Shown here piece by piece: positions 1 through 64,000 of a DNA stretch of 64,000 nt. How positions within the stretch are numbered: position 1 is the first letter of the stretch; each line of letters begins with the position of its first letter. Both the position numbers and the translations under genes were made by a program. A model generated the notes under the pieces. That model was given only the letters and a program-made list of their open reading frames with translations. It did not search any database and had not been told where the DNA came from. This DNA is from Armatimonadota bacterium (GTDB taxonomy: Bacteria > Armatimonadota > HRBIN16), in the NCBI GenBank assembly GCA_026003175.1, contig BPGT01000002.1, forward strand, positions 434,001-498,000. The letters are read 5' to 3'.

Positions 1-2
1 CT

Positions 3-34
3 GCGACTTCCAGTCGCCAAGTGGTCTGTAACAA
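3..34. repeat. REP-like interspersed repeat (half unit)
   Basis: This stretch contains a small hairpin (GCGACT...AGTCGC) followed by a GTGGTCT/TAACA tail. It matches 50449-50480 at about 28 of 32 positions, where the same unit is the right arm of a larger palindrome. It lies just beyond the 3' end of the leftward beta-helix gene. The unit probably continues to the left of the window. Confidence 0.6.
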
Positions 35-54
35 CATTTAGCCTTGACAGAGTA

Positions 55-2596
55 TTACTCGTCTCCTATCCCCCCAAAATAGCGTACTAGGATGCTGAAG
101 TCGAACAGTGTCACCTCGCCGTCGCCGTCCAGGTCTGCATTGGGATTCCAGTTCTCGTCGCCCGGCAGGGAACCAAACGCCTGCACCAGCTGTCCGAAGT
201 CGAAGAGACTGACTTCGTTATCACCATCGATATCGCCGTTCGTCAAGTCTATTTCTATCCCCAACACGCTTCCCGCAGAGGTATCTACCTCTACTGTCCG
301 CCTCAGCCAGTGGGAGGGTTTTGTAGAAAGAGAAAACACTCCGGTTGGCGCGGAAGGTAGGGTAAAGGAGCCATCTGTGCCCAACCAGAGGCTGCGAATC
401 TCCGACGCCGTACCCAGCCGCACCTCCATGTCCAGAACAGGGGGCAGCATTCCGTTGTAGTCGCTGAAGACGACCATACCGTTCGCCGTTGGTGGAACGA
501 ACTCGTCCGCGCCAATGTCCACCCTGCCATCCACAATGCGTGGTTCGCCATCGAGATCCTGCCAGGCACTATTCGCGAAGCCGTTCTCTCCTGCGTTGAT
601 GCAGGGCGAACCCGGCAGGAGATGCCCATTACGTCCAGTCAGCAACGGGTTCACGGAGATATTGCCATTCGTGCCCGTCGGGTCGGTGATGCCTTTGTAA
701 TTATAGTTGGTGTTGCCGTACACACAGTTGTAACGGAGCGTGGGAGATCCTCCCGACCGGAAGATGCCCGAAGTATTGAATGCCACGATCGTGTTACTTA
801 CCGAAGGCGAGGAGCCATAGGTATAGATACCGCCACCCTGATTGGGCGCTGTGTTGAAGGCGAAGGTGCAGTTGGTAATGGTAGGGGTGCATTCCCTGTA
901 AATATACATTCCTCCCCCGTACCGCTGGGCAGTGTTGTTTACAATCAGGCTGTTCAGCACCTGCGGAGAGGATTGCCATTCACAGTAAACACCGCCGCCG
1001 TAGTAGTCCGCACTGTTGCCCGAGATCATGCTGTATAGCATGACTGGCGAGGAGTTGTAGACGTAAATGCCCGCGCCCGAGTTCCTTGCTGTATTGTAGC
1101 TTATGGCGCAGCGGGTCAATTCAGCAGAGGCGTTATCCAGCAGGTAAACGCCCCCACCGTTGTTTTCGGAGGTGTTGCACGATATGGTGCATTCCTGAAG
1201 CGATATCGTGCTATCGGACTTTACCAGGACCCCCGCCCCGTCTCTTACTGCGTAGTTATTGCTGATGGTTGACCCAATAACAGTCGGCGATGCATACGTC
1301 GTAGCATACAGCCCTGCCCCACTGTCTAAGGTGCGATTGCGGGTGATAAGGCATTGCTCAATGGTTGGAGCGCCGCCATCCGAACAGATCACCCCACCGC
1401 CAACCCGCCATGCGAAGTTGTCTGAGATGACGCAGCGCAGTATGTGAGGGCTACTTTCCCAATAACAGCCTACTCCCGCGCCATCTCCTTTCGCAGTGTT
1501 GTGCGCGATAGTACAATCCACAATTCGAGGGTGCCGCCCCTTGGTTGCACAAAATACCCCCGCCGTACCCGGCTGTGTTGTTGGCGATGGTGCACATTTC
1601 AATCACTTGGTGCCCTCCAGGCAGGATATAAAAACCGCCACCCCAGTTGCTGGCTTCGTTGTGTATGATATCGCAACCGGTGACGGTTATTGTGCTTACC
1701 ACCGCTAATGCAGCACCGGCGCTCGCGGTATTGCGAGTGAAAAGACAGCTAGTCACCTCTCCTGCGTCGCCGGCGAAGTACAAGCCGCCTCCATACTCGC
1801 TAGCCTCGTTCGCAACGAATCGACAGCGCGAGAAAGTAGCAATGGTATACGAGTAGACATAAGCGCCCCCGCCTCTTCCGCCGATGTTCGCGGAGATTTC
1901 GCAGTCCTCCACTTTGCCTTTTCGATGCAGAAGTATCCCTCCCGAGTTTTGGGTGATAATGCAGTGTCGTACAGTGACATCGCCTGAAGAGTGCACCCCT
2001 CCGCCGAAACCGGAGTTGCCAACTATCACGCAGTGTGAGATATAGACAGTGCTACCTTCAGCCACGTACACTCCTCCGCCTCCATTCGCTACGTTGTTGG
2101 CAATGGTGCAATGGGAAATGTGTACCTCGGGAGCCTGGCAGAGGATCCCACCGCCGTACGCGCCAACCGGTCCCTCGACCTTTCCGTGGCAAACGGTCAA
2201 CCCGTCTATGATTACAGAGGGACTGGCGGTGATTGGAACCGTAATCACCCTCCCAGCCTGCATCCCGTCCAGCACGGTCTCGTAAGGGTCGGGTTGGGTG
2301 CGGGGGAAGGTCGGGCGTTCGTCCACCGAGGTTTCCGTACCCATGAAGCCGCCATACAGCTTCAAACCACCTTTCATCACGATATTCTCATAGTATGTTC
2401 CTGCCGCCACCCAGATTTCGTCGCCCGAGGAGGCAGCCTCTATCGCCGCGCTCACCGTACGCTTCGCCTCTGTCCAGCTGAGGCCACTATTCGTGTCGTC
2501 GCCTTGTGGGGTCACGTACAGGATGCGAGCGAACGCGGTTGTGGTCAGGAAGAACATGACGGTAAGGATAGTCAGGATGCATGCAGAACGTGGCAT
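55..2596 (-). pseudogene. Secreted right-handed beta-helix protein with C-terminal dockerin-like module; frame broken once
   Basis: Two overlapping leftward frames make one protein of about 847 residues. The N-terminal frame (2596 to about 1540) starts with a signal peptide (MPRSACILTILTVMFF...) and then has Asn/Gly-rich beta-helix rungs of the type CTIANNTAGYGGG. The C-terminal frame (about 1550 to 55) continues the same rungs and then has a short beta-sandwich-like segment. It ends in two EF-hand-like repeats (DIDGDNEVSLFDF and DLDGDGEVTLFDF), as in dockerins. The rungs run smoothly across the junction if one base is removed near 1533-1550, in the GC-rich stretch around the run of C at 1536-1540. 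The span is a multiple of three plus one. The protein is probably exported and surface bound. Its substrate is unknown. The break may be an assembly error or a real mutation. Confidence 0.8.
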
Positions 2597-2727
2597 CGTC
2601 TTCTCTCCTTTCCGATGTGATGTGCACCACTCCGAATCATAATATCCGCCGCCAGCAAAGTCAACAGGAGATAGCCTTGCTCAGGTTGTATTACTGCTGT
2701 GAGTTGGGGGCAAAGGAGGGACGGAGA

Positions 2728-3705
2728 GTGGCGGAGATTGTGTGCCTCGGCGAAGCGCTCATCGACATGGTCGCCCAACAGAAAGGGGTCACCATCGCGG
2801 AAGCAAAAGGCTTCTCGCCCGCTCCGGGTGGCGCACCGGCGAACGTCGCGGTGGGCGTGGCGAAACTGGGTGTACGCAGTGCGTTCCTGGGCAAAGTGGG
2901 GGCGGATCCGTTTGGATACCTGTTACGAGATACCCTCTACCAGTATGGGGTAGATGTAGGCGGGATGCGCTTTGATGAGAACGCACGCACTGCGCTGGCG
3001 TTCGTCTCGTTGACCAAGGAGGGCGTACCCGACTTCATCTTTTACCGCAATCCCAGTGCGGACATGCTTTACGAGCCGGGTGATGTGGACACGCACCGCC
3101 TGCGTCGGGCGAAGGTTTTTCACTTCGGCTCTATCTCTCTGCTGGACGAGCCGGTGCGCAGCGCGACACTGTTTGCCCTGCAGATTGCGCGAGAGAGTGG
3201 CGCACTGATTTCGTACGACCCCAATATGCGCCCCGCGCTCTGGCGCAGTGAGGAAGAGGGTAAACAGCAGATGGAAGCGGGTATGCGCTTTGCGGATGTG
3301 GTGAAGCTGAACGAGACCGAGCTGCAGTTCCTCACAGGCGTTCGTACGCCCGAGGTAGGCATCGCTCATCTTTTCACCCTGTTTCCGCAGCTGGTGCTGG
3401 TTGCGGTGACGTTGGGAGAAAAAGGTTGTTACTATGCGACGCCCCATCGAAGCGGTGCAGTTTCCGGAATACCTGTGGAGGTCGTGGAAACAGTTGGCTG
3501 TGGGGATGCGTTTGTGGCGGCGATGTTGGTGCAGCTGCGCAAGAGGGCAAAAGGACGCGAAGGGGTGCGCAACCTAAGCGACTCGGATCTGCAGCGTACG
3601 TTTCTGTACGCGAATGCTGCTGGAGCGATTACCGCCACTCGTCCCGGTGCCATCCCGGCTTTACCGACGGATGCGGAAGTGGCAGAGATGCTCCAGAAAG
3701 TGTAA
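2728..3705 (+). CDS. PfkB-family carbohydrate kinase (fructokinase-like)
   Basis: This is a cytosolic ribokinase-fold sugar kinase of 325 residues, which likely phosphorylates a hexose such as fructose with ATP. The first PfkB signature is visible near the N-terminus (GGAPANVAVGVAKLG), and the second near residue 255 (ETVGCGDAFVAAML). The usual GAGD anion hole reads GCGD here; the catalytic Asp is kept. The GTG start at 2728 is chosen because AAAGGAGGG lies 7 bases upstream and the family's N-terminus (EIVCLGEALIDM) begins right after it. It is the first gene of a rightward operon with two phosphofructokinase genes. The exact sugar cannot be read from sequence. Confidence 0.85.
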   Translation: MAEIVCLGEALIDMVAQQKGVTIAEAKGFSPAPGGAPANVAVGVAKLGVRSAFLGKVGADPFGYLLRDTLYQYGVDVGGMRFDENARTALAFVSLTKEGVPDFIFYRNPSADMLYEPGDVDTHRLRRAKVFHFGSISLLDEPVRSATLFALQIARESGALISYDPNMRPALWRSEEEGKQQMEAGMRFADVVKLNETELQFLTGVRTPEVGIAHLFTLFPQLVLVAVTLGEKGCYYATPHRSGAVSGIPVEVVETVGCGDAFVAAMLVQLRKRAKGREGVRNLSDSDLQRTFLYANAAGAITATRPGAIPALPTDAEVAEMLQKV

Positions 3706-3719
3706 AAGGGAGGTCAGGT

Positions 3720-4682
3720 ATGAAGCGTATTGGCGTTCTCACCAGCGGGGGCGATGCTTCCGGGATGAACCCCGCCTTACGTGCGGTGGTGCGCACGGCG
3801 ATTGTGAACGGGTTAGAAGTGGTGGGCATCGAGCGTGGGTATGAAGGGTTGCTAAACCGCTGGCTGCGCCCGATGGACCTGTCTTCTGTGGGAGGTATCA
3901 TCAATCGTGGAGGCACCATCCTTCGTACCGCGCGCAGTGAGCGTTTCAAGACGGAGGAGGGACTGCAGCAGGCAGCGCGTGTGCTTCACGAAAACAGTAT
4001 CGAAGGGCTGGTGGTCATCGGCGGTGACGGCTCCTTCAGGGGTGCGGTCAAGCTGGAGGAGGCTTCAGGAATCGCGGTGGTAGGCGTCCCCGCCACCATC
4101 GACAACGACATCGGCGGCACGGAGTACACGCTGGGCTACGATACCGCGTTGCAGGTGGCGATGGATGCCATTGACAAAATTCGCGACACGGCAGACAGTT
4201 TCGAGCGCATCTTCGTGATTGAGGTGATGGGGCGTTCGCGCGGGTTCATCGCGGCGGCGGTGGGGCTGGCTGGCGGTGCGGAAGCCATTCTGGTGCCCGA
4301 GATACCCTTTGACCCCGTTCAGATTTGCGAGCGGCTCAAGCAAGGCATGGCTCGCGGCAAACGCTCCGCCATTATCGTCACTGCAGAAGGCGCGGCGAAG
4401 GCGCAAGAGGTTGCTACCTTTGTGGAGATGTATCTGCGCGAAGAGGTGCGTGCTACCGTGCTGGGCTACACCCAGCGTGGCGGTTCGCCCACTGCAACCG
4501 ATCGCATCTACGGCGCACGATTCGGTGCGCTGGCGGTGGAGTTGCTCTTGCAGGGACAAAGCGGCATGATGACCGCCGTGCAGGGTGGTCAGGTGGTAGC
4601 AGTTCCGCTCAAAGCGTGCTGGGAACAGCCGCGCGTGCTGGATGAGAGCCTGTTGCAGCTGAACGAGGTGCTGGCATCATGA
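3720..4682 (+). CDS. pfkA: 6-phosphofructokinase, ATP-type
   Basis: This enzyme phosphorylates fructose 6-phosphate to fructose 1,6-bisphosphate in glycolysis. The 320-residue length is normal for the short bacterial PfkA family. The N-terminal nucleotide site is intact (IGVLTSGGDASGMN), as is the catalytic loop (PATIDNDIGGTEYTLGYDTA). The GGDGS motif has Gly, not Asp, at its fourth position, which is typical of ATP- rather than pyrophosphate-dependent enzymes. The ATG start follows AAAGGGAGGT and lies 14 bases after the preceding kinase. The next kinase gene overlaps the stop codon by four bases (ATGA), so the two are probably translationally coupled. Confidence 0.93.
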   Translation: MKRIGVLTSGGDASGMNPALRAVVRTAIVNGLEVVGIERGYEGLLNRWLRPMDLSSVGGIINRGGTILRTARSERFKTEEGLQQAARVLHENSIEGLVVIGGDGSFRGAVKLEEASGIAVVGVPATIDNDIGGTEYTLGYDTALQVAMDAIDKIRDTADSFERIFVIEVMGRSRGFIAAAVGLAGGAEAILVPEIPFDPVQICERLKQGMARGKRSAIIVTAEGAAKAQEVATFVEMYLREEVRATVLGYTQRGGSPTATDRIYGARFGALAVELLLQGQSGMMTAVQGGQVVAVPLKACWEQPRVLDESLLQLNEVLAS

Positions 4683-5611
4683 TACTCTCCGTCACGCTCA
4701 ACCCCTCTGTAGACCGCCTCATCTACGTCAAGCAGCTGGTGCCTCACGATACCAACCGCATCCTGCGCATCGAGGAGGACGTTGGCGGTAAAGGCATCAA
4801 TGTGGCGCGGGTGCTAAAGCGGCTGGGAGTGCCTGTGGTTGCTACCGGCTTTCTGGGCGGCAGGACAGGACGATACGTGCAGCACGAGTTGAGCGAAACA
4901 GACAGGGTGGAGTGTCGATTTGTCTGGGTCAAAGGCGATACGCGCACCAACCTTGCCATTCAGGAAGAGGACGGCTCTCCGCCCACCGCGCTCAATGAGC
5001 GCGGGCCGCAGATTTCTGCGCAGGAACTCAATGCTTTACTGCAGATAGTGGAGAATCTTTCACGGAACGCACAGTTTGTCGCGCTGGGTGGTAGCCTGCC
5101 GCCGGGTGTACCAGCCGATATCTACGCCACGCTGGGCGAGATCGCCTCTCGTCATGGGGCAAAAGTGGTGCTGGACGCCGACGGTGAGCCCCTCTTGCAG
5201 GGATTGAAAGCATCTCCTTACCTGATCAAGCCCAACGAAAACGAGACCGAACGCCTGCTGGGCAGGGCGATAGATACTCTGGAGGACGCAGCAAGGGCGG
5301 CTCAGGAGTTACATAACAATGGTGTACCGATAGTGATTGTCTCCATTGGTGAGAAGGGAGCAGCGATAGCCAGCGCGGAGGGATGCTGGGTTGCGGTTCC
5401 GCCAGAGGTACGGACGGTCAGTACCATCGGCTCCGGCGATTCGATGATTGCTGGCGTCCTGAGCGTGCTGGTTCACGATGACACGGTAGAGGAGGCGATT
5501 CGCTGGGGCACCGCCGCAGGAGCCGCTACCGCCATGACCGACGGCTCGGACATCGGTACGGCAGAGCAGATACACGAGCTGCTTCCGCAGGTGGAGGTGA
5601 AGCGATGGTAG
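4679..5611 (+). CDS. 1-phosphofructokinase-family hexose kinase
   Basis: This is a 310-residue PfkB-family kinase of the FruK/LacC/PfkB (minor phosphofructokinase) subgroup. Both signatures are present: VGGKGINVARVLKRLG near residues 36-51 and the GSGDS catalytic motif near residue 250. The start MILSVTLNPSVDRLIYV is diagnostic for the subgroup. It overlaps the stop of pfkA, so the operon makes two phosphofructokinase-type enzymes from one mRNA. Substrates could be fructose 1-phosphate, tagatose 6-phosphate or fructose 6-phosphate. No PTS gene is nearby, so a role beside glycolysis, such as tagatose or fructose 6-phosphate use, is possible. Confidence 0.85.
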   Translation: MILSVTLNPSVDRLIYVKQLVPHDTNRILRIEEDVGGKGINVARVLKRLGVPVVATGFLGGRTGRYVQHELSETDRVECRFVWVKGDTRTNLAIQEEDGSPPTALNERGPQISAQELNALLQIVENLSRNAQFVALGGSLPPGVPADIYATLGEIASRHGAKVVLDADGEPLLQGLKASPYLIKPNENETERLLGRAIDTLEDAARAAQELHNNGVPIVIVSIGEKGAAIASAEGCWVAVPPEVRTVSTIGSGDSMIAGVLSVLVHDDTVEEAIRWGTAAGAATAMTDGSDIGTAEQIHELLPQVEVKRW

Positions 5612-6300
5612 GCGACGGGGGCAGGTGTCTGCGCAAGCTGAACGTCGCCATCGCGGCATGTGAGAAATGCCCGCGCCTGACGGAATATATCCGGCAGGTG
5701 GCACAGACCAAACGCCGTGCCTACCACGACTGGGAGTACTGGGGTAAGCCGGTGCCCAACTTCGGCGACCCCGAAGCGAAAATTCTGGTGGTCGGATTGG
5801 CTCCCGCCGCGCACGGTGGAAACCGTACGGGGCGCATTTTCACCGGCGATGAGAGCGGAAACTGGCTTTTCCGTGCGTTGTACGAGGTGGGTTTAGCCAG
5901 TCAGCCGGAGAGCGTTCACCGCGAGGATGGGCTGGAGCTGCAAAATACACTGATTACCGCTGTATGCCACTGCGCTCCGCCTGCCAACAAGCCCACTCGC
6001 GAGGAGTTGCAGAACTGCCAGCACTGGATGAAGGCAACTCTGCGTTGCGTCGGGGAGTGGAAGGTGATTGTGGCGCTGGGGAGAATAGCCTTCGAGTGGA
6101 CCCTCCGTGCTTTGAAAGAGATTGGGGTGGAGCATTCTGTCAAAGCATCGGCGTTCGCGCACGGGGCGGAGTTTGCCCTGCCCGATGGACGATGGATAGT
6201 GTGCAGTTATCATCCCAGCCAGCAGAATACCTTCACCGGCAAGCTCACGCGCGAGATGTTGCGCTCTGTATTCGAACGCGCTATGCAGCTGGCAGAATAG
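5605..6300 (+). CDS. Uracil-DNA glycosylase, family 5 (UdgB-like)
   Basis: This enzyme removes uracil and related deaminated bases from DNA as the first step of base excision repair. The 231-residue protein has the family motif A (GLAPAAHGGNRTGR), which lacks the Asp or Asn found in other UDG families. Motif B is HPSQQN near the C-terminus. Cysteines in CEKCPRL and in the CHCAPP segment are the expected [4Fe-4S] ligands of family 4/5 enzymes. These enzymes are common in thermophiles. The start overlaps the end of the upstream kinase by seven bases, so it appears to be the last gene of the sugar-kinase operon. Confidence 0.9.
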   Translation: MVGDGGRCLRKLNVAIAACEKCPRLTEYIRQVAQTKRRAYHDWEYWGKPVPNFGDPEAKILVVGLAPAAHGGNRTGRIFTGDESGNWLFRALYEVGLASQPESVHREDGLELQNTLITAVCHCAPPANKPTREELQNCQHWMKATLRCVGEWKVIVALGRIAFEWTLRALKEIGVEHSVKASAFAHGAEFALPDGRWIVCSYHPSQQNTFTGKLTREMLRSVFERAMQLAE

Positions 6301-6368
6301 TGTTCTGCAGTCTTGCATCCGCGCCAGCTGGAGTGAAAGGTTTTGTTCCTCAAGGCACGACAGAGGCT

Positions 6369-7052
6369 CTATTCCGGTTCGATTCCCAGATCGCGGAGCT
6401 TTGCTGCCAGACGCTCTGCCCGTGCTTCCGCTTCTTGTGCGCGATACTCTGCTGCAATTGCCCTCTGCTCTGCCTGCGTCCATCGCGCTTCCAGCTCTTC
6501 AGGGGTTACAAAAGGTAAACCATCGGGGCGAGTGAGAACCAGCTCGCCACTTTGCACACTGAAGCGGATGCCCAGGCGCGGGCTGACCCATCCCTCCATT
6601 TGCTCAATGGGTTGCAGCGTGCCATCTTCACCTCGTATCCAGCCGTCCAGCCGACCGGTATCGGGGTCGTACACATAGTACTCCTCCACCCCAAAACGCT
6701 GGTAGAAGAGGAACTTTTCTATCAGTTCGCTCAGGCGGTTACCTGGCGAGAGCACCTCAAAAACCACTTGCGGAGCGACACCATCCTCTTCCCACTGCTT
6801 GTAAGAGAGACGGTCGCCCTTTGGTCTGCCGAAAACGACCATCACATCGGGGGCGGTGCGTGTCTTATTGTCGCCTTCCACGGGGTACCATAACAGGTCA
6901 CCCGCGACGAAGACGTTGGGGTCGTCCTTGAACAGGCTGGCGATACCGGTGTAGATGGTCAATATCCAGCGGAACTGTTTGGTATTGTCAGCCATCGGCT
7001 TGCCGTCGCTTTCTGGATAGATCACCTCTTGCCTGGGTTGTACCGCGCTCAT
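6369..7052 (-). CDS. Uma2-family putative restriction endonuclease
   Basis: The 227-residue protein belongs to the Uma2 (DUF820) family with a PD-(D/E)XK-like nuclease core. The family pattern is clear: YPESDGKPMADN near the N-terminus, APDVMVVFG in the middle, QVVFEVLSPGN with the core Glu, and VEEYYVYDPDTG. The C-terminus is a coiled coil (EELEARWTQAEQRAIAAEY and on). The start at 7052 is preferred over the longer one at 7085 because GGGAGGGG lies seven bases upstream. The family's function is not established. A paralogue with the same layout lies at 40612-41322, so the genome probably has many copies. Confidence 0.85.
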   Translation of the reverse strand: MSAVQPRQEVIYPESDGKPMADNTKQFRWILTIYTGIASLFKDDPNVFVAGDLLWYPVEGDNKTRTAPDVMVVFGRPKGDRLSYKQWEEDGVAPQVVFEVLSPGNRLSELIEKFLFYQRFGVEEYYVYDPDTGRLDGWIRGEDGTLQPIEQMEGWVSPRLGIRFSVQSGELVLTRPDGLPFVTPEELEARWTQAEQRAIAAEYRAQEAEARAERLAAKLRDLGIEPE

Positions 7053-7168
7053 CGCATACCCCTCCCACTGCGGCATCACCCACATTATATCCTGTATCCC
7101 GTCTACCTATCAACCGCCCTTGACAAGGGGAGAGCGATGTGCCACACTGAAAGCGCGAGGTTGGTGCT

Positions 7169-7504
7169 GTGTTCGATACCTCACTGTGGAGACAGAGAAT
7201 GGAGGAACGCGCTCGCCAGCGCGAACAGGAGCGCCAGCGTGTCCTGTCGCAAGCGGTGGAGGCTCTGCAACGCTACTTTGCCGACAAGCGGGTGGCGGCG
7301 GTGTACCTGACGGGTTCCATCCTGCGCGAGGGCCGTTTCGGTGTTTTCTCGGATATCGATGTGGCGGTGGAAGGGCTGGAGGAGGATTACCTGCGCACGC
7401 TGGCGGAACTGGAAGGGGTTTTGGGAAGACAGGTAGACCTGATTGAACTGGAAAAGTGCTCCTTCCGCCAGCAGATTCTGGAAAGGGGGCTTCGAGTGAG
7501 GTGA
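7169..7504 (+). CDS. MntA-like minimal nucleotidyltransferase antitoxin
   Basis: The 111-residue protein is a minimal nucleotidyltransferase. The core is GSILREGRFG followed by SDIDVAVEG, which gives the Gly-Ser and two metal-binding Asp residues of the pol-beta fold. In MntA/HepT pairs such proteins are antitoxins that AMPylate and silence a HEPN toxin. An ATG at 7199 with GGAGA upstream is an alternative start. The stop overlaps the GTG start of the next frame (GTGA), the usual coupling for this pair. The partner toxin gene is interrupted by an amber codon. Confidence 0.8.
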   Translation: MFDTSLWRQRMEERARQREQERQRVLSQAVEALQRYFADKRVAAVYLTGSILREGRFGVFSDIDVAVEGLEEDYLRTLAELEGVLGRQVDLIELEKCSFRQQILERGLRVR

Positions 7505-7968
7505 ACAAAGAGGCGATCGCGCTGCTGCTGGGCTATCTGCAGAGCCAGCGGACAACGATACAGAGCATCTTGACGTAGGTTCGCTCGCTCGATACCGCCA
7601 GCGAGGAGCGCACTGTGACCCTGGCTTACTACATGCACAACCTCTACTCGGTGGTAGAAGACCTCTTCGAGGAGATTGCTCGTACTTTCGAGAACCGTAT
7701 AGAAGATTCCAGTGGGTACCATCGCGGCTTGCTACAGAGGATGGGCATTGAAGTGCCTACTATTCGTCCTCGTGTGCTGTCTCTTCAAAATATGGCTTTG
7801 CTGAACGAGCTGCGAGCGTTTCGCCATGTGTTTCGACACTCGTACAGCTATAGCCTGGACCCCCAAAGGGTAGCCATGCTTCGAGAGAAGGTGCTTGCGG
7901 GGTGGCAACAAGTAGAGGAGGATATTGCTCGCTTTGAGGAGTTCTTAAAGGCACAGCTGCAAGCATAG
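7501..7968 (+). pseudogene. HepT-like HEPN RNase toxin, interrupted by an amber codon
   Basis: The frame opens at GTG 7501, overlapping the antitoxin stop, but has TAG at 7576-7578 (codon 26). After the stop the same frame continues to 7968 and contains the HEPN motif RHVFRH (R-x4-H) followed by SYSYSLDP, typical of HepT RNases. A GTG at 7615 could restart translation and give a 117-residue protein lacking the first helix. Without the TAG the product would be 155 residues, the normal length. Either the toxin is inactivated, or the TAG is a sequence error or is read through. Confidence 0.75.
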
Positions 7969-7970
7969 CA

Positions 7971-8009
7971 AAACCCCTCTCCCTTTGGGAGAGGGGCAGG
8001 GGGTGAGGA
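7971..8009. repeat. Palindromic GC-rich intergenic repeat, single hairpin
   Basis: An inverted repeat (CCCCTCTCCC...GGGAGAGGGG) followed by CAGGGGGTGAGG sits between two convergent genes. It is one hairpin of the two-hairpin family found at 19411, 35172 and 50549. It may also end transcription from both sides, but there is no T-run. Confidence 0.6.
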
Positions 8010-8013
8010 TAGG

Positions 8014-10503
8014 CTACCGCCACACAAACTCCCCGTTTTGTACGCTCCAGTCCGCGCCGAAAAAGCCTGCGCCGAGCACACCTTCCATGCCCTTTGTGAG
8101 CATGTCGGTGGAAAGCACCAGACAATCGGGGACGCCTGCGCCTGCGGTGAAGTAAGGCAGGCGGTCGGTGAGGTGCATTCCCGCTATGCCCGTACCCGCA
8201 ACCGCTCCCACCAGCGCTGTGTTGGAACCCAATCGCGGGCGCACGAACAGACAGGCGATTCCTTCGCCGCTGAAGGTTTTCTCTCCAACATGCAATGCGC
8301 CACGATGTACCTGCACCGGGCTGTCACCAAGCAGCTGCTGCCATGCTGCGTTGGTCTCGGCGTTGCCATACAGCACCACGTTGCGGTCATGGTAGTGCTC
8401 AGGATGAAACTCGGTGTCTGGTATCACGTCGAAAGTGGCGTTGCCTCGATACCAGAAGGTCTCCGAGTCGAATCGCGCTTTCGCCAATGCCCAGGCGTTC
8501 TCTTCGGGAGTGCCCTTTGTGCCGTATACCAGAACAGGACGATGGGTGAAGACGCTCTTGAAGCCTCCGTACCGCTGAGGAGACTTCATCGCAGGAGAGG
8601 GTGCGGCGGACAGTTTCCATTGCCCTCCCTCCTTCACCAGCCATATCTGTCGCTCGCGGCTGGGGTAGGAGATATTGCCGAGAACCTGTCCATCCAGCTC
8701 CACGCTGAGCGGTGCGCCGGGCTTCATATAGTCCAGACGAAGCGAGAGCCTCGCCACGTTGCTGGTAGTGCCCACAAAACGTCGTTTGCCGGGGTCGTAA
8801 CGCAGGTTCACCGAGCTGGGCTTCATCTGCTGTTCCTGCATCTCGATGCTCACCCAGTAGCAGGAGGCAGATACGCCGGGGCTCATAGTAGTAAACTCGA
8901 TATGCCGCACGCTATCCGGCGTCGGCAGGCGATGGCGGGCAAAGAAATCGAAAATGGGCATCCAGTCCACGCAGTCCACACCGGGCTCGTCCGACAGGTC
9001 CCACCAGTGTCCCGCACCGGGTTGTTCGTAATACTCGAAATCGCGGTGGGTAGCAGCGAGTTTCTCGCGCATGGTGCGTGCTTCGGTAACGGGTACGTTG
9101 TCGTCGGCGTCGCCGTGCAGCACGTACACGCCCTGCAGCAGGCTGTTGCGCACGAGCGACAGGGTATCGCTGGGCGAGGCACTCCGCAGCAGCAAATCCT
9201 CTATCGGGTCGGTTTTTTCGTCTGCGCTCTGTTCACGCTGTCCCATTCGCGCGCTGGTGGCGTATGTCCAGATGCTTATCCAGCCCGCACTGGGAGCGAT
9301 GGCAGCAAAGCGGTCGGGATGGGTTAACCCTACCTGCCAGGTGCCGTGTCCGCCCATCGAGTGCCCTGTGAGATATACTCGGTAGGGGTCGGTTCGCCAT
9401 TGTTTCTGCGCCAGCTCCAGCACCTCCAGAGCATCCAGCCGTCCCCACTCCTCCCAGTTAAAGCCAAATGGTCGGCGATTCGTTGGCGCAACGATAGTCG
9501 CCCACGTTTTGGGCGAATAGGAATCTACCTGTCCGATTGCCTCCACGCCAGCACCATGCAGCGTTAACACGAGAGCAGGTGGGGGAAGGTCCTTGCTCAG
9601 CTTCTGCGCGGGCAGCACCGCATAATACTGCACGCTGCCGTCGATGGAGCTGATGAAGGTGTGCTTCTGCGACTCGACCGGCTCGCGGATGCGCAGGGTA
9701 ACTTCAGCGGTGTCCAGCGTGAACTTCTGCTTGCCCTCCTGGCGCAACAGGCGCAGTTCCACTTTACGTACCCCTGCCGCGCGGGGAGCGAGACCGCGCA
9801 AACGCACGGGCACTTTGCGGATGCCGAGAGGCGGCAGCACTGGCACGGCGCTTTCCACTGTGCGCCCGCCCTCGTGTGAAGCGGCGATAACCAGCCCCTG
9901 CAGGGGGTGCGTGGAAGCATTGATGACCACAATACCAAGCCATACATCCGTCTCTTCGCCTACCACCAGATCGGGCAAGGTGGCGTCGCGCACGTTCAAC
10001 AGAGCTCCCTCCACCGGTGCGCTGCTGAACCGGACGGATAACCTGCCCGCGCGACTACACCGGAACAGCAGTTCGTTCTGTCCTTGTTTCAATAACACGG
10101 GTACCTTGACGTAACCGTGTTGGTACACATCTCCCACACGCGGTTCGCCATTCACAATTACGGTGACACAGCCTTGTGCTTCCAGCAAAGCCACCTTTTC
10201 GCGGTCAGATGAAACGACGGCAAAGGCATAGCCGTTACGCAAAGCGGGATGCTCAAACCAGCCCTCTGCGTTCGCGGTAACCGCCTCCCACTGCCGGGTG
10301 GAGCCGTCAGGGAAGGTTACCGTATCGCCCGCCTTCGGAGCCGTCCACGCGCCGGACACCTGTAGAGCCTGCACCGGGTCGGTGTACACAATCGCGCGCG
10401 ACATCCCACCCGGCAAGGGAAGCACCAGGCACTCTCTCAACAATTGGGCGTAACTCCAAGCGGTAAATGTTGCCACTAGCGCTAGCGAAATAACCGCTTT
10501 CAT
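8014..10503 (-). CDS. Secreted alpha/beta hydrolase, prolyl-oligopeptidase/esterase-like
   Basis: This is a large exported hydrolase of 829 residues. It starts with a signal peptide (MKAVISLALVATFTAWSYA). A long N-terminal beta-rich region precedes the alpha/beta hydrolase core. In the core the nucleophile elbow is GHSMGGHGTW with Ser near residue 382. An acid-loop candidate follows (HGDADDNVPV), then the His in PGAGHWW. The order matches the PHB-depolymerase/S9-like esterase group. A C-terminal segment follows the core. The start at 10503 is chosen over a longer frame because it begins the signal peptide and has AAAGGAAG upstream. The substrate is probably an extracellular ester or peptide. 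Confidence 0.8.
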   Translation of the reverse strand: MKAVISLALVATFTAWSYAQLLRECLVLPLPGGMSRAIVYTDPVQALQVSGAWTAPKAGDTVTFPDGSTRQWEAVTANAEGWFEHPALRNGYAFAVVSSDREKVALLEAQGCVTVIVNGEPRVGDVYQHGYVKVPVLLKQGQNELLFRCSRAGRLSVRFSSAPVEGALLNVRDATLPDLVVGEETDVWLGIVVINASTHPLQGLVIAASHEGGRTVESAVPVLPPLGIRKVPVRLRGLAPRAAGVRKVELRLLRQEGKQKFTLDTAEVTLRIREPVESQKHTFISSIDGSVQYYAVLPAQKLSKDLPPPALVLTLHGAGVEAIGQVDSYSPKTWATIVAPTNRRPFGFNWEEWGRLDALEVLELAQKQWRTDPYRVYLTGHSMGGHGTWQVGLTHPDRFAAIAPSAGWISIWTYATSARMGQREQSADEKTDPIEDLLLRSASPSDTLSLVRNSLLQGVYVLHGDADDNVPVTEARTMREKLAATHRDFEYYEQPGAGHWWDLSDEPGVDCVDWMPIFDFFARHRLPTPDSVRHIEFTTMSPGVSASCYWVSIEMQEQQMKPSSVNLRYDPGKRRFVGTTSNVARLSLRLDYMKPGAPLSVELDGQVLGNISYPSRERQIWLVKEGGQWKLSAAPSPAMKSPQRYGGFKSVFTHRPVLVYGTKGTPEENAWALAKARFDSETFWYRGNATFDVIPDTEFHPEHYHDRNVVLYGNAETNAAWQQLLGDSPVQVHRGALHVGEKTFSGEGIACLFVRPRLGSNTALVGAVAGTGIAGMHLTDRLPYFTAGAGVPDCLVLSTDMLTKGMEGVLGAGFFGADWSVQNGEFVWR

Positions 10504-10631
10504 ACCCTTTCTTCCTTTACACAGAATCGTAGTAGCAGACTGCTTTATCTGTTCAGTATCCTTTCTGCACAAGGAACCGGAGATTCCTTCACAGAAAAAG
10601 ACAGCAGTAATTGGAACAGGAGGGGGAAAGG

Positions 10632-11720
10632 GTGTCGCTGCTGTATAAACCCGATTGGGATAAGGTAAAACCGCGTTATATGGCGTGGTGGGCGCGTGAG
10701 GAGATAGAAGGTCCGCTCTTGGTAGTGTACGCTCCGCTGGAGAAACCGGCAGTGGAAGTTCCCCCACCCAAGCCGGACCCCACGCCGGAGGACCGCTGGC
10801 TGGATATCGATTACCGCATCACGGAGCAAGAATGGCACTTTGCCCACACCTATCACGGTGGTGACGGATTTCCCTGGTTTGACACTAATCTGGGACCGGG
10901 CAGCCTGGCTATCCATCTGGGCAGTCCGCCCACCTTTGACCATAACACCGTATGGTACGGCAGGGTATTTGAAGACATCACCACTGCGCAGATACCGCCG
11001 TACAACCCCGACGAGAAGTACTGGAAGATAAACACCGAGATGGCGCGACAGGCGATGGAGCACTTCAAAGGCAAAGCGCTGGTCAGCTTCCCCGATTTTG
11101 TGGAGAATCTGGACACGCTGGCATCCCTGCGCGGCACGCTGGCTCTGCTGACCGACCTTGTAGACCATCCTGAACACGTGCATCGCCTGCAAAGGGATAT
11201 TCTGGAACGGTATTTCGATTACTACGACGCCTTCGAGCAGATTATTCGCGACGAGGACGGAGGCACCGTCTTCTCGGCGTTCAACATCTGGGGCATCGGG
11301 CGAACCTGCAAACTGCAATGCGACATGTCCTGTATGATCAGCCCTGAACTGTTCAACGAGTTTGTTCTGCCCTATTTGGAGCAGCAATGCGAGCGACTGG
11401 ACAACACCATTTACCATCTGGATGGCGTGAATGCTATCAAGCATCTGGACGCGCTATGCAGCATCAAGAAGCTCAACGCCATCCAGTGGACGCCGGGCGC
11501 AGGCCAGCCTCATGCCGGAGACCCCTGCTGGTATCCGCTGTATCAGAAGGCGTTGAAAGCGGGCAAGGGGGTGCTCGCGCTGGGAGTACCACCTGAAAGC
11601 GTGCAGCCGCTGGTGGAAGCCATCGGCACGCGCGGCGTGATGGTCAGTACGTGGGCAAACACACCCGAAGAAGCCGACGAACTGGTTCGGCAGTCCAAAA
11701 AGTGGAGGAAGCGCGATTGA
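10632..11720 (+). CDS. UroD/methyltransferase-like protein, first of a tandem pair
   Basis: The 362-residue protein begins KPDWDKVKPRYMAWWAREEI, a form common to uncharacterised UroD-superfamily proteins. The C-terminal half has the conserved HLDGVNAIKHLDALCSIKKL segment followed by IQWTPGAGQP. The superfamily includes uroporphyrinogen decarboxylase and corrinoid methyltransferases, but the substrate Arg and Asp residues of heme-pathway UroD are not recognisable. The GTG at 10632 is chosen because CAGGAGGGGG lies upstream; an upstream TTG is less likely. The next gene overlaps its stop and encodes a paralogue, so the two may form a heteromer or a two-step pathway. Function unknown. Confidence 0.7.
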   Translation: MSLLYKPDWDKVKPRYMAWWAREEIEGPLLVVYAPLEKPAVEVPPPKPDPTPEDRWLDIDYRITEQEWHFAHTYHGGDGFPWFDTNLGPGSLAIHLGSPPTFDHNTVWYGRVFEDITTAQIPPYNPDEKYWKINTEMARQAMEHFKGKALVSFPDFVENLDTLASLRGTLALLTDLVDHPEHVHRLQRDILERYFDYYDAFEQIIRDEDGGTVFSAFNIWGIGRTCKLQCDMSCMISPELFNEFVLPYLEQQCERLDNTIYHLDGVNAIKHLDALCSIKKLNAIQWTPGAGQPHAGDPCWYPLYQKALKAGKGVLALGVPPESVQPLVEAIGTRGVMVSTWANTPEEADELVRQSKKWRKRD

Positions 11721-12802
11721 TACGCGAGCTGGAATGGAAACCCGACTTCGGTAAGACGGTGGAGCGGTTCGAGGCGTGGTGGCATGGTGAGATAGTGGAC
11801 CGCCCACCCGTCACCCTGCATGTTGTTCCGTCGCGTCCGTACCGGGGCCCGGTCAAGGAACACACTTCCCTGCGCGAGCGTTGGATGGATGTGGAGTACG
11901 TGGTGGACTCCGCCGTCGCGTGGATGCGCTGTCACGACTACGTGGGCGATAACTTCCCGATGTTCTGGCCCAACTTGGGACCGGAAATTACCGCTACACT
12001 ATTTGGGTGCGAACTGGAGTTCTCGGAGAGCACCAGCTGGTCCAGCCCTGTGGTGCATAAACCCGATGACTGGTATCGCATCCTGCAGATGGAACCCGAC
12101 TTCGGCAACCCATACTGGCAAACGATGGAGCGCATGACCGACTATGCTATCGAGCGGTGCGAGGGGCGATACATCGTGGGCGTTACTGATCTGCACGGCA
12201 ACTACGACATCCTCGCCGCCCTGCGCGATCCGCAGATGCTGTGCATGGACCTGGTGGACTGCCCCGAGCTGATAGTGCAAGTAAGCAGGCACGTGGCAAG
12301 GGCGTTTGTGCAGAGCTTCGAGCGTAGTTACGCCCGACTGTCGGCGGCTGGTTTCGGCTGCACTACCTGGTGTAACGCCTATCACGAGGGTAAGTACTAT
12401 GTGCCCAGCTGCGACTTCTGGATTATGGTCTCGCCCGAGATGGCGAGGGAGATGGTCTTGCCCGTTATCCTGCTCGAGATGGAACCGCTAGAGCGTAGCA
12501 TCTTCCATTTGGACGGCGTAGGCGCGCTAAAGCATTTGGACCTGCTGCTGGACATCCCGAACCTGCACGCGGTGCAGTGGGTGTATGGCGCGGGGCAGGG
12601 ACCCGCTTCGCGCTGGGTAGAGGTGTATCGCCGCTGTCTGCAAGCAGGTAAAAGTGTGCAGGTGCTTGCCGAAACGGCGCAGGACGCGCTCGCTGTGCTG
12701 GAGGCGGTTGGGGCGAAAGGCGTGTGGCTGACCGTTGGCGAGGGCTTCCGCAGTGTGGGCGAGGCGGAGGCGTTTCTGCAGGAGGTGCAACGGCGGCAGT
12801 GA
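11717..12802 (+). CDS. UroD/methyltransferase-like protein, second of a tandem pair
   Basis: The 361-residue protein is a paralogue of the previous gene. Shared segments are KPDFGKTVERFEAWWHGEI at the start, NLGPEI near residue 90, and HLDGVGALKHLDLLLDIPNL then VQWVYGAGQG near the C-terminus. Translation probably starts at TTG 11717, which overlaps the upstream stop (TTGA) and has GTGGAGGAAG before it. The pair arose by duplication but has diverged strongly. A cytosolic enzyme is likely; no cofactor motif is visible. Reaction unknown. Confidence 0.7.
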   Translation: MIRELEWKPDFGKTVERFEAWWHGEIVDRPPVTLHVVPSRPYRGPVKEHTSLRERWMDVEYVVDSAVAWMRCHDYVGDNFPMFWPNLGPEITATLFGCELEFSESTSWSSPVVHKPDDWYRILQMEPDFGNPYWQTMERMTDYAIERCEGRYIVGVTDLHGNYDILAALRDPQMLCMDLVDCPELIVQVSRHVARAFVQSFERSYARLSAAGFGCTTWCNAYHEGKYYVPSCDFWIMVSPEMAREMVLPVILLEMEPLERSIFHLDGVGALKHLDLLLDIPNLHAVQWVYGAGQGPASRWVEVYRRCLQAGKSVQVLAETAQDALAVLEAVGAKGVWLTVGEGFRSVGEAEAFLQEVQRRQ

Positions 12803-12815
12803 AGCGGGCAGCTGT

Positions 12816-13475
12816 TCAGCTTGCATCGGGGGTCGCCTGCGCTTGCTTCTGATAGTTCTCCAGCTGTTCCAGCAGCAGGCGCATCTTGCGGGCGTGAGTC
12901 TCGGCGAGGAAGGGATATCGTTCTACCAGTCGCACCGCCAGCGCGTAGAACCGCTCACCGTTGGCTTTGAACTCCTGCGCTACCCGCTGTAGTAGCAGCA
13001 TCAGCTGTTCGGGGGTGATACAGGGGGTGTCCGAATCCTCCAGCTCCTGAAACAGGCGCAACATGCGCAGGGTGAGCGTGTTGAGCGTGAGCTCGTTGTA
13101 CACGCCGGTGATCGCCACGTACAGCTCTTGTTCTTTTTCATCGCGAATGGGCAGGTTCATGTACTGTTGCAGGGCGTCGCGATGGGTGCGCAGGGAGTAC
13201 GGCTCCGCGATCCAGCGATAGAGAGCGTCTTGAACCTCCTGAGGGGTGAGTATCTTCGCCTCGTGCGCCTTCAGCCAGCCGTCGATGATAGACTCGATGT
13301 AGGCGTTCCACGCGGCGTTGTCCAGCGCTTCCACTACCAGACGGTGCAGGGTGTCGCGACGGTGCGACTCTTCGCGCGTGCGTTCGCGAAACATTTCCCA
13401 GCGCTTGAACAGGTAGTAAGTGCCCGCCGCGCTGCCTGCGCCGATAATCGCCCCTGCAACGAATGAGATATCCAT
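12816..13475 (-). CDS. Hypothetical protein with N-terminal membrane anchor
   Basis: The 219-residue protein has one N-terminal transmembrane helix (SFVAGAIIGAGSAAGTYYLF). A charged, mostly helical soluble part follows and ends in a coiled-coil-like stretch (ARKMRLLLEQLENYQKQ). No family was recognised. ATG 13475 is preceded by AAAGGGTG. It is the last gene of a leftward run with the nitrilase, nadE and a small protein, and is close enough to be cotranscribed. It converges with the UroD-like pair with a gap of 13 bases. Confidence 0.65.
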   Translation of the reverse strand: MDISFVAGAIIGAGSAAGTYYLFKRWEMFRERTREESHRRDTLHRLVVEALDNAAWNAYIESIIDGWLKAHEAKILTPQEVQDALYRWIAEPYSLRTHRDALQQYMNLPIRDEKEQELYVAITGVYNELTLNTLTLRMLRLFQELEDSDTPCITPEQLMLLLQRVAQEFKANGERFYALAVRLVERYPFLAETHARKMRLLLEQLENYQKQAQATPDAS

Positions 13476-13483
13476 CGCACCCT

Positions 13484-13828
13484 TTAACGCAAAAACTCCG
13501 CTTCGATCAAATCACGGTTTTCGGGCAGCACGCGACCGCCCAGCTGCATATCGATGACCACGCCATCCAGCCTGTCCGCCAGATAAAAGGCGATGTCCAG
13601 CGCCTGCCGGATAGTTTCGGGACGCCTGTCTTCTTTTGCCCGCACCGCAACCAGCATAACCCCCGGGCTATCCGGCGAGCCGACGTCCACCCATACCGTT
13701 CCCTCCACGTTGGCGGGCAGGCATGCGCCCTCACTAACGCTCAGCCCAATGGCTTCCAGCGTGCCCTCTACCTCTTCCCAGCACCACTCAGTGTCCTCTT
13801 CCTCGGGTTGGACGATCAGGTCATACAT
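13484..13828 (-). CDS. Hypothetical 114-residue acidic protein downstream of nadE
   Basis: The small soluble acidic protein begins MYDLIVQPEEEDTEWCWEEV and has no signal peptide or membrane segment. It is not recognised as a known family. The ATG at 13828 overlaps the nadE stop (TGATG), so it is probably translationally coupled. The membrane-anchored protein gene follows eight bases on. The tight operon suggests a role tied to the NAD synthase pair, but nothing in the protein shows what it is. Confidence 0.6.
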   Translation of the reverse strand: MYDLIVQPEEEDTEWCWEEVEGTLEAIGLSVSEGACLPANVEGTVWVDVGSPDSPGVMLVAVRAKEDRRPETIRQALDIAFYLADRLDGVVIDMQLGGRVLPENRDLIEAEFLR

Positions 13829-14691
13829 CAATAATCCACCGGACGCAGGTAGTAGTCATTGATGGATGTGGTGGAGAGCATGGCGGTCGTGGGCAGATGG
13901 CGTTTCCAGTGCGTGCTCTCCAAACGTGCTTTCACCAACAGAATCTTTTCGCGCGGATAGCCCCTCTCTTCGATCTGCTCCACGCGGTATCCGCGCAACA
14001 GGAAGTACAGTATCTGGTCGGCGAGGTGGTACGAGATGCCTAGGTCGTCCTCGTCTGTCTGTCCGACAATCAGGTCCGCCGAGGCGGGTTTGGAAACAAT
14101 CACCTCCGGCACGCCCAGGTACCGCGCCAGTTGCCATACCTGCGTCTTGAACAGGTCGCCCAGTGGGTTAATAGGTGGCGAATCGTCGGCATGCCAGGTG
14201 AAGTAGCCGAATAGCCTTTCGGTCTTGTTGCCCGTGCCGACAGGCAGGGCGTTGAGCTTAGCGGAGAGGTCGAACAGCACAATCATTCGCATCCGTGCCA
14301 TCACGTTGCCGCGTCGCCTGCCGTCGGCATCGGGTTCGTACTGCAAGTAGCCGTCCACCGCAGGCGTGATGTCTATCGTACGAGAGTGGATGCCTAGCTG
14401 GTCAATCACCAGCTGGGCGTGCTCCAGACTCTCGGGGCTGCTGGTGCGATAGGGCATACGGATGCCCCACACGTTCTCTGCTCCCAGTGCGCGCGCACAC
14501 AGGAACGCGGTCACCGACGAGTCCACCCCGCCCGACAGCCCCACGACCGCGCGGTGGAAGCCCCGACGGCGTATCATTTCATCGCGCAGGAACTCCACCA
14601 GCCACTCCGCTACCAGGGGCGCGTTGATGCGCAGCAGATCCTCGGCATTGTGCGTGCACTCAGGTGCGTGGATGACTTCCAGTCTGCTCAT
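13828..14691 (-). CDS. nadE: NAD+ synthase, short (ammonia-type) form
   Basis: This enzyme converts deamido-NAD to NAD+ with ATP. The N-type ATP pyrophosphatase P-loop SGGVDSS is at residues 53-59. The downstream TGNKTERLFGYFTWHADDS segment and the DLFKTQVWQLARYLG segment are typical of NadE. At 287 residues it lacks the fused glutaminase domain. The gene just upstream encodes a separate nitrilase-fold amidase whose stop overlaps this start (ATGA). The two may act as a split glutamine-dependent NAD synthase, or the enzyme may use free ammonia. Confidence 0.92.
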   Translation of the reverse strand: MSRLEVIHAPECTHNAEDLLRINAPLVAEWLVEFLRDEMIRRRGFHRAVVGLSGGVDSSVTAFLCARALGAENVWGIRMPYRTSSPESLEHAQLVIDQLGIHSRTIDITPAVDGYLQYEPDADGRRRGNVMARMRMIVLFDLSAKLNALPVGTGNKTERLFGYFTWHADDSPPINPLGDLFKTQVWQLARYLGVPEVIVSKPASADLIVGQTDEDDLGISYHLADQILYFLLRGYRVEQIEERGYPREKILLVKARLESTHWKRHLPTTAMLSTTSINDYYLRPVDY

Positions 14692-15590
14692 TGCTTGTCC
14701 CTCGCATGTTGCTCCGCGGCGATTTCCTGCATCTCTATCAGCAGGTCCGCCAGTCCCGACTCCAAATCAGCGAGCAGAGGAGCGTTCGCCCTGGCGATAG
14801 CTATCTCTTCGGTGTCGATGGTAGCGGTAATCATCGCTTCTCGCATCAGCGGGGCGGAAACCACAATCTGCCCAAAAGGGTTCACTACCATCGACTGCCC
14901 AACGAACCCCTTACCGCCCTCAAAGCCCACCAGACCGGCGTTGACTACCCACACCCCATGTTCTTCTGCCATGCTACATAGCAGCTGTTGCCACTTTATC
15001 ACATTGTCCACATTCTCACCGTGAAAACCTCTGCCGGGCGAGGCGGCAATCACGTAAAACACCTCTGCTCCCTTCAGCGCGGCGATAGCTCCCGTGATGG
15101 AGTGCCACACATCTTCACAAATCAATACGGTGGCTGGACCAAATCGCGTTGGGAACACTTCGATATTACGCCCTCGCGCCACAAAACGCTTCTCCTGAAA
15201 CACGCCGTAGGTGGGCAGAAAGAATTTGCGGTGCGTATGCACGATTCGGCATGCCTCGGGATCTGCACTCAGGGTCAGATAGAGCGCGGAGTTGTAGTAC
15301 TTGCCGTGCCAGAGCTCGTAAAAACCCAGCACCACATCCAGCGGTTCCCGGCGTGCGAACGGCAGGTAACGTTGCACCAGCGCATCCAATATCTGCTCGC
15401 GTGTGCGTGCCGCCTCGCGCACACCACCCTCCAGGAAGTATCCCGATGTGATGGTCTCGGGGAACACCACTACATCGGCGGGCACGCTATCCTCCACAAT
15501 CTGGCGCAACGCCTCCGCCATGCGGTCCAAGTTATGCTCCACATCGCCCTTACGCGGTTTGAACTGCGCCGCTACCACGCGGATTTTCAT
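14688..15590 (-). CDS. Nitrilase-superfamily amidohydrolase, candidate glutaminase partner of NadE
   Basis: The 300-residue cytosolic carbon-nitrogen hydrolase has the Glu-Lys-Cys triad: E45 in VVFPETITSG, K122 in HTHRKFFLPTYG and C158 in TVLICEDVWHS. ATG 15590 is preferred over the GTG one codon earlier because AGAGG lies at good distance. It is the first gene of the operon with nadE. In fused NAD synthases the same fold makes ammonia from glutamine, so that role is the best guess. N-carbamoylputrescine amidase or omega-amidase activity is the alternative. Confidence 0.82.
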   Translation of the reverse strand: MKIRVVAAQFKPRKGDVEHNLDRMAEALRQIVEDSVPADVVVFPETITSGYFLEGGVREAARTREQILDALVQRYLPFARREPLDVVLGFYELWHGKYYNSALYLTLSADPEACRIVHTHRKFFLPTYGVFQEKRFVARGRNIEVFPTRFGPATVLICEDVWHSITGAIAALKGAEVFYVIAASPGRGFHGENVDNVIKWQQLLCSMAEEHGVWVVNAGLVGFEGGKGFVGQSMVVNPFGQIVVSAPLMREAMITATIDTEEIAIARANAPLLADLESGLADLLIEMQEIAAEQHARDKQ

Positions 15591-15687
15591 CACACAACCT
15601 CTGTGAGCAGCAATCTCTAAGACTATCCTCTTCGGAGGGGCAGTCCATCAGATAGTATCCCATAGAATCTGCTTTCTCGTCAACGCC

Positions 15688-16680
15688 TCAGTCCCATTCA
15701 CCGACTGTGAGCACCTCCTCCTCTAGCCAAATACCGAACCGCTCGTACACCTTCTGTTTCACGATGTCCGCCAGCTGGCGAATATCGTTTGCCGTCGCGC
15801 CGCCTGCGTTAATGAGGAAGTTCGCGTGTTTGTACGAAACCATCGCCCCGCCCACACGAAGCCCTTTTAACCCCGCCTCGGCAATCAGGTAACCTGCCGG
15901 TACCACGCCTGCTTCTTTCAGCGTGGGTGGCAGGCTGGGCAGCCTCTGTGCCAATGTGGCATCTGTTACGTTCTTGAAGAAGCTACCCGCCGAGGGGTTG
16001 GGAGGCTGCCGTTCGATGCGCCAGCGTTGCAGTTCGCGCGCTCTGGCAAAAATCTGCCAGCGGTCGCCACGCCGCAAACGCAAGGTCACCGCCAGTATCG
16101 CCGCGCGCGGTGGATTGGGACGACGCAGAATGCTATCACGATACGAGAATTGCATCCACTCCTTACTCACCAGCTTGCGCTCGCCTTCCACCACCACGTC
16201 GATGGATTCCACAAGGTCGCAGATACTCTGGCGGAACGCACCTGCATTGGACACCAGCGCGCCACCCACTGTGCCGGGGATGCCCACAGCGAACTCCAGC
16301 CCCGACAACCCTGCCTGCGCTGTTTTCAGGAAAAGCTGCTGGAACGATGCGCCCGACTCGGAAAAGGTCAGCTCGCCCACCTCGATACGCCGACAGCAGT
16401 TGTACACCACCAGCCCACGGATGCCTTTGTCGCTCACCAGCAAGTTACTGCCCAGCCCCAGAATGAAAGTGGACACATTCAGCCTGTGGGCGGTAATGAC
16501 CACCTGCGCAAACTCCTCGATCTCGGTTGCTTTGTAGAACAGGTCGGCGGGACCGCCCACACGCAGGGTGGTGTAGTTTTTAAGCGGTTCGCGAAGGCGC
16601 AGGTGAGAGGGAACGGGAACCGTCTGCATCAGGCGATGCAGGGCGTCAGAAAGCGGTGTTTGCTGTGATGGTGTGGTCAC
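15688..16680 (-). CDS. murB: UDP-N-acetylenolpyruvoylglucosamine reductase
   Basis: MurB reduces the enolpyruvyl group to lactyl to make UDP-MurNAc for peptidoglycan. The FAD-binding domain starts with NYTTLRVGGPADLFY and LGLGSNLLVSDKGIRG. The SGLEFAVGIPGTVGGAL segment follows, and the catalytic region is NPSAGSFFKNV, with Ser as proton donor. The C-terminal GLRVGGAMVSYKHANFLIN is the substrate domain of the shorter type. The start is GTG with a weak ribosome site. The gene stands alone, 33 bases downstream of tRNA-Ser, and may be read with it. The 94 bases after it hold nothing recognisable. Confidence 0.93.
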   Translation of the reverse strand: MTTPSQQTPLSDALHRLMQTVPVPSHLRLREPLKNYTTLRVGGPADLFYKATEIEEFAQVVITAHRLNVSTFILGLGSNLLVSDKGIRGLVVYNCCRRIEVGELTFSESGASFQQLFLKTAQAGLSGLEFAVGIPGTVGGALVSNAGAFRQSICDLVESIDVVVEGERKLVSKEWMQFSYRDSILRRPNPPRAAILAVTLRLRRGDRWQIFARARELQRWRIERQPPNPSAGSFFKNVTDATLAQRLPSLPPTLKEAGVVPAGYLIAEAGLKGLRVGGAMVSYKHANFLINAGGATANDIRQLADIVKQKVYERFGIWLEEEVLTVGEWD

Positions 16681-16712
16681 AAGTTTCGCCAGCCGCCGAA
16701 GGATGGGAATGG

Positions 16713-16802
16713 CGGAGAGGGCGGGATTCGAACCCGCGACCCAGCTCTTCGCCGGGTACCCGCTTTCGAGGCGGGCGCACTAGGCCACTATGCGACCTCT
16801 CC
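16713..16802 (-). tRNA. tRNA-Ser (anticodon CGA)
   Basis: On the minus strand a 90-base type II tRNA can be folded. The acceptor arms are GGAGAGG and CCTCTCC with discriminator G. The anticodon stem CCCGC/GCGGG has the loop CTCGAAA, giving anticodon CGA for UCG codons. A long variable arm follows, then a TTCGAAT T-loop with GCGGG/CCCGC stem. The 3' CCA is not encoded. Confidence 0.95.
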
Positions 16803-16866
16803 GAGGTAGTAATATACAGGATTTTGGGGGGGAAATCAAGATGCCAACGTGATATCGTAAGGGAGC

Positions 16867-16895
16867 TTGACAAAAATGTTTATTCATGCTAACAT
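16867..16895 (+). promoter_or_regulatory. Sigma-70-type promoter for the surface-protein gene at 17007
   Basis: TTGACA at 16867-16872 and TAACAT at 16890-16895 are separated by exactly 17 bases, with TG one base upstream of the -10 box (extended -10). The AT-rich stretch stands out in GC-rich surroundings. It faces rightward, about 110 bases before the start codon. Confidence 0.7.
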
Positions 16896-17006
16896 CTTGT
16901 AGCAACCAGCCAAGCATGGTAGATCTCAGGATGGATACCTGTGGCACCTCCTAGACCATCCCTCAGATTTACCCTGCTTGTGGGTTATGTAAAGGAGGGA
17001 GTTCTC

Positions 17007-19406
17007 ATGTATGCAATACGTACAGCGGGGACGCTCTTCTTGCTCCTGTGCTTCATGCAGAGCATCTTTGCGCAACAGCCTTTCACCTACCAGGGGATGC
17101 TCAAGGCATTCGGCATCCCCGCCAACGGCAACCATGACTTCCAGTTTTCTCTCTGGACAGCGAACTCCGGCGGTTCACAGGTAGGTCCCACCATCACGCG
17201 CACCGGCATCAGCGTCAGCAACGGATTGTTCACCACAGAACTGGACTTCGGCAACGTGTGGGACGGCAACGAACGGTATCTGCAGATAGCGGTGCGCCCC
17301 TCAGGCAGCGGTTCGTATACCACCCTCTCCCCGCGTGTGAAGGTGAACCGTGTTCCCTACAGCCAGCTGGCTTTTGTTGCGCTCAGTGTGCCCTGGTCCG
17401 GCATTAGCGGCATACCTGCAGGCTTTGCGGACGGTGTGGACAACGATACCACCTACACCGCGGGGGCGGGGCTACAGTTGGTTGGCAACACTTTCTCCAT
17501 CGCCAATGGGGGAGTGGTGTCGGCGATGCTGGCGGATAGCGCGGTGACCACCATCAAGATTGCCGATGGCGCGGTGACCGACGCAAAGTTGTCTGCTACG
17601 GGTGTGGCGGCAGGCACTTATGGGAGCGCGACGGAGGTGCCCCAGATCACCGTGAACGCGCAGGGGCGTATCACGGGTGTCACGAATGTGCCCATTTCGG
17701 GTGTGTCTCCGGGGGGTGCAGCGGGTGGCGACCTTGGGGGAAATTATCCGAACCCGACGGTGGTGGGTTTGCAGGGTCGCCCGGTAGCGGCTACGGCTCC
17801 TGTGGCGGGTCGGGTGTTGAAGTGGGATGGTACTGCGTGGGCGCCTGCGCCCGATGACACGGGCGGCTTGACGCTTCCGTTCAGTGGGAGCGCGAATGTG
17901 GGTTCTGGCGCAGTGTTCCAGGTGACGAACACCGCCACCAGCGGCATTGCCGACGGCGTGTGGGGTGTGAGCGACAGCCCCGACGGCAGGGGCGTGTATG
18001 GCTATGCCACTGCCACCAGCGGCACCAACTACGGCGTGTTTGGACGAAGCAACAGCTCCGACGGCTATGGCGGATATTTCCTCGGACGCGGGTACTTCTC
18101 AGGCAATGTCGGAATCGGCACCACCAGCCCAACCGCCCGGCTGCAGGTTGCTTATGATAGCTCCTTGACCAACGCCACCCTGCGTCTGCACGAAACTGCC
18201 GCTGACTATGCCCGTCTGGAGTTCACCAACACGAACCCGGCGCGCAAGTGGCACATTGCGGGACTGATCGGCAGCACCCAGGCAGACGACCGTCTCAACA
18301 TCTGGAACAGCGCGGCGGGCGATATCCTCTCGGTCACGGGCAACGGGTTCGTGGGGATTGGTGTTACCAGCCCAACCGCCCGGCTGCATATTGCTCACAA
18401 CAGTACCCCTGATAGCCCTACCCTGCGTCTGCACGAAACTGCCGCTGAGTATGCCCGTCTGGAGTTCACCAACACGTACACGACGCGCAAGTGGCACATA
18501 TCAGCCTTCCTCGGCCTTGCGCCAACGGATGACCATCTCAACATCTGGAACAGTGCTGTGGGCGAGATCCTCTCGGTCACGGGCAACGGGTTCGTGGGGA
18601 TTGGTGTTACTTCTCCGGGTGCTAAGCTGCATGTGCGGACCGCGACGGGTGAGAGCGCGATCTACGGGGTTCATACTGACACCAGCGGCAATGCCTACGG
18701 CGGGTGGTTTGAGAGCGCCAGCACCTCGGGCAGGGGCGTGTATGGCTATGCCACCGCCACCAGCGGCACTACCTACGGCGTGTATGGGCGAAGCGCCAGC
18801 ACCTCTGGCAGGGGCGTGGTTGGCTTGGCAACCGCCACCAGCGGCACCAACTATGGCGTGTATGGGCAAAGTAGCAACAGCCCCGACGGCTACGGCGTTT
18901 ACTCCTCGGGCAGGTTCGTCGCTACGGGCACCAAGTCGTTCCAGATCGACCACCCGCTTAGCCCCGAAACCCACTTCCTCAACCACTTCTGCACCGAAGG
19001 TCCCGAGCCGTACAACGTCTATCGCGGCACGGTGGTGCTGGACGCCCGGGGTGAGGCATGGGTGCAGTTGCCCGATTACTTTGAGGCGATCAACCGTGAT
19101 CCGACCTATCATTTGACCCCCATTGGGGCGCCGATGCCCAACCTGCATGTGGCGGTGGAAATCCAGAACAACCGTTTCAAGATAGCGGGCGGTGCGCCGG
19201 GCAAGAAGGTCTCGTGGGAGGTGAAAACCGTCCGCAACGACCGCTGGGTGCAGGAGTACGGCTACCAGACCGAACAACCCAAGCCCGCAGAGTATCGCGG
19301 CAAGTACCTGCACCCCGAACTGTACGGTCAGCCGAAGGAACTGGGGATACATTATCATCCTGAGCCGGAGCGGGAGGTGGTGCCCGAAAAGCCTGTGGGG
19401 AGGTAG
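17007..19406 (+). CDS. Secreted tail-fibre-like repeat protein
   Basis: The 799-residue exported protein starts with a signal peptide (MYAIRTAGTLFLLLCFMQSI...FA). It then has a conserved FTYQGMLKAFGIPANGNHDF domain. A middle part carries phage-fibre-like linkers (ADGAVTDAKL, VGIGTTSPTARL). Two near-copies of a segment of about 80 residues (LRLHETAADYARLEFTN) follow, and several GVYGYATATSGT(N/T)YGV repeats. The last 150 residues form a distinct conserved domain starting near FQIDHPLSPETHFLNH. The ATG at 17007 has AAAGGAGG upstream. A cell-surface fibre or adhesin is likely. Repeats make copy-number change possible. Confidence 0.75.
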   Translation: MYAIRTAGTLFLLLCFMQSIFAQQPFTYQGMLKAFGIPANGNHDFQFSLWTANSGGSQVGPTITRTGISVSNGLFTTELDFGNVWDGNERYLQIAVRPSGSGSYTTLSPRVKVNRVPYSQLAFVALSVPWSGISGIPAGFADGVDNDTTYTAGAGLQLVGNTFSIANGGVVSAMLADSAVTTIKIADGAVTDAKLSATGVAAGTYGSATEVPQITVNAQGRITGVTNVPISGVSPGGAAGGDLGGNYPNPTVVGLQGRPVAATAPVAGRVLKWDGTAWAPAPDDTGGLTLPFSGSANVGSGAVFQVTNTATSGIADGVWGVSDSPDGRGVYGYATATSGTNYGVFGRSNSSDGYGGYFLGRGYFSGNVGIGTTSPTARLQVAYDSSLTNATLRLHETAADYARLEFTNTNPARKWHIAGLIGSTQADDRLNIWNSAAGDILSVTGNGFVGIGVTSPTARLHIAHNSTPDSPTLRLHETAAEYARLEFTNTYTTRKWHISAFLGLAPTDDHLNIWNSAVGEILSVTGNGFVGIGVTSPGAKLHVRTATGESAIYGVHTDTSGNAYGGWFESASTSGRGVYGYATATSGTTYGVYGRSASTSGRGVVGLATATSGTNYGVYGQSSNSPDGYGVYSSGRFVATGTKSFQIDHPLSPETHFLNHFCTEGPEPYNVYRGTVVLDARGEAWVQLPDYFEAINRDPTYHLTPIGAPMPNLHVAVEIQNNRFKIAGGAPGKKVSWEVKTVRNDRWVQEYGYQTEQPKPAEYRGKYLHPELYGQPKELGIHYHPEPEREVVPEKPVGR

Positions 19407-19410
19407 TGGT

Positions 19411-19682
19411 AACCTAACCCCCCATCCCCCTTCCCTGAGAGGGAAGGGGGAGACACACCCCTCTCCCTGTGGGAGAGGGGATGGGGGAGAGGTGAGAAAG
19501 GTGAGTTCAACCTAACCCCCCATCCCCCTTCCCTGAGAGGGAAGGGGGAGACACACCCCTCTCCCTGTGGGAGAGGGGATGGGGGAGAGGTGCGATGAAC
19601 CTAACCCCCCCATCCCCCTTCCCTGAGAGGGCAGGGGGCGCACTCCCCTCTCCTTGTAGGAGAGGGGATGGGGGAGAGGTGA
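19411..19682. repeat. Three tandem two-hairpin palindromic repeats
   Basis: This 302-base gap between two secreted-protein genes is filled by three near-identical units starting at 19411, 19509 and 19598. Each has the order CCTAACCCCCC, a hairpin CCCCCTTCCC/GGGAAGGGGG, and a hairpin CCCCTCTCCC/GGGAGAGGGG, then GATGGGGGAGAGGTG. The same family occurs at 35172-35446 and 50549-50640. No coding potential is seen. The ribosome site of the next gene lies just after it. Confidence 0.9.
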
Positions 19683-19708
19683 GAAAAAACGGAAAGGAGA
19701 TACACACC

Positions 19709-20395
19709 ATGAAACACACTATCTTCGTCGTGGCACTGGTCACAGGTATCTTGGCAAACGCCCTCGCCCAGTCGGGAGGAGACTACGACCTCTCGTGGAG
19801 CGTCATCTCCTCTGGAGGCGTCACCTTCAGCACCGGAGGCAACTTCCAGCTGGGTAGCACCATCGGGCAACCGGTTGCGCTGGGAGCCAGTTCTATGCAC
19901 ACCGGAGGCAACTGGGACCTCACCGATGGCTTTTGGTATGTGCGCTATGCCCTGCTCAGCGGGGTGGTGCACCTGCTCAGTTTCGGTGGCAACCCTGCCG
20001 GTGTGCCGGTGGAGTTGCAGATACGCGCGCCGGGCAGTTTGGCTCCGTTGCAGGTGCACACGCTGGCATTGAGTGCGTCGGGTGCGTATTCGCTGGTGGC
20101 TCCGTTAGATGGGGTGTATGACCTGTCGGCGAAGGCGTCGCACTGGTTAAGGCAGACGTTGGCGAGTGTTTCCGTCGCGGGTGGTGGGGTAGCGCACTTT
20201 TCGCTGGTGAACGGGGACATCGATGGGGACAACGAGGTGACGTTGTTTGACTTTGGTGCGTTAGTGGCGGCGTTTGGGAGTATGCCGGGCGATGCGAACT
20301 GGAACCCTGAGGCGGATTTGGATGGTGACGAGGAGGTGACGCTGTTTGATTTCGGGGTGCTGGTGAGCAACTTCGGCGCGGTCGGGGATGATTAA
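19709..20395 (+). CDS. Secreted protein with C-terminal dockerin-like module
   Basis: The 228-residue protein starts with a signal peptide (MKHTIFVVALVTGILANALA). Next comes a short domain (YDLSWSVISSGGVTFSTGGN), often seen in such secreted proteins, and a beta-sandwich-like segment (GVPVELQIRAPGS). It ends in two EF-hand-like repeats (DIDGDNEVTLFDF and DLDGDEEVTLFDF). The last 100 residues resemble the end of the beta-helix protein at 55-2596, including a shared SHWLR(Q/R)T motif. ATG 19709 follows AAAGGAGA. Function unknown; a calcium-binding surface module is likely. Confidence 0.75.
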   Translation: MKHTIFVVALVTGILANALAQSGGDYDLSWSVISSGGVTFSTGGNFQLGSTIGQPVALGASSMHTGGNWDLTDGFWYVRYALLSGVVHLLSFGGNPAGVPVELQIRAPGSLAPLQVHTLALSASGAYSLVAPLDGVYDLSAKASHWLRQTLASVSVAGGGVAHFSLVNGDIDGDNEVTLFDFGALVAAFGSMPGDANWNPEADLDGDEEVTLFDFGVLVSNFGAVGDD

Positions 20396-20398
20396 AGA

Positions 20399-21529
20399 TC
20401 AGGCGTCCTCTAGCACTTGGGCATAGCGTTCCACCATCTGGCGCAGGTCAAAGTATGCTTCGGCGTGCTGATGAGCATGTTCGCCCATGCGTTTACGTTC
20501 GTCAGGATGTTGCAGGAGATACAGGATTCGCTCTGCGAGCGTATCCTCTTCTTGTAGCGGCACGACGAAACCCGTTTCGCCGTCCAACACCACATCGCGC
20601 ACTGCGCCCACGTCAGTGCTAACCGCGGGCACACCGCAGGCGGCGGCTTCTATGAGCACGTTCGGCAAACCTTCCACACGGGAGGTAAGCACTGCAACGT
20701 CCAGCGTGCGCCAGACGGCGGGGATGTCTTCGATCACTCCAGTGAATACCACTTGTTGCTGGATGTTCATCTGTTCTGCCATCTGCTCGAGTGCAGCACG
20801 CTGAACACCATCTCCTACTACGAACGCCCGCGCCTGCGGCATGGTTCTGAGCACACGTTGCGCTACTCGCAGAAAGAGGGAGATGTTCTTTTCGGGGCGC
20901 AGCATGGATACTGTGCCGAATGTGGGCGTCTTCGGCGACAGCCGCCATTGCTCACGCAGGTTTTCACCATGTGGAGAGAACCTCTGCAGGTCGATTCCAT
21001 TGGGGATGACCACTACACGCCGTGCTCTCCACCCTTCTGCTTCCAGCAGCAATCGTTTCTGGGTCTCGGAAAGGGCTATCAGCACGTCTACAACGCCCGA
21101 GGCTAACCGGCGGGCTATCGCCATTTCGCGCTGGCGATGCGTTTTGGCGAAAGTGCGCACTGAAACTACAAGTTTGGGAACTAGACCAAGTCGACGTAGC
21201 AGCACCGCATATAGCAGGGGGTAGGGTGAATCGATAGTGAAAACTACACCAGGGCGAGTCTGTCTGACCAGCTTGATGACACGTAGCAGTACTCGCCAAT
21301 CGGTGCGTGAGCGCCCGTGTAGCGCGTAAATGGGTACGCCTACCTGCTGCAACTGTTCACCCACAGACCCCAACTCATACAGGGCGCAGGCGTAAACGTC
21401 CAAGCGCGGCGAGAGCGAGGTAAGTAATCTTTGCAACACACGCTCTGCACCGCCCAGCTGGTACGTCGCGTGGAGTACCAGTATCCTGCGACGGTTTGGC
21501 GACGAATGCTGTGCCATCTCTGTCTTCAC
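20399..21529 (-). CDS. Glycosyltransferase family 4
   Basis: The 376-residue GT-B-fold enzyme moves a sugar from a nucleotide donor onto a glycan or lipid. The acceptor-side loop GGAERVLQRLL is near the N-terminus and VVVIPNGIDLQRF is in the middle. The donor-binding motif VEGLPNVLIEAAACGVPAV (E-x7-E) lies in the C-terminal half. GTG 21529 overlaps the stop of the upstream gene; ATG 21517 is an alternative. It is the downstream member of a leftward pair with the TIM-barrel protein. Acceptor unknown. Confidence 0.85.
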   Translation of the reverse strand: MKTEMAQHSSPNRRRILVLHATYQLGGAERVLQRLLTSLSPRLDVYACALYELGSVGEQLQQVGVPIYALHGRSRTDWRVLLRVIKLVRQTRPGVVFTIDSPYPLLYAVLLRRLGLVPKLVVSVRTFAKTHRQREMAIARRLASGVVDVLIALSETQKRLLLEAEGWRARRVVVIPNGIDLQRFSPHGENLREQWRLSPKTPTFGTVSMLRPEKNISLFLRVAQRVLRTMPQARAFVVGDGVQRAALEQMAEQMNIQQQVVFTGVIEDIPAVWRTLDVAVLTSRVEGLPNVLIEAAACGVPAVSTDVGAVRDVVLDGETGFVVPLQEEDTLAERILYLLQHPDERKRMGEHAHQHAEAYFDLRQMVERYAQVLEDA

Positions 21530-22836
21530 AGGGTAACTGTTTGCTCCTGCAGGGTGAGTGTGGCAGTCTCCGGTAGCCAGCGCGCCGACGGGTCGTCTGA
21601 GACATCCTGTATGCTCAGACGGTAGCGCTGCCCCGCGCGCATCGGGGCAGTATGCAGATGCACCAGGTTACCATCCACCTCGACGTGGTCTATTTGCAAG
21701 GGCGGAGTGAAGATGTATCGGCTCTTTTCTCCTGCGGTCCGGGCATCCAGTCGCTTATTGAATACCAGCAGCGCGCTATTCTTGCCGGTGCGCATCGTTT
21801 TCACCACTCGGGGCGGTTCAGTATACATGTACAATCCCAGCGTGTATTCGTATAACGTGGTGCTTTGCACACCGATAGCCTTACATGCCTCACGCAGTTG
21901 GTCGATCCACTGCCACGAGCGACGATTCTGCGGTTGTGAACCGATGTCTGCTTGTATCATTATCGGTAGACCACGCTTTGCTGACCGTGCTGCTTGCACC
22001 AGAGGCTGGTAAGCGCGCACATAGCGCGGGGCGAGCTCTGCTTTTATCCAGTCGTGCCAGTGGGTTTGCAGGCAGATAGCGTCGGGGCGAGCTTGCCGAA
22101 CCACTTCCGCAATGTCCTGACCATGAACTTCCCGTACGAAGCGTACCGGGTCGGGTACGTCGATGGCAAGTATCCACACGGTGACCGGGATACGCGGATG
22201 AGTTTTGCGGATGCCTCCCTCGCCGTTAAGCAGGTCACTCAGGAACTCGGTGTGGCTCTGAACGCGAAATTCCACCCACTTCGCATACAGATCCGGCTGA
22301 CGGAGCCAGAAACGGGAACGGGATTCATCCTGGAACTCCGGCGGTTGCGCGCCAGAATATTTCTGTGCGAAGAGCGAACGGCAGCGCTCGCATAGGCAAG
22401 CGTACGCGGGGGAGGTGGGGCCCGGGTATTCGGGCCAGAAAGACTCCATGATATGCACGCCGTCGAAGGGATACCGGCGAAGTACGTCAGAGATTTGCGC
22501 CTTCTTCCAGCGGCGGTACTCGGGGTGGTTCAGGCACAGGCGCGTGTAGCCGTCGTTCATCGGCTGGCGTGTTACCATGCACCACTCCTGCCAGCCATCT
22601 GGCAGGTCGTGCGTGTCGTAAGTGCCGTTGCCGAAGGTGGTGTAATCCACATGTATCTTGCGCCTGCGCAGGGCGTTCAGCACTTCACCGTGCACGCGGC
22701 TGTCCCGGGTGACAATCATCTGTATGCCGTTGAAGCCATGCGCGGCAATCTCCTCGGCGATGCTCTCCGCGCTACGGCTGGCATAGTATCGCCCCAAAAA
22801 AGGGTCTATTTGCACGCAATGGGAAGGGAAAGGCAT
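21526..22836 (-). CDS. Putative TIM-barrel glycoside-hydrolase-like protein
   Basis: The 436-residue protein has no signal peptide. The layout is that of a barrel glycosidase-like protein: AAHGFNGIQMIV early, RYPFDGVHIMESFWPEYPG near residue 120 with acidic residues at the end of a strand, and a Cys cluster (CLCERCRSLF) just after. The last 90 residues look like a beta-sandwich. It resembles uncharacterised glycosyl-hydrolase-like proteins in which the acidic residue after the FDGVH strand is catalytic, but the family is not certain. Its stop overlaps the start of the glycosyltransferase gene. Confidence 0.6.
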   Translation of the reverse strand: MPFPSHCVQIDPFLGRYYASRSAESIAEEIAAHGFNGIQMIVTRDSRVHGEVLNALRRRKIHVDYTTFGNGTYDTHDLPDGWQEWCMVTRQPMNDGYTRLCLNHPEYRRWKKAQISDVLRRYPFDGVHIMESFWPEYPGPTSPAYACLCERCRSLFAQKYSGAQPPEFQDESRSRFWLRQPDLYAKWVEFRVQSHTEFLSDLLNGEGGIRKTHPRIPVTVWILAIDVPDPVRFVREVHGQDIAEVVRQARPDAICLQTHWHDWIKAELAPRYVRAYQPLVQAARSAKRGLPIMIQADIGSQPQNRRSWQWIDQLREACKAIGVQSTTLYEYTLGLYMYTEPPRVVKTMRTGKNSALLVFNKRLDARTAGEKSRYIFTPPLQIDHVEVDGNLVHLHTAPMRAGQRYRLSIQDVSDDPSARWLPETATLTLQEQTVTL

Positions 22837-22950
22837 AGGCGTTACAACACCGGTCCGCTTTTAGTCTACCACACAGGGGGTAGGGATGCCAATGCATAAA
22901 CCGGGTTGCAGGGCATGGGAAGGGAAACGCCAGTTATCTTCTCCTAAACC

Positions 22951-23994
22951 TCACGCCCTGGAACCGACTCGCATCACCTCACCCGTTTGTGCGCTGCGCC
23001 AAACGGCTTCTGCCACCTGCAGGTCTTTCGCACCATCCCAGAGGGTGCTGCGCGGCGTCTCCAGACCCAGACAGCTGCGCGCGAAGTTCTGCAGCTCACC
23101 CGCGTAGCCGAAACAACCCACCGCGTGTACCCGCAGCACTTCCGTCCAGTCAGGCTGCCACTCGATCCACTGGTTCCTGCCGCCGGGATGTGGCTCTGCA
23201 ATCGGTTCCCCACGCGGGCGATAGCGCAGGCGGAGCATGTCTTCTACCTCCAGCCAGCAATCCACGCCTGTCAGAGACATTCGCTCATGAATCTTCCACG
23301 AGGGCGACTCCAGCGCGTTCAGGTTCAGGATGCCCAGTGCGCCTTCCGCGAAGCGCAGGTTGATAGCGTAGGCGAAGCGACTTTCGCTTACCGCGTGCAG
23401 GCGCGCGTACACCTCCTCTACCTCACCGCCGAAATAGCGGGCAAGGTTGAACAGGTGCACTGCCTGACCGATAAGGAATGCTTGTGGTGCACTGGGAATA
23501 CCCCATATCGCGGGGTAGGGACCGTTGGAGAAGCGAATCTCCACCACCGTCACCTGCCCGAATTCATCCTGCTTTTGGGCAATCTGCTTCGCCAGCTCAT
23601 AGCCGACGGCAAACCGCTTCATGTAGGCGACCGCTCCCCACAAACCCTTTCGATCAGCATGTTCTGCCAGATCCTGCGCGAGTGCAGCGGAGACGGCAGA
23701 CGGTTTCTCCACGAAGATGGGTAACCCCCCATCCAAACACTGCTTACCGACCTCGTAGTGCATTTGCGGTGGCCCCACGACAACCACGCCGTCCAGTTCT
23801 TCTTTCGCCAGCATTGTGCCCACGTCGGTGTACCATCGCAGTGCACCGAACCAGCGGGCGTTGCGTTGCGCCAGATCCTCACGCAGGTCGCATACAGCAA
23901 CCAGCTCTATCTCGGGGATAAAGGACACAGCAGGGAAAAGCGAATGGGTAGCGTGTCCTCCACACCCCACAAAGGCGATACGTGCTTTCTTCAC
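22951..23994 (-). CDS. Gfo/Idh/MocA-family oxidoreductase
   Basis: The 347-residue NAD(P)-dependent sugar or inositol dehydrogenase-type protein starts with the Rossmann motif IAFVGCGGHATHSLFP. The family EKP motif (IFVEKPSAV, near residue 95), where Lys is catalytic, is present. The usual C-terminal alpha/beta substrate domain follows. The start is GTG 23994, with an AGGAGAGCC-like site upstream. It is transcribed leftward, with the carbonic-anhydrase-like gene 35 bases upstream, so they may be one operon. The sugar is unknown. Confidence 0.85.
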   Translation of the reverse strand: MKKARIAFVGCGGHATHSLFPAVSFIPEIELVAVCDLREDLAQRNARWFGALRWYTDVGTMLAKEELDGVVVVGPPQMHYEVGKQCLDGGLPIFVEKPSAVSAALAQDLAEHADRKGLWGAVAYMKRFAVGYELAKQIAQKQDEFGQVTVVEIRFSNGPYPAIWGIPSAPQAFLIGQAVHLFNLARYFGGEVEEVYARLHAVSESRFAYAINLRFAEGALGILNLNALESPSWKIHERMSLTGVDCWLEVEDMLRLRYRPRGEPIAEPHPGGRNQWIEWQPDWTEVLRVHAVGCFGYAGELQNFARSCLGLETPRSTLWDGAKDLQVAEAVWRSAQTGEVMRVGSRA

Positions 23995-24029
23995 CTCTGG
24001 CTCTCCTTAGGACGAGGATGTTGATTACA

Positions 24030-24530
24030 TCATTCGCGAGGAGGCTGCAGAAATCCACCCGCTTGGGGGGGTGAAAGCGACTCATAGGGGGGTGTTTGCA
24101 GAGTGATCGCCTCAAAGAGAGGTTGCCTCTCACGAACCCGCAGGTAGTACGCCTCTATCACAAGGTTCGGATGTCGTTCGCGCAGGGTGCGTATTGCCGT
24201 CCACAGGTCTTCTATCTGTCTTCGCTCTGTCTGCTCTGGCGGCAGATGGTACCTTTCGTAGAAACCGCAACTCTGGTGGGCAATAAGGATAACACGTTGT
24301 ATCCCGTGTGCTTCCACCAGAAAGGAGATATGCCTGCGCGCCAACTCGTGTTCCCAAACGGTAAGCACGCCCAAGCACATCCATCCCGCTCCACCCGGCA
24401 CGACGAAACGGTCGAACCGTTGCTCGCCCAGTGCCTGCTGGATGAACTGTTCACAGGCAGAGGCGAACCGCCCATCGGAGCAGTAGATGGCCAGGGTGTG
24501 CGCGAATTCTTCGCCGATGGATTGCTTCAC
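24030..24530 (-). CDS. Beta-carbonic-anhydrase-like protein
   Basis: The 166-residue protein keeps the zinc-site layout of beta-carbonic anhydrases. C17-x-D19-x-R21 (CSDGR) supplies a Cys ligand and the Asp/Arg dyad, and H85-x2-C88 (HQSC) supplies the other ligands. The rest of the sequence is unlike typical enzymes and the C-terminus is short. GTG 24530 is favoured because GGAGG lies upstream and it leaves room for a divergent promoter; a longer start at 24581 would almost touch the rightward gene. It may hydrate CO2 or be a zinc protein of other function. Confidence 0.65.
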   Translation of the reverse strand: MKQSIGEEFAHTLAIYCSDGRFASACEQFIQQALGEQRFDRFVVPGGAGWMCLGVLTVWEHELARRHISFLVEAHGIQRVILIAHQSCGFYERYHLPPEQTERRQIEDLWTAIRTLRERHPNLVIEAYYLRVRERQPLFEAITLQTPPYESLSPPQAGGFLQPPRE

Positions 24531-24592
24531 AGGAAAGCCTCCCGTATACCGCGAATCGCTTGTGATAACGGATTGGGACACAGGAGATGACC

Positions 24593-25603
24593 ATGACCTC
24601 TCGTGAACGGGTGCTTGCTGCTATCGAATTTCGCGGTCCCGACCGCGTACCCTTCCAGCACGCGGTGTTCCCCGGTGCGTTCTGGCGTCATGGGCAGAAA
24701 CTGGTGGACTTCCTGAACGCGCGTCCTGACGACTTCGGGGCGCGAAACTTCTCCATCCCGCCAGAACCCGCAATAGAGGGCGACATCGAGGAGTACGTAG
24801 ACCAGTGGGGCAGTCGGTGGCTGAGGCGCAAGGGCTACAGTGCAGGTGAAGTAAAAGATGCACCGTTGAAAAGCTGGGACCAGCTGCGCGACTACCAGTT
24901 CCCATCTGTACCCGACGACAGCGTTTTCGAGGACATCGCCCGACGACTACAATCGCCCGAGTGCGACTGGTTCCGTACAGGTGGGGGAGGCACACTCTTT
25001 GAACAGATGCAGTGGTTGCGCACCAGCGAACAGCTGTTCCTCGACCTGGCGGAAGAGCCAGAAGCACTGCACGAACTCGCCGATCGCCTCGTGGACTGGA
25101 ACCTGCAGCATATCCACAAGTGGTTAAAGGCAGGCGTAGACGGTATCACCTTTGCCGATGACTGGGGGGCGCAGGATAGATTGCTGATCAGCCCGCGGCA
25201 GTGGCGGTCGTTCTTCAAGCCGCGCTACGCCCGTATGTTTGAACCGATTAAAAACGCGGGCAAGAAGATATTCTTCCACACCGATGGCTGGACGGTGGAC
25301 ATCTGGGACGACCTCATCGAGATAGGGGTGGATGTGCTCAACCCCCAGCATCCGCTGATGCCACGCCAGCTACTGGAGGAGAAACTGGCAGGCAAGGTGT
25401 GTGTGCGCTCCGATTTAGACCGCCAGTACATTATCCCTTTCGGCACGCCAGAACAGGTGCGCCAGCATGTGAAGGAGACGGTGGATCTGTTCGGCAGGTT
25501 CAACGGCGGACTGATTCTGCACGGCGAAATCGGTCCCGAAGTGCCTTGGCAGAACATCGTGGCGATGTACGAGGCTTTTGAAGAGTTCGGGAGGTATTAC
25601 TGA
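24593..25603 (+). CDS. UroD-family (uroporphyrinogen decarboxylase-like) protein
   Basis: The 336-residue protein starts MTSRERVLAAIEFRGPDRVP, typical of the UroD-like methyltransferase group. In the middle it has GVDGITFADDWGAQDRLLISP, and later KIFFHTDGWTVDIWDDLIEIGVD and GEIGPEVPWQN. These fit corrinoid/methyltransferase-type relatives, not heme UroD. ATG 24593 is six bases after CAGGAG and is preferred to the ATG at 24587. It is divergent from the carbonic-anhydrase-like gene across about 60 bases. The 190 bases after it contain no convincing gene. Confidence 0.75.
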   Translation: MTSRERVLAAIEFRGPDRVPFQHAVFPGAFWRHGQKLVDFLNARPDDFGARNFSIPPEPAIEGDIEEYVDQWGSRWLRRKGYSAGEVKDAPLKSWDQLRDYQFPSVPDDSVFEDIARRLQSPECDWFRTGGGGTLFEQMQWLRTSEQLFLDLAEEPEALHELADRLVDWNLQHIHKWLKAGVDGITFADDWGAQDRLLISPRQWRSFFKPRYARMFEPIKNAGKKIFFHTDGWTVDIWDDLIEIGVDVLNPQHPLMPRQLLEEKLAGKVCVRSDLDRQYIIPFGTPEQVRQHVKETVDLFGRFNGGLILHGEIGPEVPWQNIVAMYEAFEEFGRYY

Positions 25604-25794
25604 ATCTGAACCATCTGCCCACCGCCAGCCTGCAGGCACTGATTCGACACTTTGTGCTTCGTAATGACATAGTGCACTTTGCCTGGTGTCATTACAAGGA
25701 AGCCGGCGACCAAAGCAATCTGCGCGTTTTACGAGAAGGCAGTTGAAACCCGTTTCCGTTTAGGATACGATAAAAAAAGCGATCTGGCAACGGG

Positions 25795-26577
25795 GTGATG
25801 GTGGAGGATGTGACTGTGGAACTCAACCGCATCTACCTGATGGATTGCCGCGAGGGGATGAAACAGATACCTGCGGGTTGCGTAGACCTGATTGTGACCG
25901 ACCCGCCGTTCGCTATCGATTTTCGCGCCAGGCGTCTCAACTACAACCGCACGCAAGAGCGGGTGCTGGAAGGCTATACCGAAATCCCCGCAGAGGAATA
26001 CTATGATTTCACCCTTTCGTGGGTGCAAGAGGCGTACCGTGTGCTGAAAGATTCGGGCAGCATGTATGTGTTCTCGGGCTGGAATAACCTGCGCGATATT
26101 CTGAACGCGCTGGATGAGATAGGCTTCATCACCGTCAACCATATCATCTGGAAGTACCAGTTTGGTGTGTATACAAAGCGCCGGTTTGTGACCTCGCACT
26201 ATCATTGTTTATATGTGTGCAAGAACGACCGGCTGAGGAGATTCTACCCCGATTGCCGGTTTCCCGCTACGCGCACGCAGGACGGCAATCCCCGCTATCG
26301 GGATATGGAGGATGTGTGGGTGATTCCACGCGAGTACTGGAACGGCGACGTGAAGACGCCGACCAAGCTGCCAGCGGAGCTGGTGCGCAAGATTCTGCAG
26401 TACTCATCGGTGGAAGGGGACGTCGTGCTGGACCCGTTCCTCGGTTCGGGGCAGGTCGCCCTGATTGCCAAAGGGATGGGCAGGCAGTACATCGGATTTG
26501 AGATTGTGCCGGAGTATTATCAGCTCGCGCAACAGCGTCTGGAGCAAGAGATGTACCGAGTGAAAGCGAACGTTTAG
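25795..26577 (+). CDS. Site-specific DNA-methyltransferase (N4/N6 adenine/cytosine type)
   Basis: The 260-residue enzyme moves a methyl group from SAM onto an exocyclic amino group in DNA. Catalytic motif IV, DPPF, is at residues 36-39 and precedes motif I (LDPFLGSGQVALIAKGM, near residue 215), which is the beta-class order. The length is short, with a small target-recognition region in the middle. No restriction gene lies beside it, so it may be an orphan. The start could be GTG 25795 or GTG 25810, the latter with TGGAGG upstream. Confidence 0.88.
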   Translation: MMVEDVTVELNRIYLMDCREGMKQIPAGCVDLIVTDPPFAIDFRARRLNYNRTQERVLEGYTEIPAEEYYDFTLSWVQEAYRVLKDSGSMYVFSGWNNLRDILNALDEIGFITVNHIIWKYQFGVYTKRRFVTSHYHCLYVCKNDRLRRFYPDCRFPATRTQDGNPRYRDMEDVWVIPREYWNGDVKTPTKLPAELVRKILQYSSVEGDVVLDPFLGSGQVALIAKGMGRQYIGFEIVPEYYQLAQQRLEQEMYRVKANV

Positions 26578-26595
26578 TGTTCAGAGTGAACGAAT

Positions 26596-28515
26596 ATGTC
26601 GCCACCGCAAACCGAGCTAAGGGAGCGTACTGTTGGAGACGAGACATCTCCAGGTCCTCTTACCCGCCAGCCAGCGTTGAGAGGGGCGCTGGTGCTTGCG
26701 CTGTTGTGCGAGATGCTGGTTGTCTTCTGGATTGTGGCTTCCGAGGTGCCCGGTAAGGTATTCATCAGCTCGTGGTCTATCGTGATGCCGGGCATTTTTC
26801 TGCTGGCTCTGCTGGCGATGGTGAGGCGATGGTTTCCCCACTTTTACGACTCGCATGCGATGTTGCTGGTTTACGTTTGCCTGAGTGCCACGGCGTGTCT
26901 TGTCGGTTACGGCGCGTTGCAGTTGATGTTTCCTGCGGTGTCGTGGATGCGCTACTACAGCACCTATCCGAGCTGGTCGCGCATGATGGCACTCCTGCCC
27001 GACTGGGTTGCTCCTAAGGACCGTGATGTGCTACGAGGGCTGTTCTACGGCAATAGCGTACCTGACCTGTGGATGTGGCTGCCCACGATGCTGGCATGGG
27101 GCGGGATGAGCTTCGTGTTTGCGGTGGTGATGATTGCGCTGGCTCTGCTGGTGAGCCGGTCATGGATCCGGGAGGAAAAGCTCACCTTTCCGATAGTCAT
27201 GCTGCCTCTGGAGATGTGCCAGCCACGTACCCCGCTGTGGCGCAGCGGATTGTTCTGGTTTGGCTTTGCGGTGCCTGCGGTGCTGGAGAGCCTGCTTGCA
27301 CTGAATTTCTATTTCCCTTCCGTGCCCGCCATCCAGCTAAAACACGTGGACTTCACCACCTTCCTCTTCCCCGACCGTCCCTGGAGTGCAGGCGCCCCGT
27401 GGCTGATTGGCTTCACGCCGTTCGTGATAGGGTTCGCGTTTCTGGCACCGGCGGACATCAGCTTCTCGGTATTTCTGTTCGGAATCGGCGATCGGCTGGC
27501 GCTGGTGCTCGCCGCGTACCTGGGTTGGGACCTGCCCTCAGCGGGTTCGTACGCTCGTCGAATGCCCTACCTTGCCCAGCAGAACGTGGGTGCATTTATG
27601 GCGTTTGGGGGACTGGTGCTGTGGCGATGGGTGAGGCGTTATCGACAGCGTGCGCATGAGCGGTGGGAGGCGGGGGCTGTCGCGGTGGCGTTGGTGGGGG
27701 TGATGCTGCTGGCAGTGTTCTTTCGATTACTGGGGATGGCGTGGTGGACAGGCTTATTGCTTATCGGGACGGTCCTGATGTACGCCATTGCGCTCAGCAG
27801 GGTGCGGGCAGAGTCGGGGGCGGCGTGGGCGTTTGGGTCGTTCGGGGGGGCGCACGGCAACATGGTCTCTCTGCTGGGCAGTGGTAGTTTCTCGCAACAG
27901 AGTATCGCCGCGCTGGGGGTTTCGCAGTGGTATGCAGCTGACCTGCGCTTTCTGCCCATGCCTTTTCATTTTGAAGCATTCAAGATGGCGGATAGCGCAG
28001 GCTGGAACCGCAGGCGCACTGCAGGGGTGCTTGTGCTAGCTACCCTGCTGGGCATTGCGGTCGGTAGTGTGGTCATCCTGTACTGGTCGTACGCGCTGGG
28101 CTGGTCTACCGCAAAGGTGTACTATGCCATTACCGCCAGCTCTATCGGCTTATCGCGCCGCGCAGACGACTGGTTTCGCAACCCCATGCCGGTGGATACT
28201 GTGGGGTTGCAGTGGGCAGGCGTCGGCGCGCTGGTTGTGGTTGCACTGGCATGGCTGCGTCAGCAGTTCCTGTGGTTTCCTCTGCATCCAGTGGGATACG
28301 TGCTGGCGCATACGGGGACGGGGCTTTCTTTCTGGTCACACTACGGAATAGCATGGGTGCTGAAGGTGCTGGTGTTGCGCTTTGGGGGAATGCGGTTGTA
28401 CCAGCGAACGTTGCCTCTGGTGTTCGGGGTCATTTTGGGAGACATTCTCACCCAGACGTTGTGGTCGGCGATGGCGGTTATCCTGAACGTGCCCGTTTAT
28501 CAGTTCGTGAGCTGA
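26596..28515 (+). CDS. Polytopic membrane protein, DUF6785/DUF6784-type
   Basis: The 639-residue inner-membrane protein has about 12-14 hydrophobic helices. The first is ALVLALLCEMLVVFWIVA, after a polar N-terminal tail of about 35 residues. The C-terminal part carries the conserved LRFGGMRLYQRTLPL segment seen in DUF6784 domains. The family is frequent in Armatimonadota and related bacteria. A transport function is suspected but not shown. It lies 18 bases after the methyltransferase stop and just before an MFS gene on the same strand. Confidence 0.7.
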   Translation: MSPPQTELRERTVGDETSPGPLTRQPALRGALVLALLCEMLVVFWIVASEVPGKVFISSWSIVMPGIFLLALLAMVRRWFPHFYDSHAMLLVYVCLSATACLVGYGALQLMFPAVSWMRYYSTYPSWSRMMALLPDWVAPKDRDVLRGLFYGNSVPDLWMWLPTMLAWGGMSFVFAVVMIALALLVSRSWIREEKLTFPIVMLPLEMCQPRTPLWRSGLFWFGFAVPAVLESLLALNFYFPSVPAIQLKHVDFTTFLFPDRPWSAGAPWLIGFTPFVIGFAFLAPADISFSVFLFGIGDRLALVLAAYLGWDLPSAGSYARRMPYLAQQNVGAFMAFGGLVLWRWVRRYRQRAHERWEAGAVAVALVGVMLLAVFFRLLGMAWWTGLLLIGTVLMYAIALSRVRAESGAAWAFGSFGGAHGNMVSLLGSGSFSQQSIAALGVSQWYAADLRFLPMPFHFEAFKMADSAGWNRRRTAGVLVLATLLGIAVGSVVILYWSYALGWSTAKVYYAITASSIGLSRRADDWFRNPMPVDTVGLQWAGVGALVVVALAWLRQQFLWFPLHPVGYVLAHTGTGLSFWSHYGIAWVLKVLVLRFGGMRLYQRTLPLVFGVILGDILTQTLWSAMAVILNVPVYQFVS

Positions 28516-28584
28516 GTTGCGCGAACAGGAGAAGAGCCTACTGGTGCGCAATAGAGCTTCATATACGCGTTATGGGAGCAGGGG

Positions 28585-29952
28585 ATGATGCAGAACGAAA
28601 AGCGCGCGGTGTTGATTGCTGCCAGCCTGTCTTCTTTCGTAACCCCCTTTATGGGTAGCGCGCTCAACGTGGCTATCCCCGCCATTGGCAGGCAAATGCA
28701 CGCTACCGCTGTGATGGTCAGCTGGGTGGTGTCCGTCTATCTGATTGCTTCGGCGGTGTTTCTGTTGCCGTTTGGGCGGCTAGCAGATATGCTGGGCAGA
28801 AAGAGAGTGTTTCTCACAGGCGTCGCGTTCTTCAGCGTCTTCTCGGTGTTTTGCGCCATCAGTCCGTCCATTTTCGCGCTGATTGCGTCGCGCGCAGCGC
28901 AGGGGGTTGCTGCAGCGATGGTGTTTGGCACAGCGGTGTCTCTCATCACCTCCGCAATACCTCCCGGCGAGCGTGGCAAAACGCTGGGGTACAACACCGC
29001 AACGGTGTATATCGGATTGTCGGTGGGTCCTGTTATCGGCGGGTTTCTCACGCAAACGGCGAGCTGGCGAGCGATATTCCTGATAGTCACGGTGCTTGCA
29101 GGAGTCACGTGGCTATTCGCCCGGCGTATCCACAGCGAATGGGCACCTGCGAAAGGGGAGCCGTTCGACACTGCAGGTGCGGTGCTCTACTGCCTTGCAC
29201 TCACATTGCTCATGAGTGCAGTGAGCCTCAAGCAGGTGGGCGCAGTGCTGGTTGGTGTGGCGATTCTTTTGCTGGTTATCTGGGGGATGTGGGAGGGACG
29301 AGAAGCGCATCCCCTGCTGGACCTGCGGCTGTTTCGCGAAAGTGCGGTGTTCACCTTCTCCACTCTCGCCGCGCTGTTGAACTACAGTGCAACCTTTAGC
29401 ATCGGCTATCTGATGTCGCTGTACCTGCAGACGGTACAGGGGTTTACACCACAGTCGGCGGGCATGCTATTGCTGGTGCAGCCAGTGGTGCAGGCGGCTT
29501 TTTCACCGCTGGCGGGTGCGCTTTCGGACAAGCGGGAGCCTCGCATCGTCGCATCGGCAGGGATGTTGTTGACCACCTTCTGCTTGCTGGCGTATGCGCT
29601 TATGCCGTATCGGGCGAGCATCCCGTTTCTCGTGGCGGTGCTGGCAACGTCGGGACTGGGGTTCGCCCTGTTCTCCTCACCCAACGTGAACGCCATCATG
29701 AGTGCAGTGCCCAGCGCGCGCTATGGCGTAGCGTCCTCGGTGGTCAGCACGGCGCGAATGCTGGGGCAGAGCTTTAGTATGGCGTTGATATTGCTTATCT
29801 TCTCGGTAACCATGCATGGGATGCCCCTCTCACCGGAGCATGGGGGAGTGCTATTCCGCAGTATGCATATCGCATTTGGCATCTCCACCGTGCTTAGCCT
29901 GCTGGGCGTGTTCGCCTCGCTGGCACGAGGCAGAATGCACGTCCATCAGTGA
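28585..29952 (+). CDS. MFS drug/solute exporter, DHA2-type
   Basis: The 455-residue protein has about 14 transmembrane helices, typical of the EmrB/QacA (DHA2) group of proton-coupled exporters. Motif A lies after helix 2 (GRLADMLGRKRVF). The motif C-like stretch (GLSVGPVIGGFLT) is in helix 5, a mark of antiporters. The start is one of two adjacent ATG codons after GCAGGGG. The gene is convergent with the cobalt/nickel transporter and its last seven bases overlap that gene's end. Substrate unknown. Confidence 0.88.
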   Translation: MMQNEKRAVLIAASLSSFVTPFMGSALNVAIPAIGRQMHATAVMVSWVVSVYLIASAVFLLPFGRLADMLGRKRVFLTGVAFFSVFSVFCAISPSIFALIASRAAQGVAAAMVFGTAVSLITSAIPPGERGKTLGYNTATVYIGLSVGPVIGGFLTQTASWRAIFLIVTVLAGVTWLFARRIHSEWAPAKGEPFDTAGAVLYCLALTLLMSAVSLKQVGAVLVGVAILLLVIWGMWEGREAHPLLDLRLFRESAVFTFSTLAALLNYSATFSIGYLMSLYLQTVQGFTPQSAGMLLLVQPVVQAAFSPLAGALSDKREPRIVASAGMLLTTFCLLAYALMPYRASIPFLVAVLATSGLGFALFSSPNVNAIMSAVPSARYGVASSVVSTARMLGQSFSMALILLIFSVTMHGMPLSPEHGGVLFRSMHIAFGISTVLSLLGVFASLARGRMHVHQ

Positions 29953-30758
29953 TGGTGTTCATGCCCGTGCAGATGGGAATGCACCGTGTCGCCGTGTGCG
30001 TGCAGGTGCTCGTGGAGTAGTCCAGCCTGTATGAGCCGTTGCGTGTCTTGCAGCGCGTCTTGCAGGGGCATATCCGCCAGCAGGGTGTGCTCTTCGGAGA
30101 GGATAATCACCCTGTCCGCAATCTCCGGCAGCAGGTGCAGGTTGTGCGTGGCGATAAGCAACGTTTTGCCAGCCTTATGAAGCAGCTGCAGTGTATTGAC
30201 CAGCCAGACCTGCATGCGTGGGTCTAGTCCGGCGATAGGTTCATCCATCAGCAACACTTCTGGGTTCATGCTGAGCACGCAGGCGATAGCCACCTTACGC
30301 TTTTCGCCACCACTCAGGCGGAAGGGGGCACGCTCTGCCAGGTGGGCAATGCCCAGCAGGTTCAGCGTATCGGTCACGCGAGCGCGTACCGTCTCTTCGG
30401 GCAAGCCCATCTGGCGCGGGGCGAAGGCAACCTCGTCCCATACGGTGGCGTTAAACAGCTGTGCGTCCGCATCTTGAAACACAAATCCTGCTCGCTGGCG
30501 GAAGCTTCTGCCAAAAGAGGGGTTCTGCAGGTTGCGTTCGGTGAGCGGTGTGCCGAGAAACCGTATTTCGCCATGTGTTGGCTCCAGCAATCCGTCCAGC
30601 AGGCGCAGGAGAGTGGATTTGCCACTGCCGTTGACGCCCAGAATCGCCACGCGGTCACCCCGCCAGATGCGGAACGACACTTCCGAGAGCGCGGGCGTGC
30701 CATCGGGATACACAAAACGCACCCTCTCGCATTCGTATATCAGTTCCTTAGCCGACAT
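29946..30758 (-). CDS. cbiO: ECF transporter ATPase for cobalt/nickel, with His-rich tail
   Basis: The 270-residue ABC ATPase powers metal uptake with the CbiM/Q membrane parts. Walker A is GVNGSGKSTLL (residues about 39-49), the signature is LSGGEKRKVAIA, and Walker B is VLLMDEPIAGLDP. The last 22 residues contain 11 histidines, a possible metal store or sensor. Its start overlaps the end of the upstream cbiMQ gene by 11 bases. No cobalamin riboswitch is seen, so nickel is as likely as cobalt. Confidence 0.9.
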   Translation of the reverse strand: MSAKELIYECERVRFVYPDGTPALSEVSFRIWRGDRVAILGVNGSGKSTLLRLLDGLLEPTHGEIRFLGTPLTERNLQNPSFGRSFRQRAGFVFQDADAQLFNATVWDEVAFAPRQMGLPEETVRARVTDTLNLLGIAHLAERAPFRLSGGEKRKVAIACVLSMNPEVLLMDEPIAGLDPRMQVWLVNTLQLLHKAGKTLLIATHNLHLLPEIADRVIILSEEHTLLADMPLQDALQDTQRLIQAGLLHEHLHAHGDTVHSHLHGHEHHH

Positions 30759-32670
30759 ACCATCCTCCTATCCAGCTTGCCCCTGCCAGCCATAGCACAT
30801 TGAGCAGCAGCCACAGGGTATCGCTCCATGCCCAGTGTCGCGGATACGCCCCTCGCAGGTCGCCGTCGAAGCCGCGCGAGCGCATGGCACGGTACACCTC
30901 CTCCTGCAGACTCAGGCTCTTCGCCAGCAACACCGCTGCGCTCACTCCAGCGTAAGAACGAGCCTGCTGCGCCGTTGCCGCGCCCACCTGTCGGCTGCGC
31001 CGAGCCAGAACCATCTCTGCCAGCGTGTCCACCAGGGTGAAGATATAGCGGTAGGTGAGCGCAAGCCCGGTCACCATCCAACGGGGTACACGCAAACTGC
31101 GCAGGCTATGCAACAGGAGATGCCAGCGGGTGGTGAGGCTCCAGAGCAGGGTGACGGTGACCGCCGAGCCGATGCGCAACAACAGTATCAGCGCGGAGAA
31201 GAGCCCCCTGTCGCTAACCGCTACTGCATGCCAGCCGAACGGCTCCCAGAGCACACGCCCAGGGGTTACCGCATGGGATACCAGAGGCAGAGCCAGCGCT
31301 GCACCAAAAAGCAGCACGGGCATCAGGGCGCGCGCAAACAGGCTGCGCAGAGGCAGGTGTGATACGATAGCCAGAAAGATGCTACCCACCAGCACGGCAA
31401 AAGGCACTACGGGGGAGCGCGAGAGGGAAACCGCCAGCAGGGTCGCCAGCAGAGTCAGCGTCTTTGCCAGTGGATGTAGTCTTTGCAGATAGCCGGGCTG
31501 ACGCGCCAGCTCCTCTGCCGCAACCGCGTTCGCCACCGCTTCGCGCAGCTGCAACAGGGTACGCTCCAGCCACCGTCCGCGCGAGGCTGGCAAGGTGGAA
31601 GAGGGTAACTGCTCTTTGTGCAACATCCACACGGGTAACGTGCCTGCAGGGGAACAGTGGGGTGGCACCTCCGCTGGAACAGGCGAAGGTTTGCGCACCA
31701 GCGCACGGGCAATCCACGCCGTGATGGTCGCTCCCACAGCCGCTGAGAGGAGATAACTCACCACTTCCCAGAACCTGCCTTCGCGTCCAGGCAGGGTGTA
31801 GTCGGGAATGAGCGGCTTCAGCACGCCCTCTCCAAAGCGCAGGATGCCCGCCGGCACGTAGCCTACCAGTTTTTGCAGCGTCTCTTCGTCCCACTCACCC
31901 CATGCGGAGCCAGTCGCAATCAGTCCCAGAGGCGTCAGCAGCAGCACCAGCGCAAACACCATCCACAGGCGCATCGGCTTATCTGCCCGAACCACCCGAC
32001 GCTGGCTGACCAGTTCGGGGAAGTTGCGCCACAGGTACGCCAACGCAACCATAGTGACCACCGCCTCTACGGGCGCAGCCACCAGCAGATGGATATGCAC
32101 CATCGCGGGCACGGAGACGTTCATACCGAAGGGGAAGTAAAGGGCACGTCCTGCCCCATCGTGCGCGATCAGCGGCTGGATGCCCAGTATGACACCTGCG
32201 CTGGCTGCGGAGAGCACCGACCCCGCAAACGCGCCCGCTCCTGCTGCTACCAACGCACGTCTGCTACCCGGCTCTGTGTTCCCTGCCAGCAGGCGATACA
32301 CCCCGTAGCCTGCGAACGCGGCAACGAAGCCCATGTTGAAGGAGTTCGCACCTAGCGCCAGCACGCCCCCATCGCCAAAAAATATCGCCTGAATGCCCAG
32401 CGTGAGCGTGACCGCTAGCAACGCCGTCCAGGGTCCCAGCAGTATCGCCAACAAAGTAGCTCCGACCGCATGCGCGGTGGTCCCCCCCACCGCGGGCACA
32501 TTGAACATCTGGAGAGCGAAACAGAACGCCGCGCCCAGCGACAGCAGCGGAACCTGCTGAGCGGACAGATGGCGTGCCGTACGCCGAGCTGCTACCACCC
32601 ACAGGGGCACCATTGCTCCGGCGGCTGCGGCATGCGTGACCGGACTCAGATAGGCATCAGGGATGTGCAT
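30748..32670 (-). CDS. Fused CbiM-PDGLE-CbiQ cobalt/nickel transport protein
   Basis: The 640-residue membrane protein joins three parts usually made separately. Residues 1 to about 210 are CbiM/NikM, with the metal-binding N-terminus MHIPDAYLSP and the GGTTAHAVGATL loop. Residues about 225-330 resemble the PDGLE/CbiN-like domain, with two helices around an external loop (GYVPAGILRFGEGV). Residues about 375-640 are CbiQ, with an ATPase-coupling segment (ARRSRQVGAATAQQARSYAG and MRSRGFDGD). With the ATPase downstream this makes a complete importer in two genes. CbiM transports Co2+ or Ni2+. Confidence 0.85.
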   Translation of the reverse strand: MHIPDAYLSPVTHAAAAGAMVPLWVVAARRTARHLSAQQVPLLSLGAAFCFALQMFNVPAVGGTTAHAVGATLLAILLGPWTALLAVTLTLGIQAIFFGDGGVLALGANSFNMGFVAAFAGYGVYRLLAGNTEPGSRRALVAAGAGAFAGSVLSAASAGVILGIQPLIAHDGAGRALYFPFGMNVSVPAMVHIHLLVAAPVEAVVTMVALAYLWRNFPELVSQRRVVRADKPMRLWMVFALVLLLTPLGLIATGSAWGEWDEETLQKLVGYVPAGILRFGEGVLKPLIPDYTLPGREGRFWEVVSYLLSAAVGATITAWIARALVRKPSPVPAEVPPHCSPAGTLPVWMLHKEQLPSSTLPASRGRWLERTLLQLREAVANAVAAEELARQPGYLQRLHPLAKTLTLLATLLAVSLSRSPVVPFAVLVGSIFLAIVSHLPLRSLFARALMPVLLFGAALALPLVSHAVTPGRVLWEPFGWHAVAVSDRGLFSALILLLRIGSAVTVTLLWSLTTRWHLLLHSLRSLRVPRWMVTGLALTYRYIFTLVDTLAEMVLARRSRQVGAATAQQARSYAGVSAAVLLAKSLSLQEEVYRAMRSRGFDGDLRGAYPRHWAWSDTLWLLLNVLWLAGASWIGGWYVG

Positions 32671-32682
32671 GGTCCCTACCTC

Positions 32683-32757
32683 TCACGGCTTAAGAAGCCG
32701 CACGAAACCTTCCTGCTCGAAGTGAGCGTCCGTAGTCAGCATGCGAACTACTGTATT
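32683..32757 (-). pseudogene. C-terminal remnant of a VapC/PIN toxin
   Basis: In the frame shifted relative to the antitoxin, the minus strand reads VVRMLTTDAHFEQEGFVRLL-KP then stop. This is the standard end of PIN-domain toxins (TDAHF..EGF..LL). No start or catalytic Asp residues are present. About 110 codons of toxin are missing, so a deletion joined the end of the antitoxin to the last codons of the toxin. Confidence 0.6.
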
Positions 32758-33013
32758 CCCTTGCGAGGTCGGCGTCGATACTTTCGTTGTCTGCTCCGGT
32801 AGCATATCCCAGACTAATCTCGCCGAAGTGTCGCTCGAATCGCGCTCGTGCTTCATTTACTTCCTCTTGGCTTTTGTCGTGGCGAGAACGCGGGGCTGTT
32901 TTCGAGAAGAAGTCCACAGCGACCTCTTCTATCCGTTTCCCCGAGGCACTCGCTATCATAGTGAAGACCTCATATAGGTCATCAGGGATGTCGATTGTGA
33001 TGGTCTTGCCCAT
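32690..33013 (-). CDS. VapB-like antitoxin running into toxin remnant sequence
   Basis: The 107-residue frame begins with a ribbon-helix-helix-like segment (MGKTITIDIPDDLYEVFTMIA), usual in type II antitoxins. An ATG at 33013 has GGTGG upstream. The family's usual C-terminal NESIDADLAREY segment is present near residue 80. After it the frame runs into about 20 residues that are the out-of-frame reading of a VapC C-terminus. The original stop and the toxin body therefore seem to have been deleted. The DNA- and toxin-binding parts may still work. Confidence 0.6.
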   Translation of the reverse strand: MGKTITIDIPDDLYEVFTMIASASGKRIEEVAVDFFSKTAPRSRHDKSQEEVNEARARFERHFGEISLGYATGADNESIDADLAREYSSSHADYGRSLRAGRFRAAS

Positions 33014-33061
33014 ATTTACCACCCGCCACATGCAAGTATTTGGGAACGACCGCCATTCCTT

Positions 33062-33144
33062 GTCATGCTGAAGAATCTCGGAGATGCTTCACCCTGTTCA
33101 GCATGACAGAGGAGACGAAATGCTTCGCTACAGCTCGGCATGAC
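33062..33144. repeat. Interspersed CATGCTGA-type intergenic repeat
   Basis: The stretch contains two partial copies of a hairpin-forming unit (GTCATGCTGAAGAATCTCGG and ...GCTCGGCATGAC). It resembles the inverted copy at 41383-41478, which has the same GAATCTC and GCTTCGCT blocks. It fills the gap upstream of the antitoxin gene. No gene is seen. Confidence 0.5.
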
Positions 33145-33191
33145 AAACCGCGTAGAAAAGCACTACCATTATACCCAGACTGCCGAGAGCG

Positions 33192-34109
33192 TTACACCTC
33201 CTGTATCTGCGCCAGCAGAGGCGTTATTGCCTCATCTATCTGCTCATCGCTTTCGCCTACCGAGAGATTGCGCCACAGGTACCAGTGCTCTTCGTGCGTG
33301 ACCGATTCGCCCGGCTCCAGCGTCACCAGCCCGCCCAGGCTCTCCACCTCTAACATGCGGTTGTTGGTGAAGAATTCGCAGTTGCAGCCGAAATCGGGAT
33401 ACTGCGCTTTGGGGTCGTACGGAAATCGCTTGAGGAACACACGGTCGCCGTTCACATAAGCTGCCCAGCCTAACGTGTTCAACGCGCCGAACTTCTGGGG
33501 ATACTGCGCCCCGCTATCCTGCCTCAGCTGCACATACCGCCTTCCCCAACGCCAGCGCGGGTCACTCATGTCTGTATAGCCCCATAACACCAGCGGGCGC
33601 ACTGGCAAAAGGAAATCGGGATGCGGGCGATACGGTTCCTGTGGCACAATCACCCGCCCTCCGGGAGCCATCACGGTTAACGCCCACGGCGCCAGCGTGA
33701 CGGGCCACACATTGTGGTTGGTTATCCGGTGAATCACGTGCACATGGTTGCGCTGGGGGTTCAACCAGAGGCGAATCGACTTCTGGATGCCCGTGCCCTT
33801 TTCTACAGGGGCGGTCACGCGCAAGCCTTCACCCTCCTGAGCCCACTCTACAGGCAGGTTGTCGGGGTGTTTGGTGCGCTCTACTACCTCGGGCGCAATC
33901 CACAACCGGTGGCCTCCGTAAGCGCGGTACTCGTCGCCGCCGGTTAAGCCCATCTGTTCAGGGTATTCCACAAACTCGTTCGCGCCGCCCAGAAAGCCGA
34001 AGCGTATCACACGCGGTCCCACCTCCGCCGTGACAATGACTTCCACCTCGCCATTCGCCATACGCAGGCACTGTTGCCATCCACCGTAGGGAATAACCTC
34101 TACCTTCAT
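33192..34109 (-). CDS. DUF4380-type hypothetical protein
   Basis: The 305-residue beta-rich protein begins MKVEVIPYGGWQQCLRMANG and has IRFGFLGGANEFVE and YGGHRLWIAPE in the first third. These are shared by DUF4380 proteins, which look like a galactose-mutarotase-type beta-sandwich. The start at 34109 is chosen over a longer frame because GAGAGGTG lies upstream. No signal peptide is present. A carbohydrate-binding or epimerase-like function is possible. The gene stands alone. Confidence 0.7.
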   Translation of the reverse strand: MKVEVIPYGGWQQCLRMANGEVEVIVTAEVGPRVIRFGFLGGANEFVEYPEQMGLTGGDEYRAYGGHRLWIAPEVVERTKHPDNLPVEWAQEGEGLRVTAPVEKGTGIQKSIRLWLNPQRNHVHVIHRITNHNVWPVTLAPWALTVMAPGGRVIVPQEPYRPHPDFLLPVRPLVLWGYTDMSDPRWRWGRRYVQLRQDSGAQYPQKFGALNTLGWAAYVNGDRVFLKRFPYDPKAQYPDFGCNCEFFTNNRMLEVESLGGLVTLEPGESVTHEEHWYLWRNLSVGESDEQIDEAITPLLAQIQEV

Positions 34110-34156
34110 AAGACACCTCTCGTTCTGTGCTGTCTTCGATCCTGACTTTTCTACCC

Positions 34157-34326
34157 GGGCGGCGAAGCTCCTGCCGAGCCGGTGCGCATCACCTGTAACC
34201 CATGTCTCCGTTCTGTACATCCTACAAGGAGAGGGGCGTCCGCACGTTCCCTCTTCCCACGCAGGGGAGGGAGCAGGGGAGTCGGTTTAAACACCACCGG
34301 CTCGGCAGGAGCCTCGCCCTCCAGAG
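34157..34326. repeat. Pair of inverted GGCTCGGCAGGAGCC-type repeats
   Basis: Two copies of one repeat face each other: GAAGCTCCTGCCGAGCC at about 34164-34180, and CGGCTCGGCAGGAGCCTCGC at 34299-34318. Two more copies lie at 50761-50780 and 50869-50888. The 249-base gap between the DUF4380 and vapC genes is otherwise empty. Confidence 0.6.
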
Positions 34327-34358
34327 TGTGAAGGCAAGGGGGCGATCTGGAAAGACTA

Positions 34359-34759
34359 CTATACGTTGTTTTCGCGTCGAGTGCGGGCGTAGGGTTGGAT
34401 AGCCTGCAAACCGGGTAACATTTGGTAGTGCCTTGCGTTGAAACTGCACAGAACGAACCCTTTTGTGGCTGCGGTCGCGGCGATGAGAGAGTCCAGAATA
34501 CCTATACCGTGACTGAGATGAAAAAAACGGAAGTACTCGAGGGCGCGCTCACACGCAGTCTCATCCAGGTGGATAATAGGGATACGTTGGACCATCTGCT
34601 CCAGAGTATTTTGCTCCTGACGATTGCGGCAGCCGTGCAGCAGCTCGAGTACCGTGATCACCGAAAGCGCGGGGGGTCTTGCAAACCGGCGAACCACTGC
34701 ACAGCCGGTTCGAACCCGCGCCGAATATCTACCATGACATCAGTATCCAGAAGCACCAT
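34359..34759 (-). pseudogene. vapC: VapC/PIN-domain toxin, frameshifted in a run of six G/C
   Basis: Starting at ATG 34759 the frame reads MVLLDTDVMVDIRRGFEPAV, with the first catalytic Asp of PIN RNases. It then loses frame at six consecutive G on the plus strand (34671-34676). The other frame continues with RPPALSVITVLELLHGCRN, then GILDSLIAATAATKG and the end. One more base in the run restores a 133-residue toxin of normal length. It lies five bases after the antitoxin gene. The run could vary by slippage, or the sequence may miss a base. Confidence 0.75.
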
Positions 34760-34764
34760 GATAC

Positions 34765-35019
34765 CTATCCGCGAAGTGTTTCTATCTGTTGGCGCAGCTG
34801 GCGCACGTACTCACCGCTATCGGTGATATCCGTTCTGTCTGCCCACTCCCCAATAAAGCCTATGCTTGCCAGATAGTGCAGTAGTTCCCTGCCCGTGAGG
34901 GGAAACTCCGTGTCGCCTGTTTCGGGCAGTACCATCACCCTCAGGCGGTGCCCTTTCAGCTCGGATTCGTGTGCTTTGATCTCTTCCCAGGTGCCTTCCA
35001 GTACCTTAAAGTTCCCCAT
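34765..35019 (-). CDS. Putative antitoxin paired with the PIN toxin
   Basis: The 84-residue protein begins MGNFKVLEGTWEEIKAHESE. It has a middle LRVMVLPETGD segment and an acidic C-terminus. This resembles small antitoxins found next to VapC genes, but no DNA-binding motif is obvious. The start at 35019 is supported by GAAGGGAG upstream. It precedes the toxin frame by five bases, the standard order. It should bind and mask the PIN RNase and repress the pair. Confidence 0.6.
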   Translation of the reverse strand: MGNFKVLEGTWEEIKAHESELKGHRLRVMVLPETGDTEFPLTGRELLHYLASIGFIGEWADRTDITDSGEYVRQLRQQIETLRG

Positions 35020-35171
35020 AACGATTGTACTCCCTTCTTCAGCAGCTCCCGAAGTTCGCCCGATCTGTCTGACCCAGTGAAAAAATCTGTTTCTATTATA
35101 CCCGTTAAACCCTTTGCCTGGCGCTTCTGGTTGCCGAAGGTCGTGATCTACAGCCATCTCCTGTGCCAGAG

Positions 35172-35446
35172 CAACCTCACCCCCATCCCCTCTCCTATGA
35201 GGAGAGGGGTGATTATGGTTCCTCCTTCCCTCGCAGGGAAGGGGGTCAGGGGGTTCGGTTACCAAAGTTCACCTCTCCCCCCAACCCCTCTCCTACGCGG
35301 AGAGGGGAGCAAACCTCCTTCCCTCGCAGGGAAGGGGGTCAGGGGTTCGGTTACCAAAGTTCACCTCTCCCCCCAACCCCTCTCCTACGCGGAGAGGGGA
35401 GCAAACCTCCTTCCCTCGCAGGGAAGGGGGTCAGGGGGTTAGGTTC
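35172..35446. repeat. Tandem two-hairpin palindromic repeats before the pilin operon
   Basis: About three units fill the main part of the 519-base gap between the antitoxin and pilin genes. Each joins CCCCTCTCCTA...AGGAGAGGGG to CTTCCCTCGCAGGGAAGGGGG with a GGTTCGGTTACCAAAGTTCACC spacer between units. They are the same family as at 19411. The last 90 bases before the pilin are AT-richer and probably hold its promoter, but no clear boxes are seen. Confidence 0.85.
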
Positions 35447-35538
35447 AGACACCAAAAAACCGGCAATTTTGATGTGAAATCCGCACCTGCTGGATGGAAA
35501 AACCCTTATGAAATCCCTTTCAGGAGGTGCTTCCGAGA

Positions 35539-35889
35539 ATGTTCAACCTGATCCGAAAGGCACGCGCCGAGCGAGGCTTCACCCTCGTGGAGATTATGAT
35601 CGTCGTGCTGATTATCGGCATCCTGCTCGCCATCGCGGTGCCGAACTTCGTGCGGGCACGTGAAAGCAGCCGTGCCAAGTCCTGTGTAGCGAACCTGAAG
35701 CAGATTGATGCAGCCAAAGAGCAGTGGGCGATGGACAACAACAAGTCGAACGGTGATGCTTGTGATATGACGGACCTTGTACCGACCTATCTGAAGTCTA
35801 CGCCCTCGTGTCCGTCGGGTGGTAGCTACACGGTAGGTGACGTCGGCACAGACCCCACCTGCAGCATTGGCGGCACACACAGCCTGTAA
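35539..35889 (+). CDS. Type IV pilin-like protein (first copy)
   Basis: The 116-residue prepilin has the cleavage motif G/FTLVE after a 13-residue leader and a long hydrophobic helix (MIVVLIIGILLAIAVPNF). This helix packs in the pilus or pseudopilus core. The globular part is short, with two Cys pairs (KSC, DACDM, PSCPS, PTCS). ATG 35539 follows CAGGAGGTG. The helix is nearly identical to that of the next gene, so the two arose by duplication. Processing by a PilD-type peptidase is expected; none is in the window. Confidence 0.88.
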   Translation: MFNLIRKARAERGFTLVEIMIVVLIIGILLAIAVPNFVRARESSRAKSCVANLKQIDAAKEQWAMDNNKSNGDACDMTDLVPTYLKSTPSCPSGGSYTVGDVGTDPTCSIGGTHSL

Positions 35890-36039
35890 TCTCATTGCTA
35901 AGTTTAAGGTTTGTAGAGCCGATGGGTTTATCCCACCCTGCGATTTCCCATCGGCTTCGTTTTAGCCCTCGCCTCTTGCCCCTCTCCTGCGGCGTGGGGG
36001 AAGGGCGGAGGTTCGTGAAGACGACGGAGGTGATACACG

Positions 36040-36408
36040 ATGCGCCATCTACGCTCTCAAGGTTTCACGCTGGTGGAAATCATGATTGTGGTGCTCATTA
36101 TTGGCATCCTGCTGGCTATCGCTGTGCCCAACTACGTGCAGGCACGAGAGACCAGCCGGCGCAAGTCATGTATCGGCAGTTTGCTCCGCGTGGACATCGC
36201 CAAACAGCAGTGGGCGATGGACAACAACAAAGAACCCACCGACACGCCCGACTGGAGCGACATCGTGGGACCGGACAAGTATATCAAGGGCGACCCGACG
36301 ACATTCCCCACCAGCACCTGCCGATCGGGCGGTACCTACACGATGAACAACGTCAGCACACCTCCGCAGTGCTCGCTGGAGACGACAGCGGGGCATAAGC
36401 TCTGGTAA
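36040..36408 (+). CDS. Type IV pilin-like protein (second copy)
   Basis: The 122-residue prepilin begins MRHLRSQGFTLVEIMIVV, giving a short leader, the conserved Glu5, and the core helix. It shares ARE(S/T)SR-KSC and QWAMDNNK with the preceding pilin. Four Cys residues are present. ACGGAGGTG precedes the start. The 150 bases between the two pilins include a short GCCGATGGG/CCCATCGGC hairpin (35918-35955), which may act as an attenuator or terminator after the first pilin. Confidence 0.88.
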   Translation: MRHLRSQGFTLVEIMIVVLIIGILLAIAVPNYVQARETSRRKSCIGSLLRVDIAKQQWAMDNNKEPTDTPDWSDIVGPDKYIKGDPTTFPTSTCRSGGTYTMNNVSTPPQCSLETTAGHKLW

Positions 36409-36419
36409 GGAGGCATCCC

Positions 36420-36863
36420 ATGAAACGGCGAGCGCGAGGGTTTACCCTGGCGGAGATTGTGTTGTCTATCTTCCTGCTGGGCGTGGTGGCAGTGGTGTTT
36501 GGCGCGTTGTTTCCGGTCAGCCAGCGGCTGAGCGGTGGTGCTAGGTGGCGTGCGGCGGCGCTGGCTCTGGCGGAACGGCGTATGGAAGCGATCAAGTTCA
36601 TCGGCTACGGCAACCTGACCTACGACGGCTTGCGGGCATACGGGTTGATCGACGCCAGCCCGAACGCGTCGCCCTTCTCGTTCACCAACACCGATGATAC
36701 CAGCCGCGAAAGCCCGGCGAGGATGCTTCCCAACGGGCAGGGGCAGATTGTGGTGGAGGACGTGGCGTGGGATGTGAAACGGGTCATTGTGCGGGTCAGC
36801 TGGCGCGACCTGAACGGGCAGACGAGGCAAGTGGAACTGCGTACGCTGGTGACCAACCTGTAG
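36420..36863 (+). CDS. Minor pseudopilin, PilV/GspI-like
   Basis: The 147-residue protein has the prepilin motif RGFTLAEIVLSIFLLGVVAV with an Ala-Glu at the cleavage site. A small globular domain follows (ALALAERRMEAIKFIGYGNL, typical of PilV/GspI-type). It starts 12 bases after the second pilin with AAGGAGG just upstream. It probably helps initiate a type IV pilus or secretion pseudopilus at the inner membrane. Confidence 0.8.
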   Translation: MKRRARGFTLAEIVLSIFLLGVVAVVFGALFPVSQRLSGGARWRAAALALAERRMEAIKFIGYGNLTYDGLRAYGLIDASPNASPFSFTNTDDTSRESPARMLPNGQGQIVVEDVAWDVKRVIVRVSWRDLNGQTRQVELRTLVTNL

Positions 36864-36903
36864 CGTGCAGAAGCGTGCCTGTGCCAAACGAGGGGGTGGC
36901 AAT

Positions 36904-37422
36904 ATGCAAAGAGCAGTCAAAAGGAACAATAGCACACGTCGCGCGGTGACTCTGGTGGAGCTGCTCGTCGCCAGCGGCATCATGGTGATCCTGCTCATGG
37001 CGCTGATGCCCTTGCTCAGCGCCTCGACCCGCGCCTGGCAAAGAAACTCCACCGATGTGGCGGTCACCATGGATGCTACCCTTGCCATGCGCCGTATCGT
37101 CAGTGAACTACGTCGGGCGAGGTCGGTGAGCGTCAACAGTTCGCAAACACAGGTCACCTACGTGCTGCCCAGCGGGGCAGATGGCTCCTTTGGTTTATCC
37201 TACGAGACCTTGAAGTGGCATCCTGCCGAGGGCACAACGGACACTGTCTACCTCATCGAGGGGGTAGTGCCAACCGATCCCGAGACGGGCACCACCTATC
37301 CCATTTTCCAGCTGGGCGCGAACGGGCGCACGGTGACCGTCCGCTTGTGTATACGCAGGCAGACGCCTGCGGGAACTCGCTACTTCCGTATGCAAGAGCT
37401 GGTCGTATTGCGCAACCGATAA
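36904..37422 (+). CDS. Minor pseudopilin, PilW/GspJ-like
   Basis: The 172-residue protein has a prepilin-like N-terminus (RRAVTLVELLVASGIMVIL), with Ala in place of Gly-Phe at the cleavage site. The PilW-like stretch LAMRRIVSELRRARSV and beta strands follow. The start at 36904 is chosen because the leader then has normal length. It is fourth in the pilin operon and the next gene follows with AAGGAGGTGA over its stop. The altered cleavage site may affect processing. Confidence 0.75.
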   Translation: MQRAVKRNNSTRRAVTLVELLVASGIMVILLMALMPLLSASTRAWQRNSTDVAVTMDATLAMRRIVSELRRARSVSVNSSQTQVTYVLPSGADGSFGLSYETLKWHPAEGTTDTVYLIEGVVPTDPETGTTYPIFQLGANGRTVTVRLCIRRQTPAGTRYFRMQELVVLRNR

Positions 37423-37435
37423 GGAGGTGAGCGCG

Positions 37436-39238
37436 ATGTTACGGACGTTTTCCCGGAACAAAAGATGGCAACAAGCAACCGCTCTGGTCACATCGTTGCT
37501 GGTGCTATTCATGTCCTTTGGTCTGGGTACCGCGCTGGTCAGTCTCGGCACGGCGGGCATACGCCATGTTGCCCGTGAAGAGCAGGCGGTGCGCACCCTC
37601 TATGCCGCCGAAGCGGGGCTGGAGTACAAGAAGATGCAGGTCTGGAAACAGTTTAAGGTGGAGCAGAAGTTCGACAGTTTCGTCCCTTGGGAGCTGGCGT
37701 CGCCTACCAATCCGATGGCGACAGTGGGAGGAGATTTAGGAGGCAGCTTGCGCTACTCCTGCGGGATTGTCGGGCAGCGCGTCAATAGCAACTTCAGCCG
37801 CGAACTGACTTTCCGTGCGGTAGGGTGGGTGGACAGGGATAACGACGGTCAGCTGGATGACGGCGAACCCCGCACCGTGCTGGAGCAGACCTTAGAGTTC
37901 ACACTGGATCGCTCCGGGGTGTTCGACTACGCCTACTTCGCCAACAACTACGGGTGGATGTATGGTTTCGGGGCGAACGACCTGATCGTGAACGGCGATA
38001 TGCGCGCCAACGGAAACTTCGACTTCAGCGGGGGCACGCCCACCATCAACGGCAGCGTCTACGCCTGCGCCAACAATAAACTGATACCACCTGCTGTGGG
38101 CTACGTGAACATCACCCCCACGCAGTGGAGCAACAGTTACTACAACAGCCAGAACAACCCACGCGCTCGCCAGGCATACGATCCAACCCGGCACGGAGCC
38201 AAGGGCTCAGATACCTACGAGCAGTGGCGTGACCTCATCTACGACCAGAACGCCAGCATGGTGAACAACAGGGTATCGGGAGCGGTAGTAGCGGACGCGC
38301 GCGGCACTAAAACCTACAGCGGTACCGTACTGGACCCGACGCCTACCCAGGAACTGCCCATGCCTGACCTGGATGATATTAACCGCTACATCAACCTGTC
38401 GCAGAACTATGTGGACCAGAAGCAGACCTTTGCAGACGGCACGCCAAACCCCAACTACGGGCAGGGTGCGTACGTGGAGGTATGGAACGGCTCGCTCAAC
38501 CGGTACGTGCGTATCTCTACCAACGGTGTGGTCAACGGTTCGGCGGTACTGATCGGTACCAGCGACAAGCCTATCCGCATCCACGGACCGGTCACCTTCA
38601 CCGGCGACGTGGTCATCAAGGGATATGTGCAGGGGCAGGGCACGCTCTACGCCGGACGTAACGTACACATCGTCGGCAGTGTGCGCTACAAGAACCCGCC
38701 AGACTTCCGGGGTACGAACCCGACGACCATCGAGCAGCAGAACGAGAAAAAAGACATTCTGGGTTTAGCTGCGCGGGGAAGCGTGATTATGGGCAACGTG
38801 AAGAAGTTTGGCTACTACCCGTTGCATTACATGACGCCCCCCTTCACTAAGCCTCGCTACGATGAATACGGCAACCTGATACCTGCCTATGATGCTACCC
38901 AGATTGACAGCTACGGCAGGAAGCGGTATCAGTCGTTGTATAGCGACGACTACATCAACAGCATCTCAGAAAACATCAACCAGATAGACGCTATTCTGTA
39001 CACCAACTTCGTCGGGGGCGGAAACATTGCGACAGGTGGTGGCGGCTGCACCATCAACGGCTCTATCATCTGCAAGGATGAGGCGATGGTGTTGTATAGT
39101 CTGCCACTGCGTCTGAACTACGACAACCGCATCCGTGATAAGGGACCGGGCACGCGACCGCTGATCGATATCGACCTGCCTCGCGCTCCAAAGATGGTGC
39201 CCAAACTGTGGCAGGTGCTTTCAGGAGGTGCAGGGTAA
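37436..39238 (+). CDS. PilX-like N-terminus with large beta-rich domain
   Basis: The 600-residue protein has one N-terminal membrane helix (ATALVTSLLVLFMSFGLGTA), followed by a PilX-type segment (REEQAVRTLYAAEAGLEYKK). The remaining 500 residues are rich in Gly, Asn and Tyr. They include beta-helix-like stretches (GDVVIKGYVQGQGTLYAGRN) as in bactofilin-like or PilX C-terminal domains. It follows four pilin genes and likely forms a tip or adhesin part. The ATG follows AAGGAGGTGA. Its stop overlaps the next start by one base. Confidence 0.7.
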   Translation: MLRTFSRNKRWQQATALVTSLLVLFMSFGLGTALVSLGTAGIRHVAREEQAVRTLYAAEAGLEYKKMQVWKQFKVEQKFDSFVPWELASPTNPMATVGGDLGGSLRYSCGIVGQRVNSNFSRELTFRAVGWVDRDNDGQLDDGEPRTVLEQTLEFTLDRSGVFDYAYFANNYGWMYGFGANDLIVNGDMRANGNFDFSGGTPTINGSVYACANNKLIPPAVGYVNITPTQWSNSYYNSQNNPRARQAYDPTRHGAKGSDTYEQWRDLIYDQNASMVNNRVSGAVVADARGTKTYSGTVLDPTPTQELPMPDLDDINRYINLSQNYVDQKQTFADGTPNPNYGQGAYVEVWNGSLNRYVRISTNGVVNGSAVLIGTSDKPIRIHGPVTFTGDVVIKGYVQGQGTLYAGRNVHIVGSVRYKNPPDFRGTNPTTIEQQNEKKDILGLAARGSVIMGNVKKFGYYPLHYMTPPFTKPRYDEYGNLIPAYDATQIDSYGRKRYQSLYSDDYINSISENINQIDAILYTNFVGGGNIATGGGGCTINGSIICKDEAMVLYSLPLRLNYDNRIRDKGPGTRPLIDIDLPRAPKMVPKLWQVLSGGAG

Positions 39239-39687
39239 TGAAGACAGTGCGATCAGTCGTTGCCTGTTTATGCATCGGTGTTCTCTCGGCGGCTTCGGCA
39301 CTGGCGGTCGGTTTTGACCCACGCGGCGCGCAGGAGGCTGCCGGGCTGAGCAGGGAGTTCGATGACGCTACCCGCCTGCAACAGATGCAACAAGCGCCGC
39401 AACTGCCCGCTCCGCCAGTGGTTAACGTGACCAAACCCTCGCCGCCGCCTGAACAGCAGGTAGACGCAGACAGTAGTCCGTTACTACAGGCGAGCCAGAA
39501 AATGTCGGCTGAGCAGGCAAGGCAGGCACTGCAGCAAGCCGAGCGCCAGATACAGCGAGAGCGAAGTGGTGGTTTCTGGCAGACCACGTGGCGTTTCCTG
39601 CTGTGGAGCTCTGTGGGTGCTGCGCTGAGCTGGGCGGTATGGAGCTGGATGGTACGCCGCGCTTCCGATAGCTTGAGGCTGGGCTAA
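39238..39687 (+). CDS. Small exported membrane-anchored protein of the pilin operon
   Basis: The 149-residue protein starts with a signal peptide (VACLCIGVLSAASALAVG). A Pro/Gln-rich linker and a short coiled coil (AEQARQALQQAERQIQRE) follow. It ends with a transmembrane helix (FLLWSSVGAALSWAVWSWMV) and a basic tail. No family was recognised. The start overlaps the upstream stop (TAATG), so it is translated with the PilX-like protein. It may anchor or assist assembly of the pilus tip. Confidence 0.65.
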   Translation: MKTVRSVVACLCIGVLSAASALAVGFDPRGAQEAAGLSREFDDATRLQQMQQAPQLPAPPVVNVTKPSPPPEQQVDADSSPLLQASQKMSAEQARQALQQAERQIQRERSGGFWQTTWRFLLWSSVGAALSWAVWSWMVRRASDSLRLG

Positions 39688-39694
39688 AAAAAAC

Positions 39695-39730
39695 GGGCGT
39701 GCTGCGCGCACGCCCAACGGCTTCATTTTT
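39695..39730 (+). terminator. Intrinsic terminator of the pilin operon
   Basis: A seven-base stem GGGCGTG/CACGCCC with a seven-base loop is preceded by an A-run and followed by a TTTTT at 39726-39730. It lies eight bases after the last gene of the operon. The T-run is some ten bases from the stem, so strength is uncertain. Confidence 0.65.
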
Positions 39731-39916
39731 GATGCTGCTCGTGGTCCCTCTTGCTAGTACGGTAACAGTAATGCTTAAACGTTTCAAATGTATAGACGCA
39801 CGAAACCGGCAAAAGGTTCAGTCTGTTGCTCCAGAACCTGTAGCCACAGGCTATCTGTTTTTTTCAGAGTAGGGTATACTTAACCCGATAAATTGTGAGG
39901 TGGATGGTTTGAGCCC

Positions 39917-40618
39917 GTGATACCACTTGGTGATGAAAACCCAACACGCTCTTTTCCGATTGTCACCGTTGCGCTCATTGTTGTGAATGTGCTTGTTTTC
40001 CTGTACGACAAGCTAATCGGATTTGGCGCACCGGAGGCTCTCGCCGAGTACGCGATGATTCCCTGCACCATCTCTGGGCAGTGCCAGTACCAGGTGCCAC
40101 CAATTACACCTCACTGGCTGACCATTTTCACCTCGATGTTTCTGCACGCCGGGATCCTGCATCTGGGCGGGAACATGCTCTATCTCTGGATTTTCGGCAA
40201 CAACGTGGAGGACGCTTTAGGGCATTTTCAATTCCTGTTCTGGTACCTGGCGTGGGGTGTGGCGGCGGCTCTGGCGCACGTGGTCATTAACGCCGATTCG
40301 CCAATCCCCACTGTGGGAGCCAGTGGAGCCATCGCCGGGGCGTTGGGAGCCTACTTTGTGTTGTTTCCTGCCGCCCGGATACGAGTGTTGGTCATCTTCT
40401 TCTTTATCATCGACGTGATAGCGGTACCGGCGTTCATCCTGCTTGGGCTATGGTTCCTGATGCAGTTCCAGTTCCAGCCGGGTGTGGCGACGATGGCACA
40501 TGCGGGTGGGTTCGTTGCCGGTGCTGCAACCATTCTGGCGATGGGTAGGGACAGGGTTTTGCGCAGACTGCGACGTCCTCGCTACTACTATTACCGTTCC
40601 CTGCCTCCTGACTACTGA
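39917..40618 (+). CDS. Rhomboid-family intramembrane serine protease
   Basis: The 233-residue membrane protein has about seven helices. The catalytic Ser is in VGASGAIAGALG and the catalytic His in MAHAGGFVAGA. The HLGGNMLYLWIFGNNVED loop carries the oxyanion Asn. It begins at GTG 39917 after GAGGTGG. It should cleave single-pass membrane proteins within the bilayer; the substrate is unknown. Its last seven bases overlap the end of the convergent Uma2 gene. Confidence 0.92.
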   Translation: MIPLGDENPTRSFPIVTVALIVVNVLVFLYDKLIGFGAPEALAEYAMIPCTISGQCQYQVPPITPHWLTIFTSMFLHAGILHLGGNMLYLWIFGNNVEDALGHFQFLFWYLAWGVAAALAHVVINADSPIPTVGASGAIAGALGAYFVLFPAARIRVLVIFFFIIDVIAVPAFILLGLWFLMQFQFQPGVATMAHAGGFVAGAATILAMGRDRVLRRLRRPRYYYYRSLPPDY

Positions 40619-41322
40619 ATCTCGGAAGGGTCTACACCCAGTTCGCGCAGACGCTGTGCCAGTCGCTCGTTGCGCGCCCTTTCCTGCTGTAGTTCTTGCA
40701 GGGCTTGCTCTGCTCTCTGCCTCTCCAGTTCCGCTTCGCGCTCTGCCTGTTCCATGCGACGGCGCAACTCCACGTATGGCGTAAACCGCTCGCCATCAGG
40801 GCGGTACAGCACCAGCGATTTGCCTTCCAGGCTGAAGCGAATACCCAGTAACGGACTGACCCAGCCCTGCATGTTTTCTATCAGTCGGGGTTCACCATCC
40901 TGACGCACCCAGCCGTCCAGCACCCCTCTGTCAGGGTCGTAGATGTAGTATTCCTGCACGCCATATTGCTCGTAGAAGCGCGATTTCTCCACCAGCTCCA
41001 GAGGGCGGTTGCCCGGCGAGAGCACCTCAAACACCACCTGCGGGGCGATATTGTCCTCTTCCCACTGCTTGTAGGAAGGGCGGTGCGCTTTGGGACGCCC
41101 TAACACCACCATCACATCCGGCGCAGTACGGATGTCGGGACGTCCCTCTACCGGATACCAGAACAGGTCTGCTGCAACGAATACATCCTCGCGGTCGGCA
41201 AAAAGCGCGCACAGGTTGTCGTAGAGATAGACGATATACTCCAGCTGCAAAGTATTATCCGCCATCGGCTTGCCGTCCGACTCGGGGTAGATGATCCTTT
41301 CAGATGCTACCTGTACTGCCAT
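40612..41322 (-). CDS. Uma2-family putative restriction endonuclease
   Basis: The 236-residue paralogue of the protein at 6369-7052 has the same order of motifs: YPESDGKPMADN, APDVMVVLG, QVVFEVLSPGN and VQEYYIYDPDRG. The last 50 residues form a charged coiled coil (EREAELERQRAEQALQELQQ). The nuclease-like core is complete (Asp in APDVM, Glu in FEVLSPGN). The family is often expanded in Armatimonadota and cyanobacteria. Its biological role is not established. Confidence 0.85.
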   Translation of the reverse strand: MAVQVASERIIYPESDGKPMADNTLQLEYIVYLYDNLCALFADREDVFVAADLFWYPVEGRPDIRTAPDVMVVLGRPKAHRPSYKQWEEDNIAPQVVFEVLSPGNRPLELVEKSRFYEQYGVQEYYIYDPDRGVLDGWVRQDGEPRLIENMQGWVSPLLGIRFSLEGKSLVLYRPDGERFTPYVELRRRMEQAEREAELERQRAEQALQELQQERARNERLAQRLRELGVDPSEIQ

Positions 41323-41382
41323 CTTGCATCACCGCTGGTATTATAGCATATACTGGGGCAAAGGCACACACAGGTTTATCGC

Positions 41383-41478
41383 CATGCTGTGCCGAAATGA
41401 GCAAAGTGCGTTTGGAACGAGCGTTAGCGAAGTATTTCTGAGATTCTTCGTTGCGCTCAGCGTGACAGGGACTGGTGT
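41383..41478. repeat. Interspersed CATGCTGA-type intergenic repeat (second copy)
   Basis: In reverse, this stretch reads GTCACGCTGAGCGCAACGAA then GAATCTCAGAAATACTTCGC, the same blocks as at 33062-33144. It lies in the 250-base gap between the Uma2 and DUF5693 genes, where no gene is visible. Confidence 0.5.
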
Positions 41479-41573
41479 GTCAGGACGACAGGCGTGGCGC
41501 GTGTTCAGCATAATACAAAGGCAGAATGAACTCGCTCAAACTACAGAGCAGAAGAAGTGAGGGGTCGCAGGAA

Positions 41574-43527
41574 ATGCTTCATCGGATTGGCTGGTTGCTG
41601 ATACTGTTGGGCACTGCGGTGTCTTTGTTGGCGTTTGGGGCGCGCTGGCGAGCGGAATCGCTGAGCAGGCGTGTGGGCATCGTGGTAGACGGCGAACAGC
41701 TGCTTCAAATCAGTGCAGATATCGGTATATCTTTTCCGCAAATACTGCAACAGATAAAACAAGCGGGAGCCACAGCGGTAGCTCTCGACGAGCAAAGCGT
41801 GGAAGACCTGTTCCGCGCAGGGCAGCTCAGCTGGGAGCTGTATCCCAAGTTCCCTTCGCCCATCGTGCGCGCCGCGTCGGTACAGATTGTGGAGCGGCTG
41901 CGGCAGGCTGCGGGTAGTGTGCAAGCGACTTCCTCCCTGTGGAAGACGGTGTATACTCCATCGCGCAAGAAGCTGCTGGACACCCTGCGGGCGGGTGGGG
42001 GAGTGCTGGTGTATGCCTACACCGATACCGGTGGTGCGGTGGGATTTTCTATTCAGGTTTCGCCCCTTTTATTTGAACGAATGAGTGCGGGGATAGACCC
42101 CGTGCTGGCAAAGCAGGTTTCTGCGGCGGGGCTGTCGATTGTGGCGAGGGTGGGTAACAGCCCCGCCTGTACGCCCCTGCGTGTACGAAGCGTGCTTGCC
42201 GGCGCGAAGCGCGTTGGGGCAAAGGTTGTTGTGTTCAGCGGAGACGAGGTGCTCGGTTTTCGAGCGTTGTTGCCGCTGACTGCGGAGACGATGCGCCGGT
42301 TGGGAATGCTGTACGGATCGGTGGAGTTCGGCAAACAGAAAGGCGACGAACGACTCGCTCGCCTTCTGCTGGATCGCGTGGTGCGTGTACACAGTGTGAC
42401 TGCTGCCGAGATGTCTACTCTCAGTCCGGGAGAGCTCCTGGAGCGTTATACTCGCGCGGTTCGCGAACGCAACATCCGCCTGTGCTATGTGCGCCTGCCT
42501 AGCAGTGTGGCAGAGCAGCCCCTGCAAGGAGTAGCAAGGTTCCTCTCCCAGCTGCGTGTCTCGCTGCAGGAAGCCGGGGTACCGAATCGGCGAGCCCCAT
42601 CCGTTCACCGACCCCCGAGTGCCAGTGTGGATATGGTGGATAACCGGTGGGTCTGCTCTGGTGGCGGGCGTGCTGGTGCTGGAGAGGCTGTTTGCGCTGC
42701 GTCACTCGGCTTGGCTGGCTGTGGGCGCTTTCGTTCTCGGGCTGGTGATTGCGACTGCTGGCAGCGAGACGGGTCGCAAAGCGTGCGCGCTGGCGGCGGC
42801 GGTGGCGTTTCCCTCGCTAGGTTTTTTGCTGGTCAACCTTTTGAAACCCCGTCGGTCGCCTGTGCTGTACGCTCTTGGCGCTTTTGCGGGGTTGACGCTG
42901 TTCAGTCTCGCTGGTGGTTTGCACGTGGTGGCGTTGCTGGCGTCCCTGCCGTTTATGGTGAAAGCGAATCAGTTTGCAGGGATTAAGCTGGCGCACCTGC
43001 TGCCGGTGCTGGTAGTTGGGTGGGCGTATGTGCTGGATACGGTGAACGCCACTTCCTTCGCCGAAGCCAGACAGCGCATTCGCGAGCGGTGGCAGCGAAT
43101 CGTCAGCTACCCGGTCACGGTAGGGCTGGCGGTCGCGGTGCTGGTTGCGCTGGTACTGCTGGCTCTGGTGCTGGTGCGCACCGGCAACGAGCCGGGTGTG
43201 GGCGTCTCCGATTTGGAGATGAAAATGCGCGTGATGCTGGAGCGATACCTGCTGGCGCGTCCGCGTACGAAAGAGTTTCTGGTGGGACACCCCGCGCTAG
43301 TGCTGGCTCTGGCGATGTCGGCGGCGGGCATCGGACGGGCGGTGTGGATTCCGCTGTTGCTGGTGGGCGTAATCGGGCAGGCATCGGTGGTGAACACGCT
43401 GTGCCACATTCATACGCCCCTTGCGCTCTCTCTGCCGCGAATCTTGCTGGGGTGGCTTCTCGGTGCTATAATAGGAACGATAGCATTCGTAGCGATAAGC
43501 CGGTGGACGAGACAGGTGGGAGAATGA
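41574..43527 (+). pseudogene. DUF5693 membrane protein, frame broken at a run of four G
   Basis: The first frame (41574 to about 42580) has an N-terminal membrane helix (GWLLILLGTAVSLLAFGARW) and a large outside domain. The second frame (about 42580-43527) has about nine membrane helices (e.g. FVLGLVIATAGSETG and LPVLVVGWAYVLDTV). Removing one G from GGGG at 42576-42579 joins them as ...SLQEAG-YRIGEPHPF... into 650 residues, the normal DUF5693 length. The gene ends overlapping csaB (ATGA). DUF5693 is commonly paired with csaB, so a role in making or exporting a pyruvylated wall polymer is likely. The extra G may be an error. Confidence 0.8.
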
Positions 43528-44612
43528 GCTGGCAGGGTATCCTCGCCTGCGGATACTACGGTTTCGCGAACCTGGGCGATGAGGCGGTTCTGGCAGGGCT
43601 GAAGTATGGCTTGCAGCAGGCGGGGTATACCGCTGCGCTGACCGTGCTGAGCGCAGACACGGTGTACACGCAGCGCGAGCACTGCCTCCCGGCTATCCCG
43701 CGCACCGACTTGCGGGCGGTATGGCGGGCGATGCGCCGGGCGCGGGTGTTCGTGCTGGGGGGAGGGAGCTTGATTCAAGATGTCACCAGCGCGCGTTCCG
43801 TCGTCTATTACCTGGGGGTGCACGCGCTGGCACGATGGGCAGGTTGTCGCATGGCATGGGTAGGGCAGGGAATCGGTCCCCTGCGACGAGGCTGGGTGCG
43901 ATGGTGGACGGCGCGGGCGGCGCGCCAGGCAGAATCTGTGGTGGTGCGCGACCCAGCTTCTGCGGAGCTGTTACGGGCGATCGGGGTGGAATGGGTGCAG
44001 GTGGGGGCAGACCTTTCCTTCCTGTTGCCCGAAGCCGATATAGAAAACGGGTGGAGAGTTTTGCAACAATTCGGCGTCGAAAAAGGTGAGACGTTGCTTG
44101 CGATGGCGCCTCGCCGATGGGCAGGTGCGCAGGCATCGCCGGCGGCGATTTTTCAGTCGCTTACCCGGTACGCCGTGCGGCGGTGGCAAGCGAGAATATT
44201 GTTGCTGCCCATGCAGGCATCATGCGACGGTGAACTGGTAGAGGAGATAGCAACAGGTGTGCCCGAAGCGGTAGTGCTCCGTATGCCCCTGTCGGTGCGG
44301 GAGGTAAAAGATGTACTCGCCTGCTGTCGGGCGGTGATAGGCGTTCGTCTGCACGCGTTGATGCTGGCAGCGGCATCGGGCGTGCCCGCCTTAGCGATCA
44401 GTTACGACCCGAAGGTGCGCGCCTTCTGGGAGCCGATTGAACCGAAATACATTGTGGATGTAGCGAATGTGGACGAGCCTTTGCTTGAGCAATACCTCGC
44501 CGAGATATGGGAACAACAGCACACGTTGCGCGAGCGAGTGAAAGCGTACGCTGCCCAGCAGCGTGCGCTGGCATGGCGTAATATCGATGCGCTAGTCGGG
44601 CTGGCTTCGTGA
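43524..44612 (+). CDS. csaB: Polysaccharide pyruvyl transferase CsaB
   Basis: The 362-residue enzyme adds pyruvate ketals from PEP to sugars of a cell-wall polymer, often the ligand of S-layer SLH domains. Motifs include LACGYYGFANLGDEAVLAGL at the start, VFVLGGGSLIQDVTSA near residue 75, WVGQGIGPLRR, and the C-terminal GVRLHALMLAAASGVPALAI. The ATG overlaps the upstream DUF5693 stop, a typical pairing. A large outer-membrane beta-barrel gene follows 13 bases on. No SLH domain is seen in this window. Confidence 0.9.
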   Translation: MSWQGILACGYYGFANLGDEAVLAGLKYGLQQAGYTAALTVLSADTVYTQREHCLPAIPRTDLRAVWRAMRRARVFVLGGGSLIQDVTSARSVVYYLGVHALARWAGCRMAWVGQGIGPLRRGWVRWWTARAARQAESVVVRDPASAELLRAIGVEWVQVGADLSFLLPEADIENGWRVLQQFGVEKGETLLAMAPRRWAGAQASPAAIFQSLTRYAVRRWQARILLLPMQASCDGELVEEIATGVPEAVVLRMPLSVREVKDVLACCRAVIGVRLHALMLAAASGVPALAISYDPKVRAFWEPIEPKYIVDVANVDEPLLEQYLAEIWEQQHTLRERVKAYAAQQRALAWRNIDALVGLAS

Positions 44613-44625
44613 GGTAGGCAGGGCG

Positions 44626-47529
44626 ATGCAACGACTGACCGTGCTGAGCGTTCTGTGGTTGTGGGCATCGGCGGTTTGCCTGGCTTTTCCGCTGGACGAG
44701 CCGCCTGCGCAGATTTCGGCGGACCAGGTGCGCGAGGCGTTACAGCCCTCTCTGTTCAATAAACGGCTCAAGCCCAGCCGGATAGAGGAGTTGCTGCGTA
44801 CGCCTGCTGAAAACAAATCGCCCGCACCGCCGCAGCCTGCCAATCGTCCCACGCCGACGCCGCCACAGGAGGAGCCGAAACAGTCTACCATCACCGTGCA
44901 GCGCAAACCGGTGGAAAATGCGCGCCGCTCTAAAGACCCCTTCCGCGCCCTCTCGGAGGAGTTCAACCGCAAAATACAGCTGAGCGGCAGCAAGAAAATC
45001 GGCTTCCACATCGCCAGGGTCAGCGGCGACCGCAGCGCCTACAGCGATTCCTACTATTTTGGGCAAGGGGGACGACCGGTTACCGACTTCACCGAGCTCT
45101 CCATCATCGGCACGAAGGTGTTTGACCTGTTCAACTTCAACTGGCGTTTGACCAACACCCCCTTCGGCACCCCGCAGGACAGGCGGTTTTCTATCAACTA
45201 TGAGCGAGGGGGCACGCGCATCGACCTAGGCGACATCACCGCCGCGCTGGGTGGCAACGAGCTGGTATCGTTCAACAAGACGCTGCGCGGCATACACGTC
45301 AGCACGCGCCTGAGCCGCTCGTTCCCGATGAAGGTGAGCGGAATCTACAGCGAGACGCGCGCCACTGCCCGCACCAGCGTCATCTACGGCAACGATAGCG
45401 GTGGACCCTACTACCTGAACGCCAGCCAGATACTGGACGGCTCCGAACGGGTACGCGTAGACGGGCGCGAGATGGTGCGCGGCAAGGACTACGAGATAGA
45501 TTATTTCACCGGACTGTTGAACTTCAAAGAAGGCATCATTATCCCGCGCACCTCCACCATTGTGGTCAGCTTTGAGGCAGAAGGTTATAACGAGCCTTCC
45601 GGCAAACTGACCGGCTGGCGGGTGGAGGCACCCCTCGGCTCGCTGAATCTGGGCGTGATTGCCCTGCGTCAGGACAGTCGTTCCTCTACGGGCTTGCGCA
45701 CCAAGACCGAGCGGTTCTACGGCTACGGCAACCCGCTGTCGCCTTACGAGCTGCAGTATCCGGTGGAGCCGGGTAGTGCGGTCATCGCCACGGTGGATGG
45801 CGTGCCCCAGCAGCAGGGCACCAAGCGTGGCGAGGGCGACTTCTACGTAGACCCCGACATCCCGTACCGCGTGTACTTCAACCGTGCGATACCCGCCACC
45901 AGTATTATTAGCATCACCTACGTGCCGCGCCTCACGGGCAACGCCATGCTGGGTTCGCGGCGCGTGATGGGCTACGACCTGAACTGGCAGCTGGGCAAGC
46001 TGGGTAGTATCGGCTTCTATGCAGCACGCAGCAGCGCGCAGCGGGGTGCCAGCACGCAAGAAGGGCAGGGCAAGATGCTCAACGCCACGCTGAATCTGGG
46101 CGCTTTTCGCTGGACGACGTCGTGGCGCGATATCGACCCCGATTTCGTGACCGTGGAGAGCGTGGGCTTCCGAAGACAGGAGAAGGGCTACAGCCATACC
46201 CTCGAATACGTGGGCAGTCAACAGTTCAACGCCCGCCTGACCATTGACCGCATGCAGGTTCCCGACTATATCGGCAGTTATCTCGGAGGCTCACAGCGCA
46301 CGGGCAGCGCGTCGGTCAACAACACCTCCTTCGACGCGACGCTGAACCTGCCGAAGGCACCGCAGGTGAGGGTGTCCTGGCTCAAGCAGCGCAACCATTC
46401 GGGCAGCTACGGCTCCAGCGAAAACCAGAGCCGGAACATCAGCTTGACGCACAAGCTGGGCAGTGTATCGCTCAGTCTGGACCTGCTCAGCACCAGCGCC
46501 AGCAGCGTCAGCACCTTCACCACCGGAGGCAACACCACTACCAACACCTACGACAGCTCCAGCGATACCCTGCGCCTGACCTGGAGCTGGAGCCAGAGCG
46601 ACCGTCTGGCGTTTAACGGCGTGCTGGCGCGCGGACGTACCCGTTCATCGGGCAGCAGCAACAACGCGCAGGATATCAGCATCGGCGTGAGGTGGCTGCC
46701 GCTCAAGACGCTGAACATCAATTACCAGTATGCGGTGCGCGATTCGGGCACGATCTCCAGCACGGGCGGTTATCTGGGAGGCAATTTGGGCGGTTCGTTC
46801 ATCGGCCCGGGAGGCTACCAGTCGGGCTGGGGAGTGGGTTACGGCGCGGGAGGCAACTATAGCGGCGGCTACTACAACCCCATCACCAGTGGGCTGACAT
46901 ACTCCAGCATCGGCGTGAAGAACCGCTCGCACAACCTGACGGTCAGTTACACCCCAAACGACAACCTGTCGGTGGACGTGGGCTGGATGCAGCAGCTGAG
47001 CGCAGGAGACAACCTCACCAACACCGACATGCAGGGATTGAACTTTGGCGTGAACTACCGCCTGTCGGACAAGACCAGCGTCGCGCTGAACTACACGCGC
47101 CAGAACGTGAACTACGTGGGCGCCAGCGACGGCGCGAAGACCGACATCCTCTACTTCACCCTGCGCACCGAGCTCACGCGCAAGCTGATATTGAACCTGC
47201 AGGCGCAACGGATGAACTCCTCCAGCCTGTTCAGCTTCGGCGGCAGCGGACAGCGACAGGACCAGAAGATGCTGGCGTACTCGTTGCGGTTAGAGTATCC
47301 CTTCGCTCCCCGCCAGAGCGCGTTCCTGGAGCATCGCTTCTCGGACGTGCAGGGCTTCTTCGGCAGCGTGGACCGCGACAGTGCGCTGGGCTACGAGTAT
47401 GAAATCAACCGCTACCTGGCTTTTACGCTCAGCATCCGCCTGCAGGAGCGATCCAACCGCGACTCCCAGTATGCCAATTACAACTACAAAGCGTTTACCC
47501 TCGATGCGGACATCAGCGCACGGTTCTGA
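44626..47529 (+). CDS. Large outer-membrane beta-barrel protein
   Basis: The 967-residue protein has a signal peptide (TVLSVLWLWASAVCLAF) and a Pro-rich linker (PAPPQPANRPTPTPPQ) with basic residues. Many alternating beta strands follow from about residue 130 to the end (e.g. NFNWRLTNTPFGTPQDRRFS). The last residue is Phe after the pattern TLDADISARF, the usual C-terminal signal for BAM-dependent outer-membrane insertion. Around residue 715-760 is a Gly-rich insert (GGYLGGNLGGSFIGPGG). It supports a diderm envelope. It probably follows csaB in one transcript. Function unknown, perhaps a porin or export channel. Confidence 0.75.
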   Translation: MQRLTVLSVLWLWASAVCLAFPLDEPPAQISADQVREALQPSLFNKRLKPSRIEELLRTPAENKSPAPPQPANRPTPTPPQEEPKQSTITVQRKPVENARRSKDPFRALSEEFNRKIQLSGSKKIGFHIARVSGDRSAYSDSYYFGQGGRPVTDFTELSIIGTKVFDLFNFNWRLTNTPFGTPQDRRFSINYERGGTRIDLGDITAALGGNELVSFNKTLRGIHVSTRLSRSFPMKVSGIYSETRATARTSVIYGNDSGGPYYLNASQILDGSERVRVDGREMVRGKDYEIDYFTGLLNFKEGIIIPRTSTIVVSFEAEGYNEPSGKLTGWRVEAPLGSLNLGVIALRQDSRSSTGLRTKTERFYGYGNPLSPYELQYPVEPGSAVIATVDGVPQQQGTKRGEGDFYVDPDIPYRVYFNRAIPATSIISITYVPRLTGNAMLGSRRVMGYDLNWQLGKLGSIGFYAARSSAQRGASTQEGQGKMLNATLNLGAFRWTTSWRDIDPDFVTVESVGFRRQEKGYSHTLEYVGSQQFNARLTIDRMQVPDYIGSYLGGSQRTGSASVNNTSFDATLNLPKAPQVRVSWLKQRNHSGSYGSSENQSRNISLTHKLGSVSLSLDLLSTSASSVSTFTTGGNTTTNTYDSSSDTLRLTWSWSQSDRLAFNGVLARGRTRSSGSSNNAQDISIGVRWLPLKTLNINYQYAVRDSGTISSTGGYLGGNLGGSFIGPGGYQSGWGVGYGAGGNYSGGYYNPITSGLTYSSIGVKNRSHNLTVSYTPNDNLSVDVGWMQQLSAGDNLTNTDMQGLNFGVNYRLSDKTSVALNYTRQNVNYVGASDGAKTDILYFTLRTELTRKLILNLQAQRMNSSSLFSFGGSGQRQDQKMLAYSLRLEYPFAPRQSAFLEHRFSDVQGFFGSVDRDSALGYEYEINRYLAFTLSIRLQERSNRDSQYANYNYKAFTLDADISARF

Positions 47530-47545
47530 GCGGTTGCCTTTTTGT

Positions 47546-47608
47546 CGCCAGCGAGTCGTCTACCCCCGATTCGGTATTTCCACGAAGGAGGTAGACGACT
47601 CTTTGGCG
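47546..47608 (+). terminator. Long inverted repeat after the beta-barrel gene
   Basis: Arms of 19 bases (CGCCAGCGAGTCGTCTACC at 47546-47564, and its near-complement at 47590-47608) pair at 17 positions around a 25-base loop. It lies 16 bases after the stop and before the CRISPR leader. There is no T-run; it may be a factor-dependent terminator or an interspersed repeat. Confidence 0.45.
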
Positions 47609-47648
47609 TAGCTACACAAAAAAATTCGCGCCGATGCACCCCAAAGGC

Positions 47649-47677
47649 TTGCATTTTTGCGGGGATGGTGGTATAAT
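47649..47677 (+). promoter_or_regulatory. CRISPR leader promoter
   Basis: TTGCAT at 47649-47654 and a perfect TATAAT at 47672-47677 are 17 bases apart, facing the array. Transcription would begin near 47684, about 75 bases before the first repeat. The stretch 47700-47757 is AT-rich, as in leaders. Confidence 0.7.
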
Positions 47678-47757
47678 GGTGGCAAAGCAGGGCGGTTTCC
47701 AGCGGGTGTTCCTTGACAACCAGTTTAATTTTCTCATCAAACGACAAAAACTGTTTG

Positions 47758-50244
47758 GTTACGAGCCTACCTATAAGGGATTGAAACAGTCATTGAAATT
47801 CACGAACATCGGAAGCCGGTACGTTACGAGCCTACCTATAAGGGATTGAAACCACCCCTTCGTGGGGAGAGAGCAACCAATGCGACCTTCGTTACGAGCC
47901 TACCTATAAGGGATTGAAACGCATACGGCTTCTACCGAAGCAGCCTCTACGACGCAGGTTACGAGCCTACCTATAAGGGATTGAAACCACAGTTCCAGAT
48001 GCTACTGCGGGAACATGCGGATAGTTACGAGCCTACCTATAAGGGATTGAAACGGTCCAGGCAAATTGTATACGCCATCCGGTCTGCAGGTTACGAGCCT
48101 ACCTATAAGGGATTGAAACCTCAGATTCTCCTGCTCCCGGATTCTCCTGCTCTTAGTTACGAGCCTACCTATAAGGGATTGAAACTGGTGGTCGGTACGG
48201 TGCTGGCGACACTGCCAGTCACGTTACGAGCCTACCTATAAGGGATTGAAACGCTGGGGTAGCGAAGTGTATATCGCCGATGCACCGCGTTACGAGCCTA
48301 CCTATAAGGGATTGAAACGTGAGACGCGCTGGTAATGCGAACCTCTACAACCTCGTTACGAGCCTACCTATAAGGGATTGAAACGGAGACCGCCCATACG
48401 GTGAAGTATGGTCATTGATAGTTACGAGCCTACCTATAAGGGATTGAAACATCCCTGGCAGTTGGAGGAACTCCCTCATGGTCATCGTTACGAGCCTACC
48501 TATAAGGGATTGAAACATACCATCAAAGCTTGCATCTTTGACGGAATCAGCAGTTACGAGCCTACCTATAAGGGATTGAAACCAGTACTCAGGTCTCATC
48601 TTTTGCCCTCCGTATAAAGTTACGAGCCTACCTATAAGGGATTGAAACTTGCGCATTGTGTACTTCGACCGCTTCCAGCAACGGGTTACGAGCCTACCTA
48701 TAAGGGATTGAAACTTCGATGTCCTGTTCCGTGACGCTAAGCCCCTTGTCGGTTACGAGCCTACCTATAAGGGATTGAAACTGTTGGTATCGCCTCCATC
48801 CCATGCTACGGTCAGGGTTACGAGCCTACCTATAAGGGATTGAAACATGTGTGTGAGAGTGCTTAGCCGTTCCTCCAGCCACGTTACGAGCCTACCTATA
48901 AGGGATTGAAACGTCAGAAGCCAGTTCCATGCGTCCCCACCCACGCGCAAGTTACGAGCCTACCTATAAGGGATTGAAACGCAGGGAGTCGGGTACGCGG
49001 GTGGAGTAGAACTCGGCGTTACGAGCCTACCTATAAGGGATTGAAACGGTGGGAGCAGGGCGGAGCGAAAGGTTCGTGCGGACGTTACGAGCCTACCTAT
49101 AAGGGATTGAAACGAAGAATAATTTAAAAACATATTTCTAGCAAACACAGTTACGAGCCTACCTATAAGGGATTGAAACCGAACTCCTCGTCCGGCTCTT
49201 CCAAATCGGGCTCCTCGTTACGAGCCTACCTATAAGGGATTGAAACGCAAATGGTGCAGATAGCGGTCATTGGTTGTGGCGAAGTTACGAGCCTACCTAT
49301 AAGGGATTGAAACCGACCGGCTCCACAAAGGGATTGAGTCTGGTAGCGTCGTTACGAGCCTACCTATAAAGGATTGAAACGGAAGATGATGTGTTCGGTA
49401 TCCTCACTGAATTGACGGTTACGAGCCTACCTATAAGGGATTGAAACGCGCGAGAATCTGCTTCAAGTGCCAGTTCGGAGAAGAGTTACGAGCCTACCTA
49501 TAAGGGATTGAAACGACGTGGAATTTCTCACTGATGATGAGTTGATAGAAGTTACGAGCCTACCTATAAGGGATTGAAACGACGACTACCTGCTCCAGTA
49601 TGGGCTGTTCCGGTTCGTTACGAGCCTACCTATAAGGGATTGAAACCATGATTACCAGCGCGTCTTTACTGGGGACAGGGATTGTTACGAGCCTACCTAT
49701 AAGGGATTGAAACCCAGACCGGTCACCAGCGTCCGCACCTGCTTCGGAAGTTACGAGCCTACCTATAAGGGATTGAAACGTCTGCTCCAGAAAAGCAGAC
49801 AGGGGCGGGACAATGATAGGTTACGAGCCTACCTATAAGGGATTGAAACGCTGCGAGTTCGCGCTCTCCAGTGCTGCCAGCCCGTTACGAGCCTACCTAT
49901 AAGGGATTGAAACGCAGCCCGACCGTCTCGTGGGTCGGCAGCGTGCCGGTTACGAGCCTACCTATAAGGGATTGAAACGTTTGCCGTTTTCGTAGGTAAG
50001 CATCTTCTCACCTCCGGTTACGAGCCTACCTATAAGGGATTGAAACTAACCCCAGAAGCTTCCCATGCCAAATCACCTGAGGGTTACGAGCCTACCTATA
50101 AGGGATTGAAACTAACCCCAGAAGCTTCCCATGCCAAATCACCTGAGGGTTACGAGCCTACCTATAAGGGATTGAAACTAACCCCAGAAGCTTCCCATGC
50201 CAAATCACCTGAGGGTTACGAGCCTACCTATAAGGGATTGAAAC
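47758..50244 (+). CRISPR. CRISPR array, 38 repeats of 30 bp, 37 spacers
   Basis: The repeat begins GTTACGAGCCTACC and ends TATAAGGGATTGAAAC (30 bases). Thirty-seven of the 38 copies appear identical; the copy at 49351 has TATAAAGG. Spacers are about 35-40 bases. The ATTGAAAC end gives the usual 8-base crRNA tag and, with the promoter, shows rightward transcription. The last three spacers (50047, 50113, 50179) are identical. The repeat has no strong hairpin. A type III-B operon lies 1.4 kb downstream, but no cas1, cas2 or cas6 is in the window, so processing and adaptation must come from elsewhere. Confidence 0.99.
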
Positions 50245-50348
50245 GATGATATGCTCTCCGTCTCTGCATCGTGTGGAAGCAGGTAAGCTGTCAGAACTTT
50301 TTCTGAAGATGCTGGTGTAGTACTTTGTCAGGCCTGTTTCTTAAGACA

Positions 50349-50484
50349 TTAGTGTTGTCCCAGCGATTGAAAATCGCGGGCAACAGGGGCACGAAACCTG
50401 CTTGCGCAGGTTATCAAACCCCGAAGGGGGTTTTGTGGTTGTTGCCCGCGACTTCCAGTCGCCGGGTGGTCTATAACAGTTAGA
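50349..50484. repeat. Large imperfect palindrome (REP/BIME-like)
   Basis: The left arm holds GCGATTGAAAATCGCGGGCAACA pieces (short hairpin GCGATT/AATCGC, then GCGGGCAACA). The right arm holds TGTTGCCCGCGACTTCCAGTC and ends GTGGTCTATAACA. The arms are inverted near-copies. Between them are hairpins AACCTG/CAGGTT and AACCCC/GGGGTT. The right arm recurs at 3-34. The shape is typical of REP pairs moved by REP-associated transposases. Confidence 0.6.
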
Positions 50485-50548
50485 GCACCACATGGGATGC
50501 AGTCAAAAACTGGTTCCTCATCACTCCCGCTGTGCCTGGTTGGTCAAC

Positions 50549-50640
50549 CTCACCCCCGTCCCCTCTCCTACGAGGAGAGGGGCGCAGGCGCGTATTCCCC
50601 CTTCCCTCGCAGGGAAGGGGGCAGGGGGGTTAGGTTGACG
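50549..50640. repeat. Two-hairpin palindromic repeat, one unit
   Basis: One unit of the family seen at 19411 and 35172: CCCCTCTCCTACGAGGAGAG(GGG), a spacer, then CCCCCTTCCC/GGGAAGGGGG and CAGGGGGGTTAGGTTG. Confidence 0.8.
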
Positions 50641-50680
50641 CATCCTCTCACCATCACACATACAGCCCTGGTGCACGCTG

Positions 50681-50908
50681 AGTACTTTGTCAAACGTGAA
50701 TCTTCGCTCTGATACTCTGGAGGGTGAACCACTCGGTGAGCCGAACATCACATCCACAACGGTTCGGCAGGAGCCTCGCCTTCCAGAAGGTTGAGCAGCC
50801 AGCGCAGGCTGGCTTTGTTTGCAAGGGAACGGCTCTAGCCGTGAATGCCAACACCATCGGCTCGGCAGGAGCCTCGCCCTCCAGAAGATGGAGCTTTGAC
50901 AAAGTACT
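50681..50908. mobile_element. Candidate 228-bp MITE with AGTACTTTGTCAAA ends
   Basis: AGTACTTTGTCAAA begins at 50681, and its inverted form (TGACAAAGTACT, preceded by T) ends at 50908. A third copy (AGTACTTTGTCA) lies at 50319-50330. Twelve to thirteen bases match. The interior holds two copies of the GGCTCGGCAGGAGCC repeat and no gene. It could be a non-autonomous element, or the 50319-50908 span could be a decayed insertion sequence. Confidence 0.4.
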
Positions 50909-50926
50909 GGTTGGGCAGCCGAAGCG

Positions 50927-50956
50927 GTTACAAGCCCGCCTGTAAGGGATGGGAAC
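50927..50956 (+). repeat. Isolated degenerate copy of the array repeat
   Basis: Thirty bases starting GTTACAAGCCCGCC and ending GGGATGGGAAC match the array repeat at 24 of 30 positions in the same orientation. It is about 680 bases downstream of the last array repeat, just after the candidate MITE. Confidence 0.7.
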
Positions 50957-51300
50957 GATGTATCGGGGCTGGGTCACTGGCTCCGATTTTTTGTTTCTGG
51001 TGAACCGGGATGTGAGGTGGAGGCTGTGCGGTAAGGTGGAGAAGTGAATGCGCCGCGTCACGGCTCGCCAGGACGCGCAGAGGAAAACCCTCATCCCCCT
51101 GCCCCGTCTCCCGGCGGGAGATGGAGAGCAAAAGGACAGTTCGTCTCGACGTCTGTGCGTATGCGCTCACGGACGGTGGCACACGCAGACAGCCCGCGTA
51201 GAGCCTCGCGTCCCCTGCAACACCTCCCGCACCGCAACTTTTCGCCACTTGTAGTGTCTGTATAGATGACACGATGCCGGGCAAAAGGAAGGTGCTCCCT

Positions 51301-51477
51301 ATGGCAAATGACCACTCTGGCGGTGCGTGCTCGTCCTGTCTGGGGTGTCTGGGCTGTCTGGTGTTGCTGGCGATACTGGTGCCGGCGATACCCGCCCTGC
51401 TGGTCGGGGGGCTGGTGTTTCTGTTTGTGCTCGGCATCCTGTCCGCCATCTGGAACCAGATGTTTAGCACTCGGTAA
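51301..51477 (+). CDS. Small Cys-rich single-pass membrane protein
   Basis: The 58-residue protein starts MANDHSGGACSSCLGCLGCL, with four Cys at spacings of three, and continues into a hydrophobic stretch (VLLAILVPAIPALLVGGLVF) and a short polar tail. AAGGAAGGTG lies upstream of the ATG at 51301; a start at 51274 is possible. The Cys could be a lipid- or metal-binding site. It lies between the array and the cmr genes on the same strand. Type III systems often have membrane accessory proteins, but a link is not shown. Confidence 0.55.
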   Translation: MANDHSGGACSSCLGCLGCLVLLAILVPAIPALLVGGLVFLFVLGILSAIWNQMFSTR

Positions 51478-51554
51478 CCACACATTTTTTCTCAAATCTG
51501 CGTGGGAATGCAGGAAACCGTTGTGCTGTGTCAAATCGACAAACAACATCTTGT

Positions 51555-51593
51555 GCTGCCGCCGTTCAGAGCGCGTGGCAGTCACCTCTTGAT
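51555..51593 (+). other. fliO-matching, spacer-sized segment beside a solitary repeat
   Basis: Thirty-nine bases match 61871-61909, inside the fliO gene, in the same plus-strand orientation. Bases 51555-51583 are identical, then mismatches occur only at 51584 and 51587. fliO is on the minus strand, so a rightward transcript here is antisense to fliO mRNA, over codons for IKWGLPRALNGGS. It ends one base before the 37-base repeat. No repeat is seen on its other side. Confidence 0.75.
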
Positions 51594-51594
51594 C

Positions 51595-51631
51595 GTTGCA
51601 TCCGTCCTAACGGACGGGTGAGGATTGAAAC
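51595..51631 (+). repeat. Solitary 37-nt CRISPR-like repeat in the cmr1 leader
   Basis: It starts GTTGCATCCGTCC and ends GGTGAGGATTGAAAC. The inner hairpin is CCGTCC (51602-51607), loop TAAC, GGACGG (51612-51617). Length, hairpin and the ATTGAAAC tag are typical of repeats processed by Cas6. It differs from the array repeat except for the last ten bases (GGATTGAAAC). The cmr1 ribosome site GGAGG follows at 51633. Confidence 0.75.
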
Positions 51632-51643
51632 CGGAGGAAGTCG

Positions 51644-52951
51644 ATGGCGCGTCCTGTGCCCAAAACGGAGGCTCCCGAATGGAAGGAGCCTGCTGCACCT
51701 GACAGCCTGACGCTGCATCTGCGCCTGATCACACCGCTGTTTGGTGGCGGCTACGAGGCGCGCGAGGTAGACCCTGTGTGTATCATCCGCCCGGCGGCTG
51801 TTCGCGGACATCTGCGCTTCTGGTGGCGTGCGCTGTACGGAGGTCAGTACGCCAGCGCGAAAGAGCTCTTTGAGGCAGAGGCGGCGATATGGGGCGCCGC
51901 AGCCACCGAGCACAAAGATTGGGCAGGCAAGGTGGGGTTGAGGGTAACCCTTATTCAAAAAGGGTGCTCTCAACCGTGTGCTTGCTTTGAATGGGATGAA
52001 CAGCGAAGGCGTTACAGGTCTATTCCTCGTTTCCGGCAGGGTTATCCACCGTATGCATTGTACCCGTTTCAGGGGGAGCTGAGTGACAAGGGTAGAACCA
52101 TCAAGCAGTCTCCAGCTACCGCTTACGAAGGGGTAGAGTTTGTGCTCATTCTGACTTTTCCTGCAGAGATTCGAGAAGAGGTGCTCTCAGCAGTTACGGC
52201 ATGGGTTCGATACGGTGGTATCGGCGCACGCACGCGACGAGGATGCGGCTCACTGGCGGTTGTTCAAACAGATATGACTCTCCGTATTGCTTCGTTCGCT
52301 GACTTCCATATGCCGAGAAATGACAGAATAGCGTTGTTACCAGGAAGCCAATATGTGCTCGGTGCACCGTGCAAGTCCGCAATAGAGGCTTGGCAACAGG
52401 CGGTGCAGGTCTACCAGACCTTTCGACAGGGACATGGTTTTGCACGAAGACCTCCTCGCGAAGGCAATCGCCCGGGGCGTTCCTTCTACCCAGAGCCCGA
52501 TAGCATTCGCCGAATGACAGGCAGATACGCTGTGGAGCATCGCCCGGAGCATCCTGTTCAGAAGGGTTTCCCTCGTGCCGACCTCGGCTTGCCTATTGTG
52601 TTCCAATTCAAGGACGATGGCGACCCACCCAACGCTGTTCTGCATAGCGCGAAGGAAAGGCATCTCAGGATGGCGTCGCCGGTTATTACCAAGCCTCTCG
52701 CTACTCAAGATGGACTTTATCGTCCGCTGGTGATGGTATTGAACGCGCCCCATGCGTGGCAGCAGGATGGCCTGGTGCTGGAAGTGGAGGGCTTCAACAA
52801 GGCTCTTCCGATTGGTGAGGAACTGGTAAACCTCTCCACAGCCGAGTTGAAGCTGATCAAGCCGCTGGCAGGCAAACCGATTCGAGACGCTCTGTTGCAG
52901 TTTGTCAGCAAACAGTGGGGCAATGCCCCGATTCAAGGGTGGAAGCCATGA
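51644..52951 (+). CDS. cmr1: Type III-B CRISPR RAMP protein Cmr1
   Basis: The 435-residue subunit sits at the crRNA 3' end of the Cmr RNA-targeting complex. RAMP features are visible: LRLITPLFGGGYEARE near the N-terminus, IRPAAVRGHLRFWWRALYGG near residues 48-67, and the Gly-rich loop GGIGARTRRGCGSL near residue 190. A second RAMP-like half follows. The ATG follows GGAGGAAG directly after a solitary CRISPR-like repeat. Its stop overlaps cmr2 (ATGA). It is first in a tight operon cmr1-2-3-4-5-6-csx1. Confidence 0.93.
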   Translation: MARPVPKTEAPEWKEPAAPDSLTLHLRLITPLFGGGYEAREVDPVCIIRPAAVRGHLRFWWRALYGGQYASAKELFEAEAAIWGAAATEHKDWAGKVGLRVTLIQKGCSQPCACFEWDEQRRRYRSIPRFRQGYPPYALYPFQGELSDKGRTIKQSPATAYEGVEFVLILTFPAEIREEVLSAVTAWVRYGGIGARTRRGCGSLAVVQTDMTLRIASFADFHMPRNDRIALLPGSQYVLGAPCKSAIEAWQQAVQVYQTFRQGHGFARRPPREGNRPGRSFYPEPDSIRRMTGRYAVEHRPEHPVQKGFPRADLGLPIVFQFKDDGDPPNAVLHSAKERHLRMASPVITKPLATQDGLYRPLVMVLNAPHAWQQDGLVLEVEGFNKALPIGEELVNLSTAELKLIKPLAGKPIRDALLQFVSKQWGNAPIQGWKP

Positions 52952-54612
52952 CCTACCTCCTCTCCATCTCCATCGGTCCCGTGCAGGAGTTCATCGCGGC
53001 AGCGAGGCGCACTGCCGACCTGCGCGCGGGTTCGCAACTGCTTCAGCAGCTCGCCGGGCACATCGCGGCGCAGATTACTCAACAGGGGGGCACGCTCATC
53101 TTCCCGGCCAGCGCGGACGTGCCCGGACCCAACAAGGTGGTGGCGCAAATCGATACCGACCAGCCGTCCGAGATGGTTAGCATGCTCAAAGAGAGTGCAA
53201 CAGAGTGGCTGTGGCAACAGTGGCAGCGGGTGCGTGAGCGATTGAAGGCGGAGGGCGTGCTGGTAAACGACCAGCTGGCGCAGGAGCAGATTGCTGCCTT
53301 TCTGGAGTTCTACGCGGCGTGGGTTCCCCTCCATGGGGATTACTCCGCGGCACGCCAGAGGGTGGAACTGCTGCTGGCAGGGCGCAAAGTACTGCGCGAT
53401 TTCGCCCAGCCGTCTTCTGTGCATGGCAACCCCAAAAGCCCGCTCGACCCCTCACGCGACTGCGTTATCATATTGAACCGAAAAGGCTCCTGGTATCAGG
53501 TGCCCGACAACGCCCAGCAGTCGCCTTCGCTACGCTTCAAAAAGACCGAGTTTCTAGACGCCATCTCCCTGCTGAAGCGAGGGCAGGAGGCGCGAGATGT
53601 CCCCTCCACCTCCCTCTTAGCGGCAAGGTCGGTTCTGCCGATTGCCGAGAAGCGCGTGCCCGATGCGGTGGAGACACTACGTGCTGCGGTGCGCGATACG
53701 CACGGGCTGGTGGACATGGGTGACCTGATGTTCCCCGCCCGGCTGCAGGAGGAGGCTTCCGCCCATCCGGTGCTGCAGCAACAGCGAGAACAGATCGAAG
53801 AGGCGCGACGGAAAATCCTCAGGAGCGCAGGAGTGTCCGAGTGTCCACCCTACTACGCTGTGCTGGTAGCGGATGGCGACCGCATGGGCAGGCTGATCGG
53901 CATGCAGAACACGGTGGACAAACACCGTGCCCTCTCGCAGGCGATGGCGGGGGTAGCCCGGCAGATGAGCGAAGCCATCCAGCAGCGCGATGGTTACTGC
54001 GTGTACGCGGGAGGTGACGATGTGCTGGCTCTGTTGCCGGTAAACCGCGCTCTGGAGTGCGCCGTGCAACTGGCTCACCTCTTCCGCAAAGCAATAAGTT
54101 TCTTCGTCACCAGCGAGGATGCCGGAGGCACGCTCTCTGTGGGGGTGGCGATAGCGCATCACCTGGAGTCCCTGCAGAGAACATTACAGTGGGCGCGCGA
54201 GGCGGAAAAGCTTGCGAAGAGGCAGCGCAACGCGCTGGGGCTGGCTCTACACCTGCGCGGTGGCGCACCGCTGGAGGTGGCTACCTCATGGCAAAAAGAC
54301 CCTTATCTGGAGAGCTGGATGGTGTGGATATCGGCGTTCCGCCAGGGGCTTTCTCATGGCTTTCCCTACGAGCTGCTCCATCTGGCGCGCGAGGCAGAGG
54401 GCTGCCATCTGAATGCAGAAACCCTTCGTGGGGAGGCACGACGCATTTTGAACCGTAAGCAGGGCAGGGAGGCGAAGGGGGGCATGGAGCCTTTTCGTCA
54501 GCAGATGGAAGCGGAGCTGGAGAAAATCCACAACGTCCACGACCTGGAAGCGCTGGCGCACCGTCTGATCATCGCGCGCTTCCTCTCACGCTACCCGGAG
54601 GTGGACGTATGA
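52948..54612 (+). CDS. cmr2: Cas10/Cmr2, cyclic-oligoadenylate synthase subunit without HD domain
   Basis: The 554-residue large subunit of the Cmr complex is expected to make cyclic oligoadenylate when target RNA is bound. The N-terminus is SIGPVQEFIAAARRTADLRAG, the Cmr2 start. The first Palm domain has LVADGDRMGRLIG near residue 310 and the active GGDD is at residues 355-358 (VYAGGDDVLAL). A Cys ligand region for zinc is not clear. The N-terminal HD nuclease domain of longer Cas10 proteins is missing, so target DNA cutting is unlikely. Starts and stops overlap neighbours by four bases. Confidence 0.93.
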   Translation: MTYLLSISIGPVQEFIAAARRTADLRAGSQLLQQLAGHIAAQITQQGGTLIFPASADVPGPNKVVAQIDTDQPSEMVSMLKESATEWLWQQWQRVRERLKAEGVLVNDQLAQEQIAAFLEFYAAWVPLHGDYSAARQRVELLLAGRKVLRDFAQPSSVHGNPKSPLDPSRDCVIILNRKGSWYQVPDNAQQSPSLRFKKTEFLDAISLLKRGQEARDVPSTSLLAARSVLPIAEKRVPDAVETLRAAVRDTHGLVDMGDLMFPARLQEEASAHPVLQQQREQIEEARRKILRSAGVSECPPYYAVLVADGDRMGRLIGMQNTVDKHRALSQAMAGVARQMSEAIQQRDGYCVYAGGDDVLALLPVNRALECAVQLAHLFRKAISFFVTSEDAGGTLSVGVAIAHHLESLQRTLQWAREAEKLAKRQRNALGLALHLRGGAPLEVATSWQKDPYLESWMVWISAFRQGLSHGFPYELLHLAREAEGCHLNAETLRGEARRILNRKQGREAKGGMEPFRQQMEAELEKIHNVHDLEALAHRLIIARFLSRYPEVDV

Positions 54613-55754
54613 ACGAACAGGTCGTACGTATCCGTGCCATAGACCCCCTGCTCTTCCGGGATGGACGCCCGTTCGGGGCGGATATCGGTTCACTGCTGGC
54701 GCAGACGTTACCCCTCCCCTACCCATCCACGCTCGCGGGCTTCGTGCGCACCTTCGCCGGCAACCGCTGGGGAGTGGACTGGGCAGACGAGGCGTCTGTG
54801 CAGCGCGTGCTGAATATCCACGTTCGGGGTCCGTTGCTGATGCGTAATGACAAACACGTCTTTCGCGCCCCGGCGGATGCGGTCGTCTGGGAGCAGGGGG
54901 AGAAGAAGCAGGTCGGCTTGACCTCCCTCCGCCCCCAGCCTGTGCAGCCTGGCGAAGGCAGCAACCTGCCGCCGGGTATCCTGCCTCTGCTGCCACAGAA
55001 GTATATCGAAGGCAAACCGTCGGAAGGCTATGACCTGTGGACATGGGATACCCTTTCTCAGTGGCTTGCCGACCCAACGGGCGATGCGACTTCCTCTCCC
55101 GAGAAGATAGGGTGGCTGGAAGTGGAAGAGCGCGTGCATGTGGCGATTGAGGATGACAAGGGTACCAGCAAGGAGGAGCTCTTGTTCACCGTACAGTTTC
55201 TCTCCTTTGAACGCTATCGCTGGGAAGGGCAAGCGCAGCGCGAGCAGTGGGCTTTGCTCGTGCGAGTGACTGCGGACGAGCCTGTGTCTCTGCAGGGGGT
55301 TGGCTTGCTGGGCGGCGAGAAGCGGTTGGCTGCAGTGGAAGCGGTGGATAACTCCCGCTGGCTTGGCTGTCCACCGGAACTAGGGCAGGCTCTGCGCGGC
55401 GCAAGCAGGATAAGGCTGTTTCTGGCTACCCCGGCTATCTTCAGCGGCGGATGGAAACCCGGCTGGCTGGATGCAAACCTCACAGGTTCTCCACCTTTTG
55501 CACCAAACCTGAAACTACAACTGGTGTCCGCCGCCGTGAGGAGGCATGAGGCGGTGAGCGGGTGGGACTATCGCGAAGACCATCGGTGCCCGAAGGCGGT
55601 GCGCTGGCTGGCTCCTGCAGGCTCAGTGTACTTCTTCCAGGTGCTGGAAGGTGAACCAGAGTTGCTTGCCACAGAGGCGTGGCTCCAATCCGTCTGTGAT
55701 GACCTGCAAGACCAGCGCGACGGCTACGGGCTGGCACTCTGGGGAATTTGGTAA
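54609..55754 (+). CDS. cmr3: Type III-B CRISPR protein Cmr3
   Basis: The 381-residue RAMP-type subunit binds the 5' tag of the crRNA next to Cmr2. The N-terminus has the family pattern VVRIRAIDPLLFRDGRPFG, then LPYPSTLAGFVRTFAGNRWG. A Gly-rich loop is in the C-terminal third (GVGLLGGEKRLAAVE). A four-base overlap joins it to cmr2; cmr4 follows after 15 bases with its own GGAGGAAAGGG site. Length is normal. Confidence 0.92.
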   Translation: MNEQVVRIRAIDPLLFRDGRPFGADIGSLLAQTLPLPYPSTLAGFVRTFAGNRWGVDWADEASVQRVLNIHVRGPLLMRNDKHVFRAPADAVVWEQGEKKQVGLTSLRPQPVQPGEGSNLPPGILPLLPQKYIEGKPSEGYDLWTWDTLSQWLADPTGDATSSPEKIGWLEVEERVHVAIEDDKGTSKEELLFTVQFLSFERYRWEGQAQREQWALLVRVTADEPVSLQGVGLLGGEKRLAAVEAVDNSRWLGCPPELGQALRGASRIRLFLATPAIFSGGWKPGWLDANLTGSPPFAPNLKLQLVSAAVRRHEAVSGWDYREDHRCPKAVRWLAPAGSVYFFQVLEGEPELLATEAWLQSVCDDLQDQRDGYGLALWGIW

Positions 55755-55769
55755 TTGGGAGGAAAGGGA

Positions 55770-56621
55770 ATGAGTGACCGAGTGAAAGCGATTTACCTGC
55801 ACGCCCTCACGCCGGTGCATTCCGGCACAGGGCAGGCGGTGGCGGTGGTAGACCTGCCCATCGCCCGCGAGAAGGCGACCGGCTGGCCCATCATCCCTGC
55901 CAGCAGCCTCAAAGGGGTGTTGCGCGATGCCCTCAGCAACGACAACAACAAGGGATGGATAGACCTCGCCTTCGGGAAGGACGTGCGCAGCGAGGAGCAG
56001 GGCGAAGCGGGTGTGTTCTGCTTCACCGACCAGCGCATCCTGTGCCTGCCGGTGCGCAGCTATTTCGGCACTTTCGCCTACGCCACCTGTCCACTGGTGC
56101 TCCAGCGGCTGGTACGAGACATGAGAGCGTTCGGAGTGCAACCGCTGTTCGATGCGGTGCCTGCAGGCGCGGAAGGCATGAACGCACTGGTGACCAAAGG
56201 TTCCACTCTGGCGAAGGGGGGCAAGCTCTATCTGGAGGACCTGGACCTCTCTGCGAAGGAGGACGAACAAACCCAGAAGATAGCCAACGCGCTGGCTGGC
56301 AAGCTCTTTACGGAGAATCCGCGCTCCTTTACCGAGCGGTTTGTCATCGTCTCCGATGAGGTGTTCAACTTCCTGTGCGAAACGGCGATGGAGGTGGCAG
56401 CACGCATCCGCCTGAAAGACGAGACGAAGACGGTGGAAACCGGCGCACTGTGGTACGAGGAGGCGGTGCCCGCGGAGAGCCTGTTCAGCGGCGCGGTGTT
56501 GATAGCCGACCACTACCGTCGGGAGCCGACCGATCTATGGAACAAGTTTCAGCCGAGCCTGATACAGCTTGGAGGCAACTCCACCGTCGGGCGAGGCTTG
56601 TGTCGGGTGGTGATCGCATGA
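55770..56621 (+). CDS. cmr4: Type III-B CRISPR backbone RNase subunit Cmr4
   Basis: The 283-residue subunit forms the repeated backbone along the crRNA and cuts target RNA every six bases. The catalytic Asp is D28 in TGQAVAVVDLPIARE. SSLKGVLRDAL (helix after the thumb region) and the C-terminal GGNSTVGRGLCRV Gly-rich loop are typical. The ATG at 55770 is used because GGAGGAAAGG precedes it. It overlaps cmr5 by four bases. Confidence 0.94.
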   Translation: MSDRVKAIYLHALTPVHSGTGQAVAVVDLPIAREKATGWPIIPASSLKGVLRDALSNDNNKGWIDLAFGKDVRSEEQGEAGVFCFTDQRILCLPVRSYFGTFAYATCPLVLQRLVRDMRAFGVQPLFDAVPAGAEGMNALVTKGSTLAKGGKLYLEDLDLSAKEDEQTQKIANALAGKLFTENPRSFTERFVIVSDEVFNFLCETAMEVAARIRLKDETKTVETGALWYEEAVPAESLFSGAVLIADHYRREPTDLWNKFQPSLIQLGGNSTVGRGLCRVVIA

Positions 56622-57019
56622 AAACGCGAGCGCAACAGGATATGGAGCTGGCGGCAAAGCTGGTGCAGGAAGTGGCAGACCTCGACAAGGAGACTTACAA
56701 GGAGACTCAACAGATTTATGGAAGTTTGTGTCACTCCTTCCCCGTGATGGTACGCACCTGCGGGCTGTGCCAGGCGATAGCCTTTTCTCAAGCGAAAGCG
56801 GGCGAGGGGAAGGATGCGCGCGAGAAGGCGCATGAGCTGCTGCTGAAGCACGTGCGGAAGGTGCTGGGTGTGCAGGGTGACCTGTTGCAGGTGCTCCGCG
56901 AAGCCTCCGCCAGCGACTATATGCTGTACACGCGACGGGTGCTTTCGGCATGGGTGTATTTTAAACGCTTCGCCGAGTCCATTCTCAAAGTATCCAGCGG
57001 TCAACAGGGGAGTAAGTGA
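56618..57019 (+). CDS. cmr5: Type III-B CRISPR small subunit Cmr5
   Basis: The 133-residue, mostly helical protein begins MKTRAQQDMELAAKLVQEV and matches Cmr5 in size and place. Cmr5 subunits bind along the target RNA opposite the Cmr4 backbone. Four-base overlap (ATGA) with cmr4; its stop shares one base with the cmr6 start (TGATG). Nothing unusual is seen. Confidence 0.9.
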   Translation: MKTRAQQDMELAAKLVQEVADLDKETYKETQQIYGSLCHSFPVMVRTCGLCQAIAFSQAKAGEGKDAREKAHELLLKHVRKVLGVQGDLLQVLREASASDYMLYTRRVLSAWVYFKRFAESILKVSSGQQGSK

Positions 57020-58097
57020 TGGAAGTCAAGGCAATCCGAAAGCCTCTGGAAAGTCTGCAAGGCGGGCAACACGTAGGGCTGATGCTCCATCGCTACCTCG
57101 CCCAACATGACGATACCCATGAGGGCGCGAAGCAGCTGTACGAGCAGGCTCAGCAGACACCTGTTCCCGAGGTGTGTACCGTCTGGCTTTCCATCGATGG
57201 CAGCAGGCGCTACAACAGTTGCCTCACATGCGCCATTTTGTCGCCACTGCCGTTTCGCCCATCGCCGTCGGGCTGGGCAACGAAAGCGTGCTGGAGGTGG
57301 GGCTGGCGATTCATCACACCTACGGTGTGCCCATCATCCCCGGTTCGGCTCTGAAAGGCTTGTGCCGACGCGGCGCGCTGCGCCTGAGACAGGAAGGCAA
57401 ACTATCCGAAGACGCCTTCCGGGTGCTCTTTGGCTACTCCGAACAAAGCGGCGAGGCGTCCGCTGGATACATCACCTTCTGGGACGCCTGGTACGACCCC
57501 GATTCAGTGGAAGGTACACCCTTCCATCGCGATGTGGTGACGGTGCATCATCCTGATTATTACGGCGGCGGGAAAGCGTTTCCCACTGACTTCGACGACC
57601 CCAACCCCGTGCCGTTTCTGGTGGTCAAGCCGGGGGCGCGCTTCCTGTTCGCCCTGCAGGCACCCGATGAGCAGTGGGGAGCGTTTGCCCAGAAGCTGCT
57701 GGAGTGGTGCTTGCAGAATCTGGGGGTGGGTGCGAAGACGAACGCGGGATACGGGTTCCTCGTAGCGGGCAAGCAGCCAGAAAAATCTCCTTCTGGTGGC
57801 ACAACCGCTGTCGCTGAAAAGGCTCGGTCGACGCAGCCCGCGACCAACCGCGAACTCTGGCAGGGTGTGACGGTGGTGTACAACCCCTCCCAGCGCAACC
57901 TGCAGGTGCAGAGACAGAACCAGGGCAGGACAGAAGGCGCATCCGCGGACGAGGCGAGAACAAAATTGCTGCTGGCAGCATTGCCCGAATCCGCTCGCAA
58001 CCAGCTCACTCAGGGCAAACGCCGACTGCTGGCAGACGTGGAGGTAGAGGTCAGCGGCAATCGCAAGTTCATCGTCAAGATTACCCCAAAGGAGTGA
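57019..58097 (+). pseudogene. cmr6: Cmr6 RAMP protein, frame broken at a GTGTGT run; C-terminal extension
   Basis: The N-terminal frame (MEVKAIRKPLESLQGGQHVG...TPVPEV) and the main frame (YRLAFHRWQQALQQLPHMRH...) join if two bases are removed from GTGTGT at 57172-57177. The span is a multiple of three plus two. The main frame has the RAMP features PIIPGSALKGLCRRGAL and LGVGAKTNAGYGFLV. About 105 further residues follow, with a variable linker and an OB-like stretch (VTVVYNPSQRNLQVQ ... KRRLLADVEVEVSGNRKF). A start within the main frame (GTG 57174) could make a 307-residue form. Real loss would remove the 3' cap of the complex. Confidence 0.85.
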
Positions 58098-58102
58098 AGG
58101 GG

Positions 58103-59317
58103 ATGAAGCTGCTCACCTTCCTAGGCACGACCCCCTATTGGAAGACCGACTATGTCTGGAGCGATAAGCGGTGCGAAACCGAATTCATCGCGGAGGCGAT
58201 AGCGAGCTGGTTACACCTACAGGATATCGTTGTGTTTCTTACTGAGAAAGCAGAGCAGAGCGGGAACTGGAAACAGCTGCAAGAACGACTGCAAGGACGG
58301 GCACGTGCCGTGCGTATCCCTGACGGCAGGACTGAGCAAGAGATATGGGAGATATTTGAAAAAGTGGTTGGGCAGGTTCATCAGCACGATGTGGTGGTTC
58401 TGGATGTGACTCATGCGTTTCGCTCCCTGCCGATGCTTTTGACCGTTGCTGCAGCTTTCCTCCGTGCGGTGCGCGAGGTGCGGGTAGAGCATATCTTCTA
58501 TGCACCCAGCGAACGAGAGCAACGAGAATCTACGGTGATGGATCTCATCTTGCTGCTGCACTGGATGGACTGGATGGAAGCGGTTCGACGCTTTAGAGAA
58601 ACGGGTGACGCGCGATGGATTGGAGACACACTGACCCAAACCCATGACACTCTACGCGCTACTGCGACGGGCGAACCCAGAAGCCTGAAGAAGGCAGGTA
58701 AGGAATTGGGAAATCTGGCTCAAGCCCTTCATCTGGCGCGTCCTATAGAGGTCGCTCAAGTTGCTACGAGACTAAGAGCTATCTTGCCCGAGGCGTCGCA
58801 AGAGGTGACGAAGTGGGTGAAGCCCTTTAGCCTGCTTGTGGACAAGGTCACTCAACAAACTTCCCAGCTTTCCTACGAGCAACCACAGACATTGAATCGC
58901 AACAATCTGCAAACGCAGTTAGACCTCATCCACCAGCTGTTGCAATACGGTTTAACCATGCAAGCGGTCCAGGCGGCGCGCGAGTGGCTGATCAACTGGG
59001 CAATCTGGTACAAAGCAGGCAGAGGCTCTCTGCAAAAGGATGATTGGCTATCTGACAAATCGCGTAATAGCGCTGAAAACGACCTGAACAGTGCCTTTCG
59101 TCCAGATGCAAACAAAGCGGTTGTGCCAGAGTGGCTCCGTGAACCCGAGCTGCACAAGGTGCTACAACAGCTGTGGCCTGGCTTGTGCAACCTGCGCAAC
59201 GACATTGCGCACTGCGGGATGCGCTTACAACCCCTCTGCGCAAAGGACTTACAGGGTCAGAGCGAGGAGTACCTCCGCATGTTGGAAGAAGTGATGAACC
59301 TTAGTAATCCAGAGTGA
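58103..59317 (+). CDS. csx1: Csx1/TM1812-type CARF-HEPN ribonuclease
   Basis: The 404-residue effector is expected to bind cyclic oligoadenylate from Cmr2 through an N-terminal CARF domain and then cut RNA. CARF signals are LLTFLGTTPYWKTDYVW at the start and DVTHAFRSLPMLLTVAAAFL near residue 110. The C-terminal HEPN motif is RNDIAH, with R365 and H370 as catalytic residues. The ATG 58103 is preferred because AAAGGAG is eight bases upstream; GTG 58094 overlapping the cmr6 stop is possible. It is the only visible signalling effector in the operon. Confidence 0.9.
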   Translation: MKLLTFLGTTPYWKTDYVWSDKRCETEFIAEAIASWLHLQDIVVFLTEKAEQSGNWKQLQERLQGRARAVRIPDGRTEQEIWEIFEKVVGQVHQHDVVVLDVTHAFRSLPMLLTVAAAFLRAVREVRVEHIFYAPSEREQRESTVMDLILLLHWMDWMEAVRRFRETGDARWIGDTLTQTHDTLRATATGEPRSLKKAGKELGNLAQALHLARPIEVAQVATRLRAILPEASQEVTKWVKPFSLLVDKVTQQTSQLSYEQPQTLNRNNLQTQLDLIHQLLQYGLTMQAVQAAREWLINWAIWYKAGRGSLQKDDWLSDKSRNSAENDLNSAFRPDANKAVVPEWLREPELHKVLQQLWPGLCNLRNDIAHCGMRLQPLCAKDLQGQSEEYLRMLEEVMNLSNPE

Positions 59318-59336
59318 TTCTTGGAGGAGGAAAAAC

Positions 59337-61406
59337 ATGCGCTTTGCTTTTCTCACCGTTTTCGTCGGCTTGCTGCTGTTCGCCAGCGCTTGCTTTGCCG
59401 AGAAGGTGACGATTTATCGCGACGAGTGGGGCGTGCCCCATATCTATGCGCAAACCGAAGAGGGTGTTGCCTACGGACTGGGCTGGGCGCAGGCGGAAGA
59501 CCGCCTGGAGCAACTGCTGAAAAACTACCGCCTCGCCGCAGGCACGATGGCGGAGGTCTTCGGCGAGCAGTGGATAGAACACGACTGGCAACAGCGCTTC
59601 GTCGGGCACGAAGAGGTGAGTCGACGACGTTACCGCGAACTGCCTGCCAAAATCCGCTCTGTCATCGAAGCGTACCAGCAGGGCGTCAAGGACTACATGA
59701 AACGTCACCCAGAACAGGTCCCCGCCTGGGCGCCGAAGATAGAGCCCTGGCAGGTGGTCGCGCTGGGACGGTACATCATCTTCAACTGGCCTATGGGACG
59801 GGCAGTGGCAGAGCTACAACGGCGTGGTGAAGTCAACTTGCCCTTCAGCTCCAACGAATGGGCGGTACGACCGGAGCGCACCGTCGAAGGGTGTGCTATC
59901 TTGCTGATTGACCCGCATATCCCTTGGGACAACGAATTCCGCTTCTACGAATTCCGCGCGCACGGTGGGCAACTGCACGTGTCCGGCTTCGGTCCGCTGG
60001 GCGCACCTCTGCTGGGATTGGGACACAACCGCTACCTCGGCTGGGCGGCGACGACCGGCGGTCCCGACACCACCGACATCTACGTGGAAGAGGTCAACCC
60101 GAACAACCCGCTGCAGTATCGCTACGAAGGCAAATGGCGCAACATGACCGTGCGCAAGGTGCGCATCAACGTGGCAGGTAAGCCTCCGGTGGAACGCGAG
60201 ATACACTACACCCATCACGGTCCCATCATCCTGCGCGAGGGCAATCGGGCGTACGCGGTCGCTACCCCCTACATGAACGAGGTGGGCTTCGTGGTGCAGC
60301 TGTATCGCATGGCAACCGCCCGCAACCTCAGAGAGTTCCAGCAGGCGATGGCGATGAACCACTTCATGGAGCAAAACATCATGTACGCCGACGTAGAGGG
60401 CAACATCTTCTACGTGCGCACTGGTCGCGTGCCCATCCGTCCGAAGGGATACGACTTCAGCAAGCCGGTGCCTGGCAACACCCGCGCTACCGAGTGGCTG
60501 GGCATTCACCCGATGAAGGACCTGGTGCAGCTGCTGAACCCATCGCGCGGCTATATGCAAAACTGCAATATCGGTCCCGACAATATGCTGGTGGGGTCGC
60601 CGCTCACGGCGGATAAATATCCCGAATATATCTATGGCACTCGTCCCAACGAGAATAATTCGCGCGGCAGGCGAGCTGTGGAGCTGTTAGAGAACACCCC
60701 ACGCATGACGCTGAGCCAAGCGATAGCTATCGCACTGGACACGCACGCCGATATGGCGGAGCAGTGGAAGGAGGCGCTGGCGCAGGCAGCGGAGCGAAGC
60801 ACGGATAAAGAGGCAGTCACGAATCTGCAACCCGCTATCAGCCTGCTCAAGCGGTGGGATGGCTTTATGAACGCCGACAGCGCAGGCGCGACGCTGTTCC
60901 GCTTCTGGCGCGAAGCCATCAAGCGCTTTTCCCCGCCGATAGACCCTGAAGCGGTACGCACCCGTAAGCCGCTTACCGCCGAACAAGCGGATGCGTTGAT
61001 AAAAGCGCTGGCAGCAGCAGTGGAAGAGGTACAAAAACGCTACGGACGGCTGGAGGTTTCCTGGGGCGAGATACACCGCGTGCGTCGTGGCGGTAAATCG
61101 TGGCCCATCTCGGGTGGCGAAACGGGCGGTGGACAAACGCTACGTGCGGTCGGCTCGCGGATGGAGGCGGACAACATTTTCTATGGATACACTGGACAGA
61201 ACTGGACGCAGGTCGTGCTGTTCCGCAAAGGGGCGGTGGAGTCCTACAGTGCCAACCCTTACGGTCAAAGCGATCACCCAACCTCGCCGCACTATACCGA
61301 CCAGGCGGAGAAGCTGTTCAGCAAGAGCCGCCTGAAGCCCACGTGGTTCGAGCGCGAGTGGCTGGAGGGGCACATCGAGTCTTCCACAGTGCTGGAGTGG
61401 CGTTAG
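59337..61406 (+). CDS. Penicillin-acylase-family Ntn hydrolase
   Basis: The 689-residue exported enzyme is made as one chain and self-cleaved. It has a signal peptide (MRFAFLTVFVGLLLFASACF). The alpha part has TIYRDEWGVPHIYAQTEEGV and GLGWAQAEDRLEQL. The beta part begins at Ser 172 in LPFSSNEWAV, the nucleophile; the GGxDTTD stretch (GGPDTTDIYVEEV) follows. The family cleaves amides such as beta-lactam side chains or acyl-homoserine lactones; the true substrate is unknown. It starts 20 bases after csx1 with GGAGGAGG, so it could be read from the cmr operon. Confidence 0.9.
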   Translation: MRFAFLTVFVGLLLFASACFAEKVTIYRDEWGVPHIYAQTEEGVAYGLGWAQAEDRLEQLLKNYRLAAGTMAEVFGEQWIEHDWQQRFVGHEEVSRRRYRELPAKIRSVIEAYQQGVKDYMKRHPEQVPAWAPKIEPWQVVALGRYIIFNWPMGRAVAELQRRGEVNLPFSSNEWAVRPERTVEGCAILLIDPHIPWDNEFRFYEFRAHGGQLHVSGFGPLGAPLLGLGHNRYLGWAATTGGPDTTDIYVEEVNPNNPLQYRYEGKWRNMTVRKVRINVAGKPPVEREIHYTHHGPIILREGNRAYAVATPYMNEVGFVVQLYRMATARNLREFQQAMAMNHFMEQNIMYADVEGNIFYVRTGRVPIRPKGYDFSKPVPGNTRATEWLGIHPMKDLVQLLNPSRGYMQNCNIGPDNMLVGSPLTADKYPEYIYGTRPNENNSRGRRAVELLENTPRMTLSQAIAIALDTHADMAEQWKEALAQAAERSTDKEAVTNLQPAISLLKRWDGFMNADSAGATLFRFWREAIKRFSPPIDPEAVRTRKPLTAEQADALIKALAAAVEEVQKRYGRLEVSWGEIHRVRRGGKSWPISGGETGGGQTLRAVGSRMEADNIFYGYTGQNWTQVVLFRKGAVESYSANPYGQSDHPTSPHYTDQAEKLFSKSRLKPTWFEREWLEGHIESSTVLEWR

Positions 61407-61534
61407 GCTGGGCTCGCTTGTGTCATACGGCGATACTGGCTTAATGCACCATGTCGGTGATGCTCTCTTTGTGATGTATCGCCTGCGCTGAAGCGACTGG
61501 GCGAGTTATTCGTAGGCAAGTTGCGTGGATAGGT

Positions 61535-62197
61535 TTACAGAGACAGCCTTTCGTGAGCCTGTCGCAGGCGTTGCCGAAAGTCACGGATCGCCTGCCGGGC
61601 ATCCTCTGCCTCATCGCCCAGCGTGGGGTCCGGCGTAAAGGGCTTGGACCGCGCAAGCATCTTATCGAAGGTAGATGCGGTGTCCGGTTGCTCGGTCAGG
61701 TCCATGAGCAGGTTCACCTGCTGTGCGGAGGAGCCTATCAGCAGGGTTCTGCCTCGCACGGTGATGAGATGCACCGCGCCTGCCCCCAGAAAGCGCGTGT
61801 CCAGCACGGTGATGGTTCCTTCGTTCTGAGGGGGTGTAAGGCGGGTGAGCCACTGCGCAACCTGTCCCTTGCTGCCGCCGTTCAGAGCGCGTGGCAGTCC
61901 CCACTTGATAAGAGCCAGCGCGACCATCAGCCCAATTAGCCACCGCCATGCTTGGCTTGCGGGAGAGCCGACCGGCTCAGGCAGGGTTTCGCGCCGGAGG
62001 GCATCCCAGCCCTCACGAGAGCTCTGCACTGATCTGTTATCCTGCAGTGCCGCCGGTGTCGTGGGCACGGGCGGCGAGGGGCGATGCAGACTAGGAGCGC
62101 CGGAGGCTGGCGGCGAGAAGGCGGACGTGGGCGGTGAAGCCGTTGCCTGCATCGCCGCCAGCGCGCAGAGCATGAACACGAAAGCAGCCTTCCTCAT
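61535..62197 (-). CDS. fliO: Flagellar biosynthesis protein FliO
   Basis: The 220-residue protein has a signal peptide-like start (AAFVFMLCALAAMQATA), a Pro-rich linker and one membrane helix (WRWLIGLMVALALIKWGLP). A cytoplasmic FliO domain follows (GTITVLDTRFLGAGAVHLIT and LLIGSSAQQVNLL). FliO helps assemble FliP in the flagellar export gate. It is the last gene of the leftward run fliM-fliN/Y-fliO, with ATGA overlap to fliN/Y. The 39 bases just after the helix codons match a segment upstream of cmr1. fliP is not in the next bases. Confidence 0.85.
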   Translation of the reverse strand: MRKAAFVFMLCALAAMQATASPPTSAFSPPASGAPSLHRPSPPVPTTPAALQDNRSVQSSREGWDALRRETLPEPVGSPASQAWRWLIGLMVALALIKWGLPRALNGGSKGQVAQWLTRLTPPQNEGTITVLDTRFLGAGAVHLITVRGRTLLIGSSAQQVNLLMDLTEQPDTASTFDKMLARSKPFTPDPTLGDEAEDARQAIRDFRQRLRQAHERLSL

Positions 62198-63162
62198 GCT
62201 ACCGCTCTCCGGCTAATCTCCACCAACTGCTCCTGCGGATTGATAATCTCCGTGATGCGGATACCGAAGTTATCCTCGATAACCACCACCTCCCCGCGTG
62301 CCATGATGCGTCCGTTCACCAGCACATCCACCGGCTCGCCTGCCACACGATCCAGCTCCACAATCGAGCCGATGGTCAGTTCCAGTACGTCCTTGATAAA
62401 CATCCGCTTCCGCCCCAGTTCGACGGTAAGCTCTAGGGGAACGTCCAGTATCAGCTCGATGCCCGTGGGCAGAGGTTGCGAAGCCGCCTGCGCCAGCGGA
62501 ACAAACGGCTGAGCGGAAGCCTCTACAGCATCCATCGTCTGGAAAGGACTTCCTGTAACGGAATCGGTTTCATCCTGCTCAGACGAAGCCTTCGACTCTT
62601 CTCCTGCCAGCCACAAGCCGAACCGCTCGTCGCCTATCACCGTCAATGCACCGATAGGATTGCTGTCCACATGCAATACCGCATCCATGCGCACGAGGTT
62701 GTCCTGAGTAAGCCATTCTATAGGGGATTGAAGAGTATCGTAATGAGCCTCGACCTGCAGTACGTTGCACTCCACACCGTTGATGTTGACTATCGCCTGT
62801 GCCAGTCCGGTTGCGATAACGAACAGCACCTGTTGCAGCACCTGCAATGTACCTTCGTCAATCTCCCCAGGCGGATTAGAACCGTCGCCTCCTGCGGCGA
62901 TATCCGCCAGCGTCGCCGCCGAGGCAGTCTCCAGCGCGATAATCAGGGTGTAGGCGGTTGTGGTTTGAAGGGTGGCTATTCCGTAAACGCGCTTGCCGGC
63001 GAAGGTGTTCTCCAGCTCAGAAAGGGGCAGCAGGGTCACAAGGGGAGACGAAAGATTCGCTTGCCGGTTGATAGCCTCCGACAGGGAGACCGATACGGTG
63101 CCCCACAGGCTTTCCTGTTTGGCAGTGATGGTATTAATATGGTCAAAGTTCAATGATGCCAT
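62194..63162 (-). CDS. fliN: Flagellar motor switch protein FliN/FliY
   Basis: The 322-residue protein ends in a SpoA/FliN domain (ILDVPLELTVELGRKRMFIK, then LTIGSIVELDRVAGEPVDVL and VLVNGRIMARGEVVVIEDNF). It lies in the C-ring and binds CheY-related signals and the export ATPase. The N-terminal 190 residues resemble a CheC/FliY-like domain. The linker is acidic and variable. This long form fits FliY rather than the short FliN. It overlaps fliO and follows fliM by 16 bases. Confidence 0.85.
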   Translation of the reverse strand: MASLNFDHINTITAKQESLWGTVSVSLSEAINRQANLSSPLVTLLPLSELENTFAGKRVYGIATLQTTTAYTLIIALETASAATLADIAAGGDGSNPPGEIDEGTLQVLQQVLFVIATGLAQAIVNINGVECNVLQVEAHYDTLQSPIEWLTQDNLVRMDAVLHVDSNPIGALTVIGDERFGLWLAGEESKASSEQDETDSVTGSPFQTMDAVEASAQPFVPLAQAASQPLPTGIELILDVPLELTVELGRKRMFIKDVLELTIGSIVELDRVAGEPVDVLVNGRIMARGEVVVIEDNFGIRITEIINPQEQLVEISRRAVA

Positions 63163-63178
63163 CGGCTACAACCCCTCC

Positions 63179-64000
63179 TCACGTAGATGATGGCGATGGA
63201 TTCGGCTTCGTAAGCGGTTTGTTGGCGACAATACTCTCTATCTGCACGACCACCTGCTTGCCACGCAGCCCGGGTCGTGCCCGGAATTTCACCCTGTTAC
63301 CCACCATAATATCAATGGGCTCACTGGTGCGACGGGTCAACAGGATGACGTCACCTTCCTTCAGGTCCAGTATCTGGCGCAACGTCAGGCGGGTGCTGCC
63401 AAGCACCGCTACGAGCGGCACCCGAGTGTGCTGAATCTGTTGGGCGATGATCACGGCGTGCTGCGAAGGCGCACGTTTGCTACCGGAGAACCAGCGTTGC
63501 GCGCTGAGCTTGGACAGGATAGGCTTGAGCAACAGGTAAGGGATACACAGGCTCATTGCTCCATGCGTTTCACCCACACGGATTTCAAACAGAATGGAGA
63601 CCACGATATCGTTTGGCGGCACAATCTGCACGAACTGCGCGCTGGTCTCCATGCCCTCGCGGATGGGGGTGAAGCTGACGATACCTTCCCATGCCGTGCG
63701 TAGCGCGCCCAGAGCGCGGTCCACCACGTTCTCCACCAGCGGTCGCTCGATATCGGTCAACGCAGGTTGGGGACGTTTGACTACTGTGCCCGGACCGCCC
63801 AGCAGACGGTCTATCATGCTGATCACTATATCGAACTCTATCTCCAACAGCGCCTGTCCGGACAGCGGCTGCATACTGAAGATGTTGATCAGGCTGCTGG
63901 TGATAGCGCGGATATATTCGTCGTAGGGGATCTGCTCTACCGAGATGAGGTCTATGTGCACCGGTGCGCGCAGGTAGGCGGAGAGAGTGGAGGAGAACAG
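63179..64000 (-). CDS. fliM: Flagellar motor switch protein FliM (5' end outside window)
   Basis: The frame is open to the window edge, so the true start is beyond it. The visible part, 273 residues, begins LFSSTLSAYLRAPVHIDLIS, a typical FliM segment. It continues with the CheC-like middle (EIEFDIVISMIDRLLGGPG) and ends in the SpoA-like domain (RLTLRQILDLKEGDVILLTR). FliM forms the C-ring and binds phospho-CheY by its N-terminus, which is missing here. Its internal GTG near 63961 is not a likely start. Confidence 0.88.
   Translation of the reverse strand: MFSSTLSAYLRAPVHIDLISVEQIPYDEYIRAITSSLINIFSMQPLSGQALLEIEFDIVISMIDRLLGGPGTVVKRPQPALTDIERPLVENVVDRALGALRTAWEGIVSFTPIREGMETSAQFVQIVPPNDIVVSILFEIRVGETHGAMSLCIPYLLLKPILSKLSAQRWFSGSKRAPSQHAVIIAQQIQHTRVPLVAVLGSTRLTLRQILDLKEGDVILLTRRTSEPIDIMVGNRVKFRARPGLRGKQVVVQIESIVANKPLTKPNPSPSST

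What the first reader, a model, noticed from the sequence alone, without database searches (positions are those of the whole stretch)
51554..51631. fliO-antisense, spacer-sized segment fused to a solitary CRISPR-like repeat upstream of cmr1
Bases 51555-51593 match 61871-61909 inside fliO at 37 of 39 positions, with 29 in a row. Such a match is not expected by chance in 64 kb. The segment has spacer length and ends one base before a 37-nt repeat with a crRNA-type hairpin. fliO is on the other strand, so a rightward transcript could pair with fliO mRNA. This suggests a crRNA-like regulator of flagellar export, comparable in idea to known repurposed mini-CRISPR RNAs, or a decayed self-targeting array. 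The lack of a second repeat on the 5' side argues against a normal crRNA.
Basis: partly seen in the sequence, partly recalled or inferred. Interest (0 to 1): 0.85.

Follow-up and report, generated by a model that had tools for sequence, protein, structure and literature searches.

The report
Stray CRISPR spacer-repeat unit before cmr1
A 78-base scrap of CRISPR (one repeat plus a spacer-like copy of part of the bacterium's own flagellar gene fliO) has been inserted just before a defence operon in this one lineage; it is most likely a stranded relic rather than a working regulator of flagella.

Summary
51554-51593 matches 61870-61909 inside fliO at 38 of 40 bases (30 in a row; expected by chance 0), and it is the only such match in the 4.1-Mb genome. 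The 37-nt element is a genuine CRISPR repeat: genus relatives carry long arrays of it (33/37 identical), next to type I-C cas operons in two of them. This genome lacks those arrays and the I-C Cas5c and Cas8c genes. Three relatives (G004, G009, G001) have cmr1 with a short leader and no block, so the 78-bp [fliO copy + C + repeat] is a derived insertion in this lineage that replaced roughly 15 native bases. The fliO copy matches this genome's own fliO (38/40) better than any relative's (34/40 at best), so it is self-derived and recent. There is no 5' repeat, no cognate effector or processing enzyme, no canonical I-C PAM and no conservation, so a crRNA-type regulator of fliO is not supported. 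Best reading: a stranded self-derived spacer-repeat unit of a lost I-C array, now a hairpin in the cmr1 5' leader. How it moved there is unexplained, and at 40-41 nt the spacer is longer than all 74 spacers counted in relatives' arrays (33-38).

The parts
51554..51593 (+). fliO-derived, spacer-like segment; + strand is antisense to fliO mRNA
   Evidence: 38/40 to 61870-61909, 30 exact; absent from the cmr1 leader of relatives
51594..51594 (+). single C between the fliO match and the repeat (spacer of 40 or 41 nt)
   Evidence: sequence
51595..51631 (+). solitary 37-nt CRISPR repeat, 33/37 to the genus I-C-type repeat GTTGCACCCGTCCTTCGGGACGGGTGAGGATTGAAAC; hairpin with stem CCGTCC-GGACGG and loop TAAC kept
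   Evidence: unique in own genome and within 3 mismatches in 291 genomes of the phylum; arrays in relatives; fold -15.7 kcal/mol
61870..61909 (+). source/protospacer inside fliO (fliO on the minus strand, nt 289-328 of the ORF)
61535..62197 (-). fliO
   Evidence: Pfam PF04347 FliO, E 7e-7; neighbours FliN- and FliM-family genes
51644..52951 (+). cmr1; its start codon lies 12 nt after the repeat
   Evidence: PADLOC Cmr1 E 4e-29
52915..59317 (+). rest of the III-B module: cmr2/cas10, cmr3, cmr4, cmr5, cmr6 and a Csx1-type CARF-HEPN gene
51301..51477 (+). 58-aa small membrane-protein ORF upstream of the block, at the same place in G004 (88% identical)
47758..50244 (+). type I-B array, 38 copies of the 30-nt repeat GTTACGAGCCTACCTATAAGGGATTGAAAC (a different repeat)

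Best explanation
The block 51554-51631 is a stranded CRISPR spacer-repeat unit. A piece of the cell's own fliO was captured as a spacer (or spacer-like piece) beside a type I-C-type repeat. One spacer plus its 3' repeat was then placed, in this lineage only, in the 5' leader of cmr1, replacing about 15 native bases. The I-C arrays and effector genes are no longer in the genome. As it stands it cannot give a normal crRNA against fliO: there is no repeat on its 5' side to supply the 5' handle, and no I-C Cas5c to cut the hairpin. Its only likely present effect is passive: a 9-pair hairpin (one pair a wobble) ending 12 nt before the cmr1 Shine-Dalgarno sequence. Shown: the match, the identity of the repeat, the empty site in relatives, self-derivation, absence of cognate genes and arrays. 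Inferred: that the fliO piece was once a spacer, the route of insertion, and the lack of function.
For: The repeat is array-type in G001, G002, G005 and G007, period about 72, and in G005 and G002 lies beside a Cas8c-Cas5c I-C operon. The own genome has no other copy, no Cas8c or Cas5c and one Cas1, of the I-B locus with 30-nt repeats. Empty site: cmr1 leaders of G004 and G009 align on both sides of the block without it, and G004, G009 and G001 share a CTGTCTG-GGAGGA type sequence where own has the block. The spacer equals own fliO at 38/40; relatives' fliO at most 34/40; the two differences are found only in the copy. G004 keeps another truncated 37-nt repeat beside a leader-like sequence, so loss of these arrays leaving remnants is seen elsewhere in the genus.
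Against: The fliO match (40 nt) is longer than any of 74 spacers in the relatives' arrays of this repeat (33-38). No mechanism for moving exactly one spacer plus one repeat is demonstrated; canonical or off-target Cas1-Cas2 integration would leave a target copy on both sides, and the left side is native sequence. None of 35 distinct spacers in the window's I-B array matches the own chromosome outside arrays, so self-derived spacers are not common here.
Confidence: 0.62

Rival explanations
1. Composite templated insertion: a break in the cmr1 leader was repaired by copying a nearby fliO piece (10 kb away) and, separately, a CRISPR repeat, so the fliO piece was never a spacer.
For: Segment longer than the usual spacers; loss of about 15 native bases at the site; source only 10 kb away and in the same orientation.
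Against: The two pieces abut with one base between, just as spacer and repeat do; the repeat keeps both precise ends; no other copy of the repeat remains in the genome to copy from.
Confidence: 0.18
2. 5'-leader control element of cmr: the repeat hairpin is cut or bound by a Cas protein (I-B Cas6 or Cmr) and tunes cmr expression; the fliO match is a passenger.
For: Position 12 nt before the start codon; hairpin intact despite loop changes; ectopic repeats near cas genes are known to regulate (PMC9458426, PMC8730458).
Against: Absent from the cmr1 leader of all six relatives with cmr1; no cognate Cas5c; the only processing enzyme seen is Cas6b of the 30-nt-repeat I-B locus.
Confidence: 0.12
3. 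RNA regulator of fliO: the cmr leader RNA pairs with fliO mRNA (as antisense RNA, or as a guide for the RNA-targeting Cmr complex) and lowers fliO expression.
For: Antisense orientation; 40-nt duplex, -79.9 kcal/mol; an RNA-targeting III-B module directly downstream.
Against: Pairing is in one genome only; no 5' handle; inner codons 97-110 of fliO rather than its start; no sigma-70-like promoter found nearby, though that scan is weak.
Confidence: 0.06

Closest known systems
Type I-C CRISPR array unit (spacer + repeat)
   Same: Repeat sequence, hairpin and the GGATTGAAAC end; spacer-repeat order
   Different: Single repeat, no 5' repeat, no leader, no I-C cas genes in the genome, spacer 40-41 nt
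Solitary repeat units / RNA anti-CRISPRs (Racrs; PMC10651486)
   Same: Single CRISPR repeat outside an array
   Different: Lies in a host cas operon leader, not in a phage or plasmid; carries a self-derived segment; host lacks the matching subtype
CreTA and other ectopic-repeat guides (PMC9458426)
   Same: Degenerate ectopic repeat beside cas genes with a spacer-like segment matching the host's own DNA
   Different: CreA in most cases has two repeats, with the guide between them; here one repeat, on the wrong side for a 5' handle, and near-full pairing
scaRNA of type II systems (described in PMC8730458)
   Same: Diverged repeat next to cas genes plus a segment complementary to a host transcript
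   Different: No sign of Cas9 or tracrRNA in the cas loci read here; no conservation
Self-targeting spacers
   Same: Near-perfect match to the host chromosome
   Different: Outside an array; upstream trinucleotide CCT (or CTT), not the TTC reported for an I-C system (PMC8406640)

Membership tests
CRISPR repeat (type I-C family of this genus) | Sequence and hairpin shared with repeats of real arrays | tested here: met
   33/37 to arrays in G001, G002, G007; stem kept
CRISPR repeat (type I-C family of this genus) | Part of an array with two or more repeats | tested here: not met
   Only copy in the genome
Functional type I-C crRNA unit | Cas5c and Cas8c present | tested here: not met
   No match in own genome; found in G002, G003, G005
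Functional type I-C crRNA unit | Spacer flanked by repeats on both sides | tested here: not met
   Left flank is native leader, aligned to G004
Functional type I-C crRNA unit | Spacer length within the range of the arrays | tested here: not met
   40-41 against 33-38, n = 74
Self-targeting spacer | Near-identity to own chromosome beyond chance | tested here: met
   38/40, E 1.7e-11 in the genome
Conserved CRISPR-derived regulator (CreA, scaRNA type) | Element and pairing conserved in relatives | tested here: not met
   Absent from six other cmr1 leaders; no other genome of 291 in the phylum has the repeat within 3 mismatches
Conserved CRISPR-derived regulator (CreA, scaRNA type) | Expressed as a discrete small RNA | not testable with these tools
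   No expression data
Off-target Cas1-Cas2 integration product | Target-site copies on both sides of the new spacer | tested here: not met
   Left 37 nt align with native G004 leader, not with the repeat

The most novel reading that the evidence does not exclude
A freshly born ectopic spacer-repeat unit has turned the leader of the cmr mRNA into an antisense RNA (or Cmr guide) against fliO, coupling CRISPR defence expression to reduced flagellar export in this one lineage.
Probability: 0.05. Interest if true: 0.75.

Novelty: new member of a known kind. Interest (0 to 1): 0.33.

Why it matters
Ectopic CRISPR repeats are the raw material of CreTA, scaRNAs and RNA anti-CRISPRs, and how they leave their arrays is poorly known. 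Here an insertion can be polarised against empty sites in relatives and placed after the split from them by its self-derived spacer, so it is a possible early stage of such an element. It is also a caution: a striking self-match beside cas genes need not be a regulator.

Tried and rejected
Considered the segment as a dispersed repeat: rejected, two sites only. Considered a viral or plasmid source: no match in viral contigs, phages or plasmids. Searched for a donor array with the same repeat variant: none in genome contigs or the phylum. Considered a relic of an ancestral array at this very spot: disfavoured by the empty leaders of G004, G009 and G001; in G007 the 37-nt array lies upstream of a small ORF, not between it and cmr1. 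Considered insertion of a reverse-transcribed processed crRNA: rejected, the handle is at the 3' end and nothing like it is at the 5' end. First took the PF10040 Cas6 as the enzyme for the 37-nt repeats; dropped when in G001 it proved to sit beside a III-A Cas10. An apparent self-match of one I-B spacer at C2:1025094 turned out to be another I-B array. The search for related loci with Cmr1 found nothing in genome contigs.

Full report
Observation. The window holds two copies of a 40-base sequence: 51554-51593 just before cmr1 and 61870-61909 inside fliO. They are identical at 38 of 40 positions and over the first 30. Shuffled sequence never gives such a match, and in the 4.1-Mb genome these are the only two significant sites. 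One base after the first copy comes GTTGCATCCGTCCTAACGGACGGGTGAGGATTGAAAC (51595-51631), which occurs once in the genome. fliO is on the minus strand, so + strand RNA of the segment would be antisense to codons 97-110.

The repeat is real. Searching the phylum gave arrays of nearly the same 37-nt repeat in the same genus (G001, G002, G005, G007), canonical GTTGCACCCGTCC-TTCG-GGACGGGTGAGGATTGAAAC, period about 72. The solitary copy differs at four positions, three of them in the hairpin loop; the stem is kept, with one C-G pair turned into a U-G wobble. In G005 the array follows Cas3-Cas5c-Cas8c-Cas7c and the acquisition genes, a type I-C operon, directly downstream of the gene homologous to window 44626-47529; in G002 the same gene, Cas5c, Cas8c, Cas1 and the array lie in the same order. 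In the window that gene is followed instead by an array of another repeat (30 nt), of the type I-B system at G000:C7, and then by the III-B cmr module. The genome has one Cas1, the I-B one, and no I-C Cas8c or Cas5c. The solitary repeat is thus an orphan of a system that this genome, as assembled (97% complete), does not have.

It is an insertion. Seven of ten genomes of the genus have cmr1. Own and G004 align from the small upstream ORF into cmr1, except that own has the 78-base block where G004 has about 15 bases. G009 lacks it too, and G004, G009 and G001 share a CTGTCTG-GGAGGA type sequence before cmr1, which fixes the direction: gain in own (inference from three relatives). G002, G005 and G007 have more diverged leaders, also without the block. 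In G007 a 37-nt array does lie upstream of cmr1, but before a small ORF and not at this spot.

The fliO part is self-derived and recent. Against the fliO genes of the genus, the segment is closest to own fliO (38/40), then G003 and G004 (34/40). The two differences from own fliO are found in no relative with an alignable site; there the site is conserved, so the changes are in the copy.

Function. A normal crRNA needs the 5' handle from a repeat upstream; none is present. The cognate cutting enzyme and effector are missing (that Cas5c does the cutting in type I-C is established knowledge, not tested here). The trinucleotide before the fliO site is CCT (or CTT if the spacer starts one base later), not the TTC reported for an I-C system (PMC8406640, abstract). 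The element is not conserved. A 40-bp RNA duplex with fliO mRNA is physically strong (-79.9 kcal/mol), and the III-B complex acts on RNA, so a one-lineage antisense effect cannot be excluded; nothing supports it beyond orientation. A passive effect of the hairpin on cmr1 translation is possible and untested.

Weak points. The fliO match is longer than all 74 spacers seen in relatives' arrays of this repeat, so it may be spacer plus repair tract, or not a spacer at all. No event that moves exactly one spacer and one repeat has been shown; simple off-target spacer integration predicts target copies on both sides, which are absent. The block rests on one genome per species.

Comparison. The literature describes ectopic repeats outside arrays as a class that includes CreTA and scaRNA, with degeneration as a common feature (PMC9458426; PMC8730458), and solitary repeats on phages and plasmids, some of which inhibit host CRISPR (PMC10651486). 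This element shares the solitary repeat and the location near cas genes but fails the tests that define a working guide.

Noticed in passing
L033, about 3020-3056 (G001:C50): A spacer in a 30-nt-repeat array of G001 is TCGGGACGGGTGAGGATTGAAACGACATCAGAACTTC: the 3' part of the 37-nt repeat plus 14 nt that follow it. One CRISPR system has taken a spacer from an array of the other.
   Followed up: no
L021, about 1495-1530 (G004:C4, near 177,648): G004 keeps a solitary truncated 37-nt repeat (GTTGCACCCGTCCTTCGGGACGGGTGAG) beside a leader-like sequence, another remnant of a lost array.
   Followed up: partly
L042:1411-2028 (G004:C3): In G004 the N-terminal part of cmr1 runs into the C-terminal part of cmr6, with csx1 kept: cmr1 to cmr6 apparently deleted.
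   Followed up: no
window 51301-51477: 58-aa Cys- and Leu-rich, probably membrane-bound small protein upstream of cmr1; 88% identical in G004, and small membrane-like ORFs without clear similarity at the same place in G007 and G002.
   Followed up: partly
window 50927-50956 and 50245-50926: Degenerate 30-nt repeat (GTTACAAGCCCGCCTGTAAGGGATGGGAAC) about 680 nt past the end of the array; in G004 a similar degenerate copy is within one spacer of the array end, so own has an extra stretch there with inverted repeats (50681-50705 / 50884-50908).
   Followed up: no
window 50047-50214: The last three spacers of the I-B array before the final repeat are identical (TAACCCCAGAAGCTTCCC...), a recent duplication of units.
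   Followed up: no
window 48649-48684 and G000:C2:1025094-1025129 (L077): The window's I-B array and a third I-B array in the genome share a spacer (35/36), as if two arrays had sampled the same target or exchanged units.
   Followed up: partly

What the first reader, a model, noticed from the sequence alone, without database searches (positions are those of the whole stretch)
51595..51651. CRISPR repeat placed directly before the cmr1 ribosome site
The repeat ends at 51631 and GGAGG begins at 51633. Cas6-type cutting eight bases from the repeat end would leave cmr1 mRNA beginning with ATTGAAAC, just before the ribosome site. This would make the operon mRNA a Cas6 substrate and let Cas6 or free crRNA tags control cmr expression. 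The Cmr complex recognises this tag, so it could also bind its own mRNA.
Basis: partly seen in the sequence, partly recalled or inferred. Interest (0 to 1): 0.65.

Follow-up and report, generated by a model that had tools for sequence, protein, structure and literature searches.

The report
Stray CRISPR repeat before cmr1 gene
A single copy of a CRISPR repeat, joined to a 40-letter piece of the bacterium's own flagellar gene, has been inserted just in front of the start of an immune-effector operon; it looks like a one-off relic of a different CRISPR system, though it could still affect how much of the effector is made.

Summary
In detail: one intact CRISPR repeat (51595-51631) ends two bases before the GGAGG of cmr1. 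The interpretation needs changing. (1) The repeat is not of the type in the adjacent array (30 nt, GTTACGAGCC..). It is a 37-nt type I-C repeat: in three same-genus genomes this family sits beside I-C cas genes. Its textbook nuclease is Cas5c, which cuts at the hairpin base and leaves 11 nt (AGGATTGAAAC), not Cas6 leaving 8. (2) The unit is larger than reported: the 40 nt before the repeat (51554-51593) match the genome's own fliO gene at 38/40, antisense to its mRNA. (3) The closest relative has the same leader without the insert, and none of 18 other cmr1-like leaders has the repeat, so it is lineage-specific. (4) There is no upstream repeat, so the fliO piece cannot become an ordinary tagged crRNA. 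(5) The one Cas6 found belongs to a type I-B locus with the 30-nt repeat. I read it as a relic of an aberrant I-C insertion that now acts at most as a leader structure. Folding predicts a masked ribosome site that cutting would free, only marginally beyond chance. One independent parallel (I-C repeat before cas7c) keeps regulation open.

The parts
51595..51631 (+). single 37-nt type I-C CRISPR repeat; hairpin CATCCGTCC-TAAC-GGACGGGTG, then AGGATTGAAAC
   Evidence: I-C assignment
51554..51593 (+). 40-nt segment 38/40 identical to the strand of fliO that is antisense to its mRNA; reaches the left edge of the insertion
51594..51594 (+). single C between the fliO-derived segment and the repeat (A in fliO)
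51585..51589 (+). CCTCT, predicted to pair with the Shine-Dalgarno GGAGG; its middle T (51587) is A in fliO
51633..51637 (+). Shine-Dalgarno GGAGG of cmr1, also present in the empty-site relative G006
51520..51553 (+). ancestral leader sequence, homologous to the G006 leader; not an upstream repeat
51644..52951 (+). cmr1 (RAMP), first cas gene of the III-B operon that runs to the TIGR02221 protein (51644-59317)
61870..61909 (+). matching stretch inside fliO
61535..62197 (-). fliO-like gene (TIGR03500, 21 bits, below the curated cut-off of 55)
51301..51477 (+). 58-aa hydrophobic ORF between array and cmr1; counterparts in G003, G006, G007
   Evidence: read; no NCBIfam hit
47758..50244 (+). 38-copy array of the other, 30-nt repeat GTTACGAGCCTACCTATAAGGGATTGAAAC

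Best explanation
It is an ectopic spacer-repeat unit: a 40-nt piece of the lineage's own fliO, one base, and one intact type I-C repeat, inserted in the cmr1 leader in place of about 18 nt so that the repeat abuts a pre-existing ribosome site. I take it to be the product of an aberrant type I-C adaptation or repair event in this lineage, whose I-C system is now apparently gone. It is presumably transcribed with cmr1 and acts at most in cis, as a stable leader hairpin that lowers access to the ribosome site. Shown: sequence, repeat type by association, self-match, empty site, absence of an upstream repeat. Inferred: the adaptation/repair origin, loss of I-C, transcription, and the effect on translation.
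For: The repeat family flanks I-C cas genes in G003, G007 and G008 and in two Thermus plasmids (37-nt repeats GTTGCACCGG..GTGAGGATTGAAAC beside cas5c-cas8c-cas7c). G006 has the same leader (86% over 269 nt, 94% over 128 nt) with TTACTGACACTCCACTGTCT before GGAGG instead of the unit. None of 18 other cmr1-like leaders in 17 genomes has it. fliO match: own genome 38/40, the nine others 34, 34, 31, 31, 31, 31, 30, 30 and 24 of 40; CAGAGC is shared only with the own fliO, and CCCCA is in all nine alignable fliO copies, so the two differences arose in the leader copy. The only Cas1 found is in the I-B locus; the repeat has no second copy in the genome.
Against: The hairpin and the 11-nt end are fully intact, which an old relic need not keep. 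The fliO segment plus C (41 nt) is longer than all 49 spacers measured in 37-nt-repeat arrays of the genus (33-37 nt), so it is not an ordinary spacer. One other genome has an I-C repeat in the same position before an effector gene (cas7c). I-C effector genes were sought in only about 0.30 Mb of the 4.11-Mb genome.
Confidence: 0.6

Rival explanations
1. Nuclease-gated leader: the fliO-derived CCTCT masks the ribosome site in a stem that encloses the repeat hairpin; a CRISPR nuclease (Cas5c, or Cas6 if it accepts this repeat) cuts after the hairpin and frees the site, tying Cmr synthesis to crRNA processing.
For: Predicted mean unpaired probability of GGAGG: intact 0.06-0.15; with both leader-specific changes set back to the fliO letters 0.23-0.33; after cutting 0.66-0.72. 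The leader folds better than shuffles (z -2.39, 5 of 200 as good). Independent parallel: a near-copy of the resident I-C repeat directly before the ribosome site of cas7c in G197.
Against: Masking is only marginal: 5.7% (37 C) and 6.3% (55 C) of 300 shuffled segments mask as well or better, and the relatives' leaders without the unit are already fairly closed (G006 0.22-0.32, G009 0.16-0.23). The cognate nuclease was not found; the unit is present in one genome only.
Confidence: 0.17
2. One reading: the genome's Cas6 cuts 8 nt from the repeat end and feeds back on cmr mRNA.
For: One Cas6 exists (TIGR01877), and the last 10 nt (GGATTGAAAC) are shared with its presumed 30-nt repeat.
Against: The 5' part and hairpin differ from the 30-nt repeat; the repeat family belongs to I-C, which uses Cas5c; no conservation.
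Confidence: 0.07
3. Guide RNA against the cell's own flagellar mRNA: the fliO-antisense segment is used by Cmr to silence fliO, like scaRNA or CreA.
For: Orientation is right: the + strand RNA would pair with fliO mRNA over 38/40 nt.
Against: No repeat upstream of the segment: 51520-51553 is ancestral leader, so no tag-bearing 5' end can be made by repeat cutting.
Confidence: 0.05
4. Solitary repeat acting as a decoy that titrates Cas5c/Cas7c or Cas6, like the viral Racr RNAs.
For: Viral contigs carry repeat-like hairpins directly before ribosome sites: 14 of 80 pattern hits have an adjacent stem of 5 or more pairs against 91 of 1832 control windows; RacrIC1 is encoded in one bicistronic RNA with an acr gene (PMC10651486, passages read).
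Against: It lies in a chromosomal cas operon, not in a virus, and no I-C system was found that it could inhibit.
Confidence: 0.06
5. Assembly error.
For: Present in one genome of ten.
Against: The unit is inside a 1.31-Mb contig of a 7-contig assembly, and the fliO copy differs at two positions.
Confidence: 0.03

Closest known systems
Ectopic repeats of CreTA (and scaRNA) (PMC9458426, passages read)
   Same: CRISPR repeat outside an array, next to sequence with a match in the own genome
   Different: those have degenerate repeats, mostly one or two, the first one upstream of the guide (handle role recalled); here one non-degenerate repeat, none upstream
Racr solitary repeat units, incl. RacrIC1 (PMC10651486, passages read)
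   Same: single repeat in an RNA next to a coding sequence, hairpin intact, I-C type
   Different: Racrs are viral or plasmid-borne inhibitors; this is in a chromosomal cas operon without a resident array of its repeat
Type I-C CRISPR repeat processed by Cas5c/Cas5d (PMC3890593, passages read)
   Same: hairpin followed by exactly 11 nt ending ATTGAAAC
   Different: single copy; no cognate array in the genome
CRISPR-derived regulatory elements near cas genes (Shmakov et al., NAR 2023; recalled, not held)
   Same: repeat-derived element near cas genes
   Different: could not be compared; text not seen

Membership tests
Type I-C CRISPR repeat | repeat family found beside cas5c-cas8c-cas7c | tested here: met
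   (G003 whole set; G007 and G008 partial stretches)
Type I-C CRISPR repeat | hairpin with 11-nt 3' end for cutting at the stem base | tested here: met
   rule from PMC3890593
Type I-C CRISPR repeat | resident I-C array or genes in the same genome | tested here: inconclusive
   no array; one Cas1, in the I-B locus; no I-C effector hits in about 0.30 Mb examined; cas5c not sought in the rest
Cas6 substrate (8-nt tag) | repeat matches that of the genome's Cas6 system | tested here: not met
   Cas6 heads an I-B operon with a 30-nt-repeat array; only the 3' ten bases agree
Cas6 substrate (8-nt tag) | cleavage by the genome's Cas6 | not testable with these tools
   needs biochemistry
CreA/scaRNA-type guide | upstream (degenerate) repeat giving a 5' handle | tested here: not met
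   upstream flank is ancestral leader
CreA/scaRNA-type guide | guide match to a gene of the own genome | tested here: met
Racr (anti-CRISPR RNA) | carried by a virus or plasmid | tested here: not met
   in the III-B operon of a 1.31-Mb contig
Regulatory element of cmr1 | conserved in cmr1 leaders of relatives | tested here: not met
   0 of 18 other leaders
Ordinary CRISPR array remnant (terminal spacer-repeat) | spacer of normal length | tested here: not met
   41 nt against 33-37 in 49 spacers

The most novel reading that the evidence does not exclude
CRISPR effector genes can carry a repeat in front of their own ribosome site as a nuclease-gated switch. Here the type III-B operon of one bacterium carries a type I-C repeat whose neighbouring, self-derived fliO sequence has mutated to mask the ribosome site, so that repeat cutting (or pairing with fliO mRNA) would turn on Cmr synthesis. 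The I-C repeat before cas7c in G197 would be a second, independent case.
Probability: 0.1. Interest if true: 0.75.

Novelty: new variant of a known kind. Interest (0 to 1): 0.4.

Why it matters
If only a relic, it records a CRISPR adaptation or repair event that captured self DNA and landed outside an array, in an effector leader, with a close relative showing the empty site. If functional, it would link crRNA processing by one CRISPR type to synthesis of the effector of another, a natural counterpart of the CRISPR-nuclease RNA insulators used in engineering (recalled). The G197 parallel (I-C repeat before cas7c) makes the general question testable: do cas operons carry their own repeats as mRNA cutting sites?

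Tried and rejected
Upstream degenerate repeat: looked for before 51554; the stretch aligns with the G006 leader, so rejected. Cas6-repeat pairing by co-occurrence: PF10040 Cas6 occurs in 5 of 10 genus genomes including all four with 37-nt arrays, which first suggested a cognate Cas6; set aside when the loci looked at (G001, G003, G008) proved to hold csm-like genes while 37-nt arrays flank I-C genes. Other genomes with exactly this repeat: none in genome contigs or viral contigs; with a free loop the family appears on 4 contigs, titled Chthonomonadia bacterium, Armatimonadetes bacterium (two) and uncultured bacterium. Phylum scan for ATTGAAAC, ribosome site, ATG: 42 of 291 genomes; by my rough estimate most are chance. 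Of the 55 places listed, 30 got a locus each, L129-L158, and were read: five in arrays, one (L134, G079) before cas7c with no hairpin and apparently the end of cas8c, one real parallel (L151, G197), our own (L158), the rest unrelated. Ten plasmid I-C loci (of 84 records matched): no isolated repeat copy in the nine where the script detected an array-like repeat (the one in L185 may not be a true CRISPR repeat). Six plasmid cmr1 loci fetched (of 16 records): an array was detected in two (L191, L196), no isolated copy; in the other four no array, so no test. Spacers of two 30-nt arrays (88) against about 0.30 Mb of the genome: no full self-match outside the arrays; two short matches, one of 17 nt to L180 and one of 15 nt between two spacers. 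Promoter scan: none. Literature: searches listed no paper whose title or abstract start describes a repeat directly before the ribosome site of a cas gene; subscription papers are mostly missing from that library. PMC10013973 was searched for autoregulation passages: nothing relevant.

Full report
OBSERVATION. The repeat GTTGCATCCGTCCTAACGGACGGGTGAGGATTGAAAC lies at 51595-51631, the GGAGG at 51633-51637 and the cmr1 ATG at 51644. The gene is a RAMP protein followed by Cmr2, Cmr3, a RAMP protein, Cmr5, another RAMP protein (I read these two as Cmr4 and Cmr6) and a TIGR02221 protein. The 28-nt core is found once in the 4,107,454-base genome with up to 3 mismatches. It is not the repeat of the adjacent array, which has 38 copies of the 30-nt GTTACGAGCCTACCTATAAGGGATTGAAAC; the two end in the same ten bases, GGATTGAAAC.

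WHAT LIES BEFORE IT. The 40 nt at 51554-51593 match 61870-61909 at 38 of 40 positions in the same orientation (E 1.6e-11 against the genome). That place is inside a fliO-like gene read on the minus strand (weak TIGR03500 hit), so RNA made from the cmr1 leader is antisense to fliO mRNA. Best matches of the segment in fliO loci of the ten genus genomes: own 38; G006 and G001 34; G009, G003, G007 and G002 31; G004 and G008 30; G005 24, not properly alignable. CAGAGC occurs only in the own fliO and the leader copy. CCCCA is in all nine alignable fliO copies, while the leader has ACCTC around that place. So the segment was copied from this lineage's own fliO and then changed at two positions.

INSERTION. 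G006, the closest relative at this place (86% over 269 nt upstream, 94% over 128 nt from the ribosome site on), has the same small ORF, the same leader and the same ribosome site, but TTACTGACACTCCACTGTCT in place of the unit. The stretch 51520-51553 aligns with that leader, so there is no repeat upstream of the fliO segment. I compared 18 further cmr1-like loci from 17 genomes (two second pieces of the same genes left out; start codons of distant ones uncertain): none has the repeat in the leader. The unit is therefore specific to this lineage among the genomes seen.

REPEAT TYPE. The same repeat family, differing in few positions, mostly in the loop, forms arrays in G002, G003, G007 and G008. 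In G003, G007 and G008 cas genes similar to those of an I-C operon lie beside them (cas7c, cas4 and cas1 in all three; cas5c and cas8c seen in G003, the stretches of the others being partial). Two Thermus plasmids annotated as I-C have 37-nt repeats of the same form. In I-C, Cas5d (Cas5c) replaces Cas6 and cuts at the base of the hairpin, giving an 11-nt 5' handle (PMC3890593, passages read). Here exactly 11 nt, AGGATTGAAAC, follow the hairpin. G002 is an exception to tell: it has 37-nt arrays, but its one Cas1 hit lies by a 30-nt-type array, and no I-C protein was found in the 13 kb around one of them.

NUCLEASES IN THIS GENOME. PF10040 finds no Cas6; TIGR01877 finds one, in a locus that I read as cas6, cas8b, cas7, cas5, cas3, cas4, cas1, cas2, a 52-copy 30-nt array and a Cas10/Csm1-like gene (cas6, cas7, cas5, cas4 and cas1 confirmed by NCBIfam). 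Its nearest solved relatives are Cas6 enzymes. PF01867 finds one Cas1, in the same locus. I-C effector genes were sought only in about 0.30 Mb (window, L120, L169-L180): none, apart from a cross-match of I-C Cas1 to the I-B Cas1. I cannot say that cas5c is absent from the rest.

LEADER STRUCTURE. The repeat folds alone as a 9-bp hairpin. In the leader, CCTCT (51585-51589) pairs with GGAGG (51633-51637) and TGATC with GATTG, enclosing the hairpin (z -2.39, 5 of 200 shuffles as good). Mean unpaired probability of GGAGG over six transcript choices and two temperatures is 0.06-0.15; with T51587 and A51584 set back to the fliO letters 0.23-0.33; with T51587 alone set back 0.23-0.80; with A51584 alone 0.07-0.13; for RNA starting at the Cas5c or Cas6 cut 0.66-0.72. 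Against this: 5.7% and 6.3% of 300 shuffled segments mask as well, and RNA starting at the repeat itself is already open (0.70-0.73), so masking depends on the fliO segment being in the transcript. The transcript start is unknown; the promoter scan found nothing, and a terminator-like site lies at 50962-50987.

PARALLELS. In 291 genomes of the phylum, ATTGAAAC followed by a ribosome site and ATG occurs in 42. Of 30 loci read, one besides ours has a lone repeat-like hairpin before a cas gene: in G197 a near-copy of the I-C repeat that stands at the end of that contig sits at the end of a 129-aa ORF and one base before the GGAGG of cas7c. Ten plasmid I-C loci showed no such copy (an array was detected in nine). 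L241 carries two I-C-like repeats, one before a ribosome site. This fits the solitary repeat units described as RNA anti-CRISPRs (PMC10651486, passages read).

READING. The simplest account is an aberrant I-C event in this lineage that placed a self-derived segment and one repeat in the cmr1 leader. The segment is too long for an ordinary spacer (41 against 33-37 nt in 49 spacers), which speaks against a plain leftover of an array and for an irregular integration or repair event; I cannot tell these apart. Functional ectopic repeats are described as degenerate (PMC9458426, passages read); this one is not. A regulatory role stays possible because of the predicted masking, the leader-specific change that strengthens it, and the G197 parallel; the missing conservation and the missing cognate nuclease weigh against it.

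Noticed in passing
L159 (G197:C70), about 3230-3290, minus strand: near-copy of a type I-C repeat placed directly before the ribosome site of cas7c, at the end of a 129-aa cas11-like ORF; an independent case of a repeat before an effector ribosome site
   Followed up: partly
51301-51477: 58-aa hydrophobic ORF with N-terminal cysteines between CRISPR array and cmr1, with counterparts in G003, G006 and G007; no NCBIfam hit
   Followed up: no
L162 (G006:C3), 4742-6573: cmr operon of the closest relative is broken: a cmr1 fragment of about 180 residues lies next to the TIGR02221-type gene and no cmr2-cmr6 was found in the stretch
   Followed up: no
50047-50214: last three spacers of the 30-nt array are identical copies; the C7 array (L120) also has a spacer present three times
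   Followed up: no
L195 (Allomeiothermus silvanus plasmid pMESIL01): I-C and III-B genes in one run: cas3, cas5c, cas8c, cas7c, cmr1, cas10, cmr3-cmr6, csx2, suggesting that Cmr can be served by Cas5c-cut crRNAs
   Followed up: no
L241, 533-588 and 4536-4573: viral contig with two I-C-like solitary repeats, one directly before a ribosome site of a small HTH-like gene
   Followed up: partly
50927-50956; also upstream of the small ORF in G003, G006 and G007: degenerate terminal repeats (30-nt type in the window and G006, 37-nt type in G003 and G007), read by eye, lie upstream of the small ORF, next to its ribosome site in the three relatives
   Followed up: no
G000, outside the window: 86 of 176 30-nt repeat copies lie on the reverse strand at places not listed, so at least one more array exists
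   Followed up: no
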